A DNA stretch of 64,000 nucleotides from Geothrix sp. PMB-07 (GTDB lineage Bacteria > Acidobacteriota > Holophagae > Holophagales > Holophagaceae): NCBI RefSeq assembly GCF_030758935.1, contig NZ_CP132333.1, positions 558,001-622,000 on the forward strand, read 5' to 3'. The position numbers and the translations under genes were made by a program. Numbering within the stretch: the stretch's first letter is position 1; each line of letters starts with the position of its first letter. Under the pieces are notes generated by a model. That model did not search any database. It worked only from the letters and a program-made list of their open reading frames with translations, and was not told the DNA's origin. Below, piece after piece: positions 1-64,000 of this stretch.

Positions 1-74
1 TCACGGCAGGGATAAGGTGGGGGAATGTTAGGATCTGAGTGGGATCCGCGTTCGGATCTCCCTTGGAGCGTGGC

Positions 75-755
75 ATGGATCTTCAGCAGTCGTGGCAGGG
101 AGCTTCGGAAGGGACCCGGTCCCGCATTGATTTTGTCCGAAGCGTCTATCTGTGGCTCATGGGTGGGTTCGCTGTGGCGGCCCTGGGGGCGTTGAGTGCG
201 CCCGTGGTCGGGAAGGCCCTGATTTCGGTGGCCGGAGGGTTTTGGCACTGGATCCTCTTCGGTGTCCAGTTCGGATCGCTGATGTTCGCGTCGGCAGTCA
301 GCCGTCGGCGGCCCCTGAACCGCCTGGCCTATGGGTTGTTTACCTACATTTCGGGCACCATCGCGGGCATCGTGGCCCTCATCGTGGCTCAGGGTGCGGG
401 ATTCACGCCGGTGTTCATGGCCTTTGGCCTTACGGGCGTGGTCTTCATGACCCTGACCATCACGGTCTTCGTCTCGAAGAAGGATTTCAGCTTCCTGCGC
501 AACTTCGTCATCGTGGGCATCGCCGTGATGTTCTTCGGTGGGCTGGCGGCGGCCATCTTCCATCTCGAGACCTTCGGTCTGGTCATTTCCGGCGTGGCGG
601 TGATCGCCTGCTCAGCCAAGCTGCTGTGGGATACGTCGGCCATGCTTCGCACCAACGATTTTGGCGATCCCGCCGGATTCGCGCTGTCCCTCTTCGTCAG
701 CCTCTACAACATCTTCCTCTCCCTGATGAACCTGCTCGGCGGACGGCGCCGTTAG
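75..755 (+). CDS. Bax inhibitor-1 / YccA family membrane protein
   Basis: A 226-residue polytopic membrane protein with about seven hydrophobic segments filling most of its length, which is the size and layout of the Bax inhibitor-1/YccA (UPF0005) family. These inner-membrane proteins act as pH-sensitive calcium leak channels or as modulators of FtsH proteolysis in characterised members. The late motif around LLWDTSAM and the final LYNIFLSLMNLLG segment are typical of the family C-terminus. I chose ATG 75 because GGAG lies six bases upstream; an upstream in-frame GTG at 39 would add 12 residues without a good ribosome site. It stands alone, followed by a hairpin. Confidence 0.85.
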   Translation: MDLQQSWQGASEGTRSRIDFVRSVYLWLMGGFAVAALGALSAPVVGKALISVAGGFWHWILFGVQFGSLMFASAVSRRRPLNRLAYGLFTYISGTIAGIVALIVAQGAGFTPVFMAFGLTGVVFMTLTITVFVSKKDFSFLRNFVIVGIAVMFFGGLAAAIFHLETFGLVISGVAVIACSAKLLWDTSAMLRTNDFGDPAGFALSLFVSLYNIFLSLMNLLGGRRR

Positions 756-807
756 GGGCCGTCCGGAACCGTCCTAAGCTTTTGAGGGCGGTTCCGGCTA
801 CGGCCCC
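755..807 (+). terminator. GC-rich hairpin after the BI-1 gene
   Basis: Arms at about 755-774 and 786-807 are complementary with small bulges (GGGGCCGT then CCGGAACCG against CGGTTCCGG then ACGGCCCC). It begins at the stop codon. There is no long T tract, so it could be a factor-assisted terminator or an mRNA 3' end. Confidence 0.5.
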
Positions 808-881
808 TTATGCCGCCGACATGCGATTCTGATAGATAACTAAAAAATGACGGCCTAGCGCCCACTGAACCAAGGAAAACC

Positions 882-1940
882 ATGCTTCGTGTCTCTCTGA
901 TTTCCCTTCTCGCCCTCGGTGTCGTCGCCCAGGAACCGGCGAAAACGGCCACCAAGGCGCCCGCCAAGGCCGCCGCCAAAGTCAAGGCCAAGGCTGAGGC
1001 TGGCGCGAAGGCAGCGCCCGCCCCTTCTGCGGACAAGTCCCCCGTGCTGGCCCGCGTGGGTGGTGAAGTGATCACCGAAGAGGATTTCCAGGCCGCCTTC
1101 CGCCTGCTGGGGCAGCAGGAGCAGATGCAGCTCCTCATGTTCCAGGGCGGCAAGGAGGAGTTCGTCAAGCGCATGGCCGAAAGCAAGCTCCTGTCTGTGA
1201 AGGCCAAGCGCCTGGGCCTGGACAAGACACCCAGCTACATCCGGGGTCTGGACCGGGCCAAGGATGACCTGCTGGCCCGGGAATTCCTCACCAAGGAGGG
1301 TGAGGGCCTGCAGAAGAAGCTGGTGGTGGCCGAGGCCGACGTGAAGGCCTACTACGACAAGCACCCCGAGCGCTTCAAGCAGCCGGACCTGGTGTCGGTG
1401 CGGCACATCCTGGTGTCTGTGAAGCAGGGCGAAGGTCAGCCCGGCCTGACGGATGAAGAGGCCAAGGCCCGCATCGCCAAGGTGCAGGACGAGCTGAAGG
1501 GCGGCGCCAAGTTCGAGGAGCTGGCCAAGACCTACAGCGATGACCCGGGCAGCAAGGATAACGGCGGCCTCTACGCCGATGGGGATCCCTCGAAATGGGT
1601 GGCGGAATTTGGAGCTGCGGCCCGCAACCAGCCCATTGGCGAAGTGGGTGCCCCCGTGAAGACTCAGTTCGGCTACCACCTGATCAAGGTGGAAGGCCGC
1701 AAGCCCTCCCGCCAGGTGCCCTTCGAGGAAGCCAAGCAGGGCGCCGAAAAGATGGCCCAGCAGGAACGCCAGGCCACCGTGTGGAACGAGCTGATGGATG
1801 GGCTCCGCAAGGAGATACCCTTCGAGCTGGTGAAACCCGCGGCGCCCAAGGCCCAACCCGCCAAGGCGCCTGAGGCGAAACCCGCCACGGCGCCCGAGGC
1901 CGCCAAGGCGCCGGATGCAGGGAAGGGAGGTGCTCAGTGA
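882..1940 (+). CDS. Periplasmic peptidyl-prolyl cis-trans isomerase (parvulin/SurA type)
   Basis: A 352-residue exported parvulin. Residues 1-16 form a short signal peptide, followed by an Ala/Lys-rich linker to about residue 50, a SurA_N-like helical chaperone region (about 53-160) and a PpiC rotamase domain (about 170-272). Both conserved parvulin histidines are present, H175 in the VRHIL motif and H266 in FGYHLI, so this copy should be catalytically active. The C-terminus (about 300-352) is an Ala/Pro/Lys low-complexity tail. It would assist folding of outer-membrane or secreted proteins. Its stop overlaps the GTG start of the next, related gene. Confidence 0.93.
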   Translation: MLRVSLISLLALGVVAQEPAKTATKAPAKAAAKVKAKAEAGAKAAPAPSADKSPVLARVGGEVITEEDFQAAFRLLGQQEQMQLLMFQGGKEEFVKRMAESKLLSVKAKRLGLDKTPSYIRGLDRAKDDLLAREFLTKEGEGLQKKLVVAEADVKAYYDKHPERFKQPDLVSVRHILVSVKQGEGQPGLTDEEAKARIAKVQDELKGGAKFEELAKTYSDDPGSKDNGGLYADGDPSKWVAEFGAAARNQPIGEVGAPVKTQFGYHLIKVEGRKPSRQVPFEEAKQGAEKMAQQERQATVWNELMDGLRKEIPFELVKPAAPKAQPAKAPEAKPATAPEAAKAPDAGKGGAQ

Positions 1941-3028
1941 GGGCGCTGTTCCTGCTACCCCTGCTTCTTGCGGTGCCCATGGCCTGCAGGAAGCCCGCCG
2001 TGAAGCCTGCGGTCAAAACAGAAACCAAGGCCGAAACGACGACTGATACCAAATCTGACACCAAGGTCGATGCTGGTTCGGCCGCCAAGTCCGATGGCAA
2101 GCCCGATGTCCGCGAGGAGATCCTGGTGGTGGTGAACAAGCACATCATCTCCCGCCGGAGCCTGGGCCAGGCGGTGGAGCAACAGCACGCCGCCCTCTAC
2201 CGGCAGTTCTCGGGCAAAGAGCTCGATGAAAAACTGCGCGATGCCCGTGAGAAAACCCTCACGGGGCTCGTGGATGCCTTCCTGCTGGAAGACAAGGGCA
2301 CTGAGCTGGGCTCGCCCGTCACCGATGAATATGTCCGCGCCAGCATCGACGGCATCAAAAAAGAGAACAATTTCGCCACGGATGCCGACTTGGAGCGAGC
2401 CCTCAAGGGCAGCCTGGGCATCGGCCTCCCCGAGTTCATGAAGCGCCAGAAGCAGCAGGCCATCCAGCAGTTCGTGCTGCAGCGGGAAGTGTTCTCCAAG
2501 GTGGCAGTGGAAGACAACGAGCTGCGCGCCTACTACGAGGATCATAAGGATGAGTACCGGCTGCCCAGCCGTTTCCGCATCCGCGAGCTGGTGATCGCCA
2601 AGGGCGCCACGCCCGAGGAACTCGCCGAGGCCCGGAAGCAGGTGGAAGCCATTCAGGCGGAGCTGAAGGGCGGCAAATCCTTCGAGGAGCTGGCCCGCCT
2701 CCATTCCACCAGCCCCAGCAAGGCCACCGGCGGTGACCTGGGTTGGATGAACCTGGGTTTCCTCCGAGCCAGCATTGAAGGCACGGCTCTGAAAATGAAA
2801 CCCGATGAAATCTCGGCGCCCATCGAGACGGACAAGGACATCTACCTGATCCAGCTCATCTCGCTGGAGGATGCTCCCGTGAAGGCCTTTGCTGACGTGA
2901 AGGCCAAGATCCTGGAAAAACTGCAGGAGCCCAAGGCCCAGAACGCCATCGAGCAGTACCTGTCCAACCTGCGCATGCGGGCCAACATCCGCTACCTGGT
3001 GCCCAAGGACGAGATTCTGAAAGGCTGA
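1937..3028 (+). CDS. SurA-like lipoprotein, parvulin domain probably inactive
   Basis: A 363-residue lipoprotein: the signal sequence ends in a lipobox with the lipidated Cys at residue 17, followed by a Lys/Thr-rich linker, a SurA_N-like chaperone region (about 60-200) and a parvulin fold (about 208-310). Unlike the preceding gene, the two catalytic-site histidines are replaced: Glu217 in the RIRELVI strand and Tyr303 in DIYLIQ. It is therefore likely to be a membrane-anchored chaperone, as in the inactive P1 domain of SurA. GTG 1937 overlaps the previous stop and GGAGG lies six bases upstream, indicating translational coupling. Confidence 0.88.
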   Translation: MRALFLLPLLLAVPMACRKPAVKPAVKTETKAETTTDTKSDTKVDAGSAAKSDGKPDVREEILVVVNKHIISRRSLGQAVEQQHAALYRQFSGKELDEKLRDAREKTLTGLVDAFLLEDKGTELGSPVTDEYVRASIDGIKKENNFATDADLERALKGSLGIGLPEFMKRQKQQAIQQFVLQREVFSKVAVEDNELRAYYEDHKDEYRLPSRFRIRELVIAKGATPEELAEARKQVEAIQAELKGGKSFEELARLHSTSPSKATGGDLGWMNLGFLRASIEGTALKMKPDEISAPIETDKDIYLIQLISLEDAPVKAFADVKAKILEKLQEPKAQNAIEQYLSNLRMRANIRYLVPKDEILKG

Positions 3029-3031
3029 GGC

Positions 3032-3355
3032 ATGCGTCTTGACGCCTTTTTGAAAAAGAGCCTGCTCATCAAGCGGCGCGAGCTGGCCAATCAGCTCTGC
3101 GACGAGGGGATGGTCCGGGTGAACGGCGTTCCCCGCAAGGCCAGCCAGGACGTGAAGGCCGAGGATGAGCTGGAATTCCCGCTCTACAACCGGGTGCTGA
3201 AGGTCCGGGTGCTGGCGCTGCCCGACGGCAACGTGAAGAAGGCTGACCAGTGGTCGCTTTTCGAGGTGCTGGAAGACAAGCGCATCCCCCTGGAGCTGGG
3301 CTGGGGCGACGAGGATCCTTTCGCGCCGCCGCCCAAGGTTCCGCGCAACCATTAG
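3032..3355 (+). CDS. S4-domain RNA-binding protein (Hsp15/RqcP-like)
   Basis: A 107-residue protein that begins directly with an S4 RNA-binding domain (residues 1-60): MRLDAFL, a KRRELANQLCDEG helix and a VRVNG turn. Hsp15 and RqcP proteins of this type bind stalled 50S subunits carrying peptidyl-tRNA and take part in ribosome rescue or quality control. It starts three bases after the parvulin stop, so it is probably in the same operon. The assignment to the Hsp15/RqcP class rests on size and the isolated S4 domain. Confidence 0.85.
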   Translation: MRLDAFLKKSLLIKRRELANQLCDEGMVRVNGVPRKASQDVKAEDELEFPLYNRVLKVRVLALPDGNVKKADQWSLFEVLEDKRIPLELGWGDEDPFAPPPKVPRNH

Positions 3356-3409
3356 ACAGCGATTGTCGCCCCGCTGGGATTCATCCTGGAGGGGGCACCA
3401 GGAGTTTCC

Positions 3410-4408
3410 ATGCCCGATCAGCCCCTCATCCGGAACCTCAAGGAAGGGGAGGCCTTCCAGGGCTTTCTCCTGGCCCAGGAAGCTGCCTACAAAGTCAGCG
3501 CCAAAGGCAGCGAGTATCTCGAATTGAAGCTGGCGGATGCCTCGGGCGACCTGAAGGCCTTCCTCTGGGATATCCGGGCCATTGAGGGCGACATGGACGC
3601 CATCCAGGCCGATGTCTTTCTGCGGGTGAAGGGTGCGGTGACCACCTACAACGGCCGTCTCCAGATGAAGCTGGACAAGGTCCGGTTCGCGGCGGATGCG
3701 GAGGTGGGGGATTTTTCGGCCTTCTTCCCCGTGAGCTCGCGGCCGGTGCCGGAGATGCTGGCAGAGCTGGACGGCCTGCTGGACTCGGTTCGGGATCCCT
3801 GGATCCAGGCCCTCCTGAAGGCGCTATTCATCGAAAATGGGAGCTTGCGGGCGGCCTTCGCCCTGGCGCCTGCTGCCAAATCCATGCACCACGCCTTTCT
3901 TGGCGGCCTGCTGGAGCACACCTTGTCGGTCCTGGGCATGGCGGAGCGGGCCTGCGCGCATTACCCCAGCCTGAACCGCGACCTGGTGATGGCGGGAGCC
4001 CTCCTGCACGATGTCGGCAAGACTGCCGAGCTGAGCTACCAGCGCAGCTTCGGCTACACGGACGCCGGCAACCTCCTGGGCCATATCGCCATGGAGGCGG
4101 AATGGATCAGCCGAGAGGTGGGCAAGATCCCCGGTTTCCCCGAGGAGCTCCGCCTGCACATCCTGCATATCGTGCTTAGTCACCATGGTCGTCTGGAATT
4201 CGGATCGCCTGTCCTCCCCAAGACACCGGAGGCATTGCTGGTCCATCATCTGGACGATCTGGATGGCAAGCTGGAAGTCATGTTCCGGGCTCTGCAGGAC
4301 GACACGGGAACAGGGGCCTGGAGTCCCTACAGCCGAGCCTTGGACCGCGTGATTTACCGAAGGCGGTGGGCAGGGGTGGCAGCGGAGGATGGAGCTGTCC
4401 AAAACTGA
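3410..4408 (+). CDS. 3'-5' exoribonuclease YhaM-type (OB fold plus HD domain)
   Basis: 332 residues with an N-terminal OB-fold nucleic-acid binding domain (about 5-95) and an HD phosphohydrolase domain (about 155-305). The HD signature is seen in ALLHDVGKTAEL, preceded by HHAFLGGLLEHTLS and followed by ILSHHG-type histidines that bind the metal. This is the architecture of YhaM/CBF1, a 3'-5' exonuclease described mainly in Gram-positive bacteria. It lies 54 bases after the S4 protein with an AGGAG-like site before ATG 3410, so it could share its transcript. Confidence 0.88.
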   Translation: MPDQPLIRNLKEGEAFQGFLLAQEAAYKVSAKGSEYLELKLADASGDLKAFLWDIRAIEGDMDAIQADVFLRVKGAVTTYNGRLQMKLDKVRFAADAEVGDFSAFFPVSSRPVPEMLAELDGLLDSVRDPWIQALLKALFIENGSLRAAFALAPAAKSMHHAFLGGLLEHTLSVLGMAERACAHYPSLNRDLVMAGALLHDVGKTAELSYQRSFGYTDAGNLLGHIAMEAEWISREVGKIPGFPEELRLHILHIVLSHHGRLEFGSPVLPKTPEALLVHHLDDLDGKLEVMFRALQDDTGTGAWSPYSRALDRVIYRRRWAGVAAEDGAVQN

Positions 4409-4550
4409 ACAGGTTTAATTCTGCCTGACCGTTTGTGGACGCACGCTGTGCCCTTTCTGGGGGGCCCTGGGCAGCTCTCGCTGGGCAAGGTGCGTGAGGA
4501 AGTGCTGACAAATCAAGGTCTGTACCCTTTTTTTGGGGGTAGAAAATTCC

Positions 4551-4566
4551 TGGCACGGCTCTGGCT
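4551..4566 (+). promoter_or_regulatory. Candidate sigma-54 (-24/-12) promoter
   Basis: TGGCAC at 4551-4556, five bases, then TGGCT at 4562-4566. The GG and GC pairs are separated by exactly ten bases as RpoN requires; only one base differs from the TTGC of the -12 box. A start would fall about 15-20 bases before the next gene's ATG at 4596. Confidence 0.5.
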
Positions 4567-4595
4567 CATATGAGTAGGTCTACTCGAGGTGCTCC

Positions 4596-5081
4596 ATGAA
4601 GCTGTCCCGCAAAGCCAAGCGTTATGACGATTCTGTTCTTCCTGGCGAGTTTCAAGGGTTTGAAACCTTCCACCAAACGGATGTGGAGCTGGATGGCACC
4701 TTGGATGGCTTCCTTCGCCGCGAAGACAATGGCGTGCAGCTTGGCGAGATGGTGCTGGAGCGCAATGCCCCCAAGAAGCTAAGCTTCGCGAAGCTGAAGA
4801 CCAAGGCCGAACGGCTTTCCGAGCAGGTGAACTACCTGCGGGAGCGCCTGGAGATCGTGGACCACGACCGCCGGGGGATGTACATCCAGCTCCGAAGCCT
4901 GCCGCCCTACAAGGACGACACCCAGATCCAGTTCAACGAGATCAGCATCGGCAAGAACAAGATCGTGGTGAAGCGGATCGCCTTCTACCGCAAGGATGAG
5001 GTCAAGCAGCAGGTGCCCCTTCAGCTCTCCGAACTGGAGCTGAAGCGCCTTCTGTTCGATATTCGACAGGCCATCGCCTAA
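4596..5081 (+). CDS. Conserved-looking hypothetical protein, soluble
   Basis: 161 residues, no signal peptide or membrane segment. The middle (about 68-90) is a predicted amphipathic or coiled-coil helix rich in Lys, Glu and Leu; the remainder alternates charged strands and ends with a SELELKRLLFDIRQ helix. I do not recognise the family. It is a single gene bounded by a 187-base upstream gap holding a candidate sigma-54 promoter and by a convergent hairpin region downstream. Coding potential is supported by its uninterrupted length, a reasonable ribosome site (GAGGTGCTCC) and the absence of a credible gene in other frames. Confidence 0.7.
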   Translation: MKLSRKAKRYDDSVLPGEFQGFETFHQTDVELDGTLDGFLRREDNGVQLGEMVLERNAPKKLSFAKLKTKAERLSEQVNYLRERLEIVDHDRRGMYIQLRSLPPYKDDTQIQFNEISIGKNKIVVKRIAFYRKDEVKQQVPLQLSELELKRLLFDIRQAIA

Positions 5082-5102
5082 GGGCTCGTAATTGCACGAA
5101 AA

Positions 5103-5156
5103 CCACTGATGAGGCTTATTTTAAGCATGCAGTGGTGGGGCGCCGGGGGGCGCCCC
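5103..5156. terminator. Convergent intergenic hairpins
   Basis: A GGGGCGCC/GGCGCCCC stem (5137-5144 with 5149-5156, loop GGGG) and a weaker CCACTG/CAGTGG pair (5103-5108 with 5130-5135) lie between two convergent genes. No T tract follows on either strand; probable bidirectional terminator. Confidence 0.4.
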
Positions 5157-5204
5157 CTGTGTTGTACGGTGGTCGGGTTCAGGCGTTGGCGAAATCGGGG
5201 CGCC

Positions 5205-6569
5205 TTAGAGCATCGCGAGCCAGCTGCCCGATTCACCACGGATGGGGCCTTCGGGAAGGTCGCTTTCCTTGAAGAGGAAGTGGCCGCTGTTCCAGCTGCC
5301 GCAGCTTTCGCAGCGGTCGGTGTAGTCCTGGGTGCGGTGGCCGCAGACAGCGCATTCATAGCGGAGCTTGAGCACGCCCAGGTTTCGGAGCAGCTGGCGG
5401 TACTCGTTCAGAGCGGCGTCCAGGCGGGCGCGGCGGCTGTGGATCTTGGCCATGAAGAAAAACAGGATGGGGCTGTAAACCACCTGGCTGCGGACTTCCT
5501 GGAAGAGATCCAAAGCCTCATCGAGGATCTCAAGACGGTAGAGCATCTTGCCCAGGAAGAACTTGGCGGTGGTGGCGTGTTTGGAGGTGGCGGCCACGCG
5601 GCGCAGCAGCGCCAGGCCGTCCTCGGGCCGGCCCAGCTGGATGAAGTAGTCCTCCATCTCCTGCAGGAAGGTGCCCTCGCCGGTCTTGCGGAAGCCTTCG
5701 AGAAGGATCTCCAGGCCCTGGGCCTCCTGGTCCTGCAGAATCATGCAGCGGCCCAGGCTGAGGTAGGCGGGCACGAAGTCCGGTTCATCCTTGATGACCT
5801 GCTGGAAGATCTGGGCGGCGTCCTTGAACTGGTCGGCCTCCACCTTGGCCATGCCCACTTGGTAGGTGAGCGCAGAACCCTGGGCCTTTTCGGCCTGCGA
5901 CAGCTCACCTGGGAAGTTCGCCAGCAGCTTCTTATGGGCTTCGGAAGCCTCCTCCCAGCGTTGGGCTTCCATGTGCAAAGCACGGAGGCGCCGCCAGGCG
6001 CGCAGCGCTTTCTTGGGATGGTCGGCAGCCAGCTTCTTCAGCACTGCAACCGAGGCCTCGGGATTGCGGACGGACATGAAGGCCTCTGCCAGCTGATAGC
6101 GGGCCTCCACTTGGTCAGGCTCATCTTCGCAGAGGGCCTGGAAGAGCTTCACGGCCTCCTCGGCGCTGCCCGTTTTCATGAGAATCTCGCCCAGCAGCAT
6201 GCGGGCCGGAATGTGTTCCCGGCGCTGCTCAAGGATGGTCTCCAGAATCTCCTTGGCTTCGCGCGGCAGGCCGTGAGCCACGAGGTCGCGGGCATCCTGC
6301 ATGCGCTCTGAAATGCGCTTCACCAGGCGGTTGTCGGCGGAATCATTGAGTCCACGCACCAGCCGGATCACTTCCATGATGCCGGTGTAGAGCACGTTCA
6401 GGAGGAAGCCCAGCAGGAAGGTGATGAGGATGACGCTCTGCAGCTTGATGCTTTCACCGAACACCACCACTTCCTTCACCAGCAGATCGTGGTTCGTGAG
6501 ATACAGGTTGCCTAGCACCATCAGAACCAGCAGCAGAAGCACGATGAAGAACACGTTGACAAGACGCAT
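5205..6569 (-). CDS. lapB: LapB/YciM, tetratricopeptide regulator of lipopolysaccharide assembly
   Basis: A 454-residue protein with N-terminal hydrophobic segments (about 3-22 and 39-60), a long array of TPR helices (about 75-395) and a C-terminal rubredoxin-like zinc ribbon with C406, C409, C420 and C423. This is the LapB layout; in E. coli it sits at the inner membrane and promotes FtsH degradation of LpxC, balancing LPS synthesis. The second N-terminal hydrophobic segment is more than the single anchor of E. coli LapB. ATG 6569 starts the MRLVNVFF segment; upstream in-frame codons read into the neighbouring gene. It follows the glycosylase gene by 58 bases, probably one transcript. Confidence 0.9.
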   Translation of the reverse strand: MRLVNVFFIVLLLLVLMVLGNLYLTNHDLLVKEVVVFGESIKLQSVILITFLLGFLLNVLYTGIMEVIRLVRGLNDSADNRLVKRISERMQDARDLVAHGLPREAKEILETILEQRREHIPARMLLGEILMKTGSAEEAVKLFQALCEDEPDQVEARYQLAEAFMSVRNPEASVAVLKKLAADHPKKALRAWRRLRALHMEAQRWEEASEAHKKLLANFPGELSQAEKAQGSALTYQVGMAKVEADQFKDAAQIFQQVIKDEPDFVPAYLSLGRCMILQDQEAQGLEILLEGFRKTGEGTFLQEMEDYFIQLGRPEDGLALLRRVAATSKHATTAKFFLGKMLYRLEILDEALDLFQEVRSQVVYSPILFFFMAKIHSRRARLDAALNEYRQLLRNLGVLKLRYECAVCGHRTQDYTDRCESCGSWNSGHFLFKESDLPEGPIRGESGSWLAML

Positions 6570-6627
6570 GGGCGGCCCTCGAAAGCTGCGCCTAGCATGA
6601 CACAGGTCGGGATCCGGCTTCCGGCCC

Positions 6628-7443
6628 TCAGGCGCCTGCGGCCTTGTCGGCCCACTCCTTCGCGGCTTTAAGATCCTCCCAGACCGCGCGGCGCACATCC
6701 TGGGTGTACTGGCGCAGCACGTAGGCCGGGTGGAAGGTGGGCATGACAGGAATGTCGCGGCCCCCAATGTTCACGCGCTTCCACTGGCCCCGGACCCGGG
6801 TGATGCCCTCGGCGACGCCCACCAGCTCGCGCAGGGGCGTGGCGCCCAGGGTCACGATGACGCTGGGGCCGATGAGTTCGATCTGGCGACGCAGGTAGCC
6901 GAGGCAGGCATGGGCTTCTTCAGGCGTGGGGGTGCGGTTGTCGGGGGGGCGGCACTTCACCACGTTGGCGATGTAGACTTCCTCGCGCTTCAATCCGATG
7001 GCGCCGATCATCTTGTCCAGCAGTTCGCCCGCCTTGCCCACGAAGGGGCGGCCCTGCAGATCCTCGTCCCGGCCGGGCCCCTCGCCCACGAAGAGGAGGC
7101 GGGCCTTGGGATTTCCCTCGCCGAACACGAATTTCAATCGACCGGGCCCCAGGGGGCAGGCCAGGCAGCCCTGGATGGCGGCCTGAAGCTCCGACAGGGT
7201 TGATGTCGCTGCGACCACCTCCACCGGGGGACAGCCCTGGGCATCTGTGGGCGGGACGTAGGCTTTTGGGGGCTTGGCGGCGGGCGCTGGAGCTGGGACA
7301 GGGCGGGCCGGGGTTGGGCGGACTGAGGGGGAGCGAGAAGGGGCCGGTGGTTCAGCTTCGGCGGCCTGCACCGGCGTGCGTACAAGCCCGATGACCCCCA
7401 GTTCGTCCAGGGTGTCGCGCCAGGCTTGAAGCGGATGTTCCAT
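6628..7443 (-). CDS. Uracil-DNA glycosylase, family 4 (Fe-S)
   Basis: 271 residues: a Pro/Ala-rich N-terminal region (about 25-75) and a family 4/5 UDG domain (about 85-265). Visible landmarks are the first cluster cysteines (GCLACPLG), the GEGPGRDED active-site motif, GRPFVGKAG, the NVVKCRPPDNR segment with a third cluster cysteine, and the FHPAYVLR motif. The enzyme removes uracil from DNA as the first step of base-excision repair. It is divergently transcribed from the sigma factor gene with 63 bases between the two start codons. Confidence 0.93.
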   Translation of the reverse strand: MEHPLQAWRDTLDELGVIGLVRTPVQAAEAEPPAPSRSPSVRPTPARPVPAPAPAAKPPKAYVPPTDAQGCPPVEVVAATSTLSELQAAIQGCLACPLGPGRLKFVFGEGNPKARLLFVGEGPGRDEDLQGRPFVGKAGELLDKMIGAIGLKREEVYIANVVKCRPPDNRTPTPEEAHACLGYLRRQIELIGPSVIVTLGATPLRELVGVAEGITRVRGQWKRVNIGGRDIPVMPTFHPAYVLRQYTQDVRRAVWEDLKAAKEWADKAAGA

Positions 7444-7506
7444 CCCCTCCAGCGTAGCCGGAACCTAAGGCGGGTTCCTGGCATCCTAAGACGTCGGAGC
7501 CCATGC

Positions 7507-8022
7507 ATGGCGCAACCCCAACCAGAGACCCCGTTCGGCACCCAGGAGGCGTTTCACGCGGCCTTCGCCGAACTTTATCCCAGGCTGGTGAGCTATGCCC
7601 GCCGTTACGGCGCCACGTTCCCCGAGGATATCGCTCAGGAGGCTTTCGTCATTCTGATGCAGCGGGAAGAGCGGGTGGAGCATCCCACCGCCTTCCTCTA
7701 CGGCACGGTGCGCACCCTCTCACTGACTGAGCGTCGACCCATGAAGAACCAGAACATCAGCCTGGAAGCGGTTACGGAGCCGGGCCATGCCGGCGGTGCC
7801 GATGACCTGGTGCTGAATCAGGAGGTGCGGGAGCGCATGCGCCTGCTTTCGCCCACTTTCCGCGAAGCCCTGTGGCTGTTCGTGGTGGAGGGGCTCTCCA
7901 TCCGGGAGATCGCCGACATTCTCGACATTCCCGAAGCCACTGTGAAAACCCGCATTCACCGGGCCAAGGCCCAACTCAAAGATCAGCTCAATCCTTCTGG
8001 AGGCGTGCATGTCCTGGTCTGA
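7507..8022 (+). CDS. ECF-type RNA polymerase sigma factor
   Basis: 171 residues with region 2 (about 15-75, FPEDIAQEAFVILMQ) and region 4 (about 105-160, LSIREIADILDIPEATVKTRIHRAK helix-turn-helix). Between them is only a short linker, as in ECF sigma factors. ATG 7507 has GGAG seven bases upstream; an in-frame ATG at 7426 would overlap the divergent gene. It overlaps the next gene by 14 bases, which suggests co-translation with its regulator. Confidence 0.92.
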   Translation: MAQPQPETPFGTQEAFHAAFAELYPRLVSYARRYGATFPEDIAQEAFVILMQREERVEHPTAFLYGTVRTLSLTERRPMKNQNISLEAVTEPGHAGGADDLVLNQEVRERMRLLSPTFREALWLFVVEGLSIREIADILDIPEATVKTRIHRAKAQLKDQLNPSGGVHVLV

Positions 8023-8527
8023 TCCCGCCCGGCGATTTGAGCCCGCTGAAGATGTGCAATTGCGGGCCGAGCTCCGCGATCTCCTGGGCCTGGGGCCTGT
8101 GGTGGCCGCCAAGGCCGCCGAGCCCACTGCCGAATTGACCGCCCTGGCAGAGGACCTCCGCCGGGAGGCCCAGCGCCGCAGCCGCACCCAGCGGAAACGC
8201 CCCACCTGGGGTCTCCTCGCCGCAGCCGCCCTTCCCGTGCTGGCTGCTCTGGCTGGTCTGGGTTCTTGGGGCCTGCATCAGAAGGAGCGGGCAGATGGTC
8301 TTGCCGCCCAGGCCCAGCGCCAGGAGCAGGCCTTGACCCAGCTGGCCGCAGTTCACGCTTCGGAAGTGGCCAAGGAGCGTCAGGCCAAGGAAGAGGTGCA
8401 GCAGCAGTTGCAGCTGGCTTCCCGCAAAGGTGGGAAGAAAGCCGAACCCTACCTGGTGATTCCCGTGGAGAAGCCGGTCAAGGTGCTCAGTGACGATTAC
8501 CAGCGCGTGAAGCAGCTGCCGAAGTAA
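8009..8527 (+). CDS. Single-pass membrane protein, probable anti-sigma factor
   Basis: 172 residues with a cytoplasmic N-terminal part (1-60), one transmembrane helix (about 67-89) and a coiled-coil-prone periplasmic part (90-145) ending in a short basic tail. I see no clear zinc-binding anti-sigma motif (HxxxCxxC). The call as anti-sigma rests on the 14-base overlap with the ECF sigma gene and the one-helix topology, both usual in sigma/anti-sigma pairs. Confidence 0.6.
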   Translation: MSWSDPARRFEPAEDVQLRAELRDLLGLGPVVAAKAAEPTAELTALAEDLRREAQRRSRTQRKRPTWGLLAAAALPVLAALAGLGSWGLHQKERADGLAAQAQRQEQALTQLAAVHASEVAKERQAKEEVQQQLQLASRKGGKKAEPYLVIPVEKPVKVLSDDYQRVKQLPK

Positions 8528-8585
8528 GCCAAGGGTAAGCCTCCAATCGGCATGGTCTTGGCAACACCAGCGGCAAGGTGTGCCC

Positions 8586-8873
8586 ATGGCAAGCAATCCC
8601 CTGCTTCTCCTCATCCTCCTGCTTTCGGCGCTGGCCACCATCCTGGCCGGGATGGGGGTGTTCGGAAACAGTCGCCCTCCCGATCCGCGTTTGAATTCCC
8701 TGCTGAATGACCTGGATGACATCAAGGGCATCCTGTCCCAGCTGCAGAAATCCGTACTCCAAACCGAGCGCAAGCTGGAAAAGGAGATCCAGGTCTCCCG
8801 GACGGAAAACCGTGAAGTGGTCGAGAAATTGGCAGAGGTCCTCGACAAGCGGCTGAAGGAACTGGTCGGCTAG
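8586..8873 (+). CDS. Small membrane-anchored coiled-coil protein
   Basis: 95 residues: one N-terminal transmembrane helix (about 5-25) followed by a heptad-like helix (about 38-92) rich in Leu, Glu and Lys. Not recognised as a family. ATG 8586 is preceded by AAGG at a seven-base spacing. It is 58 bases downstream of the putative anti-sigma gene and in the same direction, so may belong to the same regulon. Confidence 0.6.
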   Translation: MASNPLLLLILLLSALATILAGMGVFGNSRPPDPRLNSLLNDLDDIKGILSQLQKSVLQTERKLEKEIQVSRTENREVVEKLAEVLDKRLKELVG

Positions 8874-9008
8874 GGCCGGACGAACCACCCGGGTCGGATT
8901 CTATTCGGGGTCGGCCAAAGTAGGAGCCCGGTTTGCGCGGGCGAGTGCGCGAGGCCTTCAGAGCATGTGCTAAGCGAAGCCCGGCTCTGCCGGGAAGAGC
9001 GCGGGGGG

Positions 9009-9040
9009 CCGGGGGTGTTCGCGCAGCGAGGAACCCCCGG
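9009..9040. terminator. Hairpin between convergent genes
   Basis: CCGGGGGTGTTC and GAACCCCCGG arms, with a GCG/CGA inner pairing, lie between two convergent genes. It ends seven bases before the stop codon of the minus-strand gene. No T run is present on the plus strand. Confidence 0.45.
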
Positions 9041-9046
9041 AGATCA

Positions 9047-10957
9047 TCATCCCGCCTGGCTGTGGTTCGCCGGCGTCCAGCCCCGCTCGTTCAGCAGCTT
9101 CACGCCCTGGATGCGGGTCAGCCGGAAGGCCATCTCCTCCTGGTGCAGGTGGCAGAAGGCCAGCAGGTGGTCCTCCTGGATGGTGCGGGGCGACACCCGC
9201 CGCAACTGGGTGCGGTGGGCGGCCGGGGGCAGGTAGGTGAGCTCCACCATGAGCGTGTGGCCTGCGGCGTATTCGAGGATGCGCTGCACCTCTTCGGCCA
9301 GCTGGTCCTCGCCGCCCAGGTGCAGCATGGGGATGCGGCGCTGCACTTCCTGGTAGAGGGCTGGATCTTCGTCGTGCAGCCGCTGGATGGCGGTGCGCAC
9401 CATCTGCTGGACGGGCTCCAGGTGATGGTTCATGCCCTTCTCATCCACGAAGGCCAGGGCGGCCAGGGCCCAGAGGTAGAGCTTCTCGTCGCTGTCCACA
9501 CTGAGGGCCAGGAACCGGCCGGGCTTGGGCATGAAGCCCGCCTGTTTGAGCAGCGCATGGGCATTGCCATCGCCACGCACCTCCAGGACCGTATCTGACA
9601 GCGAGCCCAGCTTGAGGGGCGCCAATTCAGGACGGAGCTTCAGTTCCTCGGCCAGGTGGGCCGTGCGGGCCCTGACGAGCCGTACCCCCTGCTGGACTTC
9701 CACCTCGCCCACACGGCGGGAAAGATCCTCCAGCAACTGAAGCAGGGGCTGGGGCAGGGTCTGCGTGGCGGCGCCCAGGCGCTGGGCCAGTTCTTCCAGA
9801 GGCACGCCCGCATCCAGCGCGCGCACCAGCGTGGCGTGGCTGACCCGGAAGGTGCCCATGGCATCCAGGGATTCCACATCCGCCAACTGGGCCAGTTGAA
9901 GAAGACGGTGGGGGCTCTGAAGCAGGGGGGTCAGCAGTTCCAGGGTGGGCTGCATGATCATGGGCTGATCCTGGTCCAGCGGGGCCCAATGGGCGGCGGT
10001 GCCCTTCAGGTCGCGGAGCAGGTATTCGTGGGCCAGCGCTTCACCGTGTTCCGTGAGCCGCAGGTGGGCATAGCCCTCGTCGCCCTGGATGATGCCCATG
10101 CGGCCCAGGAAAGGCAGGAACACCGTACGGGTGCGCTCCTCATCCAGGGGGTGGAGGGTGCGGAGGAAGGCCAGGAAGGGGAGCACGGCCAGGGTCTGGC
10201 TGCGCCGCTCCAACAGGTGTTGCATGAGGAAGTGGCGGTCTTCCGCCGGGGGCATGCCCCAGGCTTTGAGATCGTGTTCCAGCAGGCTGGCAAAGGCGCG
10301 CTCAGCCACCCAGCGGGGCGGATGGCTGGTAACGGCGGGCAGCAGTGTTTCCACTCGGCCATCGCGGTTCCAGAGCAGGCCCAGGCGGTGCAGCAGGGTG
10401 AACAGCAGCGTGGCGTCCTGCTCTTCCAGGAGCATGGCGTTGCGCTGCATGAGCTGGCCCAGTTCCTTCTTGGCCGGCAGGCCGCCCTTGAGCACGCGCA
10501 GGCCCGCCACGCAGCGCAGCAGCACGGACGTGAGGGCCAGAGAAAAGCGGAACGGTTCGGCGGATTTCAGCTTGATGTCTGCGGGGGCCGCGAAGTTCAG
10601 GGCTCCATCGTCGAAATCTTCCAGGGCATCGGCCACCCGCTCGGCCACGGCCCAGTCGGATCCGGCGGGCAGGATCAGGCCCAGGTCGCGCAGGCTTTCC
10701 AGCTGCTTCGCTTCGGGCATCGTGCCCTCGTGGGCGAGGTGCTTGAGCGCCACCAGGGCCTCGCTGTCCAGATCGGCCAAGGTATCCGACAGGCGCTTAT
10801 GATCCTCCAAATGGAAGACCATGGTCTTCAGCAGCCGCATGCGGCCATCGGCGCCGTCCTCGGAACGGATGGGAATGGGTAGCCGCCGTCGTTCGCAGAT
10901 GGTTCGAAGCTGCTCATCCGAGCAGTTCGATAGTAGCTGGAAGTGCGTGTGCGTCAT
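9047..10957 (-). CDS. Helicase-associated protein (XPB/Ssl2-like Helicase_C_3 domain)
   Basis: 636 residues, cytosolic. The N-terminal two thirds are helical with winged-helix-like blocks. Around residues 420-525 the segment PLLQLLEDLSRRVGEVEVQQG, the RARTAHLAEEL stretch and LAPLKLGSLSDTVLEV match what I know of the Helicase_C_3 domain, found next to XPB helicase genes in Actinobacteria (Rv0862c type). The C-terminus contains a WYL-like strand pattern (VELTYLPPAAHRTQLRRVSPRTI). A probable DNA-repair or helicase partner. ATG 10957 is used; a GTG at 10963 is possible and no strong ribosome site is seen for either. The XPB gene lies 3.2 kb away. Confidence 0.7.
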   Translation of the reverse strand: MTHTHFQLLSNCSDEQLRTICERRRLPIPIRSEDGADGRMRLLKTMVFHLEDHKRLSDTLADLDSEALVALKHLAHEGTMPEAKQLESLRDLGLILPAGSDWAVAERVADALEDFDDGALNFAAPADIKLKSAEPFRFSLALTSVLLRCVAGLRVLKGGLPAKKELGQLMQRNAMLLEEQDATLLFTLLHRLGLLWNRDGRVETLLPAVTSHPPRWVAERAFASLLEHDLKAWGMPPAEDRHFLMQHLLERRSQTLAVLPFLAFLRTLHPLDEERTRTVFLPFLGRMGIIQGDEGYAHLRLTEHGEALAHEYLLRDLKGTAAHWAPLDQDQPMIMQPTLELLTPLLQSPHRLLQLAQLADVESLDAMGTFRVSHATLVRALDAGVPLEELAQRLGAATQTLPQPLLQLLEDLSRRVGEVEVQQGVRLVRARTAHLAEELKLRPELAPLKLGSLSDTVLEVRGDGNAHALLKQAGFMPKPGRFLALSVDSDEKLYLWALAALAFVDEKGMNHHLEPVQQMVRTAIQRLHDEDPALYQEVQRRIPMLHLGGEDQLAEEVQRILEYAAGHTLMVELTYLPPAAHRTQLRRVSPRTIQEDHLLAFCHLHQEEMAFRLTRIQGVKLLNERGWTPANHSQAG

Positions 10958-11036
10958 GAGCACCCGAGTACAGAGGATCTTTCAGTATCCCACGGAAACC
11001 AGAAACGCTCACGCGCAAAAAGTGTACGTCAGGGGG

Positions 11037-11080
11037 CTCCGCCCATCCGGGCCGCCAGCGGGAGGCCTGGATGGGCGGAG
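11037..11080. terminator. Long-stem terminator-like hairpin
   Basis: A 17-bp stem with one mismatch (11037-11053 with 11064-11080; CTCCGCCCATCC arm) and a 10-base loop, followed on the plus strand by GGCGCCTTTTG and on the minus strand, further off, by CTTTTTG. Probably terminates the minus-strand metalloprotease transcript. Confidence 0.6.
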
Positions 11081-11106
11081 GGCGCCTTTTGTGGGAGAGG
11101 CGGAGG

Positions 11107-13914
11107 TTACTGGCCCGCTTCGAGGCGGTGGGTGGGGCCCGCCACGCCATCGCTGAGCACGACATCGAAGCGATGCCCGCTGGCGGGGATGGTGTGGCTT
11201 CCCCCGGTGAGGATGGCGATGACTTCGCCGGTGTCGGCATCGCGGACCATGGCCGTGGGGTGGATCGATGCATCCCAGCGGATCTGCATGCGGTCGCTGG
11301 CGATCCGGCGGGCCTCGGGCGCGCTGGTGACGATGCGCGCCATGGCACTGGCGGGGGAGGTCGCGGACCGCAGGCTTCCCTTGACCAAACCGCCTTTGAG
11401 GATATCCAGCCCGGCAACGGCATCCAGCACTGCCGTTCCCAGGGGGAGGGCCATGACGAAGTGGCGTTCGCCTTCGCGGGCTCCGCAACCCAGTTCCATC
11501 AGTTCCAGAGCGCCGCTGAAGACTGGCTTCCCTTTCTGGTCGAGGCAGTTCAGCGTGTAGTCGCCCGATTCCGGAACAGAAGATGGCAGGGCCCGGGTGC
11601 GGAAGGCAGGAAGGAACTCCACTTGCCCATCGCCGTGGACGATGCCCCGGACGATGAGGCATTCCTGCGGCTGGGCCAGCGCGCTGGGGAGAGCCGCATC
11701 CTCGGCAGTCACGGTCAGGAAGCCGCCAGTGGCGCCGCGGAAATCCAGGATCTTCTTGTAGACGTAGTCGCTCACCCAGTTGGGGGTGCAGTAACCCATG
11801 ATGTCCTTATCGGTCGAAGGAGAGTGGAGCGTGTTCAGCACGCTGTCGTAGCCCCAGACGCCGATGCCACCACCGGCATAGGGATAGTTAGGGTCGGTAT
11901 CCTTCGGAACATTGGTGCCGCTTGAGCAGGGGCTGTGGTTGCGGCCCATGTTGTGACCTGTCTCATGAGCGAAAACCTCGGGGAACATTCCCCCGTCTGC
12001 ATAACCCGAGGCCTTATCCCAGCCGATGGCGGTTCGGTACCTGTAGCTGTCTGCCGAGGTGTTGGGAACATAGCCCAGCCCAGCGGTGCCCGAGCTGTAG
12101 CTGACGTTCAGGGCCCCGAAGTAGTAGCGGTCCGAAGCGCCATCCGCCAGGTGCTTGGCGGCCAGATCGGCGAGGACGGTGCTCCGGTGCTTGTCGGCAT
12201 CCTGCGCATCGAGGGTCGAAACCGAGGGCGTGAAGGCGGTCCCCACTTGCACATCCAGGGTGGCCACCGGGTACATCTTGGCCAATCGGGCCACCCAGGC
12301 ATCCTTGTTAGTGGCGGTAATGTTGCCGGTGCCACTGGCCAGGACGACCGGGAAGATGGTGGTCTTAAAGGTGGGCACTGTGGTGCCCCCGAAGGTGAAG
12401 CTGGTCTGGTTGTTGGTCCGGTCCGCTTCGGCAATGGCATTTGCAGGGTCCACCACGGCCTGAATGCTGTAACCGGTGCCTGTGGGGGTGGTGAGGTCGG
12501 CGGCGGGAATGGCCAGGTTCCAACTGCTTGCCAGGGAAGCCTCGTTCACTTTCAGGGGAACGCTGGTTTGGGTTGAGGTCACGAGTTTGGGGTAGCCGGG
12601 CACGGCCACGCCATTATTGAACAAGGTCACCTGCACAGAAGGGGTCGCGGTGTTGGTCTGATTGGCTAGGACAAACAACCTGAGCAGCCCGGCCTTGCCC
12701 GCCACGATGGGTACCGCGTTATCCAGGGTTTGGGTGCTTTGAGTGAGTTGGAGCTTCTCGATGTGGAGGTCCAGAGTGGTGCTGGCGCTGTTCACCGTGA
12801 AGGTGCGGGGTGGCAGTGAACCACCAGGAATGGTGACCACCACATTTCCGCTGGTGGCCCCGGCGGGGACGGTGAAGGCGATTTGATCCTGGGTGGCGGT
12901 GATGGGGGTGATGGCCACGCCGTTCAGCGTGACACCGATGCCTGAGCCTCCCAGGTTGGCTCCGGTGAGGACGACTGGGGTTCCCACGGGCCCCTGGGTG
13001 GGGTACATGCCCGTCACCGTGGGGGTGCCCAATGTCACGGTGAAATTGGTGGCAGAGGAACCGGTGCCTTGGGCGTTGGTCAGGCTGATGGGTGCGGCTC
13101 CTGGCGTAGCAGCGGCGGGAAGGGTGGCGGTGAGGCTGGTGCCATCCTTCAGGGTGTAGGTCGCGCTGGCGCCACCGAGCGTCAGGTTTGTGAGCCCGAA
13201 AAAATTCATTCCGCTGATCTGCACCGTGGCCAGGCCAGCCAGGCCGGTGTTGGGGGTGAAGCTGGTGATGGTCGGCTTTAGGTCGGTGGAACTGGACACG
13301 CCGACAGTGACGGTCACATCATCCAAGAGAAAAGCGGTGAGGGTTGTGCCAGCCTGCACACCTTTAAAGGAGAGACGCACCACCTTCCCTTTGAAAGGGA
13401 GAAGATCCACCGAGAAGGGGACGTAGGCACTTGGGCTGTGGGCATCAGCATTGGATTTCGTGAGGAGTAACCCATTGCTCATGAGGTTGCCGGAAGTGTC
13501 CAAGGCTGAGACCGTAAACAGATCCACCGCGGCAGAGCCCGTCTGGTTGGTGACAATTTTGAGGTAGAAATCGACCTTCGCTGATTGCGCCGTGGAGGGA
13601 ATGAACACGTCCTGATAGATCTGGTCTGTGTTGGCGGTGGTGTAACCGTCCAGCCAGGCAAACTGACTCCCGCCATGAGCGGCGGAGTAGGTGATCGCAG
13701 GATCCGCAGATTGGATTACCGCTGTATCGCCTTGCCAGACGAGCGGCGAGTTGTCCTCAAAACCTCCATTCATCAGGACCTGTGCCGAGTAGGCCGCGGG
13801 AGGAGGTGTGGGGGGCGTGGTGGAGGAGGCGGAACTGCCACTCCCTCCGCCGCCACAGGCGGCCAAAGCGAAGAGGCTCAAGGCGGCGAGGCAACGCATG
13901 GCGGGAAAGGACAT
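11107..13914 (-). CDS. Secreted zinc metalloprotease lipoprotein with TIG and CARDB-like domains
   Basis: 935 residues. The signal peptide ends in a lipobox (LAAC) followed by Gly/Ser-rich spacer. Then come a beta-sandwich (about 45-205), two IPT/TIG-like domains (about 213-370), a CARDB-like domain (about 380-505), a catalytic domain (about 510-740) and a C-terminal beta region. The extended zinc motif HETGHNMGRNH (about 649-659) and a downstream Met-turn-like DIMGYC segment identify a metzincin; M66/StcE-like families share this pattern. It is anchored outside the cell and probably degrades extracellular protein or glycoprotein. Transcribed alone and divergently from the XPB gene. Confidence 0.82.
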   Translation of the reverse strand: MSFPAMRCLAALSLFALAACGGGGSGSSASSTTPPTPPPAAYSAQVLMNGGFEDNSPLVWQGDTAVIQSADPAITYSAAHGGSQFAWLDGYTTANTDQIYQDVFIPSTAQSAKVDFYLKIVTNQTGSAAVDLFTVSALDTSGNLMSNGLLLTKSNADAHSPSAYVPFSVDLLPFKGKVVRLSFKGVQAGTTLTAFLLDDVTVTVGVSSSTDLKPTITSFTPNTGLAGLATVQISGMNFFGLTNLTLGGASATYTLKDGTSLTATLPAAATPGAAPISLTNAQGTGSSATNFTVTLGTPTVTGMYPTQGPVGTPVVLTGANLGGSGIGVTLNGVAITPITATQDQIAFTVPAGATSGNVVVTIPGGSLPPRTFTVNSASTTLDLHIEKLQLTQSTQTLDNAVPIVAGKAGLLRLFVLANQTNTATPSVQVTLFNNGVAVPGYPKLVTSTQTSVPLKVNEASLASSWNLAIPAADLTTPTGTGYSIQAVVDPANAIAEADRTNNQTSFTFGGTTVPTFKTTIFPVVLASGTGNITATNKDAWVARLAKMYPVATLDVQVGTAFTPSVSTLDAQDADKHRSTVLADLAAKHLADGASDRYYFGALNVSYSSGTAGLGYVPNTSADSYRYRTAIGWDKASGYADGGMFPEVFAHETGHNMGRNHSPCSSGTNVPKDTDPNYPYAGGGIGVWGYDSVLNTLHSPSTDKDIMGYCTPNWVSDYVYKKILDFRGATGGFLTVTAEDAALPSALAQPQECLIVRGIVHGDGQVEFLPAFRTRALPSSVPESGDYTLNCLDQKGKPVFSGALELMELGCGAREGERHFVMALPLGTAVLDAVAGLDILKGGLVKGSLRSATSPASAMARIVTSAPEARRIASDRMQIRWDASIHPTAMVRDADTGEVIAILTGGSHTIPASGHRFDVVLSDGVAGPTHRLEAGQ

Positions 13915-14106
13915 GGCGGCTCCGAAGCGGGCTCCCGAATCCGGGGCGATGGTGGATGGATTCCGGAAACCCCTACCTTAACCTGGGGCATCCAGCGCGG
14001 GGCGGCATTCAAAGGGGCTTAACAACTCTTAACGGCAACCGGGAACCCCGCTTGAGGAGGAGACCCGGAAAGCAGCCGCGGAAGGGGACCCCTGGTGGTC
14101 CTTCCG

Positions 14107-14136
14107 TTGACCCGCCTAGGCAGATCGAACTACGCT
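14107..14136 (+). promoter_or_regulatory. Possible sigma-70 promoter for the XPB helicase
   Basis: TTGACC (14107-14112) and TACGCT (14131-14136) are separated by 18 bases, in the 245-base divergent region. The -35 matches well, the -10 only at T, A and final T. The predicted start lies about 20 bases before GTG 14160. Confidence 0.35.
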
Positions 14137-14159
14137 CAAAGGTTTGGGTCTGCCATCCC

Positions 14160-15905
14160 GTGATCGCCCTCCGCCCCGACAACCCCCTGATCGTCCAGAG
14201 CGATCGCACGCTGCTGCTTGAGGTGGCCCATCCTGCGTTCGAGCAGGTGCGCGATGAACTGGCGCGCTTCGCAGAGCTGGTGAAGAGCCCCGAGCACATC
14301 CACACCTACCGCATCACGCCCCTCAGCCTTTGGAACGCCTCGGCCTCCGGCGTGAGCTGCACGGACATGATCGAAACCCTGAACACCTGGTCGAAGTACC
14401 CGGTGCCGCAGAACCTGCTGCAGGAGATCGAGGATCACGGCACCCGCTACGGCAAGCTGCGCCTGGTGGCCAAGGGGGATCGCCTCGCGCTCGAAATGGA
14501 TGATCGCGGCCTCTTCTGGGAGCTGGAAAACCAGAAGTCGCTGCAGGGCCTGCTGGCGGAGCCCTACCCAGATGAGAAGGGCATCTTCCTCAACACGGGC
14601 ATGCGCGGCGAAGTGAAGCTGCAGCTCATTCGCCTGGGCCATCCCGTGCAGGACATGGCGGGCTACAAGCCCGGCGACCCGCTGCCCTTCGAGCTGGCCT
14701 CCACCACCAAGCAGAATGGCAAACCCTTTGGCCTGCGCCCCTACCAGCAGGCGGCGGTGGATGTCTTCCACGCCGGGGGCGGGCCCGATGGCGGCGCAGG
14801 GGTGCTGGTTCTGCCCTGTGGCGCAGGCAAAACCGTCATCGGCATCGGCTGCATGGGCAGCCTGCAAACGCACACGCTGGTGCTCACCACCAACGGCACG
14901 GCTGTGAAGCAGTGGAAGCAGGAGCTGCTCGACAAGACTTCCCTGACCGAGGATCAGATCGGCCTCTACACGGGCGACACCAAGGAGATCAAGCCGGTCA
15001 CCATCGCCACCTATCAGATCCTCACCTACCGCCGCAGCAAGACCGGCCCCTTCGAGCACTTCACGCTGTTTGAAGCGGCCAACTGGGGTCTGGTGATCTA
15101 CGACGAGGTGCACATGCTGCCGGCGCCGGTGTTCCGGGCCGTGGCCGAGCTGCAGGCCAAGCGGCGCCTGGGCCTCACCGCCACCCTGGTGCGCGAGGAT
15201 GGCAAGGAAGAGGATGTCTTCAGCCTCATCGGCCCCAAGCGGGTGGACGTGCCCTGGAAGATGCTGGAGAAGGACGGCTTCATCGCCACCGCCCACTGCC
15301 TGGAAATCCGTGTGCCCCTGCCCACGGACGAGCGCATGGAATACGCGGTGGCGGATCAGCGCCTGCGCTTCCGCATCGCCTCCGAAAACAGCATGAAGAT
15401 GGTGGTCATGGACGAGCTGCTGGCGGGCCATCCCAATGACAACATCCTCGTCATCGGCCAGTACCTGGAGCAGCTCCGCATCATCGGCGAACGCCTGAAC
15501 GCTCCGGTGCTCACGGGCCAGACGCCAGAGAAAGAGCGCGAGTCGCTCTTCAGGCAGTTCCGCGAGGGCCAGCTGCGGGTGCTCATCGTGAGCAAGGTGG
15601 CCAACTTCGCCATCGATCTGCCGGATGCCTCCGTGGCCATCCAGGTGAGCGGCACCTTTGGTTCAAGGCAGGAGGAGGCGCAGCGCCTGGGCCGCATCCT
15701 GCGTCCCAAGGGCGACCGCAACGTGAGCTACTTCTATTCGCTCATCAGCAGCGAAACCACGGAGCAGGAATTCGCCCGCAACCGCCAGCTCTTCCTCACC
15801 GAGCAGGGCTACCGCTACATGATCGAGAGCCGCCGCTTCGACGAGCACGGCCGCCTGAACGAACCTTCGGTCTGGAAGCAGCTTCTGGCCGATACCGCGG
15901 GCTAG
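14160..15905 (+). CDS. XPB/Ssl2-family DNA helicase
   Basis: 581 residues. An N-terminal damage-recognition-like domain (about 1-170) starts with PLIVQSDRTLLLEV, close to mycobacterial XPB. Helicase domain 1 has Walker A LPCGAGKT (about 218-225), the Walker B DEVH box (315-318), LTAT (339-342) and the RED motif (345-347) specific to XPB; domain 2 ends with the motif VI segment EEAQRLGRILRPKG. It is a 3'-5' ATP-dependent helicase implicated in nucleotide-excision repair or transcription. GTG 14160 is the only plausible start in frame; the ribosome site is weak. Its stop codon overlaps the purK stop on the other strand. Confidence 0.92.
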   Translation: MIALRPDNPLIVQSDRTLLLEVAHPAFEQVRDELARFAELVKSPEHIHTYRITPLSLWNASASGVSCTDMIETLNTWSKYPVPQNLLQEIEDHGTRYGKLRLVAKGDRLALEMDDRGLFWELENQKSLQGLLAEPYPDEKGIFLNTGMRGEVKLQLIRLGHPVQDMAGYKPGDPLPFELASTTKQNGKPFGLRPYQQAAVDVFHAGGGPDGGAGVLVLPCGAGKTVIGIGCMGSLQTHTLVLTTNGTAVKQWKQELLDKTSLTEDQIGLYTGDTKEIKPVTIATYQILTYRRSKTGPFEHFTLFEAANWGLVIYDEVHMLPAPVFRAVAELQAKRRLGLTATLVREDGKEEDVFSLIGPKRVDVPWKMLEKDGFIATAHCLEIRVPLPTDERMEYAVADQRLRFRIASENSMKMVVMDELLAGHPNDNILVIGQYLEQLRIIGERLNAPVLTGQTPEKERESLFRQFREGQLRVLIVSKVANFAIDLPDASVAIQVSGTFGSRQEEAQRLGRILRPKGDRNVSYFYSLISSETTEQEFARNRQLFLTEQGYRYMIESRRFDEHGRLNEPSVWKQLLADTAG

Positions 15906-17053
15906 GGGAGCGCGGGGTCCAGATGGGCCACCGCCGCTTCCGCGCGGGCCAGGGCCTGGGCTGCCGAGGCCCCGCACACGGTGAGGTGTCCGACCTTGCG
16001 CCGGGGCCTGGGCTCCTTGCCATAGAGGTGCAGGGACACGCCCGGCACAGCGAGCACCGCCTCCATGGGGGGAGGCGATGTCAGCCAGAGGTCGCCCAGC
16101 AGGTTTATCAACACGGAGGCGCCCTGGGCTTCGGTGGAGCCCAGCGGCAGGCCGCAGATGGCCCGCACGAATTGTTCGAACTGACTGGTGGGGCAGGCCG
16201 CTCCGGCCGCGTGGAAGGTGTTGTGGGGGCGAGGCGACAGCTCGTTCACCAGGAGCCGGTCCGATTCGGTCACGAACAGCTCGACGGCGAGCAGCCCTTC
16301 CAGGCCCAGCGCCACCGCCAAGCTGGTCGCGAGGTCGGTGGCCTCCTTCGCCAGCCTCCGGGGGACCGGGGCGGGAAAGAGGGAACAGCCCAGCACCCCG
16401 TCGTCATGCCAATTGGCGGCCGGGGGATGCGCCACCACCTGACCCAGCGGTGACCGGGCCACCAGCACACTCAGTTCCTGACGCAGCCGCAGCTCCTGCT
16501 CGGCCACCGAGGGCCCGTTCAGCTCCTTCATGGCCTGGGCGGCCCCGCCGGGCCCTTCCACCCGGACCTGGGATCGGCCGTCGTAGCCGCCCTGGGTGCG
16601 TTTCACCCGGCAGGGACCGAACGCGGAGAGAGCCTGCCGCAGTTCTTCCTCGTTCGCCACTTCCCGCCAGGGGCCGACGGGGTATTGGTGATCCTCCAGC
16701 CAGCGCTTCTGCCGCGCCCGGTCCTGGATGCAGGACAGCACCTCGGCCCCGGGCCGGAGCAGCCCGGTCTCCGCCACCGCCTGTAGAACCGCCGGGGCGA
16801 TGCGTTCGATCTCATAGGTCACCACAGCGGAGCGCCGGGCCAGTTCCCTTGCTGCCTCGGCGTCATCGAAGGCGGCTACGAGGACGGCGTCCGCCACGGG
16901 GGTGGCCGCGCAGTCCGCATGGGGATCGAGCACCACGACCCGGTACCCCATGCTGCGGGCCGCCAGGGCCGTCATGCGCCCCAGTTGCCCCCCGCCGAGC
17001 AGGCCGAGGGTGGCGCCCGGGAGGATGGGACCGGGCCTCGATTCCAGAGTCAT
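15902..17053 (-). CDS. purK: N5-carboxyaminoimidazole ribonucleotide synthase
   Basis: 383 residues with the three-part ATP-grasp fold: a dinucleotide-like N-terminal loop ([12 protein letters not shown]), central ATP-grasp domain with [13 protein letters not shown], and catalytic [12 protein letters not shown] metal-binding motif. It uses ATP and bicarbonate to convert AIR to N5-CAIR in purine synthesis. ATG 17053 overlaps the purE stop by four bases (ATGA), so the two are translationally coupled. The 3' end overlaps the convergent XPB gene by four bases through a shared CTAG. Confidence 0.96.
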
Positions 17054-17532
17054 GGAAGCACCTCCGCGAGGACGCCAGCCTCTGCCGAAGCCCGCAACTC
17101 CTGCAGGCGCCGCTGCAGGTCCGGGTTGTCCAGCGCCAGGATCTGGGCCGCGAGCAGCGCCGCGTTGCGGGCTCCGGCCTTGCCGATGGCGAGGGTTCCG
17201 ACGGGCACGCCCCCGGGCATTTGAACAATGGAGAGCAGCGCATCCAGGCCGTTCAGCCCCGTGGCCGACACGGGTACGCCGAGCACCGGGACCAGGGTGT
17301 GCGCGGCGACCATGCCAGGCAGGTGCGCGGCACCCCCGGCCCCGGCGATGATGACCTTGAGGCCACGCGCGGCCGCCGTGCTGGCGTACTCGGCCATCCA
17401 GCGGGGGGTCCGGTGGGCGGAGACCACCCGGGCCTCGAAGGGGATGTCCAGCTGCTGGAGGGCTTCGCAGGCGTGGGACATCACCTCGAAGTCGCTGCGG
17501 CTTCCCATGATGACGCCGACCTGGGGCTGCAT
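17050..17532 (-). CDS. purE: N5-CAIR mutase, PurE class I
   Basis: 160 residues with the PurE signatures: [14 protein letters not shown] phosphate-binding loop, VVSAHRTP, and the [16 protein letters not shown] loop with the catalytic histidine, then GVPV and VPVGTLAIG. It moves the carboxylate of N5-CAIR to C4 giving CAIR. Class I is expected because PurK is encoded next to it. Its ATG overlaps the stop of the upstream sbtA-like gene by one base (TGATG). Confidence 0.97.
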
Positions 17533-18587
17533 CAGCGACCTCCCAGGAAGCTGGCGAGGCGCCAGAAGAGGGGGATGCCGACGACCACATTGAAGGGGAA
17601 CGTGATGCCCAGGGCGAGGGCCAGCGAGAAGGCGGGATTGGCCTCGGGAAGGGTGGCGCGCACCGCGGGGGGCGCGGCGATGTAGGAGGCGCTGGCGGCC
17701 ATGGCGCCGAGCACCGTCGCGCCCGAAGGAGACAGGCCCGCCAGGTGGCCCAGCAGCACGCCCAGCGCGCCGTGGAACAGCGGGGCCAGCGTGCCGAAGG
17801 CCAGGAGGAAGGGGCCCACCTTGCGCAGCTCCCCGAGGCGTTCCGCCGCCAGCATGCCCATCTCCAGCAGGAAGAGCATCAGGGCGCCCTTGAAGCCCGT
17901 GTCGAAGAAGGGCGAGACCTGCTTCCAGCCGCTGTCGCCCATGAGCCAGCCCACCAGGAGGCCACCCACGAGCAGAACCATGGTGCGCCCCGTCAGGACT
18001 TCATGCAGAGAGGCCAGCAGAGAGGGAGGCACAGGCACCGGTTCAGGGCCAGAGCCGAGAGCTGCGGCGCCGCCTGCCGACATGGAAACTTCCACCGCCT
18101 CCGGGGCGGGGGCGGTCCTGGCCTTGGCGAGCACGCCGATCCCCAGGGCGATGTGGATGCCGGGGCTTTCCAGGAGGGCCAGCAGGGTCGGCATGAAGCT
18201 TTCAGGAGCCCCGCCCATGGCGCCCACGAACTGCTGCGCCGCGATGAAGGTCACCGCGGAAACCGAGCCGTAGTGGGCGGCGATGCCGGCCGAGTCGGCG
18301 GTGGAGAAGCGGCCGAGCCGCCGCAGGGCGAGGTAGGCGGTCAGGGGCGTGATGCAGCCCAGGAGTACCGTCACCGCCGCAGGCTTGGCCAGGCTGGCCC
18401 ATCCGGCGTGGCCCAGCTCGTGGCCGCCCTTCAGGCCCAGGGCCAGAAGCAGGTAGATGGCCAGGCTGTTGTAGAGGGCCGGCGGGATGCGCAGCTCGCT
18501 GCGCAGCAGGCGGGCGGCCAGCCCCAGCCCGAAGGCCAGGACGATGGGGGAAAGGAGGTTGGCGCCAAGGAGATCAAGGGTGGACAC
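17532..18587 (-). CDS. sbtA: SbtA-like sodium-dependent bicarbonate transporter
   Basis: 351 residues with about ten transmembrane helices in two homologous halves (residues about 5-165 and 200-350) joined by an Ala/Glu/Pro-rich cytosolic linker. This matches the SbtA/DUF897 family of Na+/HCO3- symporters, including [15 protein letters not shown] in half one and [23 protein letters not shown] in half two. First gene of a three-gene operon with purE and purK, which use bicarbonate. GTG 18587 is preferred, with GGAG nine bases upstream; the longer ATG at 18647 would fall inside the operator-like palindrome and add a non-hydrophobic leader. Confidence 0.87.
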
Positions 18588-18627
18588 GGTCTGGGCTCCG
18601 GAGGGGGCGGGGTTAAGATGACAAATA

Positions 18628-18651
18628 ATACATGAAACAAAATTCATGTAT
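18628..18651. promoter_or_regulatory. Operator-like palindrome in the sbtA/regulator divergent region
   Basis: ATACATGAA, six-base spacer, TTCATGTAT: a perfect 9-bp inverted repeat in a conspicuously AT-rich patch of a GC-rich region, between the divergent start codons at 18587 and 18684. The size fits a dimeric winged-helix repressor. Confidence 0.6.
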
Positions 18652-18683
18652 ATTGAGACATCGAAGGCCGCGAAAATGGAAGA

Positions 18684-19010
18684 ATGAATCGCGCCGTGTC
18701 CAGAAAACCGTCAGGCAAGCCTGCGGCGGCCCCCTGGACGTTCCTGTCCAACCATGCCCACGTGCTGATCTGCCTGGCCCAGGATCCCTCCCTGCGCATC
18801 CAGGATCTGGCCGACCGCGTGGAGATCACCTACCGAGCTGTGCAGCGCATCCTGGATGACCTGGAGGCGGCGGGCTACCTGAAGCGCAGCCGGCGCCAGG
18901 ACGACGCCCGGAGCAACGAGTACAAGGTGAACACCAGCCTGCCCCTGCGCCATCCCATCGAACAGCACCAGCGGGTCTCGGCCCTTCTGGCCCTCGGGAA
19001 GGTGCGCTGA
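18684..19010 (+). CDS. Winged helix-turn-helix transcriptional regulator
   Basis: 108 residues. A basic N-terminal tail (1-16) precedes a winged-helix domain (about 18-90): LSNHAHVLICLAQDP, then LRIQDLADRVEITYRAVQRI as the helix-turn-helix, and LKRSRRQDDARSNEYKV as the wing. MarR/ArsR-like in form. It is divergent from sbtA-purE-purK and shares the intergenic palindrome, so it is the obvious candidate for controlling that operon and itself. Ligand unknown. Confidence 0.8.
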   Translation: MNRAVSRKPSGKPAAAPWTFLSNHAHVLICLAQDPSLRIQDLADRVEITYRAVQRILDDLEAAGYLKRSRRQDDARSNEYKVNTSLPLRHPIEQHQRVSALLALGKVR

Positions 19011-19014
19011 AGGG

Positions 19015-21015
19015 TTATCCGCCCGTGGGCAGCACGTCGTCCATGACCCTTGCGAGGTCCGCCAGGCTGTAGGGTTTGGGCAAGATGGCTTTGAAACCGA
19101 AATCCTGGGGCCGGGCCATGACCGGATCCACGGAATAGCCGCTGGAGACGATCAGCCGTGCCTCGGGATGGAGCGCGAGGATGTGCGCCGCGGTCTCCCG
19201 GCCCCCCATGCCACCGGCAATGGTCAGATCCATGATGACGGCGGCAAAGGGAGAACCTGTCTGAAGAGCCCTGCTGTAGGCCTCAAGGGCCATCTCGCCA
19301 GTTGGACACGTCTGAGCCGTGAAGCCGGAGCGCTCCAGCATTTCAGCTGCAATTTCAACCAGAACGGCATCGTCTTCCATCACCAGCACCCGGCCTCGCC
19401 CTGGTGATGGCTCCTCTGGAGTGGGCGCGGCTGGGCGCAGGTCCAGCGCTTTCTCGGTGGCCGGAAGGTGCAGCACGAAGGTGGCCCCTTGGCCGAGCTC
19501 GGATTCGGCTGAGATGCTTCCGCCATGGGCCCGCATGATGTTGAAGCAGCTGGCGAGGCCCAGGCCGTTGCCCGCGGACTTGGTGGTGAAATAGGGTTCG
19601 AAGATGCGCGGCAGAATGGCCGGCGAAATGCCTGGCCCGGAATCCTGAAGCGCTACCCGCAGGTAGCGGCCCGGGCGCAGGTGCGGCAGCTCGCTCCCTT
19701 CCACCTGCAGGTTCTCGACCCGGATGCGGAGCCGCCCCTGGTTCTGCATCGCCTGGACCGCGTTGATGACGAGGTTGTGAACCACCTGGGAAACCAGGCC
19801 GTCATCCACCTCCGCGTTCCAGAGCCCCGGCTGCACCTCACAGCTGAAACTCACCCCAGTGCCATGGGTGGCGAACTCCGCGGCTTCACGGACCAGGGGA
19901 GCGAGATCCACCACCCGCCGGGCAGGGTCCCCGCCCTTGGCGAAGGTCAGAAGCTTCAAGGAGAGGGACCGGGCACGGTCGGTGGCCTTGATCGCTTCGT
20001 TCAGCCGATCCGCAGCCCTGCCAGCGGGAAGATCCTGGCGGGCCAGGGAGATGTTGCCGAGGATGGCAGACAGGTAGTTGTTGAAGTCGTGGGCGATGCC
20101 CCCAGCCAGCACGCCCAGGGATTCAATCTGGCGCACCCGGAGCAGCTCGGCCTCGGTTCGCAGTTGCGAGGTGATCTCGCGGAACACGATCACCTGCCCC
20201 GGCTGATCGCCCCATTCCCCAGGCAGAGGCGAGTGGCGCTCCTCAAAGGTGCGCACGGGTTGGCCGGGTCGGTGGAGTTCGGCCTGACCTTCGTGGGTTC
20301 CCGGGCTGTCTGGCCGCTGCACCGGATAGACCTGGCTGAGCGGCTGCCCCACGGCGGCCTGGGCCTCGACGCCCAGCAGCCACTCCGCGGCGAGGTTCAG
20401 GAAGGCCACGTTCCCGTCCCCGTCAGCGGCGATGATCCCATCGGGAATGGCGCGCAGGGTGGCGGCGGTCCGGCGCCGTTCATCCGAGAGCTCTGCCAGG
20501 GCCCGGCCCAGCGCCTGAACCGGGAGCAGCTGGAATGTGAGGAAGAGCCCCCAGCCAAGAAGGGCGCTGCCCAGGGCCACCACCAAGGTTTGGATGAGGT
20601 CCCTGCGGATCGAACGGCGCGCCTCCAGAAACCCCACCACGCGACCCGAATCATGGAAGGGAAGGGTGCAGCGAAGGGTGGGCCAGGGGGCTCGGAACGT
20701 GCTGTGCGCCAGTTCCACACCCTGCGAGGTACGCACCGCCCGATCCTCAGGCATTCCGCCCACCACCGGCTTGTCGATGAGCTCTTGGAGCCGGAGGAAT
20801 TCGTAAGTCCACAAATCGGGACGCTGGATGACGATCTGCTCGAGGCTCCGGGCCACCTGGGATGTCTCGATCTCCAGCGCGCGCTGAGCCCCGCGGATGG
20901 TGAAACCAGCGAAGACCGCCGGGATGGCCACGGTCAGGCTCAGCGCCGCCAGGAAACCCAGACGGTTCAGGAAGCGCACCACCGCATGGCTGACAGAGGT
21001 TCGTCGGTTGGGCAT
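19015..21015 (-). CDS. Hybrid sensor histidine kinase with C-terminal receiver
   Basis: 666 residues. Transmembrane helix (about 17-40), periplasmic sensor region (about 41-138), second transmembrane helix (about 140-163), PAS (about 183-280), HisKA with phospho-acceptor His309 in GGIAHDFNN, HATPase_c (about 365-525; NLVINAVQAM, DSGPGIS, NGLGLA) and a receiver domain (about 543-660) with the acceptor Asp in VIMDLTI and the LPKPYS lysine. No DNA-binding output, so signalling passes to a regulator elsewhere. It begins four bases after the stop of the binding-protein gene, so they form one operon. Confidence 0.93.
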   Translation of the reverse strand: MPNRRTSVSHAVVRFLNRLGFLAALSLTVAIPAVFAGFTIRGAQRALEIETSQVARSLEQIVIQRPDLWTYEFLRLQELIDKPVVGGMPEDRAVRTSQGVELAHSTFRAPWPTLRCTLPFHDSGRVVGFLEARRSIRRDLIQTLVVALGSALLGWGLFLTFQLLPVQALGRALAELSDERRRTAATLRAIPDGIIAADGDGNVAFLNLAAEWLLGVEAQAAVGQPLSQVYPVQRPDSPGTHEGQAELHRPGQPVRTFEERHSPLPGEWGDQPGQVIVFREITSQLRTEAELLRVRQIESLGVLAGGIAHDFNNYLSAILGNISLARQDLPAGRAADRLNEAIKATDRARSLSLKLLTFAKGGDPARRVVDLAPLVREAAEFATHGTGVSFSCEVQPGLWNAEVDDGLVSQVVHNLVINAVQAMQNQGRLRIRVENLQVEGSELPHLRPGRYLRVALQDSGPGISPAILPRIFEPYFTTKSAGNGLGLASCFNIMRAHGGSISAESELGQGATFVLHLPATEKALDLRPAAPTPEEPSPGRGRVLVMEDDAVLVEIAAEMLERSGFTAQTCPTGEMALEAYSRALQTGSPFAAVIMDLTIAGGMGGRETAAHILALHPEARLIVSSGYSVDPVMARPQDFGFKAILPKPYSLADLARVMDDVLPTGG

Positions 21016-21018
21016 GGC

Positions 21019-21918
21019 CTATCGTGCCCCTCTGGATGTTTCGGCCATGGGGCGGTAGCCAGCCTGGCTGAGGATCTGTCGCCCTTCTTTGGATTGGGCA
21101 AAGGCCATGAAGCTCTGCGCCGCGGCCGACCATTCGCTCCGCCGGAACACCATGCGGAGGGTGAGGGTGAAGGGATAGTCGGGGCTTGTGGGTTGGATGC
21201 CATCCACAGGCAGCGCCTTCACCTGACGCCCCTCGGAAACGATGAGCCCCAGCACCGCAGTTCCGAAGGAGCCTGGCGTCTGTTCCAGCTGGGTCAGTGC
21301 TTCCTGATCGGTGATGCCCACGCAGACGCCCGGCAGGGCATGAGCCTGATCCAGGGTGGCCTTCATGCCGGGGGTGAAGCCCGAAAGGTAGGCGTGGGCC
21401 GTATCCGATTTGGGACGAAGCACAAGGCGAATGGGTCGGCCGTCCTTCCAGGTGGCTTTCCGGCCCGCGTAGATGTCTTCCACCTCCTTCAGGGTGAGGG
21501 GGCCAGCGGCTGTATGGGCTGAGGTGGCAAAGACGAAGGCGGTGGTGGCCAAGCTCTGCGCCTCGAGGCCCAGGGATTCTTCCTCTTTCGTCATGGCCCT
21601 CGAGATGCAGCCCAGGTCCAGCTTCCGGTCGGCCACGGCGCGGATGCCGCCCGTGCTGCCGATGCTGGGAAGCACCTGGATGCTGTGATCCGGGTGGTGT
21701 CGCTCATAGGCCTTCGCCAGGGCCAGCAGCGCGCCTGAGCCGCTGCCTGTACCGCCCACCCGCACCACATCGCCCGCCTCGGCCCACTCGCCCAAACCAA
21801 AGCACAGGCCCATGGCCAGGACGACATTCGATGCCCTTGGCCGTTGCCTTTGCACCCGCGTTAGAAAGGTCATTGCCGGACGATTAAACGCCGGTCCGGC
21901 CCGTTTGACCATGGGCAT
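21019..21918 (-). CDS. PstS-like periplasmic substrate-binding protein
   Basis: 299 residues from ATG 21918; ATG 21873 (284 residues) would give a more typical signal peptide, ending AEA before GDVVRVGG. The mature part reads as a PBP-like domain of the phosphate-binding type: GTGSGSGALLALAKAYE, LPSIGSTGGIRAVADRKLDLGCISR, and LTLKEVEDIYAGRKATWKDGRPIRLVLRP. Those glycine/serine loops bind oxyanions in PstS. No pst permease or ATPase gene is nearby; instead the next gene is a membrane hybrid kinase, so this may be a sensory binding protein. Confidence 0.82.
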   Translation of the reverse strand: MPMVKRAGPAFNRPAMTFLTRVQRQRPRASNVVLAMGLCFGLGEWAEAGDVVRVGGTGSGSGALLALAKAYERHHPDHSIQVLPSIGSTGGIRAVADRKLDLGCISRAMTKEEESLGLEAQSLATTAFVFATSAHTAAGPLTLKEVEDIYAGRKATWKDGRPIRLVLRPKSDTAHAYLSGFTPGMKATLDQAHALPGVCVGITDQEALTQLEQTPGSFGTAVLGLIVSEGRQVKALPVDGIQPTSPDYPFTLTLRMVFRRSEWSAAAQSFMAFAQSKEGRQILSQAGYRPMAETSRGAR

Positions 21919-21982
21919 GAATTGCGTGAGAGACCGTTCCTCCTGAATCTCAGCGGACTTGTTTGGGGTCTATGTGCGAATT

Positions 21983-22549
21983 TCAGCCCCGCCACAGCCC
22001 TGGGTGAAGCAGAGATTGTGCGCCCAGCCAGCGATCCAGTGGCCAAACGATCAGGGCGGCGAGCAGTCCCGCCAGCACATCGTCCATGACCACGCCCCAC
22101 CCTCCAGGAAGGGATTGGGCGCGGTCCACCACACCGGGCTTCCAGATGTCGAAGAGCCGGAACAGCATGAAGGGCGCCACCAGGCGGGCGACCCAGAGGA
22201 TTGCGGGCTGGGGCTGCAGCGTGACGGTGAAGAGCAGGGGGGTGAGCGCGAACCAGATGCCCGCCCACTCGTCGGCCACGATGAAGGAGGGATCCTTCTG
22301 GCCGGTTTCCTTCACCACGCGGTCGGCGGCCCACACCGCCACCAGGGTCAGCGCCAGCGGCGCGCTTAGGAGGAGCCAGGGGGCGAGAGTCCAGTGGCAC
22401 CTCCCCATCGCCTGAACCAGACCCAGCCACGCCAGCAGTCCCGCCAGGGTGCCCCAGGTGCCGGGTGCGGGTTGGAGGTACCCGCTGCCGAATCCGGTGG
22501 CGATCCACCAGGCCAACCGGGGAGTTGGGGCGTTGGATTCCGCCGTCAC
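21983..22549 (-). CDS. pgpA: Phosphatidylglycerophosphatase A
   Basis: 188-residue membrane protein with the PgpA signature TGFGSGYLQPAPGTWGT near the N-terminus, the DEWAGIW acidic motif and a second acidic VMDDVLAG segment, and four hydrophobic helices. It dephosphorylates phosphatidylglycerol phosphate at the inner membrane. The start overlaps the stop of the upstream unknown gene by four bases. Confidence 0.95.
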   Translation of the reverse strand: MTAESNAPTPRLAWWIATGFGSGYLQPAPGTWGTLAGLLAWLGLVQAMGRCHWTLAPWLLLSAPLALTLVAVWAADRVVKETGQKDPSFIVADEWAGIWFALTPLLFTVTLQPQPAILWVARLVAPFMLFRLFDIWKPGVVDRAQSLPGGWGVVMDDVLAGLLAALIVWPLDRWLGAQSLLHPGLWRG

Positions 22550-23202
22550 AAAGAGCCTCCAAAGCGCATGCCCAGCTGGACCGAGCCCTCCCAGCGGGGC
22601 GCCATTTGCCGGAGGGCGCCGCGGGGGCCCTCTCCGCCCTGCTGCCAGAGGGGCACGGCGACTTCAATCCGGGTGAAGGGATGGGTGTAGCGGCCCCCCT
22701 GGGTGAGCCAGTGCAGGGCCTCCATGGCCGGGCTGGGCAGGGGAATCAGCAAGCCGCGGAAGCCCGCCTGGGCGCGCAGCCAGGGGCGCACCATCCAGGC
22801 CTGCGCGGAGGCCAGAGGTGAGGTTCCACCGGCCAGGCTGCTGTGGCCGGTGTAGCGCTCCAATCGCAGCTCGGCCCCCAGGGCGGCCTGAGCGCCATGC
22901 CGCTCGGTCCACCAGCTGCGCTGAGCGCCGAGGCCCGTCATGACGAACTGCACAGTCTCGCTGGAGCCGGACTGAGCCATGACTTGCCATTGGTCCATGC
23001 GCAGCTGAGAGGGCGACTGGTCCCAGCCCACCCTCAGTTGCAGCGCCGTGGTGTGGTCGCCCGAATGGGGGATGGCATTGCGCTGGGTCGGGCCCACGGC
23101 CACTGCGGCGGCGGCCTCAATCCCATCCGCCAAAAGAGGCGTGGCCAGCAGCAGAATCGAAACGCCGCCGCGAGCCATGGAGCGGATATGGGAGCTAGAC
23201 AT
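22546..23202 (-). CDS. Exported protein of unknown function, probable beta-rich
   Basis: 218 residues with a hydrophobic signal segment (about 12-28, ending around LADG). The remainder alternates short aromatic-containing strands (WQVMAQ, RSWWTER, RIEVAVPLWQQ, SVQLGMRFGGSL) and ends in a phenylalanine-containing strand, suggesting an outer-membrane barrel or periplasmic beta protein. It overlaps both the ABC permease gene (eight bases) and pgpA (four bases), so the transcript is tightly packed. Family not recognised. Confidence 0.65.
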   Translation of the reverse strand: MSSSHIRSMARGGVSILLLATPLLADGIEAAAAVAVGPTQRNAIPHSGDHTTALQLRVGWDQSPSQLRMDQWQVMAQSGSSETVQFVMTGLGAQRSWWTERHGAQAALGAELRLERYTGHSSLAGGTSPLASAQAWMVRPWLRAQAGFRGLLIPLPSPAMEALHWLTQGGRYTHPFTRIEVAVPLWQQGGEGPRGALRQMAPRWEGSVQLGMRFGGSL

Positions 23203-24439
23203 GGCGCAACGCCTCTACAATGCGAAGCCGCGCCGCCTTCAGGCCCGGGAAGAGGGCGCTGACCTGCAGGGTGAGCTGAAGTCCCACGGCCACGGCCAGG
23301 TAGACCCAGGGCACGAAGTGGATGTTCAGCTCGTAGCCGTGGCTGGTGCCCGGCGGGGCGGGCATCTGCAGGTGCAGGGCGTTGAGCCCGGCTCGGAGGA
23401 GCAGGGTGATCGTCAGACCCAGCGCACTGCCGAGAAGGCCCAGGAAGGCGCCCTCCCACTGCAGCAGGACGAGGAGTTGGCGCGGTTGGAGGCCCATGGC
23501 CCTTAGCACGCCGAACTCCCGCACCCGCTCCATGACGGACATGAGCAGGGTGTTGGCCGTGGCCAGCAGCACCACCAGGAAGAGCACCAGGCCCATGAAG
23601 CCGAAGATGGCGAAGTAGAGCAGCTTCACCTGACGGTAGAAGGAGGCCAGCTCGAACCAGGGTTTCACGGTGGTTCCGGGCAGCAGGGTCTGGAGGCGCG
23701 CCTGTTCTTTGGCTGTGTCCTGGGGCCGCTTGAGCACCACACTCAGGCGCGAACGCGCCGTGCCTGCATCCAGCAGCTGGCTGGCGGTGGCGAGACTCAC
23801 CGTGAGGAAGCGATCATTCAATTCCCGCAGGCCCAGATCCTGAAGGCCCACCACATCGACATCCACGGCGTTCAGAGCCCCGTCCTTGGTGGTGGACATC
23901 AGGGTGAGCGAACTGCCCACTGAGGCCCCTAGGGCGCGGGCCAGGCCGGTGCCGAGGATCACCTCGCGGGCACCGGGTTCGGCGGAGAGCCAGCGGGATC
24001 CGGAACCCCCGGCGGCGAGGGCACCGCCCTTCAGGGCCTCGGCGCTGGCCATGTGGCGGGGTTCGAGGACGGGTTCCACCGCGGTGCCAAGAAAGGCCAC
24101 GCTCTTCGCGCCGCTGGAGAGCAGGCCCATGAACTGGATGCGCGGCAGCACCTCGGCCACCGCGGGATCCTTGCGGAGCTGCGTGGCCAGGGCTTCGCCA
24201 TCGGCCAGGGATTTCTCCAGGCTCTGGGCCTCATCGCCTTCCATGGCCCCGGGCGGGAGCACCTGCAGGTGCCCCAGGCCGCCGCGGATGGCGGCGTCCG
24301 ACAGCCCCTGGAAAGTCTGGGCCATGAAGCCCCCGGCCAGGCTCAGGGCCAGGAAGCCCGCCACCACCACCATGAGCGTGAGCGCCGTGCGCCGCCGCTG
24401 GCGCAGCAGGTTGCGGAGGGCCAGGCGGGCGAGGATCAT
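23195..24439 (-). CDS. FtsX/MacB-like ABC transporter permease
   Basis: 414 residues with the four-helix FtsX/LolCE layout: transmembrane helix 1 (about 20-42), a large periplasmic domain (about 43-275), then three helices (about 280-310, 325-355 and 372-395). The end motif LKAARLRIVEALRHV is the usual FtsX-family C-terminus. With the ATPase gene just upstream it forms a lipoprotein-export or macrolide-type transporter. ATG 24439 begins MILARLALRNLLRQRRR; upstream in-frame sequence belongs to a repeat element. Confidence 0.88.
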   Translation of the reverse strand: MILARLALRNLLRQRRRTALTLMVVVAGFLALSLAGGFMAQTFQGLSDAAIRGGLGHLQVLPPGAMEGDEAQSLEKSLADGEALATQLRKDPAVAEVLPRIQFMGLLSSGAKSVAFLGTAVEPVLEPRHMASAEALKGGALAAGGSGSRWLSAEPGAREVILGTGLARALGASVGSSLTLMSTTKDGALNAVDVDVVGLQDLGLRELNDRFLTVSLATASQLLDAGTARSRLSVVLKRPQDTAKEQARLQTLLPGTTVKPWFELASFYRQVKLLYFAIFGFMGLVLFLVVLLATANTLLMSVMERVREFGVLRAMGLQPRQLLVLLQWEGAFLGLLGSALGLTITLLLRAGLNALHLQMPAPPGTSHGYELNIHFVPWVYLAVAVGLQLTLQVSALFPGLKAARLRIVEALRHV

Positions 24440-24466
24440 TCCGCTGCTCCACGGGAAGGCATCTGG

Positions 24467-24577
24467 TCCACAGATTTCACCGATTCGCACAGATTGGAAA
24501 GCGATGTCTTGGGGGTGGAGACTCGGCTGGAGGAACGCGAACATTCCCAAATCTGTGAAGTCTGTGAAATCTGTGGA
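24467..24577. repeat. Inverted-repeat element with ATCTGTG motifs
   Basis: A 29-base arm (24467-24495, TCCACAGATTTCACCGATT start) is largely complementary to 24550-24577. The right arm contains three 9-bp steps of TCTGTGAA (24552, 24561, 24570). It fills the gap between an ABC ATPase and its permease on the same transcript. A looser relative is seen at 37573-37607. Confidence 0.6.
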
Positions 24578-24586
24578 TTCATCTTT

Positions 24587-25255
24587 TCAGTCCTGCTGCA
24601 CCAGCCGCCCGTCTAGCAGCCGGAACACACGGTGGGCGCGGCTGATGACGGAGGGGTCGTGGCTGGCCACCACGAAGGTGACGCCGCGTTCCGCGGCCAG
24701 TTCGCCCATGAGGTCCATGAGGGGGCCGCCGTGCGCATGGTCGAGGCTGGCGGTGGGTTCGTCCGCCAGCACCAGCCATGGTTCAGGCGCCAGGGCCCGG
24801 GCGATGGCCACGCGCTGTTGCTGGCCGCCGCTGAGCTGGCCGGGATGGTGGTGGGCGCGGTCAGAGAGGCCCACGCGGGCGAGGGCGGCTTCGGCGCGGG
24901 CCTGCGCTTCAGCTTCGGCGACGCCCTGGAGCTGCAAGGGGAGCATCACGTTTTCCAGCGCCGACAGCACCGGCACCAGGTTGAAGGCCTGGAAGACGAA
25001 GCCCAGTCGGCGCAGGCGCAAGTCGCAGCGCGCCTTTTCCGGCAGCGAGGAAACCGTTTCACCTTCGAGGCGCACTTCGCCTTCGTCGGGGGTGTCCAGC
25101 AGCCCGGCCAGTTGCAGCAGCGTGGTTTTGCCACTGCCGCTGGGGCCTGCCAGCACCGCCAGACAGCCCTTGGGCACGGTCAGCGACACGTCGAACACAC
25201 CGGCGCGTTCGCCGCCGAGTTCGTAGGCGCGGGTCAGGTTTTTCAGCTCCAGCAT
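24587..25255 (-). CDS. ABC transporter ATPase (LolD/MacB type)
   Basis: 222 residues containing Walker A GPSGSGKTT, the Q-loop region GFVFQAFNLVP, signature LSGGQQQRVAIARAL, Walker B LVLADEPTASLD and the switch histidine in VVASHDPSV. The size and lack of membrane segments match LolD-like ATPases that pair with FtsX-type permeases. The cognate permease follows after a 147-base gap that holds a repeat element, an unusual separation for such a pair. Confidence 0.93.
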   Translation of the reverse strand: MLELKNLTRAYELGGERAGVFDVSLTVPKGCLAVLAGPSGSGKTTLLQLAGLLDTPDEGEVRLEGETVSSLPEKARCDLRLRRLGFVFQAFNLVPVLSALENVMLPLQLQGVAEAEAQARAEAALARVGLSDRAHHHPGQLSGGQQQRVAIARALAPEPWLVLADEPTASLDHAHGGPLMDLMGELAAERGVTFVVASHDPSVISRAHRVFRLLDGRLVQQD

Positions 25256-25276
25256 CCGATCAGTGTAGCCGTGCCT

Positions 25277-27454
25277 CTAGAACTGCACCGCATAGGCCAG
25301 CTTGGCGAAGAGGCCCCGCTCCACCATATGCTCCGAGCCGATGGGCGCCAGGGGATCGCGGCGCCGCTGGCCGGACCAGCCCAGGTAGGCATTGGTGAAG
25401 GCGTTGGGCTGCCAGCCCAGGAACACCTTCAGGAACTTGTCCACGGCCTCCAGCTCCGACCCGTCGTAGCGCACCACGAAGGCCTGGGTTTTCGCGTAGA
25501 AAGCATGGGGGAACTGCCAGCTTCCGGTCAGCGTGAGTTCCCGGGCGCGGATGAGGCGCAGGTCGTCGGCCTCGCGATCCAGGTTCGACTGGAGGGCCTG
25601 GAGGTTGTAGGAGATGGACCCCACGGTGCCGTAGAGGAAGAGCGAGCCCGAGCGCAGCCTGGCCGGGTCGCCCGAGGCCAGGTCGATGGTGCGGGCCTGG
25701 GAGGCGTTCCAGCCGAACTGCGCCGGGGAATGCTTCCGCCAGTTTCCGCCGATGGTGAGGGCCCGGGCCGCCACGGATTGCCCATGGTCCTCGCCCCAGG
25801 TGCGGCCGGCCACATCCCAGTTGATGAAGAAGCTCAGGCGGCCGGCGGTTTCCAGGTAGCCGTCCAGCCCCACCACCCGGTCCATGGGGTCGCCGTTCCA
25901 CCAGGTGAGGCGTCGCCCGCGCAGGGTGGCGTTGGCCTGGGAGAGCAGGCCCTCGTTCCAGTTGCCCCGCCACTGCAGGCCCGCGTTCTGGCGGCGGTAG
26001 CCCTGCAGATCGGTGAACCCCGAGAGCAGCACCAGGTCGGGGCTGGTGGCCTGATCCACCACCCAGGCGGACCAGTGGCGGGTGTTCCAATCCAGTTCAC
26101 CGGAGAGCGCCGTGCCCCGCTGGGAGGACAGGGAACCGTCGGCCTGGGGCAGGTGGGCGGTGGCCGTTACGGCGCTGCCGATGACGTGAAATTCGGAACC
26201 CAAATACTGATCCAGGTAGATGCCGCCGCTCTGGCCGCCGGCGCGGGCCGGGCCGTCGAGAAGACTCTTGTCTGTGCCCAGGAAGGACAGTCCCGAGCCC
26301 CGGTCATCCAGCTGCAGCCTCATGGCGGCCGCGGTGTCGCGGGTGGCGCGGCCATCCACGCCCTCTGCGCCGTTGGATCCGAGCACCAAACCGCCATCCT
26401 GATCCTTGGCATGGAGCACGCTCCAGGTCGCGAAGGACGCCTGCCCCGAGGCCTTCACGCCATAGAGGGGGTTCTGGATGGCGCGGCTGAAGAACTGGCG
26501 CTGGGCGCCCTGCAGGCCCAGCAGATCCATCCCCTCCAGAAAGAAGGGCCGCCGCTCGGGGTAGAACACCTTGAAGCGGCTGTTGATTTGCAATGGGTCC
26601 ACGTCCGCATCCGCCAGGGCGAAATCGGGCCGGTACGTGCCTTCCAGGGTCAGGGCCGAGGTGGCGTAGCGCAGGTCCATGCCCAGGCAGGCCTGGTTTT
26701 TGGATGACGCGCTGGGATCGGCGGCCAGGGATTGGGTGCGGTTGAAGGTGGTGAAGGGGATGACCAGGAAGGGCGAGCCGGGTTTGTCCACGGGCGCGCC
26801 GGACACCCGCGCCATCTGGCAGATGTCGCACTGGATGTCCTTGCTCATCCGGGGCCAGGAGATGCCGTAGCGGCGCTCGCGCGGGATGATGCGGAGGATG
26901 CGGAGCGCCCAGTCACCGGGCATGCGGCGCAGGCTGCTGTAGGGAATGCGCATCTTCACCACATAGCCCGTGGGGGTGAGCACGCCCGTGGAATCCCAGA
27001 GGCAGTCATAGGATGAATTTTCGCCGGTGCTGTCTGTGGCGATCTCGTCGATCTGCCCGCCCAGGGGCGTGACGAAGAAGCGGATGATGCTCTGGCCCTT
27101 GCCCGAGGGATCGAGGTCGATGCCCACGAAATCGAAATCCCCGCTGTTGTTGTCCCGCATGTGCCGGGCGGCGCGGATCTTCGAGGGTTCCGGGTCCATG
27201 GCCTCGATGGCCACGTAGAGGGCGTCCGGGCCCCAGCCCAGGTGGGTGGTGGTGGGCCAGCGGTTCTCGCCCTTGTCGTCTGGCATGATCATGCCGTAGT
27301 CGCGGATGTCGAGGGTTCCGCTCCAGGTGGAAAGATCCGCGTCCGCGGCCATGGAGGGCGCCTGGGCCAGCCTGGGAATGGCCACCTTGGGCGGGTTGGG
27401 GGTCTGCGAGGCCAGGACGGGCATGCAGACGAAGGCCAGGACGGAAAGGCGCAT
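25277..27454 (-). CDS. DUF5916 protein: CBM9-like domain plus outer-membrane barrel
   Basis: 725 residues. Signal peptide (1-16), then a family-9 carbohydrate-binding-like domain (about 30-215; DADLSTWSG, HLGWGPDALYVAIEAMDP, VGIDLDPSGKG) and a long C-terminal region of alternating amphipathic strands with frequent aromatic residues, ending in LAYAVQF, a barrel-closing strand with terminal Phe. This is the DUF5916 arrangement; function is unknown but an outer-membrane role in glycan binding or uptake is plausible. ATG 27454 is preceded by a GGGGA site. Stands alone between the ABC genes and rimO. Confidence 0.82.
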   Translation of the reverse strand: MRLSVLAFVCMPVLASQTPNPPKVAIPRLAQAPSMAADADLSTWSGTLDIRDYGMIMPDDKGENRWPTTTHLGWGPDALYVAIEAMDPEPSKIRAARHMRDNNSGDFDFVGIDLDPSGKGQSIIRFFVTPLGGQIDEIATDSTGENSSYDCLWDSTGVLTPTGYVVKMRIPYSSLRRMPGDWALRILRIIPRERRYGISWPRMSKDIQCDICQMARVSGAPVDKPGSPFLVIPFTTFNRTQSLAADPSASSKNQACLGMDLRYATSALTLEGTYRPDFALADADVDPLQINSRFKVFYPERRPFFLEGMDLLGLQGAQRQFFSRAIQNPLYGVKASGQASFATWSVLHAKDQDGGLVLGSNGAEGVDGRATRDTAAAMRLQLDDRGSGLSFLGTDKSLLDGPARAGGQSGGIYLDQYLGSEFHVIGSAVTATAHLPQADGSLSSQRGTALSGELDWNTRHWSAWVVDQATSPDLVLLSGFTDLQGYRRQNAGLQWRGNWNEGLLSQANATLRGRRLTWWNGDPMDRVVGLDGYLETAGRLSFFINWDVAGRTWGEDHGQSVAARALTIGGNWRKHSPAQFGWNASQARTIDLASGDPARLRSGSLFLYGTVGSISYNLQALQSNLDREADDLRLIRARELTLTGSWQFPHAFYAKTQAFVVRYDGSELEAVDKFLKVFLGWQPNAFTNAYLGWSGQRRRDPLAPIGSEHMVERGLFAKLAYAVQF

Positions 27455-27515
27455 AGAATCCCCGGGCGGGTGAGTAACCTTGCCTACGAGAGTCTTCGCA
27501 GATCGGTTTAGTGCC

Positions 27516-28892
27516 CTAGGCTTGCCGGGTCCTGAAGGCCGCCTCATAGGCCGCGGTGCTGGCCTCCAGGCCACCCTCTTCCACTTCGCCGATGAGGTCG
27601 TAGGCGTGGGCCTTCACAATGCGCACGCGCTGGATGGTGTTCGCCTGGGGGGCGCCATCCACCAGCAGCACGTTGCCGTCGATGTCCGGGGCCTGGCCAG
27701 CGTGGCGGCCTTTCACGATGAGATCGGTTTCCTCGTGGGCGCCTTCCACCAGCACGTCGATGACCTGGCCGACCTTGGCCTGGTTCAGCTCCCGGGCGAT
27801 CTTCTGCTGCAACTCCAGCAGGCGGCGCTTGCGGGCCTCCTTGGTGCGCTTCTGGATGGGATCGCCCAGGGCATAGGCCGAGGTGCCTTCTTCGGGGCTG
27901 TAGGTGAAGACGCCCACATGCTCGAAGCGGGCCTCCTTCACGAAGGCCTTCAGTTCCTCGAAGGCGGCTTCGTCCTCGCCGGGGAAGCCTACGATGAAGT
28001 TGGAGCGGATGGCGATGCCCGGCACGATGCGCCGCACCTTTTCGATGAGCTTCAGGAACTGGGCGCGACTGCCACCCCGGGCCATGGCCTTGAGGATGCC
28101 CGCATCGGCATGCTGCAGGGGCATGTCCAGGTAGCGGGCGCAGTTGGGTGTTTCCGCCATGGCGTGGAGCAGGCCATCGGTGAGGCGGTTGGGGTAGGCG
28201 TAGTGGATGCGGAACCAGCGCAGGCCTTCGACAGTGCCCAGGGCCCGGACCAGCTTCTCCAGCGCGTCGGGATCGCCGAAGTCGCGGCCGTAGTCCGTGG
28301 TGTCTTGGCCCACGAGGCTGATCTCCAGCACGCCCTGGGCCACCAGGTTGCGGGCCTCCGCCACCACGCTCTCGATGCTGCGGCTGCGCTGGCCGCCGCG
28401 CAGCTGGGGGATGACGCAGAAGGCGCAGGCATGGTCGCAGCCCTCGCTGATCTTCAGATAGGCACTGGCCTTGGGGGTGGTCAGCATGCGCGGGCTGGCC
28501 TCGGTGTAGAGGTAGTCCGGATTGGGGTTCAGCTCAAAGCTGGCGCCCGCGCCGATGATTTCGGCGATCTGCTCGATGTCGCGGGTGCCCAGGCAGGCGT
28601 CGATCTCGGGCATCTCGGCCATGAGTTCATCCCGGTAGCGTTCCACCAGACACCCCGCCACGATGAGTTTCTCGCAGGCGCCTTCCTGCTTCATGGAGGC
28701 GGCCTGCAGAATGGCTTCGACGCTTTCGGCCTTGGCCGCGTCGATGAACCCGCAGGTGTTCACCACCAGCACCTGAGCCTCCTCCAGCACCGGGGTGATC
28801 TGGTAGCCCTTGAGGCGCAGGTGGCCCAGCATCACCTCGGAATCCACGAGGTTCTTGGGGCATCCCAGGGACATGAATCCGACTTTGGTCAA
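27516..28892 (-). CDS. rimO: Ribosomal protein S12 methylthiotransferase
   Basis: 458 residues with an N-terminal UPF0004 domain carrying cluster cysteines in SLGCPKN, NTCGFID and AGCLVERY, a radical-SAM domain with the CDHACAFC motif (CxxxCxxC), and a C-terminal TRAM domain (about 375-445). RimO adds a methylthio group to Asp88 of S12. The start is probably TTG 28892, which has GGAG at a five-base spacing; GTG 28898 and ATG 28874 are alternatives. Confidence 0.95.
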   Translation of the reverse strand: MTKVGFMSLGCPKNLVDSEVMLGHLRLKGYQITPVLEEAQVLVVNTCGFIDAAKAESVEAILQAASMKQEGACEKLIVAGCLVERYRDELMAEMPEIDACLGTRDIEQIAEIIGAGASFELNPNPDYLYTEASPRMLTTPKASAYLKISEGCDHACAFCVIPQLRGGQRSRSIESVVAEARNLVAQGVLEISLVGQDTTDYGRDFGDPDALEKLVRALGTVEGLRWFRIHYAYPNRLTDGLLHAMAETPNCARYLDMPLQHADAGILKAMARGGSRAQFLKLIEKVRRIVPGIAIRSNFIVGFPGEDEAAFEELKAFVKEARFEHVGVFTYSPEEGTSAYALGDPIQKRTKEARKRRLLELQQKIARELNQAKVGQVIDVLVEGAHEETDLIVKGRHAGQAPDIDGNVLLVDGAPQANTIQRVRIVKAHAYDLIGEVEEGGLEASTAAYEAAFRTRQA

Positions 28893-28992
28893 CGGCACTC
28901 CAGAGCCCCGGCGGGGGGAACCTCATAGGATACAACGGGCCACCGATGACGTCTCTAGCGCGTGTTAAACTCAATCCCCTTCCGGACCGGCC

Positions 28993-30609
28993 ATGAAACT
29001 CACCCTCCAGGTTGATGGTGCCCTGCATCCCGTGACGCTCACGGAAGAGGGCGTGACCATCGGCCGGGGGGACCAGGCCACCATCAAGATCCAGACGAAC
29101 GCGGTCAGCCGCATCCATGCCCGGGTCTTCCTGAGGAACGGCCAGCCCCACGTCATGGACATGAAGTCCCTCAACGGGACCTCGCTCAACGGGTCGGTCC
29201 TGAACGAACCGGCCCTGCTGCATCCCGGTGACACCATTCTGCTGGGCGAAACCGCCGTGGTGTGGGTGCCGGAGGGCAGTCCGGCGCCCGCCGTGGGCCT
29301 GAACCAGGACCTGGCGCCCCGGGCGGTCATTTCCAAGATCGCTCTAGAGGATCGGGCCTTCGATGCCTCCGGCTCCATCCTGGTGCCCCACGCCAGCCTG
29401 GAGGCCATGCTGGCCCAGGCCAGCGGCCAGCACCCCTCGGGCGAAGCGGTGACGCTCTTCCAGCGCCTGGCCAGCATGGCGGGCACCCTGCTGCGGGCCG
29501 CGGGCCTCGCGGAGCTGCTGGAATCGGTGATGGGCCTGGTGACGGCCCAGATCCCCTGCCAGCGGGGCTTCATCCTGCTGGCAGATGCTGGGGGCGAGCT
29601 GGTGCCTGAGTTGGTTTGGGAGGAGGTGCCCGGCACCCACACGAACCCCATCAGCCGCACCATCGCCCGCACGGCCATGGACAACCGCGTGGCCATCCTC
29701 ACCACCGATGCCCGCATGGACCCCCGCTTCAGCGCCGGGGAGAGCATCAAGATCCACAGCATCACCTCGGCCCTCTGCGCGCCGCTGATCGTGGAGGATC
29801 AGGCCCTGGGCGTGATCTACCTGGAGACCAGCCTCAACAAGGGCGGCTTCAAGCGCGAGGATGAACACCTGCTCAGCGCCATGGCCAACTTCGCCGCCGT
29901 GGGCATCCAGCGCGAGCGGGAGGCCAAGTTCCGCCAGCGCCTCGAGCGCTATCACAGCCCGCAGGTGGTGGATCAGATCCTCAAATCCAGCCAGAGCAAG
30001 GAGGCGCCTGCCCTCCAGGCCCAGCGCTGCCAGATCAGCGTGCTGTTCGCCGACATCTCGGGCTTCACGCGCATGAGCGAAGGGATGGAGCCGCTGGTGC
30101 TGGCGGGCATCCTCAACCGCACCTTTGAAGTGATGACCGATCAGATCTTCAGCCGCGGCGGCACCCTCGACAAGTACATCGGTGACGCCATCATGGCCTT
30201 CTTCGGCGCGCCCAATCCCGATCCCGACCACGCCAAGCACGCCATCGAGGCGGCCATCGCCATGCAGGACTGTCTCGCCACGCTCAACGCCGCCCGGCCC
30301 GCGGGCTATCCCGAATTGAAAATGCGAATCGGCATCAACAGTGGCGAGGCCTTCGCAGGCGACATCGGCTGCGAGAAGCGCATGGACTACACCGTGATGG
30401 GCAGTACGGTGAACCTGGCCTCGCGCCTGGAGAGCGGTGTGGCCAAGCCGGGCCAGATCGTGCTGGGGCCCCGTACCGCGGAGCTTTCGGGCCGGGCCGA
30501 CCTCCGCCAGCTGGCGGGCTTTGCCCTCAAGGGCATTGAGCAGGAGGTGCGGCCCTTCGAGGTGCTGTGGACTCCGGATGCGCCGACGGGCGTGCACGGA
30601 CTGAGGTGA
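28993..30609 (+). CDS. FHA-GAF class III adenylate cyclase
   Basis: 538 residues in three domains. FHA (1-95) has GRGDQATIKI, SRIHARV and NGTSLNG, the phosphothreonine-binding residues. GAF (about 150-310). Cyclase homology domain (about 348-530) has both metal aspartates, D354 in LFADISGFTR and D398 in GDAIMAFFG, the adenine-specifying lysine in DKYIGD, and the transition-state Asn and Arg in VNLASRLE. This fits an active cAMP-producing enzyme controlled by phosphoprotein and small-ligand inputs. Divergent from rimO with 100 bases between. No membrane segment. Confidence 0.92.
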   Translation: MKLTLQVDGALHPVTLTEEGVTIGRGDQATIKIQTNAVSRIHARVFLRNGQPHVMDMKSLNGTSLNGSVLNEPALLHPGDTILLGETAVVWVPEGSPAPAVGLNQDLAPRAVISKIALEDRAFDASGSILVPHASLEAMLAQASGQHPSGEAVTLFQRLASMAGTLLRAAGLAELLESVMGLVTAQIPCQRGFILLADAGGELVPELVWEEVPGTHTNPISRTIARTAMDNRVAILTTDARMDPRFSAGESIKIHSITSALCAPLIVEDQALGVIYLETSLNKGGFKREDEHLLSAMANFAAVGIQREREAKFRQRLERYHSPQVVDQILKSSQSKEAPALQAQRCQISVLFADISGFTRMSEGMEPLVLAGILNRTFEVMTDQIFSRGGTLDKYIGDAIMAFFGAPNPDPDHAKHAIEAAIAMQDCLATLNAARPAGYPELKMRIGINSGEAFAGDIGCEKRMDYTVMGSTVNLASRLESGVAKPGQIVLGPRTAELSGRADLRQLAGFALKGIEQEVRPFEVLWTPDAPTGVHGLR

Positions 30610-30746
30610 TGGGCCTCGTGCGGCCCGCGGCAGGTTCCTCTCTACCTTTGCGCGGCCTTCAGTCCTAGACTGACATCCACCCCCGATCCTTCCAGGCCAG
30701 GCTTCGCCAACCTGGACCCTTCCACGCCTTTCCAATGGGAGCCCTC

Positions 30747-31214
30747 ATGGAACCTGTGACACCTCAGGACCAGACCTTCGGCCGCTTCGGCAAACACATC
30801 CTGATCGGGGCCCTGATCAGCGGTGTGGCCAGCGGCATCCCGCTGCTGAACATCCTCAACTGCTGTTTCTGTCTGCTCAACATGGGGGGCATCGTTCTGG
30901 CGCTGTCCATGTATCTGAAGAGCGCGCCCGGTGATTCGGTCTCCATGGGCGAGGCTGCGGGCTTCGGCGCGGCTGCTGGTGCTGGCGCCGGTGTGATCGC
31001 CGGGCTGCTCGGCCTGATCACCAGCCACATGATGGTCTCGCTGCTCTCCTCGGTGCTCAGCAGCGCCCCGCCCCAGCTGAAGTCACAGCTGGCGGCCTCC
31101 TCGGCCATGGGGGTGATGATGCTCCCCGTGAACGCCGTACTCTACGCGGCCTTCGGCGCCCTGGGCGGCATCCTCGGCATGGCCCTCTTCTTCAAGGATC
31201 GGAAGCGCGCCTGA
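30747..31214 (+). CDS. Small polytopic membrane protein, unknown
   Basis: 155 residues with about three or four hydrophobic segments (about 15-48, 65-95 and 115-150), a Cys-pair ILNCCFCLLN in the second half of the first hairpin, and a short basic tail KDRKRA. Not recognised. ATG 30747 is chosen because GGGAG lies six bases upstream; ATG 30735 is in frame. It overlaps the next gene's start by one base, suggesting a two-gene operon of membrane proteins. Confidence 0.6.
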   Translation: MEPVTPQDQTFGRFGKHILIGALISGVASGIPLLNILNCCFCLLNMGGIVLALSMYLKSAPGDSVSMGEAAGFGAAAGAGAGVIAGLLGLITSHMMVSLLSSVLSSAPPQLKSQLAASSAMGVMMLPVNAVLYAAFGALGGILGMALFFKDRKRA

Positions 31215-31663
31215 TGACCTGGACCCGGCCCCGCTGGGTCCTCGCGTTCAGAATCCTCCTCGGGGGCATCGGCCTGCTGCCATGGATCATGGCGGGTCAC
31301 CGGTCGGTGCTCCTGGAGGCGGTCTTTGGCACCACCTGCCATCGCTTGGCGGAGCGCAGCCTTCTCTTGGGCGGCGTGCAAATGCTCGTATGCAGCCGCT
31401 GCGCGGGCATCTACCTGGGGCTCCTGACCGGGGCGCTGCTGCCCGCCGGTGCCTGGGCCGTGCGCCATGCCCGGACCCTCGCGTTGGGCGCGGCCCTGCC
31501 CATGGCGCTGGATGTCCTCACCCAGGATCTGGGCTGGCACCCCAGTTGGCACCCGGCCCGGCTGGCCACAGGGTGGTGGCTGGGCCTGGGCCTCATGGTG
31601 CTGGCGGTGGCCCACCTGCGCGATTGGGCGGAGGTCAACGCTCCCAATGAAAAACAGGCGTGA
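31214..31663 (+). CDS. DUF2085 family membrane protein
   Basis: 149 residues with about four hydrophobic helices and the DUF2085 signature: FGTTCHRLAERS followed by LVCSRCAGIYLGL, a Cys/His cluster that could bind metal at the membrane surface. Function of the family is unknown. It overlaps the previous gene by one base and its stop codon lies inside the following terminator stem. Confidence 0.82.
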   Translation: MTWTRPRWVLAFRILLGGIGLLPWIMAGHRSVLLEAVFGTTCHRLAERSLLLGGVQMLVCSRCAGIYLGLLTGALLPAGAWAVRHARTLALGAALPMALDVLTQDLGWHPSWHPARLATGWWLGLGLMVLAVAHLRDWAEVNAPNEKQA

Positions 31664-31691
31664 GGCCGGTTGGGCCAGGCACGCCTGTTTT
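31651..31691. terminator. Bidirectional intrinsic terminator
   Basis: A perfect 12-bp stem, AAAACAGGCGTG (31651-31662) with CACGCCTGTTTT (31680-31691). The A tract on one arm and T tract on the other give U-rich tails in both directions, suiting the convergent genes on each side. Confidence 0.8.
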
Positions 31692-31706
31692 CGGGAGGAG
31701 TATGGC

Positions 31707-31979
31707 TTAGCCCCTCTGGCCGCTGGGCCAGGTGCCGAAGGCCAGGATGCAGAGGACGATGATCATGCCGATGCCGGGGATGAGGCAGAGCAGGGCCATG
31801 GCGCCGCTGTAGCCCGCCTTGGAGAAGATCCGCCAGAAACAGAAGACGGGGAAGATGACCATGGCCAGCAGGATCACCAGCCAGACCATGCACCCGAGTG
31901 CGGCGATTCCCGCCAGGGCAGCGCCCTCGGGGTGGGACTGCAGGAGTCCGAATGTGGGAAGGGCGGCCAGCAGGGGCAT
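31707..31979 (-). CDS. Small membrane protein, unknown (DUF5684-like ending)
   Basis: 90 residues with two or three transmembrane helices. The segment FWRIFSKAGYSGAMALLCLIPGIGMIIVL resembles the conserved hairpin of small DUF5684-type proteins: Lys-Ala-Gly turn, then a Pro-Gly-kinked helix. No function is known. It lies 53 bases downstream of dcd in the same direction. Confidence 0.6.
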   Translation of the reverse strand: MPLLAALPTFGLLQSHPEGAALAGIAALGCMVWLVILLAMVIFPVFCFWRIFSKAGYSGAMALLCLIPGIGMIIVLCILAFGTWPSGQRG

Positions 31980-32032
31980 GAATCACCTCAGGGTTGTGTT
32001 TGAGTGATTCTAGGTGATCACGCCCGGCACCA

Positions 32033-32560
32033 CTACTCTTTGATGAAATCCTTCCAGAGCATGGACGGCTGGATGCCGGAGTTGCGCTGGTACTTGCCCG
32101 ATTCGTAGCTGTCGTACTCGCCGCTGACGGTGTGGTAGAAGATCTGGCAGATGGCCACACCGGCGTAGATGCGCACGGGCTGGATGCAGCTGATCTCCAG
32201 CGTCCAGTAGCCGCAGAAGCCGATGTCGCCGAAGCCCGCGGTGACATGCACGAAGAGACCCAGGCGCCCCACGCTGCTGCGGCCTTCGAGCATGGGCACC
32301 ATGCCGCGGGTTTCGGTGTATTCGAGGGTGCGGCCCAGGTAGAGCTTTCCGGGCTGCAGCAGCAGGCCTTCGGGCGGGATCTTGAGGAACTCGATGCCGT
32401 TGGGCCGGGCCATGTCGAGTTCATGGTCGGCGTAGACGGCCAGATCCTCGCCCAGGCGCAGGTTGTAGCTGTTGGGATTGAGCTGGCTGTCCTGCCAGGG
32501 CTCGATGCGGAGACGGCCCTCCGCCTTCGCCTCCAGGATCTGCCGTCCGGTGAGGATCAT
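32033..32560 (-). CDS. dcd: dCTP deaminase
   Basis: 175 residues with the trimeric dUTPase/Dcd fold: LNPNSYNLRLG, LEGRSSVGRLGLFVH phosphate-binding loop, FGDIGFCGYWTLEI with the catalytic glutamate, and the C-terminal AGVAICQI strand. It deaminates dCTP to dUTP for thymidylate synthesis. The ribosome site GGAGG is inside a small hairpin just upstream, which may limit translation. Confidence 0.95.
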   Translation of the reverse strand: MILTGRQILEAKAEGRLRIEPWQDSQLNPNSYNLRLGEDLAVYADHELDMARPNGIEFLKIPPEGLLLQPGKLYLGRTLEYTETRGMVPMLEGRSSVGRLGLFVHVTAGFGDIGFCGYWTLEISCIQPVRIYAGVAICQIFYHTVSGEYDSYESGKYQRNSGIQPSMLWKDFIKE

Positions 32561-32563
32561 GGG

Positions 32564-32599
32564 GCCTCCAAACGGGAGGCGCCCGCCGAGGCGGGCGCC
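32564..32599 (-). promoter_or_regulatory. dcd leader hairpins covering the ribosome site
   Basis: On the minus strand, GGCGCCCGCC/GGCGGGCGCC (32599-32578) is followed by GCCTCC/GGAGGC (32580-32564). The second stem contains the dcd GGAGG, four bases before ATG. The two stems share three bases and so partly compete. Confidence 0.4.
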
Positions 32600-32620
32600 G
32601 GAACCGGGTTCAACTCTGAA

Positions 32621-33616
32621 TCAACGGTCGACCTTGAGGACTTCGGACTTGGCGATCATGTCGCTCAGACTGATGCGCTCATCGCCCTTGATGGCCAAGA
32701 CGATGAGGTTGAGCGCAAAGAAATTGCCGAATTGGCGAAGGATGGCCGGTCCGAAGCCGATTCGGCCGGTGGGATCGCCCTCGGGCACGACGCGCAGCTT
32801 CATCATCTTCTTGCCGATGCTCGCGCCGTATTTCGAGACGGTCCAGGGCACGAAGACCCAGAAATAGGCCAGCTGGGCGACAACGTTCAGGGGCAGGAGG
32901 ATGCAGCCCAGGAATGGCACGACCGAGAGAACCATGAACGCGATGGAAATGACCACCGCGGGAACCACGTCGATCAGCACCGCGACCAACCGGCTGCCCA
33001 GGTCGCCACGTTCGCTCAGGATCACGGCCTCATCGGGGATGGAAGGCAGCAGAGATCCGAGGAAGGATTGCTGAGGGGTAACCGCAGGGGTCGGCCTGGG
33101 CGCGGGCGCCGGTGTCACGGGGGGGGCGACCGGGGGCAAGGGGGGCGCCTGGGGCGGAGTCGGAATGGCCACTGGGCCCGTGGCGATCTGATCGGGATTC
33201 TTGGGTTCCATGGGGGTCGGGGCGTTGCCCACATGGATCGCGGCCAGATCATCGGCGGACATGCGCACGGTGCCGATGGGCACGGCAGGGGCATCCTGGA
33301 TGTTGAGGGCCACGGTGGCACCGGCTTCGGGGCGAGGGTCCTGGAACGTCAGCTGCACCTGGCCCAGGGTGATGCGGTCACCGTCCCGCAGTGGGGAGGA
33401 CTGCACCCGATTGCCATTCACGAGCACGCCATTGCTGCTCTGGAGATCCTGGATCTCAAAACCGCCGCCGACCTTGCGGATCACGCAGTGGTGGCGGCTG
33501 ATGCTGGGATCGGGCAGCCGGAGCGTGTTGTCCAGCTCACGGCCCATGTGGACCTCGTTATCAATGATCTCGAATTCGCGGGCTCCTGCGCTTTCGTGTA
33601 CCAGCAGTTTGGCCAT
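32621..33616 (-). CDS. FHA domain and RDD membrane domain protein
   Basis: 331 residues. N-terminal FHA domain (about 1-98) with MGRELDNTLRL, SISRHHCVI and SSNGVLVNG; a Pro/Ala-rich linker (about 100-190); and a C-terminal RDD membrane domain (about 205-325) with two or three helices, ending in GKKMMKLRVV. It would place a phosphothreonine-reading module at the inner membrane. ATG 33616 has GAGG six bases upstream; ATG 33622 is in frame. Dcd is 60 bases downstream. Confidence 0.85.
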   Translation of the reverse strand: MAKLLVHESAGAREFEIIDNEVHMGRELDNTLRLPDPSISRHHCVIRKVGGGFEIQDLQSSNGVLVNGNRVQSSPLRDGDRITLGQVQLTFQDPRPEAGATVALNIQDAPAVPIGTVRMSADDLAAIHVGNAPTPMEPKNPDQIATGPVAIPTPPQAPPLPPVAPPVTPAPAPRPTPAVTPQQSFLGSLLPSIPDEAVILSERGDLGSRLVAVLIDVVPAVVISIAFMVLSVVPFLGCILLPLNVVAQLAYFWVFVPWTVSKYGASIGKKMMKLRVVPEGDPTGRIGFGPAILRQFGNFFALNLIVLAIKGDERISLSDMIAKSEVLKVDR

Positions 33617-33751
33617 GGACATCCTCGGTTGGTGGGATGGGCCGAAGTGTAGCGCATCCTCGCGTCATGAGGATAGTCTGCGCATCTCGGTTCTTTCTTG
33701 ACGGGTCGCAGCGGACCCGCCAATCTTCCCCCACGAGATGAAGGTGCATGC

Positions 33752-34624
33752 ATGGTGCTTTTCAACGCGGCCACCAAGGAGTTGACGGCCAAGATCGTCT
33801 ACTACGGCCCCGGCCTGTGCGGGAAGACGACCAATCTCCAGCATGTCTACGACACCCTGCCTGGCGATGGGCGCGGCAAGATGCTGTCCCTGGCCACCCA
33901 AACGGACCGCACCCTCTTCTTTGATTTCCTGCCCATCGAACTGGGCACCATCCGGGGCATGAAGACCCGCATCCAGCTCTACACAGTGCCTGGACAGGTC
34001 TTCTATGATGCCACCCGCAAGCTGGTGCTCCGGGGCGCTGATGCCGTGGTGTTCGTGGCCGATTCCCAGGCCCCTGCCTTGGAAAGCAACAAGGAGAGCT
34101 TCCAGAACCTCATCACCAACCTGAAGGACCAGGGCGCGGACCTGGAGAAGATCCCCCACGTCATCCAGTGGAACAAGCGGGATACTCCCAACGCCCTGCC
34201 CGTGGAGCAGTTGAACCGGGAGATCAACCTTTTCGGCGCCCCCACCTTCGAGGCCTGCGCCATGCGGGGCGAAGGCGTCAAGGAGACCCTCACGGGCGTG
34301 GCCAAGCTGGTGCTGAAGAGCCTTGCCGAAAAATACGGCGGCGGCGTGGTGGAAGAACCGGTTGTCATGCTGGGCGGTGCGCCCCCTCCGCCGCCTCCGC
34401 CCGCCAAGGAATCCACCAAGCCGCTGGAAGTGGAAGAATTGTCTGCAGGCGAACTCCTCGAGGAGATCGACGAGATCCCTTCCGAGACCAGCCATCCGGT
34501 CGCCGCCCCTGCCTCTTCCCACATGCCCCACAGCAGCGTGGTGGAAGTGCCCGTGGTGCTGGACCGCAGCCTCTTCAGCGGCGACTCCCCGGTGGAGATC
34601 CGGCTGAAGCTGTATATCAAGTAG
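33752..34624 (+). CDS. mglA: MglA-like small Ras-family GTPase with C-terminal extension
   Basis: 290 residues. GTPase domain (about 1-190) with P-loop GPGLCGKTT, switch II TVPGQVFYDATRK (MglA-type, Gly then Gln) and NKRD base-recognition motif. The family sets cell polarity for gliding or pili with MglB roadblock GAPs. Unlike the roughly 195-residue Myxococcus MglA, it carries a further 95 residues that are Pro-rich, then acidic, ending in a basic strand. ATG 33752 follows AAGGTG. Two roadblock-type genes lie 20 kb away. Confidence 0.88.
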   Translation: MVLFNAATKELTAKIVYYGPGLCGKTTNLQHVYDTLPGDGRGKMLSLATQTDRTLFFDFLPIELGTIRGMKTRIQLYTVPGQVFYDATRKLVLRGADAVVFVADSQAPALESNKESFQNLITNLKDQGADLEKIPHVIQWNKRDTPNALPVEQLNREINLFGAPTFEACAMRGEGVKETLTGVAKLVLKSLAEKYGGGVVEEPVVMLGGAPPPPPPPAKESTKPLEVEELSAGELLEEIDEIPSETSHPVAAPASSHMPHSSVVEVPVVLDRSLFSGDSPVEIRLKLYIK

Positions 34625-34651
34625 GGCGAAAACGCGGTGCCTTTTCGTAAT

Positions 34652-34672
34652 CGCGCGATCACCGATCGCGCG
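34652..34672. repeat. Perfect inverted repeat between mglA and gltX
   Basis: CGCGCGATC, three-base loop ACC, GATCGCGCG. No T tract follows, so it may be a weak terminator for mglA or a binding site near the gltX promoter. Confidence 0.4.
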
Positions 34673-34710
34673 CTTGGGGCACACTGGAGGTTTGGATTCC
34701 GAGGGTTCCC

Positions 34711-36183
34711 ATGTCCCGCCAGATCGTCACCCGCTTCGCCCCTTCGCCCACCGGCATGCTCCACATCGGGGGCGTGCGCACCGCCCTTTTCTGCTGGCTG
34801 TTTGCCCGCAAGCATGGCGGCCGCTTCATCCTCCGCATCGAAGACACCGATCTCTCCCGCAGCACCGATGACAACATCCGCATCATCGAAGAGGGCATGG
34901 CCTGGTGCGGCCTGGATTGGGACGAGGGCCCCGTGGTGGGCGAGGCCAGCCAGTGGAAGGGCCCGCACGGTCCCTACCGTCAGATGCAGCGCATGGACCT
35001 CTACAAGGCCAAGATCCAGGAGCTGTTGGACAAGGATTTGGCCTACCGCTGCCGCTGTTCGCGCGAGGCCATCGAAGAACGCCGCAAGGCCGTGGAGGCC
35101 GCGGGCAAGGTGTTCCAGTACAACCGCGGCATGGATCGGGGCAAGGGCTGCGCGGCCGCGAACCACGATGCCAGCCAACCGGCCGCCATCCGCTTCCGCA
35201 TGCCCGAGGAAGGCGACATCGTGGTGCCCGATCTCATCAAGGGCCACACGCACTTCCCGGCGGACAGCCTGGATGATTGGATCATCGCCCGCACAGGCGA
35301 TGGCCCCGGTGAGATTGGCGTGCCCACCTACAACTTCTGCGTGGTGGTGGACGACACCCACATGCAGGTGACCCACGTGATCCGCGGCGACGACCACCTC
35401 AACAACACGCCCAAGCAGATCCCGCTCTTCGCGGCCTTCGGCTACGAGCTGCCCGCCTTCGCGCACGTGCCCATGATCCTGGGCGCCGACGGCGCCAAGC
35501 TCAGCAAGCGCCACGGCGCCACCAGCATCACCGAATACCAGGCCATGGGCCTGCTGCCCTCCGCCGTGCGGCTGGCCCTGGCGCGGCTCTCCTGGACGCC
35601 CAAGATCGACGGCAAGGCCGTGGAGAGCGCCGAAGAGGAACTGCTCACCGACGCGCAGATGATCCAGCTCTTCGACCTGGCGGATTGCCAGAAGAGCGCT
35701 GCCCGCTTCGACATGGACAAACTCCAGTGGCTGAACCAGAAGCTCATCCAGCGGGCCTCCTGGCAGGAACTGGAGCCGCACCTGCGGCCCTTCATGCCCG
35801 AATCCTGGCCCGGCAAGCCGGATGCCTGGAAGGCCCAAGCCATTCAGTGCACACAGAAGGGCAAGTCCCTCACCGACATGGCCGAGGCTCTGCGCTTCGC
35901 CTTCGAGCGGCCCACCAGCTTCGACGAGAAGGCCGTGGAGAAGTTCATCACCCCGGCCGTCAAACCCGCCCTGGCCGAAGTGGCCGCGCTGACCGACTAC
36001 ACCCATGAGGGCCTGGAAGCCGCCTTCGCCGCCATCCTGGAACGCCATGGCCTGAAGACCAAGGATCTGGCCCAGGCCCTGCGCGTGGCCCTCTGCGGCA
36101 AGCCCGTGAGCCCCGGCATCTACGACACGCTCATGCTGACCGGGCGTGATGAAGTGGTGGCGCGGCTCAGCCGCTGGTTGTGA
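34711..36183 (+). CDS. gltX: Glutamyl-tRNA synthetase
   Basis: 490 residues, class I synthetase with the HIGH-type motif in PSPTGMLHIGGVRTALF and the KMSKS-type motif KLSKRHG. The catalytic domain (about 1-320) is followed by a helical anticodon-binding domain. Length and motifs match bacterial GltX. A separate glutaminyl-tRNA synthetase is encoded 1.5 kb downstream, so this enzyme is probably specific for tRNA-Glu. The stop overlaps the next short gene (TGATG). Confidence 0.97.
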   Translation: MSRQIVTRFAPSPTGMLHIGGVRTALFCWLFARKHGGRFILRIEDTDLSRSTDDNIRIIEEGMAWCGLDWDEGPVVGEASQWKGPHGPYRQMQRMDLYKAKIQELLDKDLAYRCRCSREAIEERRKAVEAAGKVFQYNRGMDRGKGCAAANHDASQPAAIRFRMPEEGDIVVPDLIKGHTHFPADSLDDWIIARTGDGPGEIGVPTYNFCVVVDDTHMQVTHVIRGDDHLNNTPKQIPLFAAFGYELPAFAHVPMILGADGAKLSKRHGATSITEYQAMGLLPSAVRLALARLSWTPKIDGKAVESAEEELLTDAQMIQLFDLADCQKSAARFDMDKLQWLNQKLIQRASWQELEPHLRPFMPESWPGKPDAWKAQAIQCTQKGKSLTDMAEALRFAFERPTSFDEKAVEKFITPAVKPALAEVAALTDYTHEGLEAAFAAILERHGLKTKDLAQALRVALCGKPVSPGIYDTLMLTGRDEVVARLSRWL

Positions 36184-36539
36184 TGGCGGGGGCCATGGAT
36201 CTCGACGAATTCACCCACATCACCCTCACGGTGCTGGAGGACCAGGGCACCGCCGCCTACGCGCCGACCATCATCGCCGCGGAATCGGTGCAGGTGATCC
36301 AGAACATCCCCGAGGGTTTCGACCACCGGGAGGCCCTGCAGGAGACCGTCCTGCGCCTGGGCCTCGCCCAGTCGGATTTCTTCTTTGGCGTAAAATCGGG
36401 CCCGGGCGAAGTCACCACGGGCTTCCACACCGCCATCACCACCCAGTTCCAGCGCATCTCGGAAATGAAGCAGGGCTTCGTCGTCTCCGCCCTGAACGAT
36501 TGCCCCTGGTGGACCCTGGGGCAGGGGCGGGACCAGTAG
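36183..36539 (+). CDS. Hypothetical protein coupled to gltX
   Basis: 118 residues, soluble, mixed alpha/beta, with no recognised motif. ATG 36183 overlaps the gltX stop by one base; ATG 36195 with a GGCGGGGG site is an alternative. A central helix HREALQETVLRLGL and the strand GFHTAITTQF are the clearest features. The close coupling suggests it is a real gene rather than a shadow frame. Confidence 0.55.
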   Translation: MAGAMDLDEFTHITLTVLEDQGTAAYAPTIIAAESVQVIQNIPEGFDHREALQETVLRLGLAQSDFFFGVKSGPGEVTTGFHTAITTQFQRISEMKQGFVVSALNDCPWWTLGQGRDQ

Positions 36540-36574
36540 TCACGGTTTCATCTTTGCTTCTATGGGGTTCCGGC

Positions 36575-36580
36575 TATGCT
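36575..36580 (+). promoter_or_regulatory. Possible -10 box for the proC leader
   Basis: TATGCT at 36575-36580 lies downstream of a TTTGCT-like -35 at 36553-36558 with a 16-base spacer. The start would be near 36587. Confidence 0.25.
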
Positions 36581-36587
36581 GATGCCC

Positions 36588-36659
36588 ATGAACTCCTTCT
36601 CGGCCGTGCACCCGCGCCCTAGCACCTTGAGTGCGGGGGGGAGCTGCGCGCCTCGCTGA
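36588..36659 (+). CDS. Possible leader peptide upstream of proC
   Basis: A 23-codon reading frame (in-frame ATGs at 36576 and 36582 could lengthen it) with Pro codons at 36612 and 36618 in an HPRP stretch, ending between the two arms of the alternative hairpin. No strong ribosome site is seen for 36588; the 36576 start has GGGG eight bases upstream. It is proposed only because of the attenuator context. Confidence 0.25.
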   Translation: MNSFSAVHPRPSTLSAGGSCAPR

Positions 36660-36713
36660 CCTGGAATCAGGTTTCGATATCCCCCCGCCACCCCCGGCGG
36701 GGTTTTTCGTTTT
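36612..36713 (+). promoter_or_regulatory. Attenuator-like leader of proC
   Basis: An intrinsic terminator (CCCCGCC 36683-36689, loop, GGCGGGG 36696-36702, then TTTTTCGTTTT) ends 11 bases before the proC start, leaving no room for a promoter between them. Its 5' arm can pair alternatively with GTGCGGGGGGG (36631-36641) for about 11 bp, and CCCGC at 36612-36616 can in turn pair with that arm. Confidence 0.55.
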
Positions 36714-36724
36714 AGGGAGTCCCC

Positions 36725-37540
36725 GTGAGTCAGCATCCTCAACTCGCCATCATCGGTTTCGGCACCATGGGCCAGGCCATCAGCGCCGGTCTGGTGGAAG
36801 CCTCGGGTTACCCCGCCGGGCGCATCCATGCGGCCACGCGGCATCCCCACGCGGCCCGCGCCCGGGCCGAGGCCCTGGGCCTGGAGCTCACCCACGATGT
36901 GGATGCCGCGGTGCGGGCCTCGGAAGTGGTGCTGCTCTGCGTGAAGCCCCGCGAACTGAAGGGGTTGCTGGAACGCCTCAACGCCACCGGGGCCCTGGAT
37001 CACCGGCCCCTGGTGGTGTCCATCGCCGCGGGCACCACGCTGGCCTTCCTCGAGGCCCACACGCCCGCAGGCACACCCCTGGTGCGCGCCATGCCCAACA
37101 CGCCCTGCGCCATCCGCAAGGGCATGACGGTGCTGGCGGCGGGTCAGGCGGTCAGCGAGGCCCAGCTGGCTCAGGCCCGGATCCTGTTCGAGCCCCTGGG
37201 CCGCGTGATGGATCTGGACGAAAAACACATGGATGCCGTCACCGGCCTCAGCGCCAGCGGCCCCGCCTTCATGTTCATCATCCTGGAATCCCTGGCGGAG
37301 GGCGGCGTCCAGTGTGGATTGCCCCGCGCCGTGGCCCTGGAGCTGGCGGCCCAGATGACCCTGGGCGCCGCCTCCATGGTGCTGGAAACCGGCAAGCACC
37401 CCGCCGCCCTCAAGGACGAGGTGACCACTCCCGCCGGCTGCACCATCGCCGGCCTGTTGGCCCTGGAGGATGGCCGCATCCGCTCCGTCGTGGCCCGGGG
37501 CATCGAGCGCGCCACCCAGGTGGCGGCGGGGCTGGGGTAG
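36725..37540 (+). CDS. proC: Pyrroline-5-carboxylate reductase
   Basis: 271 residues. Rossmann fold with IIGFGTMGQAI at the N-terminus, RAMPNTPC and the C-terminal signature DEVTTPAGCTIAGL, the standard ProC motifs. It reduces P5C to proline with NAD(P)H. GTG 36725 has GGGAG five bases upstream, directly after a terminator T tract. Single gene followed by a 134-base gap. Confidence 0.96.
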   Translation: MSQHPQLAIIGFGTMGQAISAGLVEASGYPAGRIHAATRHPHAARARAEALGLELTHDVDAAVRASEVVLLCVKPRELKGLLERLNATGALDHRPLVVSIAAGTTLAFLEAHTPAGTPLVRAMPNTPCAIRKGMTVLAAGQAVSEAQLAQARILFEPLGRVMDLDEKHMDAVTGLSASGPAFMFIILESLAEGGVQCGLPRAVALELAAQMTLGAASMVLETGKHPAALKDEVTTPAGCTIAGLLALEDGRIRSVVARGIERATQVAAGLG

Positions 37541-37572
37541 GGATTTGCCATCGCTGGACAGAGGTGGAGGTT

Positions 37573-37607
37573 GATCCATCTCTGGGTTCATCCGTGTTGA
37601 TCCGTGG
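37573..37607 (+). repeat. Degenerate ATCCGTG repeat
   Basis: ATCCGTG occurs twice with a 10-base step (37590, 37600), preceded by a related ATCTCTG. It resembles the right arm of the 24467-24577 element. It lies in the glnS upstream region. Confidence 0.35.
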
Positions 37608-37674
37608 CTTGATTGCCTTTTGGGGATTGATGCGAGGCCTTGGTATCTTGAAGGTTTACGGATTGTGAGCTCCG

Positions 37675-39384
37675 ATGTCTTCCGATACCCCAGCCCCTGA
37701 ACCCCGCAGCCTCCACTTCATCGAGGAGATCGTCGAGGCGGACCGCGCCTCTGGTAAGCACGGGGGGAGGGTGCTCACGCGCTTCCCGCCAGAGCCCAAC
37801 GGCTACCTGCACATCGGTCACGCCAAGAGCATCTGCCTGAACTTCGGCTTGGCGAAGGCCTACGGCGGCGCCACCAACCTGCGCTTCGATGACACCAACC
37901 CCGTGAAGGAGGACGTCGAGTACGTGGATTCCATCCGGGAGGACGTGCAGTGGCTGGGGTTTGAGTGGAAGGGCGAGCACTACGCCTCGGACTACTTCCA
38001 GTTCATGTACGACTACGCCGAGTACCTGATCGAGCAGGGCAAGGCCTATGTCTGCGACCTCACCGAGGCGGAGATCCGCGAGTACCGCGGCAACTTCCAT
38101 GTGCCGGGCAAGGCGAGCCCCTACCGGGAGCGCAGTGCCGATGAGAACCTCGACCTGTTCCGTCGCATGAAGGCGGGGGAATTCGAGGATGGCGCCAAGG
38201 TGCTGCGCGCCAAGATCGACATGCAGGCCGGCAACATGAACCTGCGCGATCCGCTCATGTACCGCATCCGCCGGGCCCACCACCACCGCACGGGCGACGC
38301 CTGGTGCATCTATCCCATGTACGACTACGCCCACGGCGTGTCGGACGCCATCGAGACCATCACGCACTCCATCTGCACCCTGGAGTTCTCGGACCACCGC
38401 CCACTCTACGACTGGTTCCTGGAGCAGGACGGGGAGGCCACCTTCTTCCAGCGACCGCTGCCGCGCCAGATCGAGTTCGCCCGCCTGAACCTCACCTACA
38501 CGGTGATGAGCAAGCGGCGCCTGCTGCAACTGGTGCAGGACGGCATCGTGAGCGGCTGGGACGATCCCCGCATGCCCACCATCTGCGGCCTGCGGCGGCG
38601 GGGCTACACGCCGGAATCCGTCCGGGCCTTCGCGGAGCGCGTGGGTGTGGCCAAGCGCGACATGGTGGCCGATGTGGGCCTGCTGGAGTTCTGCATCCGC
38701 GAGGACCTGGAGAAGCGCGCCCCCCGCCGCATGGCCGTGCTGCGCCCCCTCAAGGTGGTCATCACCAACATGGGCGACGCTGACGCCTTCGAGGTCGAGG
38801 TGGCGAACCACCCCGAGGATCAGGCCATGGGCACCCGCAAACTGCCCTTCACCCGCGAGCTCTTCATCGACCAGGATGACTTTCGCGAAGAGGCCCCCAA
38901 GAAGTGGTTCCGCCTGGCGCCAGGTGCTGAGGTGCGGCTGCGCGGCGCTTGTCTCGTGACCTGCAAAGAGGTCATCAAGGATGCGGCTGGCCATGTGGTG
39001 GAGCTGCGCTGCGAATGGGATCCCGCCAGCAAGGGTGGCAACGCGCCGGATGGCCGCAAGGTGAAGGGCACCTTGCACTGGGTGAGCGCTCCGAACGCCG
39101 TGAAGGCGGAAGTCCGGCTCTACGACACGCTCTTCACCCAGGAAGATCCCATGGACGTGCCCGAGGGCCAGGACTGGAAGGCGTTGCTGAACCCCGGCAG
39201 CCTCGAGGTGCTGACCGAAGCCCGCCTGGAGCCCAGCCTGGCTGGCGCCACCGCCGGGGAGCGCTTCCAGTTCGAGCGCACGGGTTACTTCTCGTTGGAT
39301 CCCGACAGCCGCCTTGGCGCCCTGGTGTTCAACCGGACGGTGGGGCTGAAGGATTCCTGGAGCAAGATCGAGGCGAAACAATAA
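37675..39384 (+). CDS. glnS: Glutaminyl-tRNA synthetase
   Basis: 569 residues, close to the E. coli length. It contains [15 protein letters not shown] (HIGH motif), the [12 protein letters not shown] segment and the KMSKS-type VMSKRRL, plus a two-barrel anticodon domain in the C-terminal third. It charges tRNA-Gln directly. The presence of GlnRS suggests the indirect GatCAB route is not required for glutamine here. Preceded by a 134-base gap with a repeat remnant. Confidence 0.96.
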
Positions 39385-39391
39385 CCAGCTG

Positions 39392-39426
39392 GGACCGCGA
39401 ATGGCGATCTGCGACATTCGCGGTTC
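39392..39426 (+). terminator. Hairpin downstream of glnS
   Basis: ACCGCGAATG (39394-39403) pairs with CATTCGCGGT (39415-39424), extended by two further pairs, loop of 11 bases, followed by TTCGTGCTTTTT. A likely glnS terminator. Confidence 0.6.
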
Positions 39427-39511
39427 GTGCTTTTTCCCTTGTCAGGAATCGCGGCTATTCCTCACGGCTGGTCCCGGCTACCCTTGGGGCATCGGTCCGC
39501 GGGAGGACAAA

Positions 39512-41698
39512 ATGATCGACCACTCAATAAAAAGCCCCCGACTGCTGTCGGCGCTGGCGCTGGGCCTGGCTCTGGGCGTGGCCCGGACGGCGTTGGCCAT
39601 GGATTTCCCGGGGCCCGATCCTGGCAAGGCGGTGGCTTCCGAAACCGCGGCCCAGTATCTGTCGCTGTCCAATAATGCTCTGTCGGCTTCCTGGGGGATC
39701 TTCGGCGGGCGGCTGGTGCCGGCCACCCTCAAGGACAGGCTGTCCGGCAAGGATCTGGAAGCGGCCAAGGAAGCCTTTGTGCTGGAATTCCACGATGGCA
39801 CCCGCCTGAAGGCCAGCCGCATGAAGGCCTCCAGCTTCAAGGTGACGCCGGTCGAGGCCCAGCCGGGCGCTGTGGGCGAGGCGGGCCGCATCCCCGGCCA
39901 GCAGGTATCGGCAGTGCTCACGTCGCCGGATGGCGCCCTTCGCGTGGAGTGGAAGGCCACCCTGCGCGACGGCTCCAACTACATCCGCCAGGAGATCGCC
40001 ATCAAGCCCCTCAAGGCTGATGCGGATGTGGCCCGCCTGGTGATGGTGGATCACTGGCTGCGCGGCGGCGACGCCGTGGGCCAGGTGAATGGCACGCCCG
40101 TGGTGGCGGGCACCCTGTTCACGGGCTTCGAGCACCCCATGTCCGTGACCCAGGTGGAGGCGGGCGGTGCGCCCAAAGTGGTGCCTGTTCCCGGCAGCGA
40201 TGAAAGCTCCCTGGCCTCGGATCAGTACAAGGCCGTGCCCGAGGTCAAGGCCGCCGAGCAGCGTTGGGGCAAGGCCCACGCCACCTGCTGGCTGGATCTT
40301 TCGTTGCCCATCCAGAAGGGCAAGAGCTTCCTGGCCTCTTCGGTGATGGGCGTGGTGCCGCAGGGGCAGCTGCGCCGCGGCTTCCTCTACTACGTGGAGC
40401 GGGAGCGGGCCCACGCCTACCGCACCTTCCTGCACTACAACTCCTGGTACGACATCGGCTACTTCACGCCTTACGACGAGAAGGACTGCCTGAAGGTGGT
40501 GAAAGCCTTCGGTGAGGAACTGGGCCAGAAGCGCGGCGTCACCATGGATTCCTTCCTGTTCGACGATGGCTGGGACGACACTTCCAAGGGCGGCCAGTGG
40601 GTCTTCCACCAGGGCTTCCCCAATGGTTTCACCGCCGTGAAAGAGGCTGCCGCCAAGGTGGGCGCAGGACCGGGCGTGTGGCTTTCGCCCTGGGGCGGCT
40701 ACGGCCCGCCCCGCATCGCCCGCCGCAAGAGCGGCCAGGCCGCAGGCTATGAGGTGGTGCCCGATCCCTGGGAGGCCGATCCCGAGTACGGCCAGTTGTT
40801 CGCCCTCTCGGGCCCCAAGTACTTTGAGAGCTTCCACAGGGCCTGCCTGGAGATGGTGACCAAGTACGGCATCAACCACTTCAAGCTCGACGGCACCGGC
40901 AGCATCAACGCCGTCATGCCCGGCAGCCGCTTCGGCAGCGACTTCGAGGCCGCCATTTCGGTCATCCAGGATCTGCGGCAGGCCAAGCCGGATCTCTTTA
41001 TCAACCTCACCACGGGCACCTGGCCCTCGCCCTTCTGGCTGCCCATCTGCGATTCCATCTGGCGGGGCGGGGAAGATCACAGCTTCGAGGGAGCCGGGTC
41101 TGAGCGTGATCGCTGGATCACCTACCGCGACGCCGATACCTACGAGCGCGTGGTGACGGCCGGACCGCTGTACCCCCTGAACTCCCTCATGCTCCACGGC
41201 ATCCTCTACGCCAAGGGGGCCCGGGGCCTCAACACCGACCCCGCCAAGGCCTTCAGCCGCGAGGTGAAGACCTACTTCGGCTCGGGCACCCAGTTGCAGG
41301 AGATGTACATCTCCCACGAACTGCTGACCAAGGAGGATTGGGACATCCTGGCCGAAGGGGCCAAGTGGTCCCGGGCCAACGCGGCCACCCTGGTGGACAG
41401 CCACTGGGTGGGCGGCAACCCCCGAAAACTGGAAACCTACGGCTGGGCGTCCTGGTCGAAGGAGAAGGGCATCGTGACCTTGCGCAACCCCAGTGGCGAG
41501 GCCCAGACGTTCACGCTGGACCTGGCCAAGGTTCTGGAATTGCCCGCCGGAGCGCCCGATGCCTACACGGTGAAGCCAGCTTTCAAGCAGCGGGAGATCA
41601 AGGAACTGGAAGGCCTCCGCAACCCCTACCGGCCCGCGACGTTCACCCTGAGGCCCTTCGAGGTGCTGGTGTTCGAGGCCCTGCCTGTGGGCAAATAG
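39512..41698 (+). CDS. Exported GH36-like alpha-galactosidase family protein
   Basis: 728 residues. Signal peptide (1-30, ending ALA). A beta-rich N-terminal supersandwich (about 32-290), a (beta/alpha)8 barrel (about 300-620) and a C-terminal beta domain. Barrel motifs FLFDDGWDD and NHFKLDGTG resemble the GH27/GH36 substrate-binding and nucleophile strands (the Asp in FKLDG). Similar proteins are sometimes mislabelled enterotoxin. It probably hydrolyses alpha-galactosides in the periplasm; substrate not certain. ATG 39512 follows a GGGAGG site. Alone on its transcript. Confidence 0.75.
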   Translation: MIDHSIKSPRLLSALALGLALGVARTALAMDFPGPDPGKAVASETAAQYLSLSNNALSASWGIFGGRLVPATLKDRLSGKDLEAAKEAFVLEFHDGTRLKASRMKASSFKVTPVEAQPGAVGEAGRIPGQQVSAVLTSPDGALRVEWKATLRDGSNYIRQEIAIKPLKADADVARLVMVDHWLRGGDAVGQVNGTPVVAGTLFTGFEHPMSVTQVEAGGAPKVVPVPGSDESSLASDQYKAVPEVKAAEQRWGKAHATCWLDLSLPIQKGKSFLASSVMGVVPQGQLRRGFLYYVERERAHAYRTFLHYNSWYDIGYFTPYDEKDCLKVVKAFGEELGQKRGVTMDSFLFDDGWDDTSKGGQWVFHQGFPNGFTAVKEAAAKVGAGPGVWLSPWGGYGPPRIARRKSGQAAGYEVVPDPWEADPEYGQLFALSGPKYFESFHRACLEMVTKYGINHFKLDGTGSINAVMPGSRFGSDFEAAISVIQDLRQAKPDLFINLTTGTWPSPFWLPICDSIWRGGEDHSFEGAGSERDRWITYRDADTYERVVTAGPLYPLNSLMLHGILYAKGARGLNTDPAKAFSREVKTYFGSGTQLQEMYISHELLTKEDWDILAEGAKWSRANAATLVDSHWVGGNPRKLETYGWASWSKEKGIVTLRNPSGEAQTFTLDLAKVLELPAGAPDAYTVKPAFKQREIKELEGLRNPYRPATFTLRPFEVLVFEALPVGK

Positions 41699-41707
41699 TT
41701 TCTGTTT

Positions 41708-41772
41708 CGGAGATCAATGAGATCTCCGCCTCAGCCCGAAGGGCCCCGGTCGTCATGGCCGGGGCCCTTCGG
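41708..41772 (+). terminator. Two tandem hairpins after the glycosidase
   Basis: CGGAGATC/GATCTCCG (41708-41715 with 41721-41728, loop AATGA) and a perfect 14-bp stem CCGAAGGGCCCCGG (41736-41749 with 41759-41772, nine-base loop). No T tract. Confidence 0.5.
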
Positions 41773-41919
41773 CTGTGGGCCGAAGTCCTTGCGCAGGAGC
41801 TGGGCCCCGGACCCCGGCATCGGGCCAGGGGGCGTTTCCCGCCGTGTCGGCGGGGCCGCGGCTCTGCTAGTCTCGATGGGTTGGGCCTCCCCGCGGGTGG
41901 CCCTGCCGGGAAGCCGCCC

Positions 41920-42993
41920 ATGGACAAGCTTGCGAGCCTGCTGCACATGACCCCCGCCCTGTTCTGGGCGGTGGCCAAAGTTGTCATCGTTTTTTCCGCC
42001 GTGATGCTGTTGGCATCGGTGTGGACCTGGGTCGAGCGCCGGGGCTCGGCCATGATCCAGGACCGCATCGGCCCCAACCGCACGGCCCTCTTCGGGAAGA
42101 TCCGCATCCTGGGCCTGGCCCAGCTGCTGGCCGACGGCATCAAGTTCTTCTTCAAGGAAGACCTGGTGCCCACGGATGCCAACAAGAAGCTGTTCTGGCT
42201 GGCGCCCTTCCTGGCCTTCGTGCCCGCCCTCATGGGCTTCGCCATCATTCCCTTCGGCAAGGATTTCATCAGCGGCGGCGTGACCTACCACCTGTCCGTG
42301 CTGGATCCCGGCAACGGCATGGGCATGCTGTATCCCCTGGCCATTGGCGGCATGGCGGTCTACGGCGTGCTGGTGGCGGCCTGGTCCAGCAACAACAAGT
42401 GGTCGATCCTCGGCGGCATGCGCGCCTCGGCGGCCATGGTGAGCTACGAGATCGGCATGAGCCTGGCCGTGGTCACCCTCTTCATGACCACGGGCGGCTA
42501 CGATCCTTCGGAGATCATCAGGGCGCAGGCCGGCACGGTCTTCAAGGTGCTGCCCAACTGGAACATCTTCCACCAGCCCCTGGGCTTCATCGTCTTCTTC
42601 ACCTGCATGTTCGCGGAAACGAACCGCCTGCCCTTCGACTTCGCCGAGGGCGAGAGCGAGATCGTGGCGGGCTTCAACACCGAATACGGCAGCATGAAGT
42701 TCAGCCTGCTGGCACTCGCCGAGTATTCGCACCTGATGACCGCTTCGGCGCTGATCGCGACGCTCTACTTCGGCGGCTGGCAGGTGCCCTTCGTGGCGGA
42801 CCCGCCGGTGCTGCTGTCGATCCTCTGCTTCCTGGTCAAGTTGCTGTTCTTCGCCTGGGTGTTCGTGTGGATCCGCTGGACCCTCCCGCGCTTCCGCTAC
42901 GACCAGCTCATGTTCCTGGGCTGGAAGGTCATGCTGCCGCTGTCCATGGCCAATCTGGTCTTCCACGCCTGGCGCATGAGCCAGGGCCACTAA
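41920..42993 (+). CDS. nuoH: NADH-quinone oxidoreductase subunit H
   Basis: 357 residues with about eight to nine membrane helices. Signatures: ERRGSAMIQDRIGPNR, ADGIKFFFKED, MVSYEIGMSL and AETNRLPFDFAEGESEIVAGFNTEY, all characteristic of NuoH at the quinone-binding junction of complex I. ATG 41920 is preceded by GGGAAG. It opens a seven-gene cluster; the stop codon abuts a 267-base inverted-repeat element before nuoI. Confidence 0.97.
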   Translation: MDKLASLLHMTPALFWAVAKVVIVFSAVMLLASVWTWVERRGSAMIQDRIGPNRTALFGKIRILGLAQLLADGIKFFFKEDLVPTDANKKLFWLAPFLAFVPALMGFAIIPFGKDFISGGVTYHLSVLDPGNGMGMLYPLAIGGMAVYGVLVAAWSSNNKWSILGGMRASAAMVSYEIGMSLAVVTLFMTTGGYDPSEIIRAQAGTVFKVLPNWNIFHQPLGFIVFFTCMFAETNRLPFDFAEGESEIVAGFNTEYGSMKFSLLALAEYSHLMTASALIATLYFGGWQVPFVADPPVLLSILCFLVKLLFFAWVFVWIRWTLPRFRYDQLMFLGWKVMLPLSMANLVFHAWRMSQGH

Positions 42994-43260
42994 GAGCTCA
43001 TAACAAAACCCGACGAGGCCGCGATGAACCCAGGCAGGATGCACCGGAAGGAAGGGCCCGCAGGGCAACGTGGTTCGTTGTCCAAGGGACCTGACGCCGC
43101 GGGGCGCCTGCCTGGCTTCATCCCTCCGGGCGAGGGGTGGCGGGCGTCGCGATGCTTCGTCAGGCTCGTTTCGCGTAGTACCCGCTACGCTACACTCACC
43201 TTCCTCACCTCGCTCGCCCGGCACCCTTCGCGCGGCCACGTGGGGTTTTGTTATGAGCTC
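42994..43260. mobile_element. MITE-like inverted-repeat element between nuoH and nuoI
   Basis: 267 bases bounded by perfect 18-base terminal inverted repeats (GAGCTCATAACAAAACCC at 42994-43011; its complement at 43243-43260). Pairing continues with two mismatches to 43023 and 43231. TAA flanks both ends (42991-42993, 43261-43263), like a 3-base target duplication. It contains no convincing gene; an internal hairpin GCGTAG/CTACGC lies near 43170-43190. Confidence 0.7.
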
Positions 43261-43273
43261 TAAGGAGGGGACG

Positions 43274-43837
43274 ATGGGCGTCGTCGTCAAAAAAGTCGAG
43301 CTGAGCTGGCTGGACCGCACCTATGTCTGGCCGGTGCTGAAGGGCATGGCCATCACGGGCCAGCACTTCATCAAGCAGCTCTTCACGCCCACCTCGAAGC
43401 GGTACACGATTCAGTACCCCGAGATGAAGAAGGAGATGCCCGCAGGCTATCGCGGCCTCCACGAACTGAAGCGTTTCGAGGATGGCGCCATCAAGTGCGT
43501 GGCCTGCTTCATGTGCCAGGAGGCCTGCCCGGCCCGCTGCATCAGCATCGAGGCGGAGGAGTTCAGTGATCTGAACATCACTCAGGGCTTTGAGGAGAAG
43601 CGCCCGGCCAAGTTCTCCATCGACATGCTGCGCTGCATCTATTGCGGCATGTGCGAGGAGGCCTGCCCCAAGGATGCCATCTGGCTGCGCAACAACTATG
43701 AGGTGGCGGCCTACGACCGGCTCTCCATGCAGTACGGCAAGTGGGACCTCATGAACACCTACGCCGACGCTGATGGCAAGGACCGCATCAGCCAGGATCC
43801 CACTCCCTCCGTGCCGCGCCGCACGATCGCGATGTAA
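43274..43837 (+). CDS. nuoI: NADH-quinone oxidoreductase subunit I
   Basis: 187 residues with two 4Fe-4S ferredoxin motifs: C75, C78, C81, C85 and C121, C124, C127, C131. They carry clusters N6a and N6b leading electrons towards quinone. Start ATG 43274 follows AAGGAGGGG, a ribosome site that begins immediately after the inserted repeat element. The C-terminal 35 residues are longer than the minimal NuoI. Confidence 0.96.
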   Translation: MGVVVKKVELSWLDRTYVWPVLKGMAITGQHFIKQLFTPTSKRYTIQYPEMKKEMPAGYRGLHELKRFEDGAIKCVACFMCQEACPARCISIEAEEFSDLNITQGFEEKRPAKFSIDMLRCIYCGMCEEACPKDAIWLRNNYEVAAYDRLSMQYGKWDLMNTYADADGKDRISQDPTPSVPRRTIAM

Positions 43838-43846
43838 GGAGAGGCC

Positions 43847-44341
43847 ATGTTCATCACCTTTGCCCTCATCACGCTCCTGGGCGCCCTGGGGATGCTGCTG
43901 CAGAAGAACATCATCGTGGCGGGCCTCTTCATGGTGGCCACCTTCTTTGGTGTGGCTGGCCTCTTCGTCCTGCTGGCCAATCCCGTGGCCGCGGCCTTCC
44001 AGCTCATCGTCTACAGTGGCGCCATCATGGTGCTGGTGCTCTTCGTGATCATGATGCTGAACAGCCATGAGGAGGAAAAGGCCCAGTCCTCCCGGCCCAT
44101 TCAGCGCTGGGTGTCCCTGGCCCTGGTGGCGGCCCTGGCGTTCGGCTCGGTGAAGCTGGTGCTGGCTTCGGCCGGTGTGAAGGCCCTGAATGCCAGCGGC
44201 GCGGCCCTGCCGCAGGCCATGACCCTGCAGAAAGTTGGTCTGGAGCTCTTCGCGGGCCACCTGCTGGGCTTTGAAGTGGCGGGCCTCCTGCTGCTGGCGG
44301 CCATGATCGGCGCCGTGGCCCTGACGAAGAGGAACCTGTGA
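43847..44341 (+). CDS. nuoJ: NADH-quinone oxidoreductase subunit J
   Basis: 164 residues with five hydrophobic helices; contains the pi-bulge helix region QLIVYSGAIMVLVLFVIMML typical of NuoJ. It is nine bases after nuoI with an AAGGAGAGG site and overlaps nuoK by one base (TGATG). Confidence 0.95.
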   Translation: MFITFALITLLGALGMLLQKNIIVAGLFMVATFFGVAGLFVLLANPVAAAFQLIVYSGAIMVLVLFVIMMLNSHEEEKAQSSRPIQRWVSLALVAALAFGSVKLVLASAGVKALNASGAALPQAMTLQKVGLELFAGHLLGFEVAGLLLLAAMIGAVALTKRNL

Positions 44342-44685
44342 TGAGCGGCCCGGGAATGAGTGGCATGGACGCGATCCTGCAAGGCGGCCTCCAGGGGTAC
44401 CTGGTCGTGGCGCTTCTCCTGTTCGCCATCGGCTTGGCGGCGGTGCTGCTGCGCCGCACCCTGCTCATGCAGTTCATGGGCGTGGAGCTGATGCTCAACG
44501 CGGCCAACGTCGCCCTGCTGGCCTTCGCCCGCTTCCGCGGGGGCGATGCCCAGGCCATGGTCTTCTACCTCTTCATCATCGCCGTGGCCGCCTGCGAAGC
44601 GGCTGTCGGCTTGGCGCTGGTCATCGGCCTCTACCGGCACCGGGACACCACCGACTCGGACCGCGCCGCCAGCCTGAAGCAGTGA
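44341..44685 (+). CDS. nuoK: NADH-quinone oxidoreductase subunit K
   Basis: 114 residues, three transmembrane helices. The conserved MGVELMLNAANVALLAF segment carries the buried proton-path glutamate, and a second glutamate lies in AVAACEAAVGLAL. ATG 44341 overlaps the nuoJ stop; GTG 44338 is possible. Confidence 0.95.
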   Translation: MSGPGMSGMDAILQGGLQGYLVVALLLFAIGLAAVLLRRTLLMQFMGVELMLNAANVALLAFARFRGGDAQAMVFYLFIIAVAACEAAVGLALVIGLYRHRDTTDSDRAASLKQ

Positions 44686-44692
44686 GGATGCG

Positions 44693-46597
44693 ATGAACAA
44701 GTACTACTGGCTCATTCCGATCCTCCCCCTGCTGGGATCACTCTTCAACGGCCTCCTGGGCAAGCGCGCGGGCAAGGGTGTGGTCACTGTGGTCGGCCTC
44801 GGTGTCGTCTTCGGTGCCCTGCTGCTGGCCGTGTCGGCCTTCTTCGCCATGAAGGGCATGCCGGACCACCGGCTGGTGCTGAACTACGGCGAGTGGATGG
44901 CCACGGGTTCGCTGAGCGTGCCCTTCGGCCTGGCCATTGATCCCCTCAGCGGCACCATGATGCTGGTGATCACGGGCATCGGCTTCCTCATCCACCTCTA
45001 CTCCGTGGGCTACATGCATGAGGACGAGGGCTACTACCGCTTCTTCTGCTACCTGAACCTCTTCGTCTTCTTCATGCTCACGCTGGTGCTGGGCTCGAGC
45101 CTGGTGCTGATGTTCGTGGGCTGGGAGGGCGTGGGCCTCTGCTCCTACCTGCTCATTGGCTACTTCTACGAAACGGATTTCGCGCCCGATGCCGGCCTCA
45201 AGGCCTTCCTCACCAACCGCGTGGGCGACCTGGGCGTGGCCATCGGCATGATGGTGCTCTTCGCCGCCTTCGGCACCTTGACGGTCGCCGACATGCTCAC
45301 GCAGGCGGGGCATCTCGCGCCTGAGGTGGGTTTCGGCGTCCTCACCTTCGCCACCCTCATGCTCTTCGTGGGCGCCACGGGCAAGAGCGCGCAGCTGCCT
45401 CTCTACCTCTGGCTGCCGGACGCCATGGCGGGCCCGACCCCCGTCAGCGCCCTCATCCACGCAGCCACCATGGTGACCAGCGGCATCTACATGATCTGCC
45501 GCCTGGCACCCATCTTCACCCTGGCCCCCATCACCATGGACGTGGTGGCCTGGGTGGGCGGTGCCACGGCCCTCTTTGCGGCCACCATCGGTCTGGTGCA
45601 GCGCGACATCAAGAAGGTGCTGGCCTACTCTACCGTCTCGCAGCTGGGCTACATGTTCCTGGGCCTGGGGGCCTCGGGCTTCGCCGCGGGCTTCTTCCAT
45701 GTGTTCACCCATGCCTGGTTCAAGGCTCTCCTCTTCCTCGGTGCCGGCAGCGTGATCCACGCCATGCACCATGAGCAGGACCTCTTCAAGATGGGCGGCC
45801 TGAAGAACAAGACGAAGATCACCTTCATCACCATGGTGGCGGGCACGGTGGCCATCATGGGCTTCCCCGGCACCTCGGGCTTTTTCAGCAAGGACGAGAT
45901 CCTATACCTGGCCTTCCTGAAATCCCCGGCCCTGTGGGTGATCGGCGTCATCGGCGCCTGCTGCACCAGCTTCTACATGTGGCGCCTCATGGCTCTCACC
46001 TTCTGGGGCGAACCCCGCGATCACCACGCCTACGACCACGCCCATGAAAGTCCGCTGACCATGACGCTGCCGCTGATGGTGCTTGCGCTGGGTTCGCTGC
46101 TCTGGGGTTTCTGGGGCGTGCCTGAAGCTTTCGGCGGCCACTTTGCCGTGGGTGAATGGCTGAAGCCCGCCCTGACCTTCGGCCAGGCCCACGCGGCCCA
46201 CGGCCACCACGAGGGCCCGGCGGTGCTGCTGGCCATCATCTCCACCAGCCTCGGCTTGGCCTTCGGCTTCCTGGGGTGGAAGACCTTCAAGAATGGCCCC
46301 GCCGCGGAGCTGGCCTTCGCCGAGAAATTCCCCGGCCTGCACAACCTGCTGCTGAACAAGTACTACGTGGATGAGGGCGTCGAGCTCTACCTGCTGCGGC
46401 CCATCCGCTGGTTCGGCAATGTGCTGTGGAAGCTCTTCGACGTGATCATCATCGATGGCGTGGGGGTGAACCTGCCGGGCGCACTGGCCCGGGTCTTCGG
46501 GGATTTCACCGCCCTCTTCCAGACCGGCCGGGTGCGCAACTACGCCCTGAGCATGGCGCTGGGGGCCGCGATCCTCCTCTATGTCTTCCTGAAGTAG
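44693..46597 (+). CDS. nuoL: NADH-quinone oxidoreductase subunit L
   Basis: 634 residues, about 15 or more membrane helices. Antiporter-like core with GWEGVGLCSYLLIGYF, LPDAMAGPTPVSALIHAATMV and the lateral amphipathic helix near the C-terminus (residues about 540-600). Starts seven bases after nuoK with a GAGG site. Confidence 0.96.
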   Translation: MNKYYWLIPILPLLGSLFNGLLGKRAGKGVVTVVGLGVVFGALLLAVSAFFAMKGMPDHRLVLNYGEWMATGSLSVPFGLAIDPLSGTMMLVITGIGFLIHLYSVGYMHEDEGYYRFFCYLNLFVFFMLTLVLGSSLVLMFVGWEGVGLCSYLLIGYFYETDFAPDAGLKAFLTNRVGDLGVAIGMMVLFAAFGTLTVADMLTQAGHLAPEVGFGVLTFATLMLFVGATGKSAQLPLYLWLPDAMAGPTPVSALIHAATMVTSGIYMICRLAPIFTLAPITMDVVAWVGGATALFAATIGLVQRDIKKVLAYSTVSQLGYMFLGLGASGFAAGFFHVFTHAWFKALLFLGAGSVIHAMHHEQDLFKMGGLKNKTKITFITMVAGTVAIMGFPGTSGFFSKDEILYLAFLKSPALWVIGVIGACCTSFYMWRLMALTFWGEPRDHHAYDHAHESPLTMTLPLMVLALGSLLWGFWGVPEAFGGHFAVGEWLKPALTFGQAHAAHGHHEGPAVLLAIISTSLGLAFGFLGWKTFKNGPAAELAFAEKFPGLHNLLLNKYYVDEGVELYLLRPIRWFGNVLWKLFDVIIIDGVGVNLPGALARVFGDFTALFQTGRVRNYALSMALGAAILLYVFLK

Positions 46598-46605
46598 GTG
46601 GGGCG

Positions 46606-48249
46606 ATGACCTGGCTGAACTCCCATCCCCTCACCTTCCTGGTCTTCGCACCGGCGCTGCTGGGCTTCCTGCTCATGGCGCTGCCTCACACGCTGGGCCG
46701 TCTCTCGCGCATGGTCGGCTTCATGGGCGCGCTGGCCATCTTCATCCTCAGCCTTTCCTGGCTGCTGGGTCACGGTGGTGCCCCCCTGGTGGAGCGCGCT
46801 CCCTGGTTCACCCTGGTGGGTCTGCCGGTGGATTACGCCCTGGCCGTGGATGGCTTGAACTTCTGGCTGGTGCTCCTCACCACTTTCCTGGTGCCCCTCA
46901 CCCTGCTGGGCACCTGGAACAGCATCAAGGATCGCATCGGCACCTTCGTGGCGCTGTTCCTGATGCTGGAAACGGGCATGCTGGGCGCCCTCATGGCCCG
47001 GGACCTCTTCTTCTTCTACCTGTTCTGGGAAGCCATGCTCATCCCGATGTATTTCATGATCGGGGTCTGGGGCGGCGACGAGAGGCGCTACGCCGCCAAC
47101 AAGTTCTTCCTCTACACCCTGAGCGGTTCGCTGCTCTGGCTGGTGGCGCTGCTCTACCTGGCCAACAAGGCGGGCGGCTTCAATCCCACGCTCATGGGGC
47201 AGGCGGCCACGCTGCTGCCCTTCAGTGCCCAGTGCTGGCTCTTCATCGCCTTCGCGGTGGCCTTCGCCATCAAGGTGCCGCTCTTCCCGCTGCACACATG
47301 GTTGCCGGATGCCCACGTGCAGGCGCCCACGGCGGGCTCGGTCATTCTCGCCGGCGTGCTGCTGAAGCTGGGCGGATACGGCTTCCTGCGCTTCGCCATT
47401 CCCATGTTCCCCAATGCCGCCATGCACTACGCCAAGCCCATCGCGGTGCTCAGCGTCATCGCCATCGTCTACGGCGCGCTGGTGGCCATGGTGCAGCGCG
47501 ACATCAAGAAGCTGGTGGCCTATTCCTCCGTGAGCCACATGGGCTTCGTGATGCTGGGCCTGGCTTCCTTCACGGTGATCGGCACCCAGGGCGCCATGCT
47601 GCAGATGCTCAACCACGGCATCAGCACCGGCGCACTCTTCCTGCTGGTGGGCATGCTCTACGACCGGGCCCACACGCGCATGATCGCCGACTTCGGCGGC
47701 GTGGCCGTGAAGATGCCGGTGTTCACCACCTTCTTCCTCATCGTCACCCTCAGCTCCATCGGCCTGCCTCTGACCAACGGCTTCGTGGGCGAGTTCTGGA
47801 TCCTCAACGGCACCTTCCTCTCCGGCTTTGGCTGGGGCCGCCTCTACGCCTGCCTGGCCACGTCGGGTGTGCTGCTGGGCGCGGTCTACATGCTGTGGAT
47901 GTTCAAGCGGGTCTTCTGGGGCCCCGAGAACAAGGACGAGGACAGCGGCACCCATCACCTGCACGGCGACCTGAACGCCCGCGAGATCGCGGTGCTGCTG
48001 CCCCTGGTGGCGCTGATCGTGTGGATGGGCGTCCATCCCAAGACCTTCGTGGCCATCAGCGAAACGCCGGTGACGGCCCTCCTGCAGGACGCCAAGGCGC
48101 CCGCGCCGCGCACCTTCGTCCTCAGGCCTGCCGTGCATGAAGCGCCGGCGGGCCACGAGGCCGCTGCACCTGAAGCCCATGCCTCCGAAGTCAAGGAAGG
48201 GCATGCCGAACCCGCCGGTCATGCCCCTGTGCAGGAGGTGCACCGATGA
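46606..48249 (+). CDS. nuoM: NADH-quinone oxidoreductase subunit M
   Basis: 547 residues, about 14 helices with FWEAMLIPMYFMIGVWGG and LHTWLPDAHVQAPTAGSVILAG, the NuoM signatures. The C-terminus (about 505-547) is a His/Ala/Glu-rich tail not needed for pumping. Start ATG 46606 after a GGTGGGG site; the stop overlaps nuoN (ATGA). Confidence 0.96.
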   Translation: MTWLNSHPLTFLVFAPALLGFLLMALPHTLGRLSRMVGFMGALAIFILSLSWLLGHGGAPLVERAPWFTLVGLPVDYALAVDGLNFWLVLLTTFLVPLTLLGTWNSIKDRIGTFVALFLMLETGMLGALMARDLFFFYLFWEAMLIPMYFMIGVWGGDERRYAANKFFLYTLSGSLLWLVALLYLANKAGGFNPTLMGQAATLLPFSAQCWLFIAFAVAFAIKVPLFPLHTWLPDAHVQAPTAGSVILAGVLLKLGGYGFLRFAIPMFPNAAMHYAKPIAVLSVIAIVYGALVAMVQRDIKKLVAYSSVSHMGFVMLGLASFTVIGTQGAMLQMLNHGISTGALFLLVGMLYDRAHTRMIADFGGVAVKMPVFTTFFLIVTLSSIGLPLTNGFVGEFWILNGTFLSGFGWGRLYACLATSGVLLGAVYMLWMFKRVFWGPENKDEDSGTHHLHGDLNAREIAVLLPLVALIVWMGVHPKTFVAISETPVTALLQDAKAPAPRTFVLRPAVHEAPAGHEAAAPEAHASEVKEGHAEPAGHAPVQEVHR

Positions 48250-49745
48250 GCCTCACTCCCAGTCAATGGGCGGCCATGCTGCCGCTGATCATTCCGGCCC
48301 TGGGGGCCTGTCTGATCGCTATCATGTCCCTCGACAAGGATCAGGAAACCACCAAGTGGATCCGGGGCGCCATGTACGGCACGGCGCTGCTGGCCGTGGG
48401 CGCCAGCTTCTGGTACTTGACGGATCTCTGGCAGACCGGCGCCCAGCCCAGCTTCTACCAGCTGCGCCAGGATCGTTTGGCCCAGTTCACGGGCATCTTC
48501 GTGCTGGTGGCCGCGGCCATGACCATCCTCCAGAGCTGGGATCACTTCCACCAGGAAGGCTGGGTGAAGGGCGAGACCCTCTGCCTGCTGCTGTTCTCGG
48601 TCACGGGCCTGATGCTCTTCGCCACCACGTCCCATTTTGTGGTGCTCTTCCTGGCCCTGGAACTCTTCAGCATCCCGCTTTATGCCCTGGTGGGCACGGT
48701 TCGGGCCCGCTCGGAAAGCTCCGAAGGCGGCATGAAGTATTTCCTCACGGGCGCTGTGGCCTCCAGCTGCTTCCTCATGGGCGGCGTGCTGATCTACGGA
48801 CTCAGCGGCAGCCTCGACCTCGCTGCTGCGGCCTACACCCTCAAGGCGCAGGGGCTGGCCGCCGACCCCCTGGTGCTGGCGGGCGCGGCCCTGATGCTGC
48901 TGGGCTTCCTCTTCAAGGTCTCCGCGGTGCCTTTCCACCAGTGGACGCCGGATGCCTATGAGGCGTCTCCCCATCCCATCGCGGGGTTCATGTCCGTGGC
49001 CACCAAGGGCGTGGCCTTCATCGCCCTCCTCCGCATCTTCCCCGCGAGTCTGGCGCCCCTGGGCGTCGTGGGCGTGAAGATGCAGGCCGTGGTGGCGGTG
49101 CTGGCCGTGGCGACCCTGGTGGTCGGCAACCTCACGGCCCTGGTGCAGACCAACGTGAAGCGCATGCTGGCCTATTCCAGCATCAGCCACGCGGGCTACC
49201 TCCTGCTGGGCTTCGTGGCGGGCACCCCGGCCGCCTTCGCAGGCGTGCTGTTCTACCTGGTGATCTACCTGGCCATGAACATGGGGGCCTTTGGCTTGCT
49301 CACGGCCTTCGGGCTGGTGGGGGAGAAGACGACCTTCGACGACCTGCGGGGTCTGGGTTGGAAGCGGCCTGCCATGGGCGTGGCCGCGGTCATCTTCATG
49401 CTGAGTCTGGCGGGCATCCCCCCCATGGGCGGGTTCTACGGCAAGTACATGATCTTCCGTGAGCTCGTAGCCACGGGCCATGTGGGCATGGCCATCCTGG
49501 GCGTGCTGGCCAGCCTCGTCTCGGCCTATTACTACCTGCGCTTCCTGGTGGCCCTGTTCCTTCAGGCCCCCAGTGCCGAGGCCGAGCGCCTGGCCTCGGA
49601 CCGCCCGGCGGTCCACGCCCCCCTGGCGGGTGCCACGGTGCTGGTTTGCGCCGTGCTGGTGCTGGCTGGCGGTTTCCTCCAGACCTTTCTGGTCGACGGG
49701 TTTGCCCGGCGGGCGTTGGTGGAAGGGCTCGGTTTGGGCCGCTGA
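48246..49745 (+). CDS. nuoN: NADH-quinone oxidoreductase subunit N
   Basis: 499 residues, about 14 helices with ELFSIPLYALVG, FHQWTPDAYEASPHPIAGFMS and LSLAGIPPMGGFYGKY, matching NuoN. Last gene of the cluster; the next gene starts after a 118-base gap. Subunits A to G are not in this window. Confidence 0.96.
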   Translation: MSLTPSQWAAMLPLIIPALGACLIAIMSLDKDQETTKWIRGAMYGTALLAVGASFWYLTDLWQTGAQPSFYQLRQDRLAQFTGIFVLVAAAMTILQSWDHFHQEGWVKGETLCLLLFSVTGLMLFATTSHFVVLFLALELFSIPLYALVGTVRARSESSEGGMKYFLTGAVASSCFLMGGVLIYGLSGSLDLAAAAYTLKAQGLAADPLVLAGAALMLLGFLFKVSAVPFHQWTPDAYEASPHPIAGFMSVATKGVAFIALLRIFPASLAPLGVVGVKMQAVVAVLAVATLVVGNLTALVQTNVKRMLAYSSISHAGYLLLGFVAGTPAAFAGVLFYLVIYLAMNMGAFGLLTAFGLVGEKTTFDDLRGLGWKRPAMGVAAVIFMLSLAGIPPMGGFYGKYMIFRELVATGHVGMAILGVLASLVSAYYYLRFLVALFLQAPSAEAERLASDRPAVHAPLAGATVLVCAVLVLAGGFLQTFLVDGFARRALVEGLGLGR

Positions 49746-49863
49746 CCCCAAAAAAGGCTTCAACCGGGAAGCTCTTCTGGCGGTCTATACATCGTTATGC
49801 GAAGGTTGAGCAAAGGTAGAGGTTGGGTACGACCTGGCCCCTTGACACGTGGAGCTTGTCACC

Positions 49864-51468
49864 ATGAAGCGGAACACCTGGATTGGTCTTGGAATCGGCA
49901 TCGCCGTGGTGGCTGGCGGAACCGCCTATTACCTCAGTCGGCCCAAGGATGAGGTGAAGTGGCGCCTGGGCAAGCTGGACCGCGGCAACATCACCCAGCG
50001 CATCAATGCGACGGGGGCGGTGAGCCCCGTGGTGCAGGTGGCCGTGGGCACCCAGGTCTCCGGCGTCATCCAGGCCCTCTACGTGGACTACAACAGCATC
50101 GTGAAGAAGGGGCAGCTCATTGCCCAGATCGATCCCACGGTGTGGGACACGCAGCTTCAGGATGCCCAGGCCAGCCTGCTGAAAGCCGAGGCCGCCTATT
50201 CCTTTGCCAAGGCGGACTACCAGCGGAGCAAGCGACTCTCCCAGGAGAAGCTGCTGGCGGACCAGGATCTGGAAACCAAGGAAACGGCCCTCAAGAATGC
50301 CGAGGGCAATCTGGAATCCGCCAAGGCCTCCCTCGAGCGGGCCAAGGCCAACCGAGGCTACTGCGACATCACGGCGCCCGTGGATGGTGTGGTCATCTCC
50401 CGTCTGGCCGACGTGGGCCAGACCGTGGCCGCCAGTTTCAGCACGCCCAACCTGTTCATGATCGCCCAGGACCTTTCCCAGATGAAGGTTCAGGTGAACA
50501 TCGGCGAATCCGATATCGACGACGTCAAGGTGGGCCAGCGGGCCCTCTTCACGGTGGACAGCCTGCCGGACAAGCAGTTCCGGGCCACGGTGAGTCTGGT
50601 CCGCCAGGAGCCGGTCACCACCCAGAATGTGGTGAACTACGTGGTGGAGATGATCGTACCCAACGAACCCCTTGGGGGGGCGGATGACACGGCCAAGGGC
50701 GCGGACCATGAGGGCTGGAAGGGCGGAGGTAAGACCGCCGCTGGGCAGGGAGCCCGCCCGAACGCTGCGGCTGGCGAGCGCGAAGGCGCACCGGACCCCG
50801 AGAAGGTCTGGGAGCGCATGAAGGATCGCATGACGGCCCAGGGGGTCACGAAGGAGCAGTTCCTCAAGCGATTCAAAGAGCGCATGGCTGTGGGTGGCGG
50901 CCGATTCGGCGGTGGCCGGCCTGTCCAGGCGATGCCGGCCAGCACCTCGGCGCCGGTTGGGGACCGCAACGCCCTTGCCCGCATTCCAGGCGGCGCCAGC
51001 CAACTGGGCGGGCCCAAGTTCACGGGTGATCTGGCCCTGCGGTCGGGCATGACGGCCAATGTCACCATCAGCACCAATCAGGTGAAGGATGTCCTGCGAG
51101 TGCCCAACGCGGCCCTGCGCTTCAACCCTGCGGCCTTCATCAAGGATGAGAAGAAGACCGACGGCCCGCGGCTGGGACAACCCGCCATGATGGGCGGCGG
51201 CCCGCGTCCAGGCGGTGGTGCGCAGCAGGCCGGCACGGGCAGCAAGGGCGGCATGGTGGCCCGCCGGGAAGATCGCATCTGGGTGCTGGAGAATGGCAAG
51301 CCGAAGGCCATCGTGGTCAAGGCGGGCATCTCCGATGGCCAGTTCACGGAAGTGACTGGCGAAGGGCTCAATGAGGGAATACAGGTGCTCGTGGGTGTCG
51401 ACAATTCCAAGCAGGCTGGCGGCGCTGCTGCGGCTCCGCTGGGTGGCACGCCAGGCGGACGGCGTTAA
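49864..51468 (+). CDS. MacA-like periplasmic efflux adaptor with large insertion
   Basis: 534 residues. N-terminal membrane anchor (about 6-24), barrel-sandwich lipoyl halves (about 55-95 and 165-205), coiled-coil hairpin (about 95-165) and a beta-barrel domain interrupted by a Gly/Pro/Arg-rich insertion (about 267-385) that includes a charged helix. Typical MacA proteins are about 370-390 residues. It should link an inner-membrane permease to an outer-membrane channel. ATG 49864 has GGAG nine bases upstream. The permease gene follows 14 bases later. Confidence 0.87.
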   Translation: MKRNTWIGLGIGIAVVAGGTAYYLSRPKDEVKWRLGKLDRGNITQRINATGAVSPVVQVAVGTQVSGVIQALYVDYNSIVKKGQLIAQIDPTVWDTQLQDAQASLLKAEAAYSFAKADYQRSKRLSQEKLLADQDLETKETALKNAEGNLESAKASLERAKANRGYCDITAPVDGVVISRLADVGQTVAASFSTPNLFMIAQDLSQMKVQVNIGESDIDDVKVGQRALFTVDSLPDKQFRATVSLVRQEPVTTQNVVNYVVEMIVPNEPLGGADDTAKGADHEGWKGGGKTAAGQGARPNAAAGEREGAPDPEKVWERMKDRMTAQGVTKEQFLKRFKERMAVGGGRFGGGRPVQAMPASTSAPVGDRNALARIPGGASQLGGPKFTGDLALRSGMTANVTISTNQVKDVLRVPNAALRFNPAAFIKDEKKTDGPRLGQPAMMGGGPRPGGGAQQAGTGSKGGMVARREDRIWVLENGKPKAIVVKAGISDGQFTEVTGEGLNEGIQVLVGVDNSKQAGGAAAAPLGGTPGGRR

Positions 51469-51482
51469 GCCGGAGGTGAAGC

Positions 51483-52700
51483 GTGTCTCCGACGGAATTC
51501 CTGAAGCTGGCCCTATTTGCCATCACCCGCAACAAGATGCGGGCCTTCCTCACCATGCTTGGCATCATCGTCGGCGTGGGGGCGGTCATCGCCATGATCG
51601 GCATCGGCGAGGGCTCTAAGCGCGCCTCCATCGCCCTGATCCAGAATATGGGTTCCAACATGCTGACCATTTTCCCGGGCAGCGGCGGCAACCGCTTCGG
51701 CCCCATGGCCATGGGCAGCGCCGACATCCTGCTGGAGAGCGATGTTCCCCTCATCAAGCAGGAGTTGGCCCAGAGCAGCGTGGTCACCGCCACGCAGCAG
51801 GTGCAGACGACGCGGCCCGTCATCTACCAGGGCCTCAACTACGTGACCCAGATCCAGGGGACGGGCCCTGAATTCCTGGAAATCCGGGGCTGGGAAGTGG
51901 AGAGCGGGCGTTTCTTCACAGACGCGGAAGTGCGCGGCATGGCCAAGGTATGCGTGCTGGGGCAGACCGTGAAGGACAACCTCTTTCCCAATGGGGATGA
52001 TCCGGTGGGTCAGACCGTGCGTGTGGGCGCGCTGCCCTTCCTGGTGGTGGGTGTGCTGGAGAAGAAGGGCGCGGGCATGTTCGGTGATCAGGACGATCTC
52101 ATCGTGGCGCCCTACACCTCGGTGATGCGGAAGATCATGGGCCGCGACAAGATCCAGCGCATCATGGCCAGTGCCCAGGAGGGCAAGGCGGAGTTGGCGG
52201 AAACTGAGATCACGGCCCTGCTGCGCCAACGCATGAAGGTGGCCCCCAAGGATGACAATCCGTTCATGATCCGCAAGCAGGATGACATCGTGCAGATGCA
52301 GACCCAGCAAGCGGGCATCCTCACGGCGCTGCTCGCCGTGGCTGCCAGCATCTCCCTGGTGGTGGGCGGCATCGGCATCTCCAACATCATGCTGGTGAGC
52401 GTGACCGAGCGCACCCGTGAGATCGGCGTGCGCCGGGCTCTGGGCGCCACCCAGCGGAACATCCTTTGGCAGTTCCTGGTGGAAGCGGTGGTGCTGGCCT
52501 TCTTCGGCGGCATCATCGGGGTGGCCTTCGCCATGTCCGCCATCGCCATCCTGCAGAAGTTCCAGGTGCCCGCCGTAACCGAGACCTGGGCCGTGGTGCT
52601 GGGCTTGGGCTTCAGTGGCATTGTGGGCGTGGTGGCCGGCTTCCTGCCGGCGTTGAAGGCTGCGAATTTGGATGTCATCGACGCTCTGAGGTACGAGTAG
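51483..52700 (+). CDS. MacB-like ABC permease (no ATPase domain)
   Basis: 405 residues with the four-helix MacB core: helix 1 (about 20-45), periplasmic domain (about 46-275) and three C-terminal helices, including the VGGIGISNIMLVSVTERTREIGVRRALGA region typical of MacB. The N-terminal nucleotide-binding domain of full MacB (about 240 residues) is absent and no ATPase gene is adjacent. GTG 51483 follows GGAGGTGAAGC. Confidence 0.9.
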   Translation: MSPTEFLKLALFAITRNKMRAFLTMLGIIVGVGAVIAMIGIGEGSKRASIALIQNMGSNMLTIFPGSGGNRFGPMAMGSADILLESDVPLIKQELAQSSVVTATQQVQTTRPVIYQGLNYVTQIQGTGPEFLEIRGWEVESGRFFTDAEVRGMAKVCVLGQTVKDNLFPNGDDPVGQTVRVGALPFLVVGVLEKKGAGMFGDQDDLIVAPYTSVMRKIMGRDKIQRIMASAQEGKAELAETEITALLRQRMKVAPKDDNPFMIRKQDDIVQMQTQQAGILTALLAVAASISLVVGGIGISNIMLVSVTERTREIGVRRALGATQRNILWQFLVEAVVLAFFGGIIGVAFAMSAIAILQKFQVPAVTETWAVVLGLGFSGIVGVVAGFLPALKAANLDVIDALRYE

Positions 52701-52702
52701 AC

Positions 52703-53956
52703 GTGGCAACCGACGCTGGGGGACCTCCGCACGATCCCTATGCGGTGCTGCGGAACCCCGACTACCGCTGGTTCATTGCTTCCATGGGCCTGGTGACGCT
52801 GGGCCTGCAGATGCAGGGCCTGGTGGTGGGCTGGCAGGTGTATGTCCGCACGGGCGATCCCTTGGCCCTGGGCTTGGTGGGATTGTCGGAAGCTTTGCCC
52901 TTCATCGGCGTGGCCCTGTTCGGCGGCCATGTGGCTGATCGCGTGAACCGGCTGCGTCTCTGCATGGGGTCCACGCTGGCGCTGGCGTTTTGCTCCGCCC
53001 TTCTGCTGGGTTTCACCTGGCATTTCACCACCGGGGCGGCGGCCAAGGCCGTGGTGCCGATCTATGGGATCATCTTCCTCACGGGCATTGTCAGGGCTTT
53101 CTACCGCCCGGCGAACCTGGCCCTGGGGACGGATCTGCTGCCCAAGGAACTCTACGCCAACGGTTCGACCTGGCGCGTGTCGGTGTTCCACTCCGGCATG
53201 GTGCTGGGGCCCGCCCTCGGTGGCCTCGTCTACGCCTGGCGGGGCCCGGTGGCGGCCCACGCCCTGGTGTTGGCGCTGCTGGTGACGGGGTTTCTGGGGC
53301 TGCTGCCCATCCACTACCTGCCCCGGGCCATCCGCCCTCAAGAGGGCTCCATCTTCGCCAGCCTGGGAGAAGGATTGCGCTTTGTCTTCTCCCAGAAGCT
53401 GCTGTTGGGGGCCATCAGTCTGGATCTGTTCGCGGTGCTCTTCGGCGGGGCGGTGGCGGTGCTGCCCGTCTTCGCCAAGGAAGTGCTGATGACGGGCCCC
53501 CACGGCCTTGGTGCTCTGCGCGCCGCCCCGGCGGTGGGCTCGGTGCTCATGGGCCTCACCATGGCGCACCTGCCTCCCCTGCGCAAAGCGGGGCGCACCC
53601 TGCTGTTCTGTGTGGCAGGCTTTGGCCTGGCCATGATCGGCTTCGCCCTCAGCCGCAGCTTCGTGGCGAGCCTGCTCCTGCTGGCGGCCAGCGGGGCCAT
53701 GGACAACGTGAGCGTGGTGCTGCGGGCCACTCTGCTGCAGACCCTCACGCCTGAGCACATGCTGGGCCGCGTGTCCTCCGTGAACCAGGTCTTCATCGGC
53801 TCCAGCAACGAGATCGGCGCCTTTGAAAGCGGCCTGGCCGCGCGTCTGCTGGGCCTGGTGCCTTCGGTGGTCTTCGGGGGCTGCATGACGCTGCTGGTGG
53901 TGCTCTTCACGTCCTGGCGCGTGCCCGAACTGCGGAAGATGGAACGCATCGGCTGA
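52703..53956 (+). CDS. Major facilitator superfamily exporter (EntS-like)
   Basis: 417 residues with about 12 transmembrane helices, a GGHVADRVNRLRL loop A motif after helix 2, and the long central loop expected for MFS carriers. EntS/MFS_3-type proteins export siderophores or drugs. GTG 52703 starts two bases after the previous stop, so it is probably co-transcribed with the MacA/MacB-like genes. Confidence 0.85.
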   Translation: MATDAGGPPHDPYAVLRNPDYRWFIASMGLVTLGLQMQGLVVGWQVYVRTGDPLALGLVGLSEALPFIGVALFGGHVADRVNRLRLCMGSTLALAFCSALLLGFTWHFTTGAAAKAVVPIYGIIFLTGIVRAFYRPANLALGTDLLPKELYANGSTWRVSVFHSGMVLGPALGGLVYAWRGPVAAHALVLALLVTGFLGLLPIHYLPRAIRPQEGSIFASLGEGLRFVFSQKLLLGAISLDLFAVLFGGAVAVLPVFAKEVLMTGPHGLGALRAAPAVGSVLMGLTMAHLPPLRKAGRTLLFCVAGFGLAMIGFALSRSFVASLLLLAASGAMDNVSVVLRATLLQTLTPEHMLGRVSSVNQVFIGSSNEIGAFESGLAARLLGLVPSVVFGGCMTLLVVLFTSWRVPELRKMERIG

Positions 53957-54060
53957 AGCCTCCTCACTGAGGCCGGCGGCCCGTGGGTTTCCCTTGGCGG
54001 GAAACGCGATCGCGGTGTATGTTTCTCCTTCCCCCCTCAAAACCTTCACGGAGGCATGTC

Positions 54061-54792
54061 ATGGCGCCGTTGAGAGACCAGCCCGAGCGGCCGGGGGAGG
54101 CTTTTGGCAGTGCGGTGCGTGGCCATGAACTGGCCCATCTGATCCAAATCCACTCCGAGCATCAATTCACAGGGTGCCTCTCCTTTCATGATGGGGAATC
54201 CACAGGCTTGGTCTTCTTTCGAGCCGGGGCGGTGGTTCATGCGGAGCTCGGCGGTCGATCGGGCGAGGAGGCCCTGTGCGACCTTCTCGATTGGCCCCAG
54301 GGCTATGTCAAGCTCCTTCCTGGTTTGACCAGCACCGCCACGAGCCTGCAGAAGCCCTGCAAACGCCTCCTCCAGGACGTGAACTGCATCCTGGAATTCC
54401 GCAGGGCCAGCCACAACACCGAGCGCCTTCCAGAGGCTCCCGAGGGTCCTCCGGAGAAGGCGCTGAAGGCCAGTGAGATCATCGAGAAGGTCAAGGGGGT
54501 TCCGGGCGTTCTGTATGCCGTGCTTCAGACCATGGATGGCCAGAGGATCGGCGATGCGAGTTTTGAAGGGGAGGTCCTGGCCGGCCAGGGATCTTTTCTG
54601 GCCATGGTGAGTACCCAGTTGTCCCCGGCCTTTCAGGCGGGGGACACGTTGTCCGCGGTGGTGGAAGGCGCCTCGCGCCACCTGCTGCTGCTCGGATTGA
54701 AGCACCACCTCCTTTGCGTTCTGGCCAGCGGGGAACACCCTGCGGGCGCTGTGGAGGCTCAGATCCGGCAAGCCTTCGCCGTGGCCCGCTAA
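54061..54792 (+). CDS. DUF4388 (PATAN) protein with roadblock-like C-terminal part
   Basis: 243 residues. DUF4388 domain at about 18-110 (ELAHLIQIHSEHQFTGCLSF, GLVFFRAGAVVHAELGG, GEEALCDLLDWPQGYVKL), then a roadblock/LC7-like domain at about 145-240 (EIIEKVKGVPGVLYAVLQTMDG). Such fusions occur in signalling pathways with Mgl/Ras-type GTPases. ATG 54061 has GGAGG six bases upstream. Followed 16 bases later by another roadblock-type gene. Confidence 0.8.
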   Translation: MAPLRDQPERPGEAFGSAVRGHELAHLIQIHSEHQFTGCLSFHDGESTGLVFFRAGAVVHAELGGRSGEEALCDLLDWPQGYVKLLPGLTSTATSLQKPCKRLLQDVNCILEFRRASHNTERLPEAPEGPPEKALKASEIIEKVKGVPGVLYAVLQTMDGQRIGDASFEGEVLAGQGSFLAMVSTQLSPAFQAGDTLSAVVEGASRHLLLLGLKHHLLCVLASGEHPAGAVEAQIRQAFAVAR

Positions 54793-54808
54793 GCGGAGGG
54801 TGAGCCCC

Positions 54809-55312
54809 ATGCAGACGATCCTGGATCAAATGAACACGCTGCCCGGCATGGTGGGGAGCCTGGTTTACGGCCCCGAAGGGCGGATTCTCGCCCAGGCTTT
54901 TCCCGCGGCATTCGATGCGAGTCAGCTTGCTGAGGCCGTCGACATGCTCCTGAACGGAGCCCACGGCTTGGAGGTCGCCACGGGCCCCATCGCCATGCTC
55001 GATTTCCGCTACCGCGGCGCACGCATCATCGTCCGCCCCATCAAAGGCGCAACCCTGCTCCTGCTTTGCACGCCCCAGGCCAACCTCCCGTTTCTCAACA
55101 TCTCGCTTGGGATGGCGATTCCCAAGGTCGAGAAGCTGGCGGCCCAGCGGGCGCTGCTTCCGGAGCCGACCCCGCCGGGGAAGGCCGACGATTCCGGAAG
55201 CCCTTCCAGTTCTCCGCTCGAAGCGGACGTGGAAAAGCTGAAAGGATTTGAAAAGGTGTTCTTGAAAATGGATTCCTGGATTCGCAAAAAGAGCGGGATC
55301 CAGGACGGCTAG
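54809..55312 (+). CDS. Roadblock/LC7 domain protein
   Basis: 167 residues. Roadblock domain at about 1-95 (LDQMNTLPGMVGSLVYGPEGRI, ATGPIAMLDFRYRGARIIVRP). A charged, Pro/Ser-rich linker leads to a C-terminal helix. In MglB, this domain is the GTPase-activating partner of MglA. GGAGGG is eight bases before ATG 54809; GTG 54800 overlaps that site and is less likely. Same operon as the previous gene. Confidence 0.78.
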   Translation: MQTILDQMNTLPGMVGSLVYGPEGRILAQAFPAAFDASQLAEAVDMLLNGAHGLEVATGPIAMLDFRYRGARIIVRPIKGATLLLLCTPQANLPFLNISLGMAIPKVEKLAAQRALLPEPTPPGKADDSGSPSSSPLEADVEKLKGFEKVFLKMDSWIRKKSGIQDG

Positions 55313-55350
55313 GCCGACAGGGGGCCTGGGAGGCGTATCGCACCGCAGTA

Positions 55351-55384
55351 CACAACGAGCGACCCTGAAAGGCCGCTCGTTGTG
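55351..55384. terminator. Terminator-like hairpin, convergent genes
   Basis: CACAACGAGCG (55351-55361) pairs perfectly with CGCTCGTTGTG (55374-55384); loop of 12 bases. It lies between the convergent roadblock and tpx genes. Confidence 0.6.
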
Positions 55385-55401
55385 GTTTGAAGGCGAGGTT
55401 T

Positions 55402-55899
55402 TTACAGAACAGCCAGGGCCGCATTGTAATCGGGCTCGTTTCCGATTTCGGGGACGAGCTCCGTGTGAACGACCGCACCCTTCTCGTCGACCACCACGAC
55501 GGCGCGGGCCAACAGGCCCTTCAGGGGGCCATCCACCAGGGTCACACCGTAGGACTGGCCGAAGTCGGCGGCACGGAAGCTGGAGGCGGGCACCACGTTG
55601 TCCAGGCCTTCGGCGCCACAAAAGCGCTTCTGGGCGAAGGGCAGGTCGGCGCTGATGCAGAGCACGGTGGTGTTGGGCTTCTCGTTGGCGCGGGCGTTGA
55701 ACTTGCGCACGCTCGCGGCGCAGGTGGGTGTGTCCACGCTGGGGAAGATGTTCAGCACCACGCGCTGGCCCGCGAGGTCTTTGGCAGAGACTTCAGACAG
55801 GTCCGTGCGTACCAGGGTGTAGGCCGGCGCAGCTGCGCCCACCTTTGGCAGATCGCCAGAGGTGTGGATGGGGTTGCCCTTGAGGGTGACTTGGGCCAT
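55402..55899 (-). CDS. tpx: Thiol peroxidase
   Basis: 165 residues. The peroxidatic cysteine is Cys60 in DTPTC and the resolving cysteine Cys94 in RFCG, the same spacing as E. coli Tpx (C61, C95). A periplasmic location is unlikely as there is no signal peptide. It reduces alkyl hydroperoxides using thioredoxin. The ribosome site AAGGAG precedes the ATG at 55899. Confidence 0.96.
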
Positions 55900-55999
55900 G
55901 GGGTTCTCCTTGTGAATCTCCCAGATTACCGCCGAGTTGTGACTTTGCAGGGAACTTGGCCGCGATGTTCTGACCGGCGCTCAGGGACGCTCTGAACGG

Positions 56000-56797
56000 T
56001 CACCTTCCCTTGGCTTCCCTTGGCCAGTGGGCCAGCAGCACGCTGATGAAGCAGGCAATCAGCAGCAGGCTGAATTCCATCCCATTCTCTCCAGGCCCCA
56101 CCACGAACCAGTGGGGGGCGTGCACGGTCTGAATGCCCATGGCCAGGATGAAGCTGTGCCCTAGGCAAGCTGGCACCACGAAACGGCGGGCCAGCAGGGC
56201 CAGGGAACAAGCGGTCTGAATCAGCAGGATCAACCACACCAGCTGGTGGCCGAAGGGGTAGCCCAGGCCCTGCAGGAACTGGCCGAAGGCGGGCAGGCCC
56301 TCGGGATAGGCGAATCCATGCAAGGGGTGCGCGGCGATCACGGCTGCCGCGGCGATCCGCACCAGATCAAGGCCCTGGTGGGAAGGGATCTCTCCATCTC
56401 CGATCTGGGGCCGCCGCACTTGGGCCCACAGCAAGGCCAGCAGGCAGGCCATCAGCAGCGCGCTGTACTCGGCGCCGGGGTGTCCCGGCTCTGAGGCTCC
56501 ACCCACCACGTACCATCGGGGTGCGTGCACCAGCCCGATGCCCACGGCCAGCACCAGGAGGTGGCCCAGGCAGGCAGGGAGCATGAACCGCCCGGCCAGC
56601 AGAGCCAGAGAACAAAGGGTCTGCAGGATCACCACACTCCAGGCGAGGCCGTGTCCCATCGGCAGGTGGCGGGCCGAGAGGAGGTCGCCGAGGCCGCGGA
56701 TTTCTTCGGGGTGCAGCAGGGCGTGGACGGCGTGGGACAGCAGCAGCAGGGCCACGGCGACCCGGATCACGGCCAGGCCGCGGGCCGGATGCTGCAC
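56000..56797 (-). CDS. Tandemly duplicated DoxX-like membrane protein
   Basis: 265 residues with about eight hydrophobic helices in two near-copies of one four-helix unit: repeat 1 about 7-125 and repeat 2 about 145-262. The halves share long motifs, such as CSLALLA then RF and PACLGH, and VHAPRW/VHAPHW followed by VVG. The unit resembles DoxX-type membrane proteins linked to thiosulfate or redox functions, but activity is not predictable. Confidence 0.7.
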   Translation of the reverse strand: MQHPARGLAVIRVAVALLLLSHAVHALLHPEEIRGLGDLLSARHLPMGHGLAWSVVILQTLCSLALLAGRFMLPACLGHLLVLAVGIGLVHAPRWYVVGGASEPGHPGAEYSALLMACLLALLWAQVRRPQIGDGEIPSHQGLDLVRIAAAAVIAAHPLHGFAYPEGLPAFGQFLQGLGYPFGHQLVWLILLIQTACSLALLARRFVVPACLGHSFILAMGIQTVHAPHWFVVGPGENGMEFSLLLIACFISVLLAHWPREAKGR

Positions 56798-56946
56798 TGG
56801 TAGGCGGAACCGGAGAGGCGCGGGAATCCTTCGCAGGGGGAACCTTTCGATGAGCTGTCCTCAGGATGGGCCAAGGCGCCGCGGCCTTCCACGCGAACTG
56901 CCCCCGCCAAGGCTCGGCCCACCCCAGATCCGCAGGGCTCGAACCT

Positions 56947-58194
56947 TCAATGGGGCCCGGAGGAGGCTTCCACAAAGAGGCGTCGGTACACCAGGGCCGC
57001 CATGGCCTGGTATCCGGCCTCATTCGGATGCAGGTGGTCGCCGCTGTCATAGGCGGGCAGGAGGTGGTCCGGGCGGGCGGGATCGCCCATCACCTGCTCG
57101 AAATCGACGATCGCGTCGAAGGCGCCGGAGCTGCGGATCCAGTCGTTGAGCACCCGGCGCTTGGCCGCGCCGGCTTCTGTATGCACAAAGGGTTTCCTGA
57201 CTCCCGCCTTGGGCAGCAGGGTGGCGCCCATGATCCTGAGGCCCTTGGCATGGGCGCGCGCGATGAGCCGCTTCATGCCCTCGATGATCTGCTGGGCCGA
57301 TACCTGATCCTTGGACAAAGGCAGCATGTCGGAGGCGCTGATGTCATTGCTCCCGCTCAGCAGCAGGACCCAGCGCGCCCCTGGCTTGTCGAGGGCATCG
57401 CGGTCGAAGCGTGCCAGCCCGCTGGGGCCCACGAAGGGATCGACGCCATCATTGAGGATCCGATTTCCCGCGATGCCCGCATTGACCACGGCGATGGCGG
57501 CCGTCGCCGGGCTGTCTTGAAGCCTGGCCGCGAGCGCATCGGGCCATCTTCCGTAGCCATCCAGCTTGGAGCCCACGCCATCGGTGATGGAATCGCCGAA
57601 GGCCACCAGGGTCTGGGCTCCCGGGACAGCGGCCACCTCGACATCCGAAAGGAAGTAGCGGCTGTCATCGGTCTCCCCCGGGGGGAAGGCCACCGCGGCG
57701 GTGGCATCGGCACCGCGTGAGAGGTAGGCGGTCCGGTTTCCAAAGCCATGGATGGTCGAGGCTGGAACTTCGGTGGGCAGGTACAGGCTGATGGCCAGCT
57801 CCTGCAAGGCGGCCACCTTCATGGGAACCGGGTCGCTGAGGGCGCTGCCGCCCACGGGGATGGTCACGGTCGGCTTGCCGCCGAAACGCAGGGCGAGATC
57901 ACTGCCTGGCTGGATGGCTGATCCCGTAGCGGGCACCGCCACGTGTACGGGGCCGAGGGTGAGCGGCGCTTTCCCGAACAGGTTGGAGAGTCGAATCCTC
58001 AGGCTTGAACCGCCGATGCTGGGGCGGAGGATCTGACGAATGGTCTGGGGCTTGAGAGGCGGCCCTTCGGAGTCAGGCGGTGCCGTCCAGGCGGACACCC
58101 AGGCCCGCTCCATGGGGGCCTGGGCCAGTAGCAGGGATGCGGAGATACCGAGCAGAAAACCAAGGCAGGCACGTCGCAAGGGGCAGCAGGGCAT
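56947..58194 (-). CDS. Exported SGNH/GDSL hydrolase
   Basis: 415 residues. Signal peptide (about 1-25), a beta-rich accessory domain (about 30-190) and an SGNH hydrolase domain (about 194-410). Block I has AFGDSITDG with nucleophile Ser202; block III is SGSNDI; block V is the DHLHPNEAGY motif with Asp and His. It probably deacylates a glycan or other ester outside the cytoplasm. ATG 58194; the AAAGGA ribosome site overlaps a small hairpin. Confidence 0.88.
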   Translation of the reverse strand: MPCCPLRRACLGFLLGISASLLLAQAPMERAWVSAWTAPPDSEGPPLKPQTIRQILRPSIGGSSLRIRLSNLFGKAPLTLGPVHVAVPATGSAIQPGSDLALRFGGKPTVTIPVGGSALSDPVPMKVAALQELAISLYLPTEVPASTIHGFGNRTAYLSRGADATAAVAFPPGETDDSRYFLSDVEVAAVPGAQTLVAFGDSITDGVGSKLDGYGRWPDALAARLQDSPATAAIAVVNAGIAGNRILNDGVDPFVGPSGLARFDRDALDKPGARWVLLLSGSNDISASDMLPLSKDQVSAQQIIEGMKRLIARAHAKGLRIMGATLLPKAGVRKPFVHTEAGAAKRRVLNDWIRSSGAFDAIVDFEQVMGDPARPDHLLPAYDSGDHLHPNEAGYQAMAALVYRRLFVEASSGPH

Positions 58195-58201
58195 GGGTGT
58201 C

Positions 58202-58221
58202 CTTTGGGGGTATCCCCAAAG
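58202..58221 (-). promoter_or_regulatory. Small hairpin overlapping the GDSL gene ribosome site
   Basis: CTTTGGGG, loop GTAT, CCCCAAAG: a perfect 8-bp stem eight bases before the start codon. On the transcript, its 3' arm includes AAAG of the ribosome site. Confidence 0.35.
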
Positions 58222-58295
58222 TGATGGATCGGGGGCGGGGTGTCTATCCCGTGTGCCCCTGGATCAATTCCTTTCGCCCCACGCGCCGCAGGGCA

Positions 58296-58835
58296 CTACC
58301 TCGGCGGGAACTTGGCCAGGATGTCCTTCACGGCCTTGGGCACCACCTCGTCGGCGTCCTCGGGGTTGGTCAGGCCGGTAAGCGCTCCGGCGGCGGCGCC
58401 CTGCCAGATCATCTGGTTGGACTTGAAATCCACGATCTCGATGACGATGGTGCCTTCCTTGTGGTTGTGCACTTGGCTGCTGCTCACCCCCACGCCACCG
58501 TAGAAGGGCCGGTAGCCCCAGCCCCAGCCACTGCGGACGGTGGTGCGGACCTTGTGGTTGGTCACAACAGGGTAGTAGGTGACGAGGAAATCAGGATCAG
58601 CCTTGGTGTCCATGGTGAAGCCCTTGGCCTGCAGCTCCTTCTCCACGGCGGCGCGGACGCGCTTGTCCATGAGGCTGGTGGTGCCGCCAGTGCCCTTCTT
58701 CGAGGTGTAGTAGTCGAAGGTCTTGTACTTGGCGTAGGAGGCGGTGACATCGTAGTCGTAGGTCACGTTGTAGCCGCGGCAGGCCCCCAGCATGGCGAGG
58801 GAGAGCAGGGCGACGGATAGGGGCAGGGCACGCAT
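58296..58835 (-). CDS. DUF4136 lipoprotein
   Basis: 179 residues. Lipobox LGAC with Cys19. The mature part has the DUF4136 layout: TYDYDVTASYAKYKTFDYY, then a helix AAVEKELQAKGF, ADPDFLVTYY, a Gly/Trp/Tyr-rich central loop and a GTIVIEIVDFKSNQMIWQG strand. Function unknown; probably attached to the outer membrane. Divergent from the MocR gene across a 174-base region. Confidence 0.87.
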   Translation of the reverse strand: MRALPLSVALLSLAMLGACRGYNVTYDYDVTASYAKYKTFDYYTSKKGTGGTTSLMDKRVRAAVEKELQAKGFTMDTKADPDFLVTYYPVVTNHKVRTTVRSGWGWGYRPFYGGVGVSSSQVHNHKEGTIVIEIVDFKSNQMIWQGAAAGALTGLTNPEDADEVVPKAVKDILAKFPPR

Positions 58836-58893
58836 GGAACCTCCGGATCACCAGTATGGATGCGGGATAAACCGAAAAGGTTGAACTTCAGAT

Positions 58894-58949
58894 TGGTCTA
58901 GGGTGGTCTGGGCTATGTCCAGGTTTTCCCTTCACTGCCCGGATGGTCT
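58894..58949. promoter_or_regulatory. Helically phased TGGTCT repeats upstream of the MocR gene
   Basis: TGGTCT occurs at 58894, 58904 and 58944, spacings of 10 and 40 bases, in the divergent region before the MocR regulator. All fall on the same face of the helix. Direct repeats of this kind are known operators for MocR-family regulators. Confidence 0.45.
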
Positions 58950-59009
58950 GCCCTGGGCTGTGATTTTCATTTCCTTTCTTGGAATGGAAGGGCATTTCGG
59001 CTGATCCTG

Positions 59010-60479
59010 ATGGGGATGGTTCTCGATCCCACCCTCGACCCTGGCGCGTCCAGCCCCCTCTATCTGCAATTGCAGAGGCGGCTCCGCGGACTCATCCAGC
59101 AGGGTGAGTGGCGACCGGGTTCCCGGCTGCCCGCCGTGCCTGAGCTGGCGCAGCGCTGGGGCGTGCATCGCCTCACGGTGCTGAAGGCCCTGGCGGGGTT
59201 GAAACGAACCGGTTGGATCCAGACGGTGCAGGGCAGGGGGAGCTTCGTGGCGCCCCGGCTGCCGGAGGCCCCAGGCCTGCGGGCCAGCAGCGAATTCCCC
59301 TTCGAGGGTTCGCCGCTGCTGGTGCATGACGGCGAGTTGGGCTCCTGGCTGGGCGAGACGCTGGAGCGGGCTCAGGACCGCCACCTCGTCAGCTTTTCGG
59401 CTGGCTTCATTCCTTCTGACCTCCTGCCTGGTGAGCAGCTGCGGCGCCTCACGGCCCAGGTGTTGAAGGATCTGGGTTCCGAAGCCTGGGTGTACTCGGC
59501 GCCTGCGGGATACCTGCCGTACCTCGAGGCCGTGGGCCGCTGGCTGGCCTCCGAAGGGGAACCCATTGATGAAGGCTGGGGCATCCGCTCCATTCCCGGC
59601 GCCCAGTCCGGGCTGGCCCTGTCCCTGGAATCCTTCACGGTGCCTGGCGACCGCGTGCTGGTGGAGAGCCCCTGTTACGTGGGCATCCTGGCCCTCATCC
59701 GCGCCCTGGGCCGCGAGGCGGTGCCCGTGCCGGTGGATCGCCAGGGCCTCGACCCCGAGCGCCTGGCCTCGGCCCTGCAGCGCAGCGAAGCGAAGATGCT
59801 CTTCACGGTGCCCAGTTTCCACAACCCCACGGGCATGACGCAGTCCAAGGCCCGCCGTGAACGCGTGCTGGCCCTCACCCGCGCCCATGGCGTGATTCTG
59901 GTGACGGATTCGGCCTACGGTGATCTGCGTTTCTCGGGCAACTCCCTGCCGCCCTTCCGGCGGCTGGAAGGTGCAGACCACGTCATCCACCTGGGCAGCT
60001 TCTCCAAGTCTCTGGCGGCGGGTCTGCGCATGGGCTACCTCATCGCCAAGGACGATCTTTTGCGGCGCATGGCGCCCATCCAGGAGGTGCAGACCATCGC
60101 CCAGCCACCTCTCATGCAGGCGGTGGTGGCGCGCTTCCTCGACACCGGCGGCTTCCGGCGCCACCTGGCCCGGCTGCGCCGTTCGCTGAAGGAGCGCCGG
60201 GACGCCATGATCGAGGCCCTCGCGGAGCATTTTCCGCCAGGTACGCAGGTCTCCGAGCCCAAGGGCGGCATGCACCTCTGGGTAGTGATGCCCGAGGATT
60301 TCTCTGCATTGGACCTGCACCGCGATGCGCTGCAGCACGGCCTGGGCTTTGCCCCGGGGCCCCTCTTCTTCGCCGACGGCCGGGGCACCAACTGTCTCCG
60401 CCTCAACTTCTCCACCCACGACCCGGCGACCACCCGGGACGCCATCGCGCGGCTGGGCCATCTGGTCCACCGGGCCTGA
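59010..60479 (+). CDS. MocR-family regulator (GntR winged helix plus aminotransferase fold)
   Basis: 489 residues. GntR-type winged helix (about 18-85; SRLPAVPELAQRWGVHRLTVLKAL) joined by a linker to a fold-type I PLP aminotransferase-like domain (about 110-480). The PLP lysine is in LGSFSKSLAAGLRMG and the phosphate-binding residues in PSFHNPTG. Such proteins either regulate amino-acid or vitamin B6 genes or act as 2-aminoadipate-like transaminases. ilvE follows 28 bases later, hinting at amino-acid control. Start ATG 59010 or 59016. Confidence 0.88.
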   Translation: MGMVLDPTLDPGASSPLYLQLQRRLRGLIQQGEWRPGSRLPAVPELAQRWGVHRLTVLKALAGLKRTGWIQTVQGRGSFVAPRLPEAPGLRASSEFPFEGSPLLVHDGELGSWLGETLERAQDRHLVSFSAGFIPSDLLPGEQLRRLTAQVLKDLGSEAWVYSAPAGYLPYLEAVGRWLASEGEPIDEGWGIRSIPGAQSGLALSLESFTVPGDRVLVESPCYVGILALIRALGREAVPVPVDRQGLDPERLASALQRSEAKMLFTVPSFHNPTGMTQSKARRERVLALTRAHGVILVTDSAYGDLRFSGNSLPPFRRLEGADHVIHLGSFSKSLAAGLRMGYLIAKDDLLRRMAPIQEVQTIAQPPLMQAVVARFLDTGGFRRHLARLRRSLKERRDAMIEALAEHFPPGTQVSEPKGGMHLWVVMPEDFSALDLHRDALQHGLGFAPGPLFFADGRGTNCLRLNFSTHDPATTRDAIARLGHLVHRA

Positions 60480-60507
60480 TCCGATCCTCTTCCCTAAAGG
60501 AGCACCT

Positions 60508-61617
60508 GTGAGTCTCACCATGAATGACGCCACGATCGAGATCCAGCCCTCGACCCATCCCGCCAGCGCCGAGGAGCGCGCCAAGCGCATGACCAACCCC
60601 GGCTTCGGCCGCATCTTCACCGACCACATGGTGGTAGTGCCCTACGTTGAGGGCAAGGGCTGGGGCCAGGGCGTGCTGAAGGCCTATGGCCCCATCGAAA
60701 TGGATCCGGCTTCTTCGGTGCTGCACTACGGCCAGGCCATCTTCGAGGGCTTCAAGGCCTACCAGCAGCCCGATGGCAGCATCGCCTCCTTCCGTCCCGA
60801 CGCGAATTCCCGTCGCTTCAATGCCTCGGCGGCCCGTCTGGCCATGCCCGAGCTGCCCGAGGAGATCTTCATCGGCGCCGCCAAGGCCCTCATCACCCAG
60901 GACCGCGCCTGGGTGCCCGGCGCGATCGGTGAAAGCCTCTACCTGCGCCCCCTCATGATCGCCACCGAAGCTGCCCTGGGCGTGCGTCCCAGCAATGAGT
61001 ACCTCTTTGTGCTGCTGGCCAGCCCCAGCGGCGCCTACTTCCCCCAGGGCGTGAAGCCCGTGACCGTGTGGATCTCCGAGGACTATGTCCGCGCCGCGCC
61101 CGGAGGGACCGGTTTCGCCAAGTGCGCCGGCAACTACGCCGCCAGCCTCGTGGCCCAGCGTCAGGCCAAGGAAGAGGGCTGCGACCAGGTGGTGTGGCTG
61201 GATGCCATCGAGCGCAAGAACATCGAGGAGATGGGCGGCATGAACATCTTCTTCGTCTACCAGGAGAAGGGCGAGACCGTCATCGTGACCCCCGAACTCA
61301 CCGGCACGTTGTTGCCCGGCATCACCCGGGACAGCCTGCTGCAGCTGGCCCGCGAGCAGGGCTTCAAGGCTGAAGAGCGCAAGATCACCGTCGATGAATG
61401 GCGCAAGGCCATTGCCGAGGGCCGCATGACCGAAGCCTTCGCCTGTGGCACTGCCGCTGTCATCACCCCCGTGGGCCATGTGAAGTCCCGCACGGGCAAC
61501 TGGGACATCAACCAGGGCCAGACCGGCCCCGTGGCCGCCAAGCTGCGCGAGGCCCTGCTGAACCTGCAGCACGGCGTCACCCCCGACACCCACGGCTGGA
61601 TGACGAAGATCGTCTGA
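60508..61617 (+). CDS. ilvE: Branched-chain amino acid aminotransferase
   Basis: 369 residues, fold-type IV PLP enzyme. Signatures: LHYGQAIFEGFKAY, the catalytic lysine in GFAKCAGNYAAS, and the cofactor-binding EEMGGMNIFFV and CGTAAVITPVG loops. It transfers the amino group in Leu, Ile and Val metabolism. GTG 60508 has AAGGAG five bases upstream; ATG 60520 is in frame. Probably in an operon with the MocR gene. Confidence 0.96.
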   Translation: MSLTMNDATIEIQPSTHPASAEERAKRMTNPGFGRIFTDHMVVVPYVEGKGWGQGVLKAYGPIEMDPASSVLHYGQAIFEGFKAYQQPDGSIASFRPDANSRRFNASAARLAMPELPEEIFIGAAKALITQDRAWVPGAIGESLYLRPLMIATEAALGVRPSNEYLFVLLASPSGAYFPQGVKPVTVWISEDYVRAAPGGTGFAKCAGNYAASLVAQRQAKEEGCDQVVWLDAIERKNIEEMGGMNIFFVYQEKGETVIVTPELTGTLLPGITRDSLLQLAREQGFKAEERKITVDEWRKAIAEGRMTEAFACGTAAVITPVGHVKSRTGNWDINQGQTGPVAAKLREALLNLQHGVTPDTHGWMTKIV

Positions 61618-61632
61618 TCGCAGAGGTATTCA

Positions 61633-61658
61633 CGAACGCCCGCTTCGGCGGGCGTTCG
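61633..61658 (+). terminator. ilvE terminator hairpin with UUCG loop
   Basis: CGAACGCCCGC pairs perfectly with GCGGGCGTTCG around a TTCG tetraloop, 16 bases after the ilvE stop. There is no long T tract. Confidence 0.7.
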
Positions 61659-61799
61659 CATGTACGGAAGCGATGGGATTGGAAACTAAACCGACTTCCT
61701 GCATTCGGGTAATCATGGGGTTCCGACCACCCCAAACGTTCCGTAAACCTGCTCATCAAACCCGGGCTACTCCCGGTCTGCGCGTCTGGAGGTTTCTGC

Positions 61800-62777
61800 A
61801 TGACGTCGATTTATGCCCGCCTCTTCCGTGTCCTTGGCGCCGTGACCCTGTGCCTGACCTGGGCCTGCGCCCGCAAGCCCACCTCGGAGATCCGCCCCCA
61901 ATTCACCGCGAAGGAGGCTGTGGCAGACATTCCCATGCACTGGATCTCCCTCCCCCGGCCAAGTCCCCTGCCTCCGCTGGACCATGGCGCCTTGCTGGTG
62001 CCCGTGACTTTCGAAGGGCTTTCCGACAAGCCGCTCTACATGCAGTTCGACATGGGCCACCCCACCACGGTGCTCTATGCCAACAAGTGGGCCGACCTCG
62101 TTCCGCGCCTCAGGGCCGTTGGCCAGACCTTCACCACCGACGGGCCCACCGTACAGAACCTGTCGTTCCGGGTGGGAGCTCTGCCCGTGCGGGCCGGACG
62201 TTTGGTTGTCCTGGCCAACCAGGCGCCCGGCATCGATTGGAAGGGTGACGGCGTGGAGATCATCGGAACCATCGGCGCCGATCTGGTGGCTGGTCGCACC
62301 CTGGTGATGGATTTCAAGGGTGACCGCATCCAGGTGGCCGCGGATCGCTCCCTGGTGGCCCGTCCAGGGGATGTGTTCACACCCTTCAGCATCCGCTGGC
62401 GCCGCATGCTCATCCCGGCGCGAGTGGATGGAAAGGCGACCCGCATCATGTACGATTCCGGTTCCAGCGCCTTCGCCCTCATCACCAGCGAATCCGCCTG
62501 GACGCGCATGGGGCGGCCTGGTGCCATCCCAACCTCCTTCCCGGTCCGATCCTGGAAGCGCACCCTCACAGCCCATGTGGTGGATACGGATGCCACCATG
62601 CAAATCGGCCAAGTGACCCTCCCCATCCAGCAGGTGAGCCGCATGGAGGGCACCAGCTGGTGGCAGGGGATGGCCATGCGGTTCTTCGGAATGGGCGGCA
62701 TGGCGGGCAACCGCCTCTTTCTGGGCCACCGTCTGATCCTGGATACTGCCAGGCAGGAATTCTGTCTCAGCGAATGA
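61800..62777 (+). CDS. Exported retropepsin-like aspartyl protease-like protein
   Basis: 325 residues. N-terminal hydrophobic segment ends near Cys23, an imperfect lipobox. Two similar beta lobes follow: LYMQFDMGHPTTVLY (about 79-93) and MYDSGSSAFALI (about 217-228), the second with a D-S/T-G-type active-site sequence; the first has D-M-G instead of D-T-G. This resembles bacterial retropepsin-like proteins, but the altered first motif makes protease activity doubtful. Confidence 0.6.
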   Translation: MTSIYARLFRVLGAVTLCLTWACARKPTSEIRPQFTAKEAVADIPMHWISLPRPSPLPPLDHGALLVPVTFEGLSDKPLYMQFDMGHPTTVLYANKWADLVPRLRAVGQTFTTDGPTVQNLSFRVGALPVRAGRLVVLANQAPGIDWKGDGVEIIGTIGADLVAGRTLVMDFKGDRIQVAADRSLVARPGDVFTPFSIRWRRMLIPARVDGKATRIMYDSGSSAFALITSESAWTRMGRPGAIPTSFPVRSWKRTLTAHVVDTDATMQIGQVTLPIQQVSRMEGTSWWQGMAMRFFGMGGMAGNRLFLGHRLILDTARQEFCLSE

Positions 62778-62823
62778 CCCTGTTTGAATCGATTCGTTGG
62801 CGCCCCCTTTGTAGGAGCCCCGC

Positions 62824-64000
62824 ATGATCACCCGCGCCCTCTTCCTGCTGGTCGGCCTCTCGTTCAGTGCCTCGCACGGCGCGCCCCTCCAGGCACCTGA
62901 GCCCCGCATCGTGAGCTACAAGGAGGTCAGCGGGGAGCGGCTCAAGGCCCATATCTTCGAGCCACCGGCCTCCGCCCCCAGCCCGCGGGCCGCCATTCTG
63001 CTCTTCCACGGCGGGGGTTGGAACAGTGGCGACGCCACATGGGTCTACACGGCAGCGCGACGTTTCGCCAACCTGGGCATGGTGGCCATCGCCATCGACT
63101 ATCGGCTGTCGGATGAGAAGGCTGTGACACCCCTTGATGCCGTGGAGGATGCCCGGGATGCCATCCACTGGGCCCGGACACAGAGCCGCTCGCTGGGCAT
63201 TGATTCAGGGCGGATCGCCGCCTATGGCGTTTCCGCAGGAGGGCACTTGGCTGCTGCGGCAGCCCTGATTGGTCGGAATCCAGGTGAAGGCCCCCAGGCA
63301 CTGGATCGCCCCGATGCCCTGGTGCTCTATTCCCCTGCGGTGGCCATCACGCAGAGCGGGTGGGTGCGCAAGCTACTGCTGGGCCGAGCGAAGCCGGAGG
63401 ACCTTTCCCCGGATGCCTTTGTGGCCCCAGGGGCGCCGCCCAGCTGCATCAACCAGGGTACAGAGGACACCCTCACCCCCTTCGTGCCGGCGCTGCTCTT
63501 TTCAAGGAGCTTGAGGGCCGCTGGGAATGTGTGTGAACTGAACCGGTTCAGCGGGCTGGGCCACCTGCTGAGCCGGAAGCTCGATGAGCAGGAATGGCAG
63601 TTTGACCCCGATCCCGTGGCCCGGGCCGATGCCTGGCGCGCCGAAGAGGCCTTCCTGGCCCGCCAGGGCTTCCTGCCTCCGCAGCCCAAGGCGGCCCCCT
63701 CTCCGGAAAGTGTGGTCCGCGCCCTGACCGAAGCCTTCAATGCCCGGCAGATGGATACCCTGCTCGACTTCGTGGCGAAGGATGTGCACTGGCAGATGTC
63801 CACCGGAGACCAGTTCCATCTCCAGGCGAAGGGGCGGGAGGCCCTGGGGAAGGCCTTGACTGTCACCCTCCGGCAGCGTCCCATGCTCCAGCGGGGCCTG
63901 CACATGCTGGCGACCAACGGAGACTTCGTGTCCGTGCGGCAACGGGATGTATGGACCGGATCAAACGGCGAAACGCGCAGCCAGAACGCCTTCATGGTCT
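62824..64000 (+). CDS. Alpha/beta hydrolase (esterase) fused to an NTF2/SnoaL-like domain, truncated by the window end
   Basis: At least 392 residues with the 3' end outside the window. Signal peptide (about 1-19), then an alpha/beta hydrolase of the BD-FAE/acetyl-esterase type: HGGGW oxyanion motif at 62-66, nucleophile Ser137 in GVSAGG, probable Asp215 in GTEDT and His247 in GLGHLL. From about 296 a second domain begins with VVRALTEAFNARQMDTLLDFVAKDVHW, a SnoaL/NTF2-like start. Probable extracytoplasmic ester hydrolase. Confidence 0.85.
   Translation, partial: MITRALFLLVGLSFSASHGAPLQAPEPRIVSYKEVSGERLKAHIFEPPASAPSPRAAILLFHGGGWNSGDATWVYTAARRFANLGMVAIAIDYRLSDEKAVTPLDAVEDARDAIHWARTQSRSLGIDSGRIAAYGVSAGGHLAAAAALIGRNPGEGPQALDRPDALVLYSPAVAITQSGWVRKLLLGRAKPEDLSPDAFVAPGAPPSCINQGTEDTLTPFVPALLFSRSLRAAGNVCELNRFSGLGHLLSRKLDEQEWQFDPDPVARADAWRAEEAFLARQGFLPPQPKAAPSPESVVRALTEAFNARQMDTLLDFVAKDVHWQMSTGDQFHLQAKGREALGKALTVTLRQRPMLQRGLHMLATNGDFVSVRQRDVWTGSNGETRSQNAFMV

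Follow-up and report, generated by a model that had tools for sequence, protein, structure and literature searches.

A putative proline-sensing leader-peptide attenuator upstream of proC in Geothrix, and cognate leaders before other amino-acid biosynthesis genes in Holophagaceae

T-box leaders are tRNA-binding RNAs found mainly in Firmicutes, and T-box control of proline genes occurs in Bacillus. Their input is uncharged tRNA and their output is antitermination, as proposed here for the leader of proC, but they use no reading frame, unlike that leader. Attenuation of proline synthesis has reportedly been proposed in gammaproteobacteria (our literature search did not find that proposal). The proC leader described below resembles the enteric attenuators (trp, his, leu, thr, ilv and pheA), which, according to the accessible portion of PMC1183508, have a leader frame with at least two codons for the product amino acid and regions I to IV, of which II:III and III:IV are mutually exclusive, with the terminator before the structural gene. 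It also resembles the Salmonella mgtP and mgtA leaders, in which low charged tRNA-Pro raises read-through via the Pro codons of a short leader (PMC3641672, available text); these, however, precede Mg2+ transport and virulence genes rather than genes of proline synthesis. In Actinobacteria (Streptomyces trpL, leuL, ilvL and thrL, and the cysteine-rich small frames of mycobacteria), leader peptides are translated from the transcript start and carry cognate codons, with a terminator in several cases (PMC8079986 and PMC4633059, insofar as these texts are open to us). They belong to another phylum, the eight S. lividans leaders concern Leu, Trp, Ala, Ile, Met and Thr and neither Pro nor Asn, and no shared scaffold is described in the accessible parts of those papers. 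Leader-peptide attenuation, leaderless leader peptides (in Actinobacteria) and proline-codon leaders (Salmonella mgtP) are already known, as far as the available portions of these sources go.

A genome survey from 2010 found almost no associated functions for predicted attenuators in phyla such as Acidobacteria; until then leader-peptide systems had been demonstrated in Proteobacteria and Actinobacteria alone, and the survey extended them to Firmicutes (PMC2965389, accessible portion). Our search of titles and the beginnings of abstracts for leader-peptide systems in Acidobacteria, for leaderless attenuators and for proC or proB attenuation returned no report of the present system; subscription papers were mostly outside its coverage. 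Compared with the enteric attenuators, the Geothrix leader belongs to the proline pathway and to another phylum, apparently has no 5' untranslated region, and has only two control codons in its critical stretch, and some leaders of one Geothrix genome (those of proC and pheA) share a scaffold.

The DNA analysed, referred to as the window, is a stretch of 64,000 nucleotides from a genome (G000) that consists of a single contig of 4.24 Mb. Among named organisms, Geothrix and further Holophagaceae are closest to this genome. The features of the window are listed in Table 1. The identity of proC is supported by TIGR00112 (268 bits against a cut-off of 196.75) and by the Pfam families P5CR_dimer and F420_oxidored. 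The 114-residue frame ahead of the leader had no Pfam match and no meaningful NCBIfam match. The original prediction had placed before proC a terminator whose T tract ends 11 bases short of the start codon, and stem (arms 36683-36689 and 36696-36702) and tract were both found there. It had also placed the Pro codons of an HPRP motif at 36612 and 36618, and these were found in frame, with Arg between them. The upstream arm CCCGC exists as described but had been misplaced by one base, lying at 36611-36615 and not at 36612-36616. A promoter within the last 11 bases before proC would have refuted the prediction; a pattern scan of 35500-37900 gave no promoter above threshold, there or elsewhere. 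The same frame has two further ATGs (36576 and 36582), which fall within the -10-like hexamer or next to it. No Shine-Dalgarno motif was detected for the leader frame by a simple pattern, and the frame is apparently leaderless.

Table 1. Features of the proC leader and its surroundings (positions in the window unless another locus is named), and the proB leader of the same genome
Feature	Position	Strand	Remarks
gltX	34711-36183		Upstream of proC; Pfam tRNA-synt_1c; gene name inferred
114-residue frame	36195-36539		Between gltX and proC; found in relatives too
Whole proC leader	36553-36713	+	Three competing pairings, the last an intrinsic terminator
-35-like hexamer TTTGCT	36553-36558	+	Weak consensus match; 16 bases ahead of the -10
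-10-like hexamer TATGCT	36575-36580	+	7 bases ahead of the leader ATG
Leader frame MNSFSAVHPRPSTLSAGGSCAPR	36588-36659	+	23 codons; ATG at 36588, TGA at 36657-36659
Segment 1 (CCCGCGCCC ... GCAC)	36611-36625	+	Overlaps the Pro codons; pairs with segment 2
Control codon Pro 9 (CCG)	36612-36614	+	First Pro of P-x-P
Control codon Pro 11 (CCT)	36618-36620	+	Second Pro of P-x-P
Segment 2 (GTGCGGGGGGG)	36631-36641	+	Common to hairpins 1:2 and 2:3
Inner hairpin (GACCTGGAATCAGGTT)	36658-36673	+	Within the antiterminator loop; from the consensus fold
Segment 3 (CCCCCCGCCAC)	36681-36691	+	Antiterminator 3' arm and terminator 5' arm
Intrinsic terminator hairpin 3:4	36683-36702	+	7 G-C pairs; -15.1 kcal/mol
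T-rich tract TTTTTCGTTTT of the terminator	36703-36713	+	11 bases from the proC GTG at 36725
proC, pyrroline-5-carboxylate reductase	36725-37540	+	Controlled gene; GTG start
proB leader of G000	L182:1360-1486 (G000:C1)		Before the proB-proA pair; P-R-P leader

We interpret the proC leader as a ribosome-mediated attenuator that senses charged tRNA-Pro and sets proC expression, one of a set of cognate leaders of which some share a scaffold, and we put the probability of this reading at roughly 0.86. A transcript driven by the putative promoter (36553-36580) would start at or beside the ATG at 36588, where the ribosome would begin without a Shine-Dalgarno site. With plentiful charged tRNA-Pro, the ribosome would pass P9-R10-P11 and reach the stop codon; segment 2 would then be paired with segment 1 behind the ribosome, or be covered by it, and with segment 2 thus occupied the 3:4 terminator would form and transcription would end before proC. 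With scarce charged tRNA-Pro, the ribosome would wait on P9 or P11 and cover segment 1, so that segments 2 and 3 could pair, the terminator would be blocked and proC would be transcribed. The start site, the translation of the leader, the stalling, and the read-through with its dependence on tRNA charging are all inferences, and the control logic remains inferred because there are no expression data.

By DNA similarity alone, the leader was found in 18 of 60 relatives (its own genome included), all of one genus. Using proC proteins as anchors, we gathered 63 upstream regions from the class, excluding a partial proC match (G082), and scored them with a terminator detector separate from, and independent of, the detector of P-x-P frames. 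Frame and terminator were found together in 34 regions and neither was found in 22; five had only a hairpin and two only a frame. Four of the five solitary hairpins were the 3' end of the coding sequence of the upstream gene. The leader frame, whose lack of conservation had been named as a possible refutation, is therefore seen in 36 of the 63 regions. All 34 regions with both elements fall within the family, in four genera (g1, g17, g21 and g23), while all seven regions from family f3 lacked frame and terminator alike. Several Geothrix relatives lack a leader at this place, and their proC follows immediately on the gene upstream. Upstream of proC in genome G010 (L003), the leader is absent and a terminator-like T tract persists directly behind the stop of the upstream gene. 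This looks like a deletion of the hairpins and the frame; a collapse in the assembly is possible.

The 34 frames had been selected to begin with ATG, to span 18-28 codons and to contain at least two Pro codons and P.P or PP, and P-x-P was found in every one of them. The first Pro codon of the motif was CCG, CCT or CCC and the second CCT or CCC, with bases 1 and 2 invariant. The middle residue was R in 28 leaders, Q in 3, L in 2 and N in 1, and outside this motif the peptide sequence drifts (HPRPST, HPGLPPQPG, APSPCPLPRT, VPRISIPHPRPF, APRITMPNPNPG, NPAPSPRPS and QTPRPSQPP). A -10-like hexamer lay 6 or 7 bases ahead of the ATG in 28 leaders and 10-11 bases ahead in six, none of the 34 had a Shine-Dalgarno motif by the simple pattern, and in all 34 a terminator-like hairpin began 20-31 bases past the leader stop. 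Judged from this spacing and the missing motif, the proC leader appears to be leaderless; its start sites are unmapped. Pro codons were no commoner in the leader frame than in the other two frames (49 against 46 and 51 in 12 leaders) because the region is C-rich, and their enrichment was dropped as an argument for an attenuator. In a divergent group of proC leaders (L148, L150, L151 and L152, from G027, G068, G019 and G001), the leader resembles those of proB: it has TPRPSQPP and a -10-like CACACT or CAGACT, and is also matched by the sequence model of proB leaders (R2) described below. The resemblance suggests that leaders may have been exchanged between genes.

Folded as a whole, 36560-36740 was unremarkable relative to shuffled sequences (z = -1.34), so the argument for an attenuator does not rest on fold energy. 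The consensus fold of 23 leaders from the Geothrix genus contained the 1:2 hairpin, the inner hairpin and the terminator, and at two of its pairs both partners had changed. The column pair 11-40, in the pairing of segments 1 and 2, was GC in 14, GU in six and AU in three of the 23 sequences, and pair 57-66 of the inner hairpin was UA in 20 and CG in three. Leaders of the Geothrix type are strongly conserved as RNA. Together with the lack of Pro enrichment over the other frames, this conservation is what a riboswitch or protein-binding leader would predict, in which the conserved 36611-36691 binds a ligand or protein and the frame is incidental. We regard this explanation as very unlikely: an Rfam scan of the window gave no match at gathering score (T-box included), the Pro codons vary only at their third bases over four genera, and a ligand-binding RNA would not need the cognate codons that the pheA, asnB and DAHP synthase leaders carry, some of them on similar scaffolds.

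The pairing of 36631-36641 with 36681-36691, on which the proposed attenuator depends, was borne out at the coordinates first given for it. In the window it was equalled by only one of 200 shuffles and in two other leaders (L026 and L007) by none, and it was less clear in ten other proC leaders (3 to 49 of 200). In five of the 13 proC leaders tested (L138, L139, L141, L142 and L143), pairing of the terminator arm with upstream sequence fell below the shuffle mean. A swap of terminator arms among eight clades, tried as a test of coevolution, failed, since the predicted 2:3 pairing was not weakened (p = 0.48).

We also modelled stalled ribosomes, with the front edge placed 13 bases downstream of where the A-site codon starts. 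In the window, the predicted antiterminator reached its maximum of 0.38 when the ribosome stood on P11 and was 0.00 from L14 through the stop. At equilibrium the terminator was favoured at every ribosome position (lowest value 0.58), and the switch must therefore be kinetic. The same preference is what would be seen if an ordinary terminator, belonging to the upstream gene or to a small RNA, leaked constantly into proC without regulation. We find this hard to credit, because 34 of the 36 regions with the frame also have a terminator and 22 regions have neither, and because the spacing from the -10 to the start codon is tight. Returning to the attenuator, P-x-P was compared with random three-codon windows as the stall site across the 34 leaders, and none of 5000 placements did as well at offsets 10-14 (six of 5000 at offset 16). 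With one leader per clade (nine), the coincidence of P-x-P with the antiterminator was only a trend (386-905 of 5000). The predicted antiterminator was weak or absent in L138, L139, L141-L143 and L148. Given the per-clade trend, the failed arm swap and the five leaders below the shuffle mean, the structural half of the switch model stands well in Geothrix and lacks proof in other genera. Conservation of the alternative arm, whose absence would likewise have counted against the original prediction, holds for leaders of the Geothrix type and is only partly demonstrable in more distant genera.

In the same genome, proB and proA adjoin each other, and the leader before them has a GTG frame encoding MTGHLTPNPRPSHSQSVAGGSV, followed by the terminator CCCCCGACCCACACCCGGATCGGGGGTTTTT (peptides given as tokens in this text run up to their stop codon). 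We sampled 30 proB loci, of which one partial locus (L208) was dropped; the resulting count leaves out G073, G088, G089, G093, G082 and the partial G029. Leaders were found in 26 of the 29 family upstream regions, all in the genus of the window and counting its own genome. One excluded region, L210 upstream of proB in G092, contains a frame rich in Pro, but no T tract was evident there. Frames were accepted if any of three -10-like hexamers stood 6-12 bases ahead of them, and in all 26 the hexamer lay 9 bases ahead of the start codon. A terminator-like hairpin was present in all 26 and P-x-P in 25, the exception being L185 with Q-R-P. The predicted antiterminator was concentrated on P-x-P (mean 0.257 against 0.095, with none of 3000 random placements as good), a statistic that rests on 26 related sequences. 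In 12 of the 26 leaders, no codon had a predicted antiterminator of 0.10 or more, nascent pairing was below the shuffle mean in L193, L194, L200, L203 and L204, and an RNAalifold consensus of the proB leaders contained the terminator only. The proB gene lies directly behind proC in G073, G074, G089 and G093, and a single leader is therefore placed to control both. Nine genomes (G033, G004, G012, G072, G022, G034, G031, G016 and G014) keep a proB leader without a proC leader.

The frequency of P-x-P in both sets of leaders, with Asn-Pro-Pro-Pro in five proB leaders, could also reflect a nascent-peptide or polyproline stall, in which P-x-P itself, or P-P-P as in some proB leaders, makes the ribosome pause and the leader reports EF-P activity or translation in general instead of the charging of tRNA-Pro. 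Peptide bonds with proline do form slowly (PMC8129111, accessible text). We consider this very unlikely, since the two prolines are separated by Arg in 28 of the 34 proC leaders and since, in the sister leaders, codons for Phe, Asn, Ile, His or Trp precede the pathway that makes the respective amino acid.

The first of these sister leaders were found with model R2, built from the 26 proB leaders and run on 77 family genomes. Twenty of its matches outside proB and proC were fetched and read, and all 20 were leaders with cognate codons: 12 preceded pheA and six asnB, and the remaining two stood before a class II DAHP synthase and an asparagine synthetase A-like gene. The pheA leader of G000 (L217:970-1090) encodes MLTSRFYFAFSFRTSGARVGGV, with Phe and Tyr codons, an asnB leader encodes MTFPSLRTNRNFNNPLPRANRAWAGEGLT, with Asn codons, and the class II DAHP synthase leader encodes MTPPCTFFYYFGFRTPVRVGGVLR. 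The downstream genes of L217, L233, L220, L225, L222 and L226 were checked by NCBIfam and Pfam, and the others were recognised by the similarity of their start; the assignment to asparagine synthetase A, for which there is no Pfam match, is weak. A wider model, R3, was run on 12 genomes. Thirteen further matches were fetched and read, with the genes of eight checked, and comprised four asnB leaders (one of which, L276, has no listed start codon), two ilvA, three class I DAHP synthase, one pheA and one hisG leader, and two non-leaders (L277 and L279), which were weak matches with no leader present. Outside the read set remain the strong R3 matches G007:C2:516738, G006:C5:104799, G007:C1:513974 and G066:C1:482571, and most of the weaker ones. 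A weak match at window 45491-45569 was also rejected as a leader, as it sits inside a 634-residue frame, presumably nuoL.

In G000, the asnB leader (L267) encodes MTLSLQRFNRNTNRLPRADRAWAGEGLS and the ilvA leader (L268) encodes MNPFRLPIIPIGIAIITSREGA, with Ile codons. The peptides before class I DAHP synthase, found in relatives, resemble MTPRFHRYYWFPRADRAWHGEGPA. The DAHP synthase leaders L270, L272 and L273 mix Phe, Tyr and Trp codons, as if reading all three aromatic amino acids. The hisG leader, from a relative, encodes MTVLALHHPHHRASHGAAGACGRR; its E value (0.014) is no better than those of two false matches (0.002 and 0.03), so the assignment rests on its His codons, and the frame was picked with those codons known. 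The trpE gene of G000 (L212), located through its protein family with a score below the cut-off of that family, is preceded by a terminator and a leader encoding MLLSFPVPCQGLSSEAWWWRMGSDGSLCEA, with Trp-Trp-Trp; this frame was chosen for that motif among those listed, 7 bases past a -10-like hexamer. No Leu leader was seen by eye before leuA.

Across eight leaders, the match of leader to product reached the maximum of 40,320 possible assignments, a value that two assignments attain because proC and proB are exchangeable; across six leaders, it was the single best of 720. Seven of the eight leaders were richest in their own amino acid, and that of DAHP synthase was second to pheA in Phe/Tyr/Trp. 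With the terminators left out, none of 200 shuffles reached the scaffold similarity between proC and pheA (z = 4.8), between asnB and DAHP synthase (z = 8.1, 7.4) or between one DAHP synthase and pheA (z = 3.2). For 25 of the 36 pairs z was not above 2, so there are probably at least two scaffolds in the family, or else a single old one. The predicted antiterminator was higher at the cognate codons than elsewhere in all nine leaders modelled, but was no more than 0.03 in four of them; for this run a longer terminator stem was chosen for proC than in the survey of 34 leaders.

The cognate codons of these sister leaders, and not the fold, are the decisive argument for attenuation at proC. The main argument, from cognate codons and the conserved frame and terminator, is independent of the weak proB predictions, of hisG, of the DAHP synthase exception and of the unread matches. 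The P-R-P leader at proB and the cognate codons before other pathways support the original reading of a proline-responsive attenuator, the logic of which is inferred. We further consider it probable that Holophagaceae (Acidobacteriota) possess a multi-specific family of leaderless attenuators. Copies of a few ancestral RNA scaffolds would have come to stand before different biosynthesis genes, with changes to the control codons alone. These codons would specify Pro at proC and proB, Phe/Tyr at pheA, Asn at asnB, Phe/Tyr/Trp at DAHP synthase and, probably, Ile at ilvA and His at hisG.

With these leaders, a whole set of attenuators becomes visible in one acidobacterial family, with targets that include the synthesis of proline (proC and proB) and of asparagine. 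Similar scaffolds with different codons offer a natural experiment that could tell the general parts of an attenuator from the specific ones, and the leaders permit a simple test of tight coupling between transcription and translation in bacteria whose messages are apparently leaderless. If the multi-specific family is real, it would form a leader-peptide equivalent of the T-box family, with one architecture serving many amino acids.
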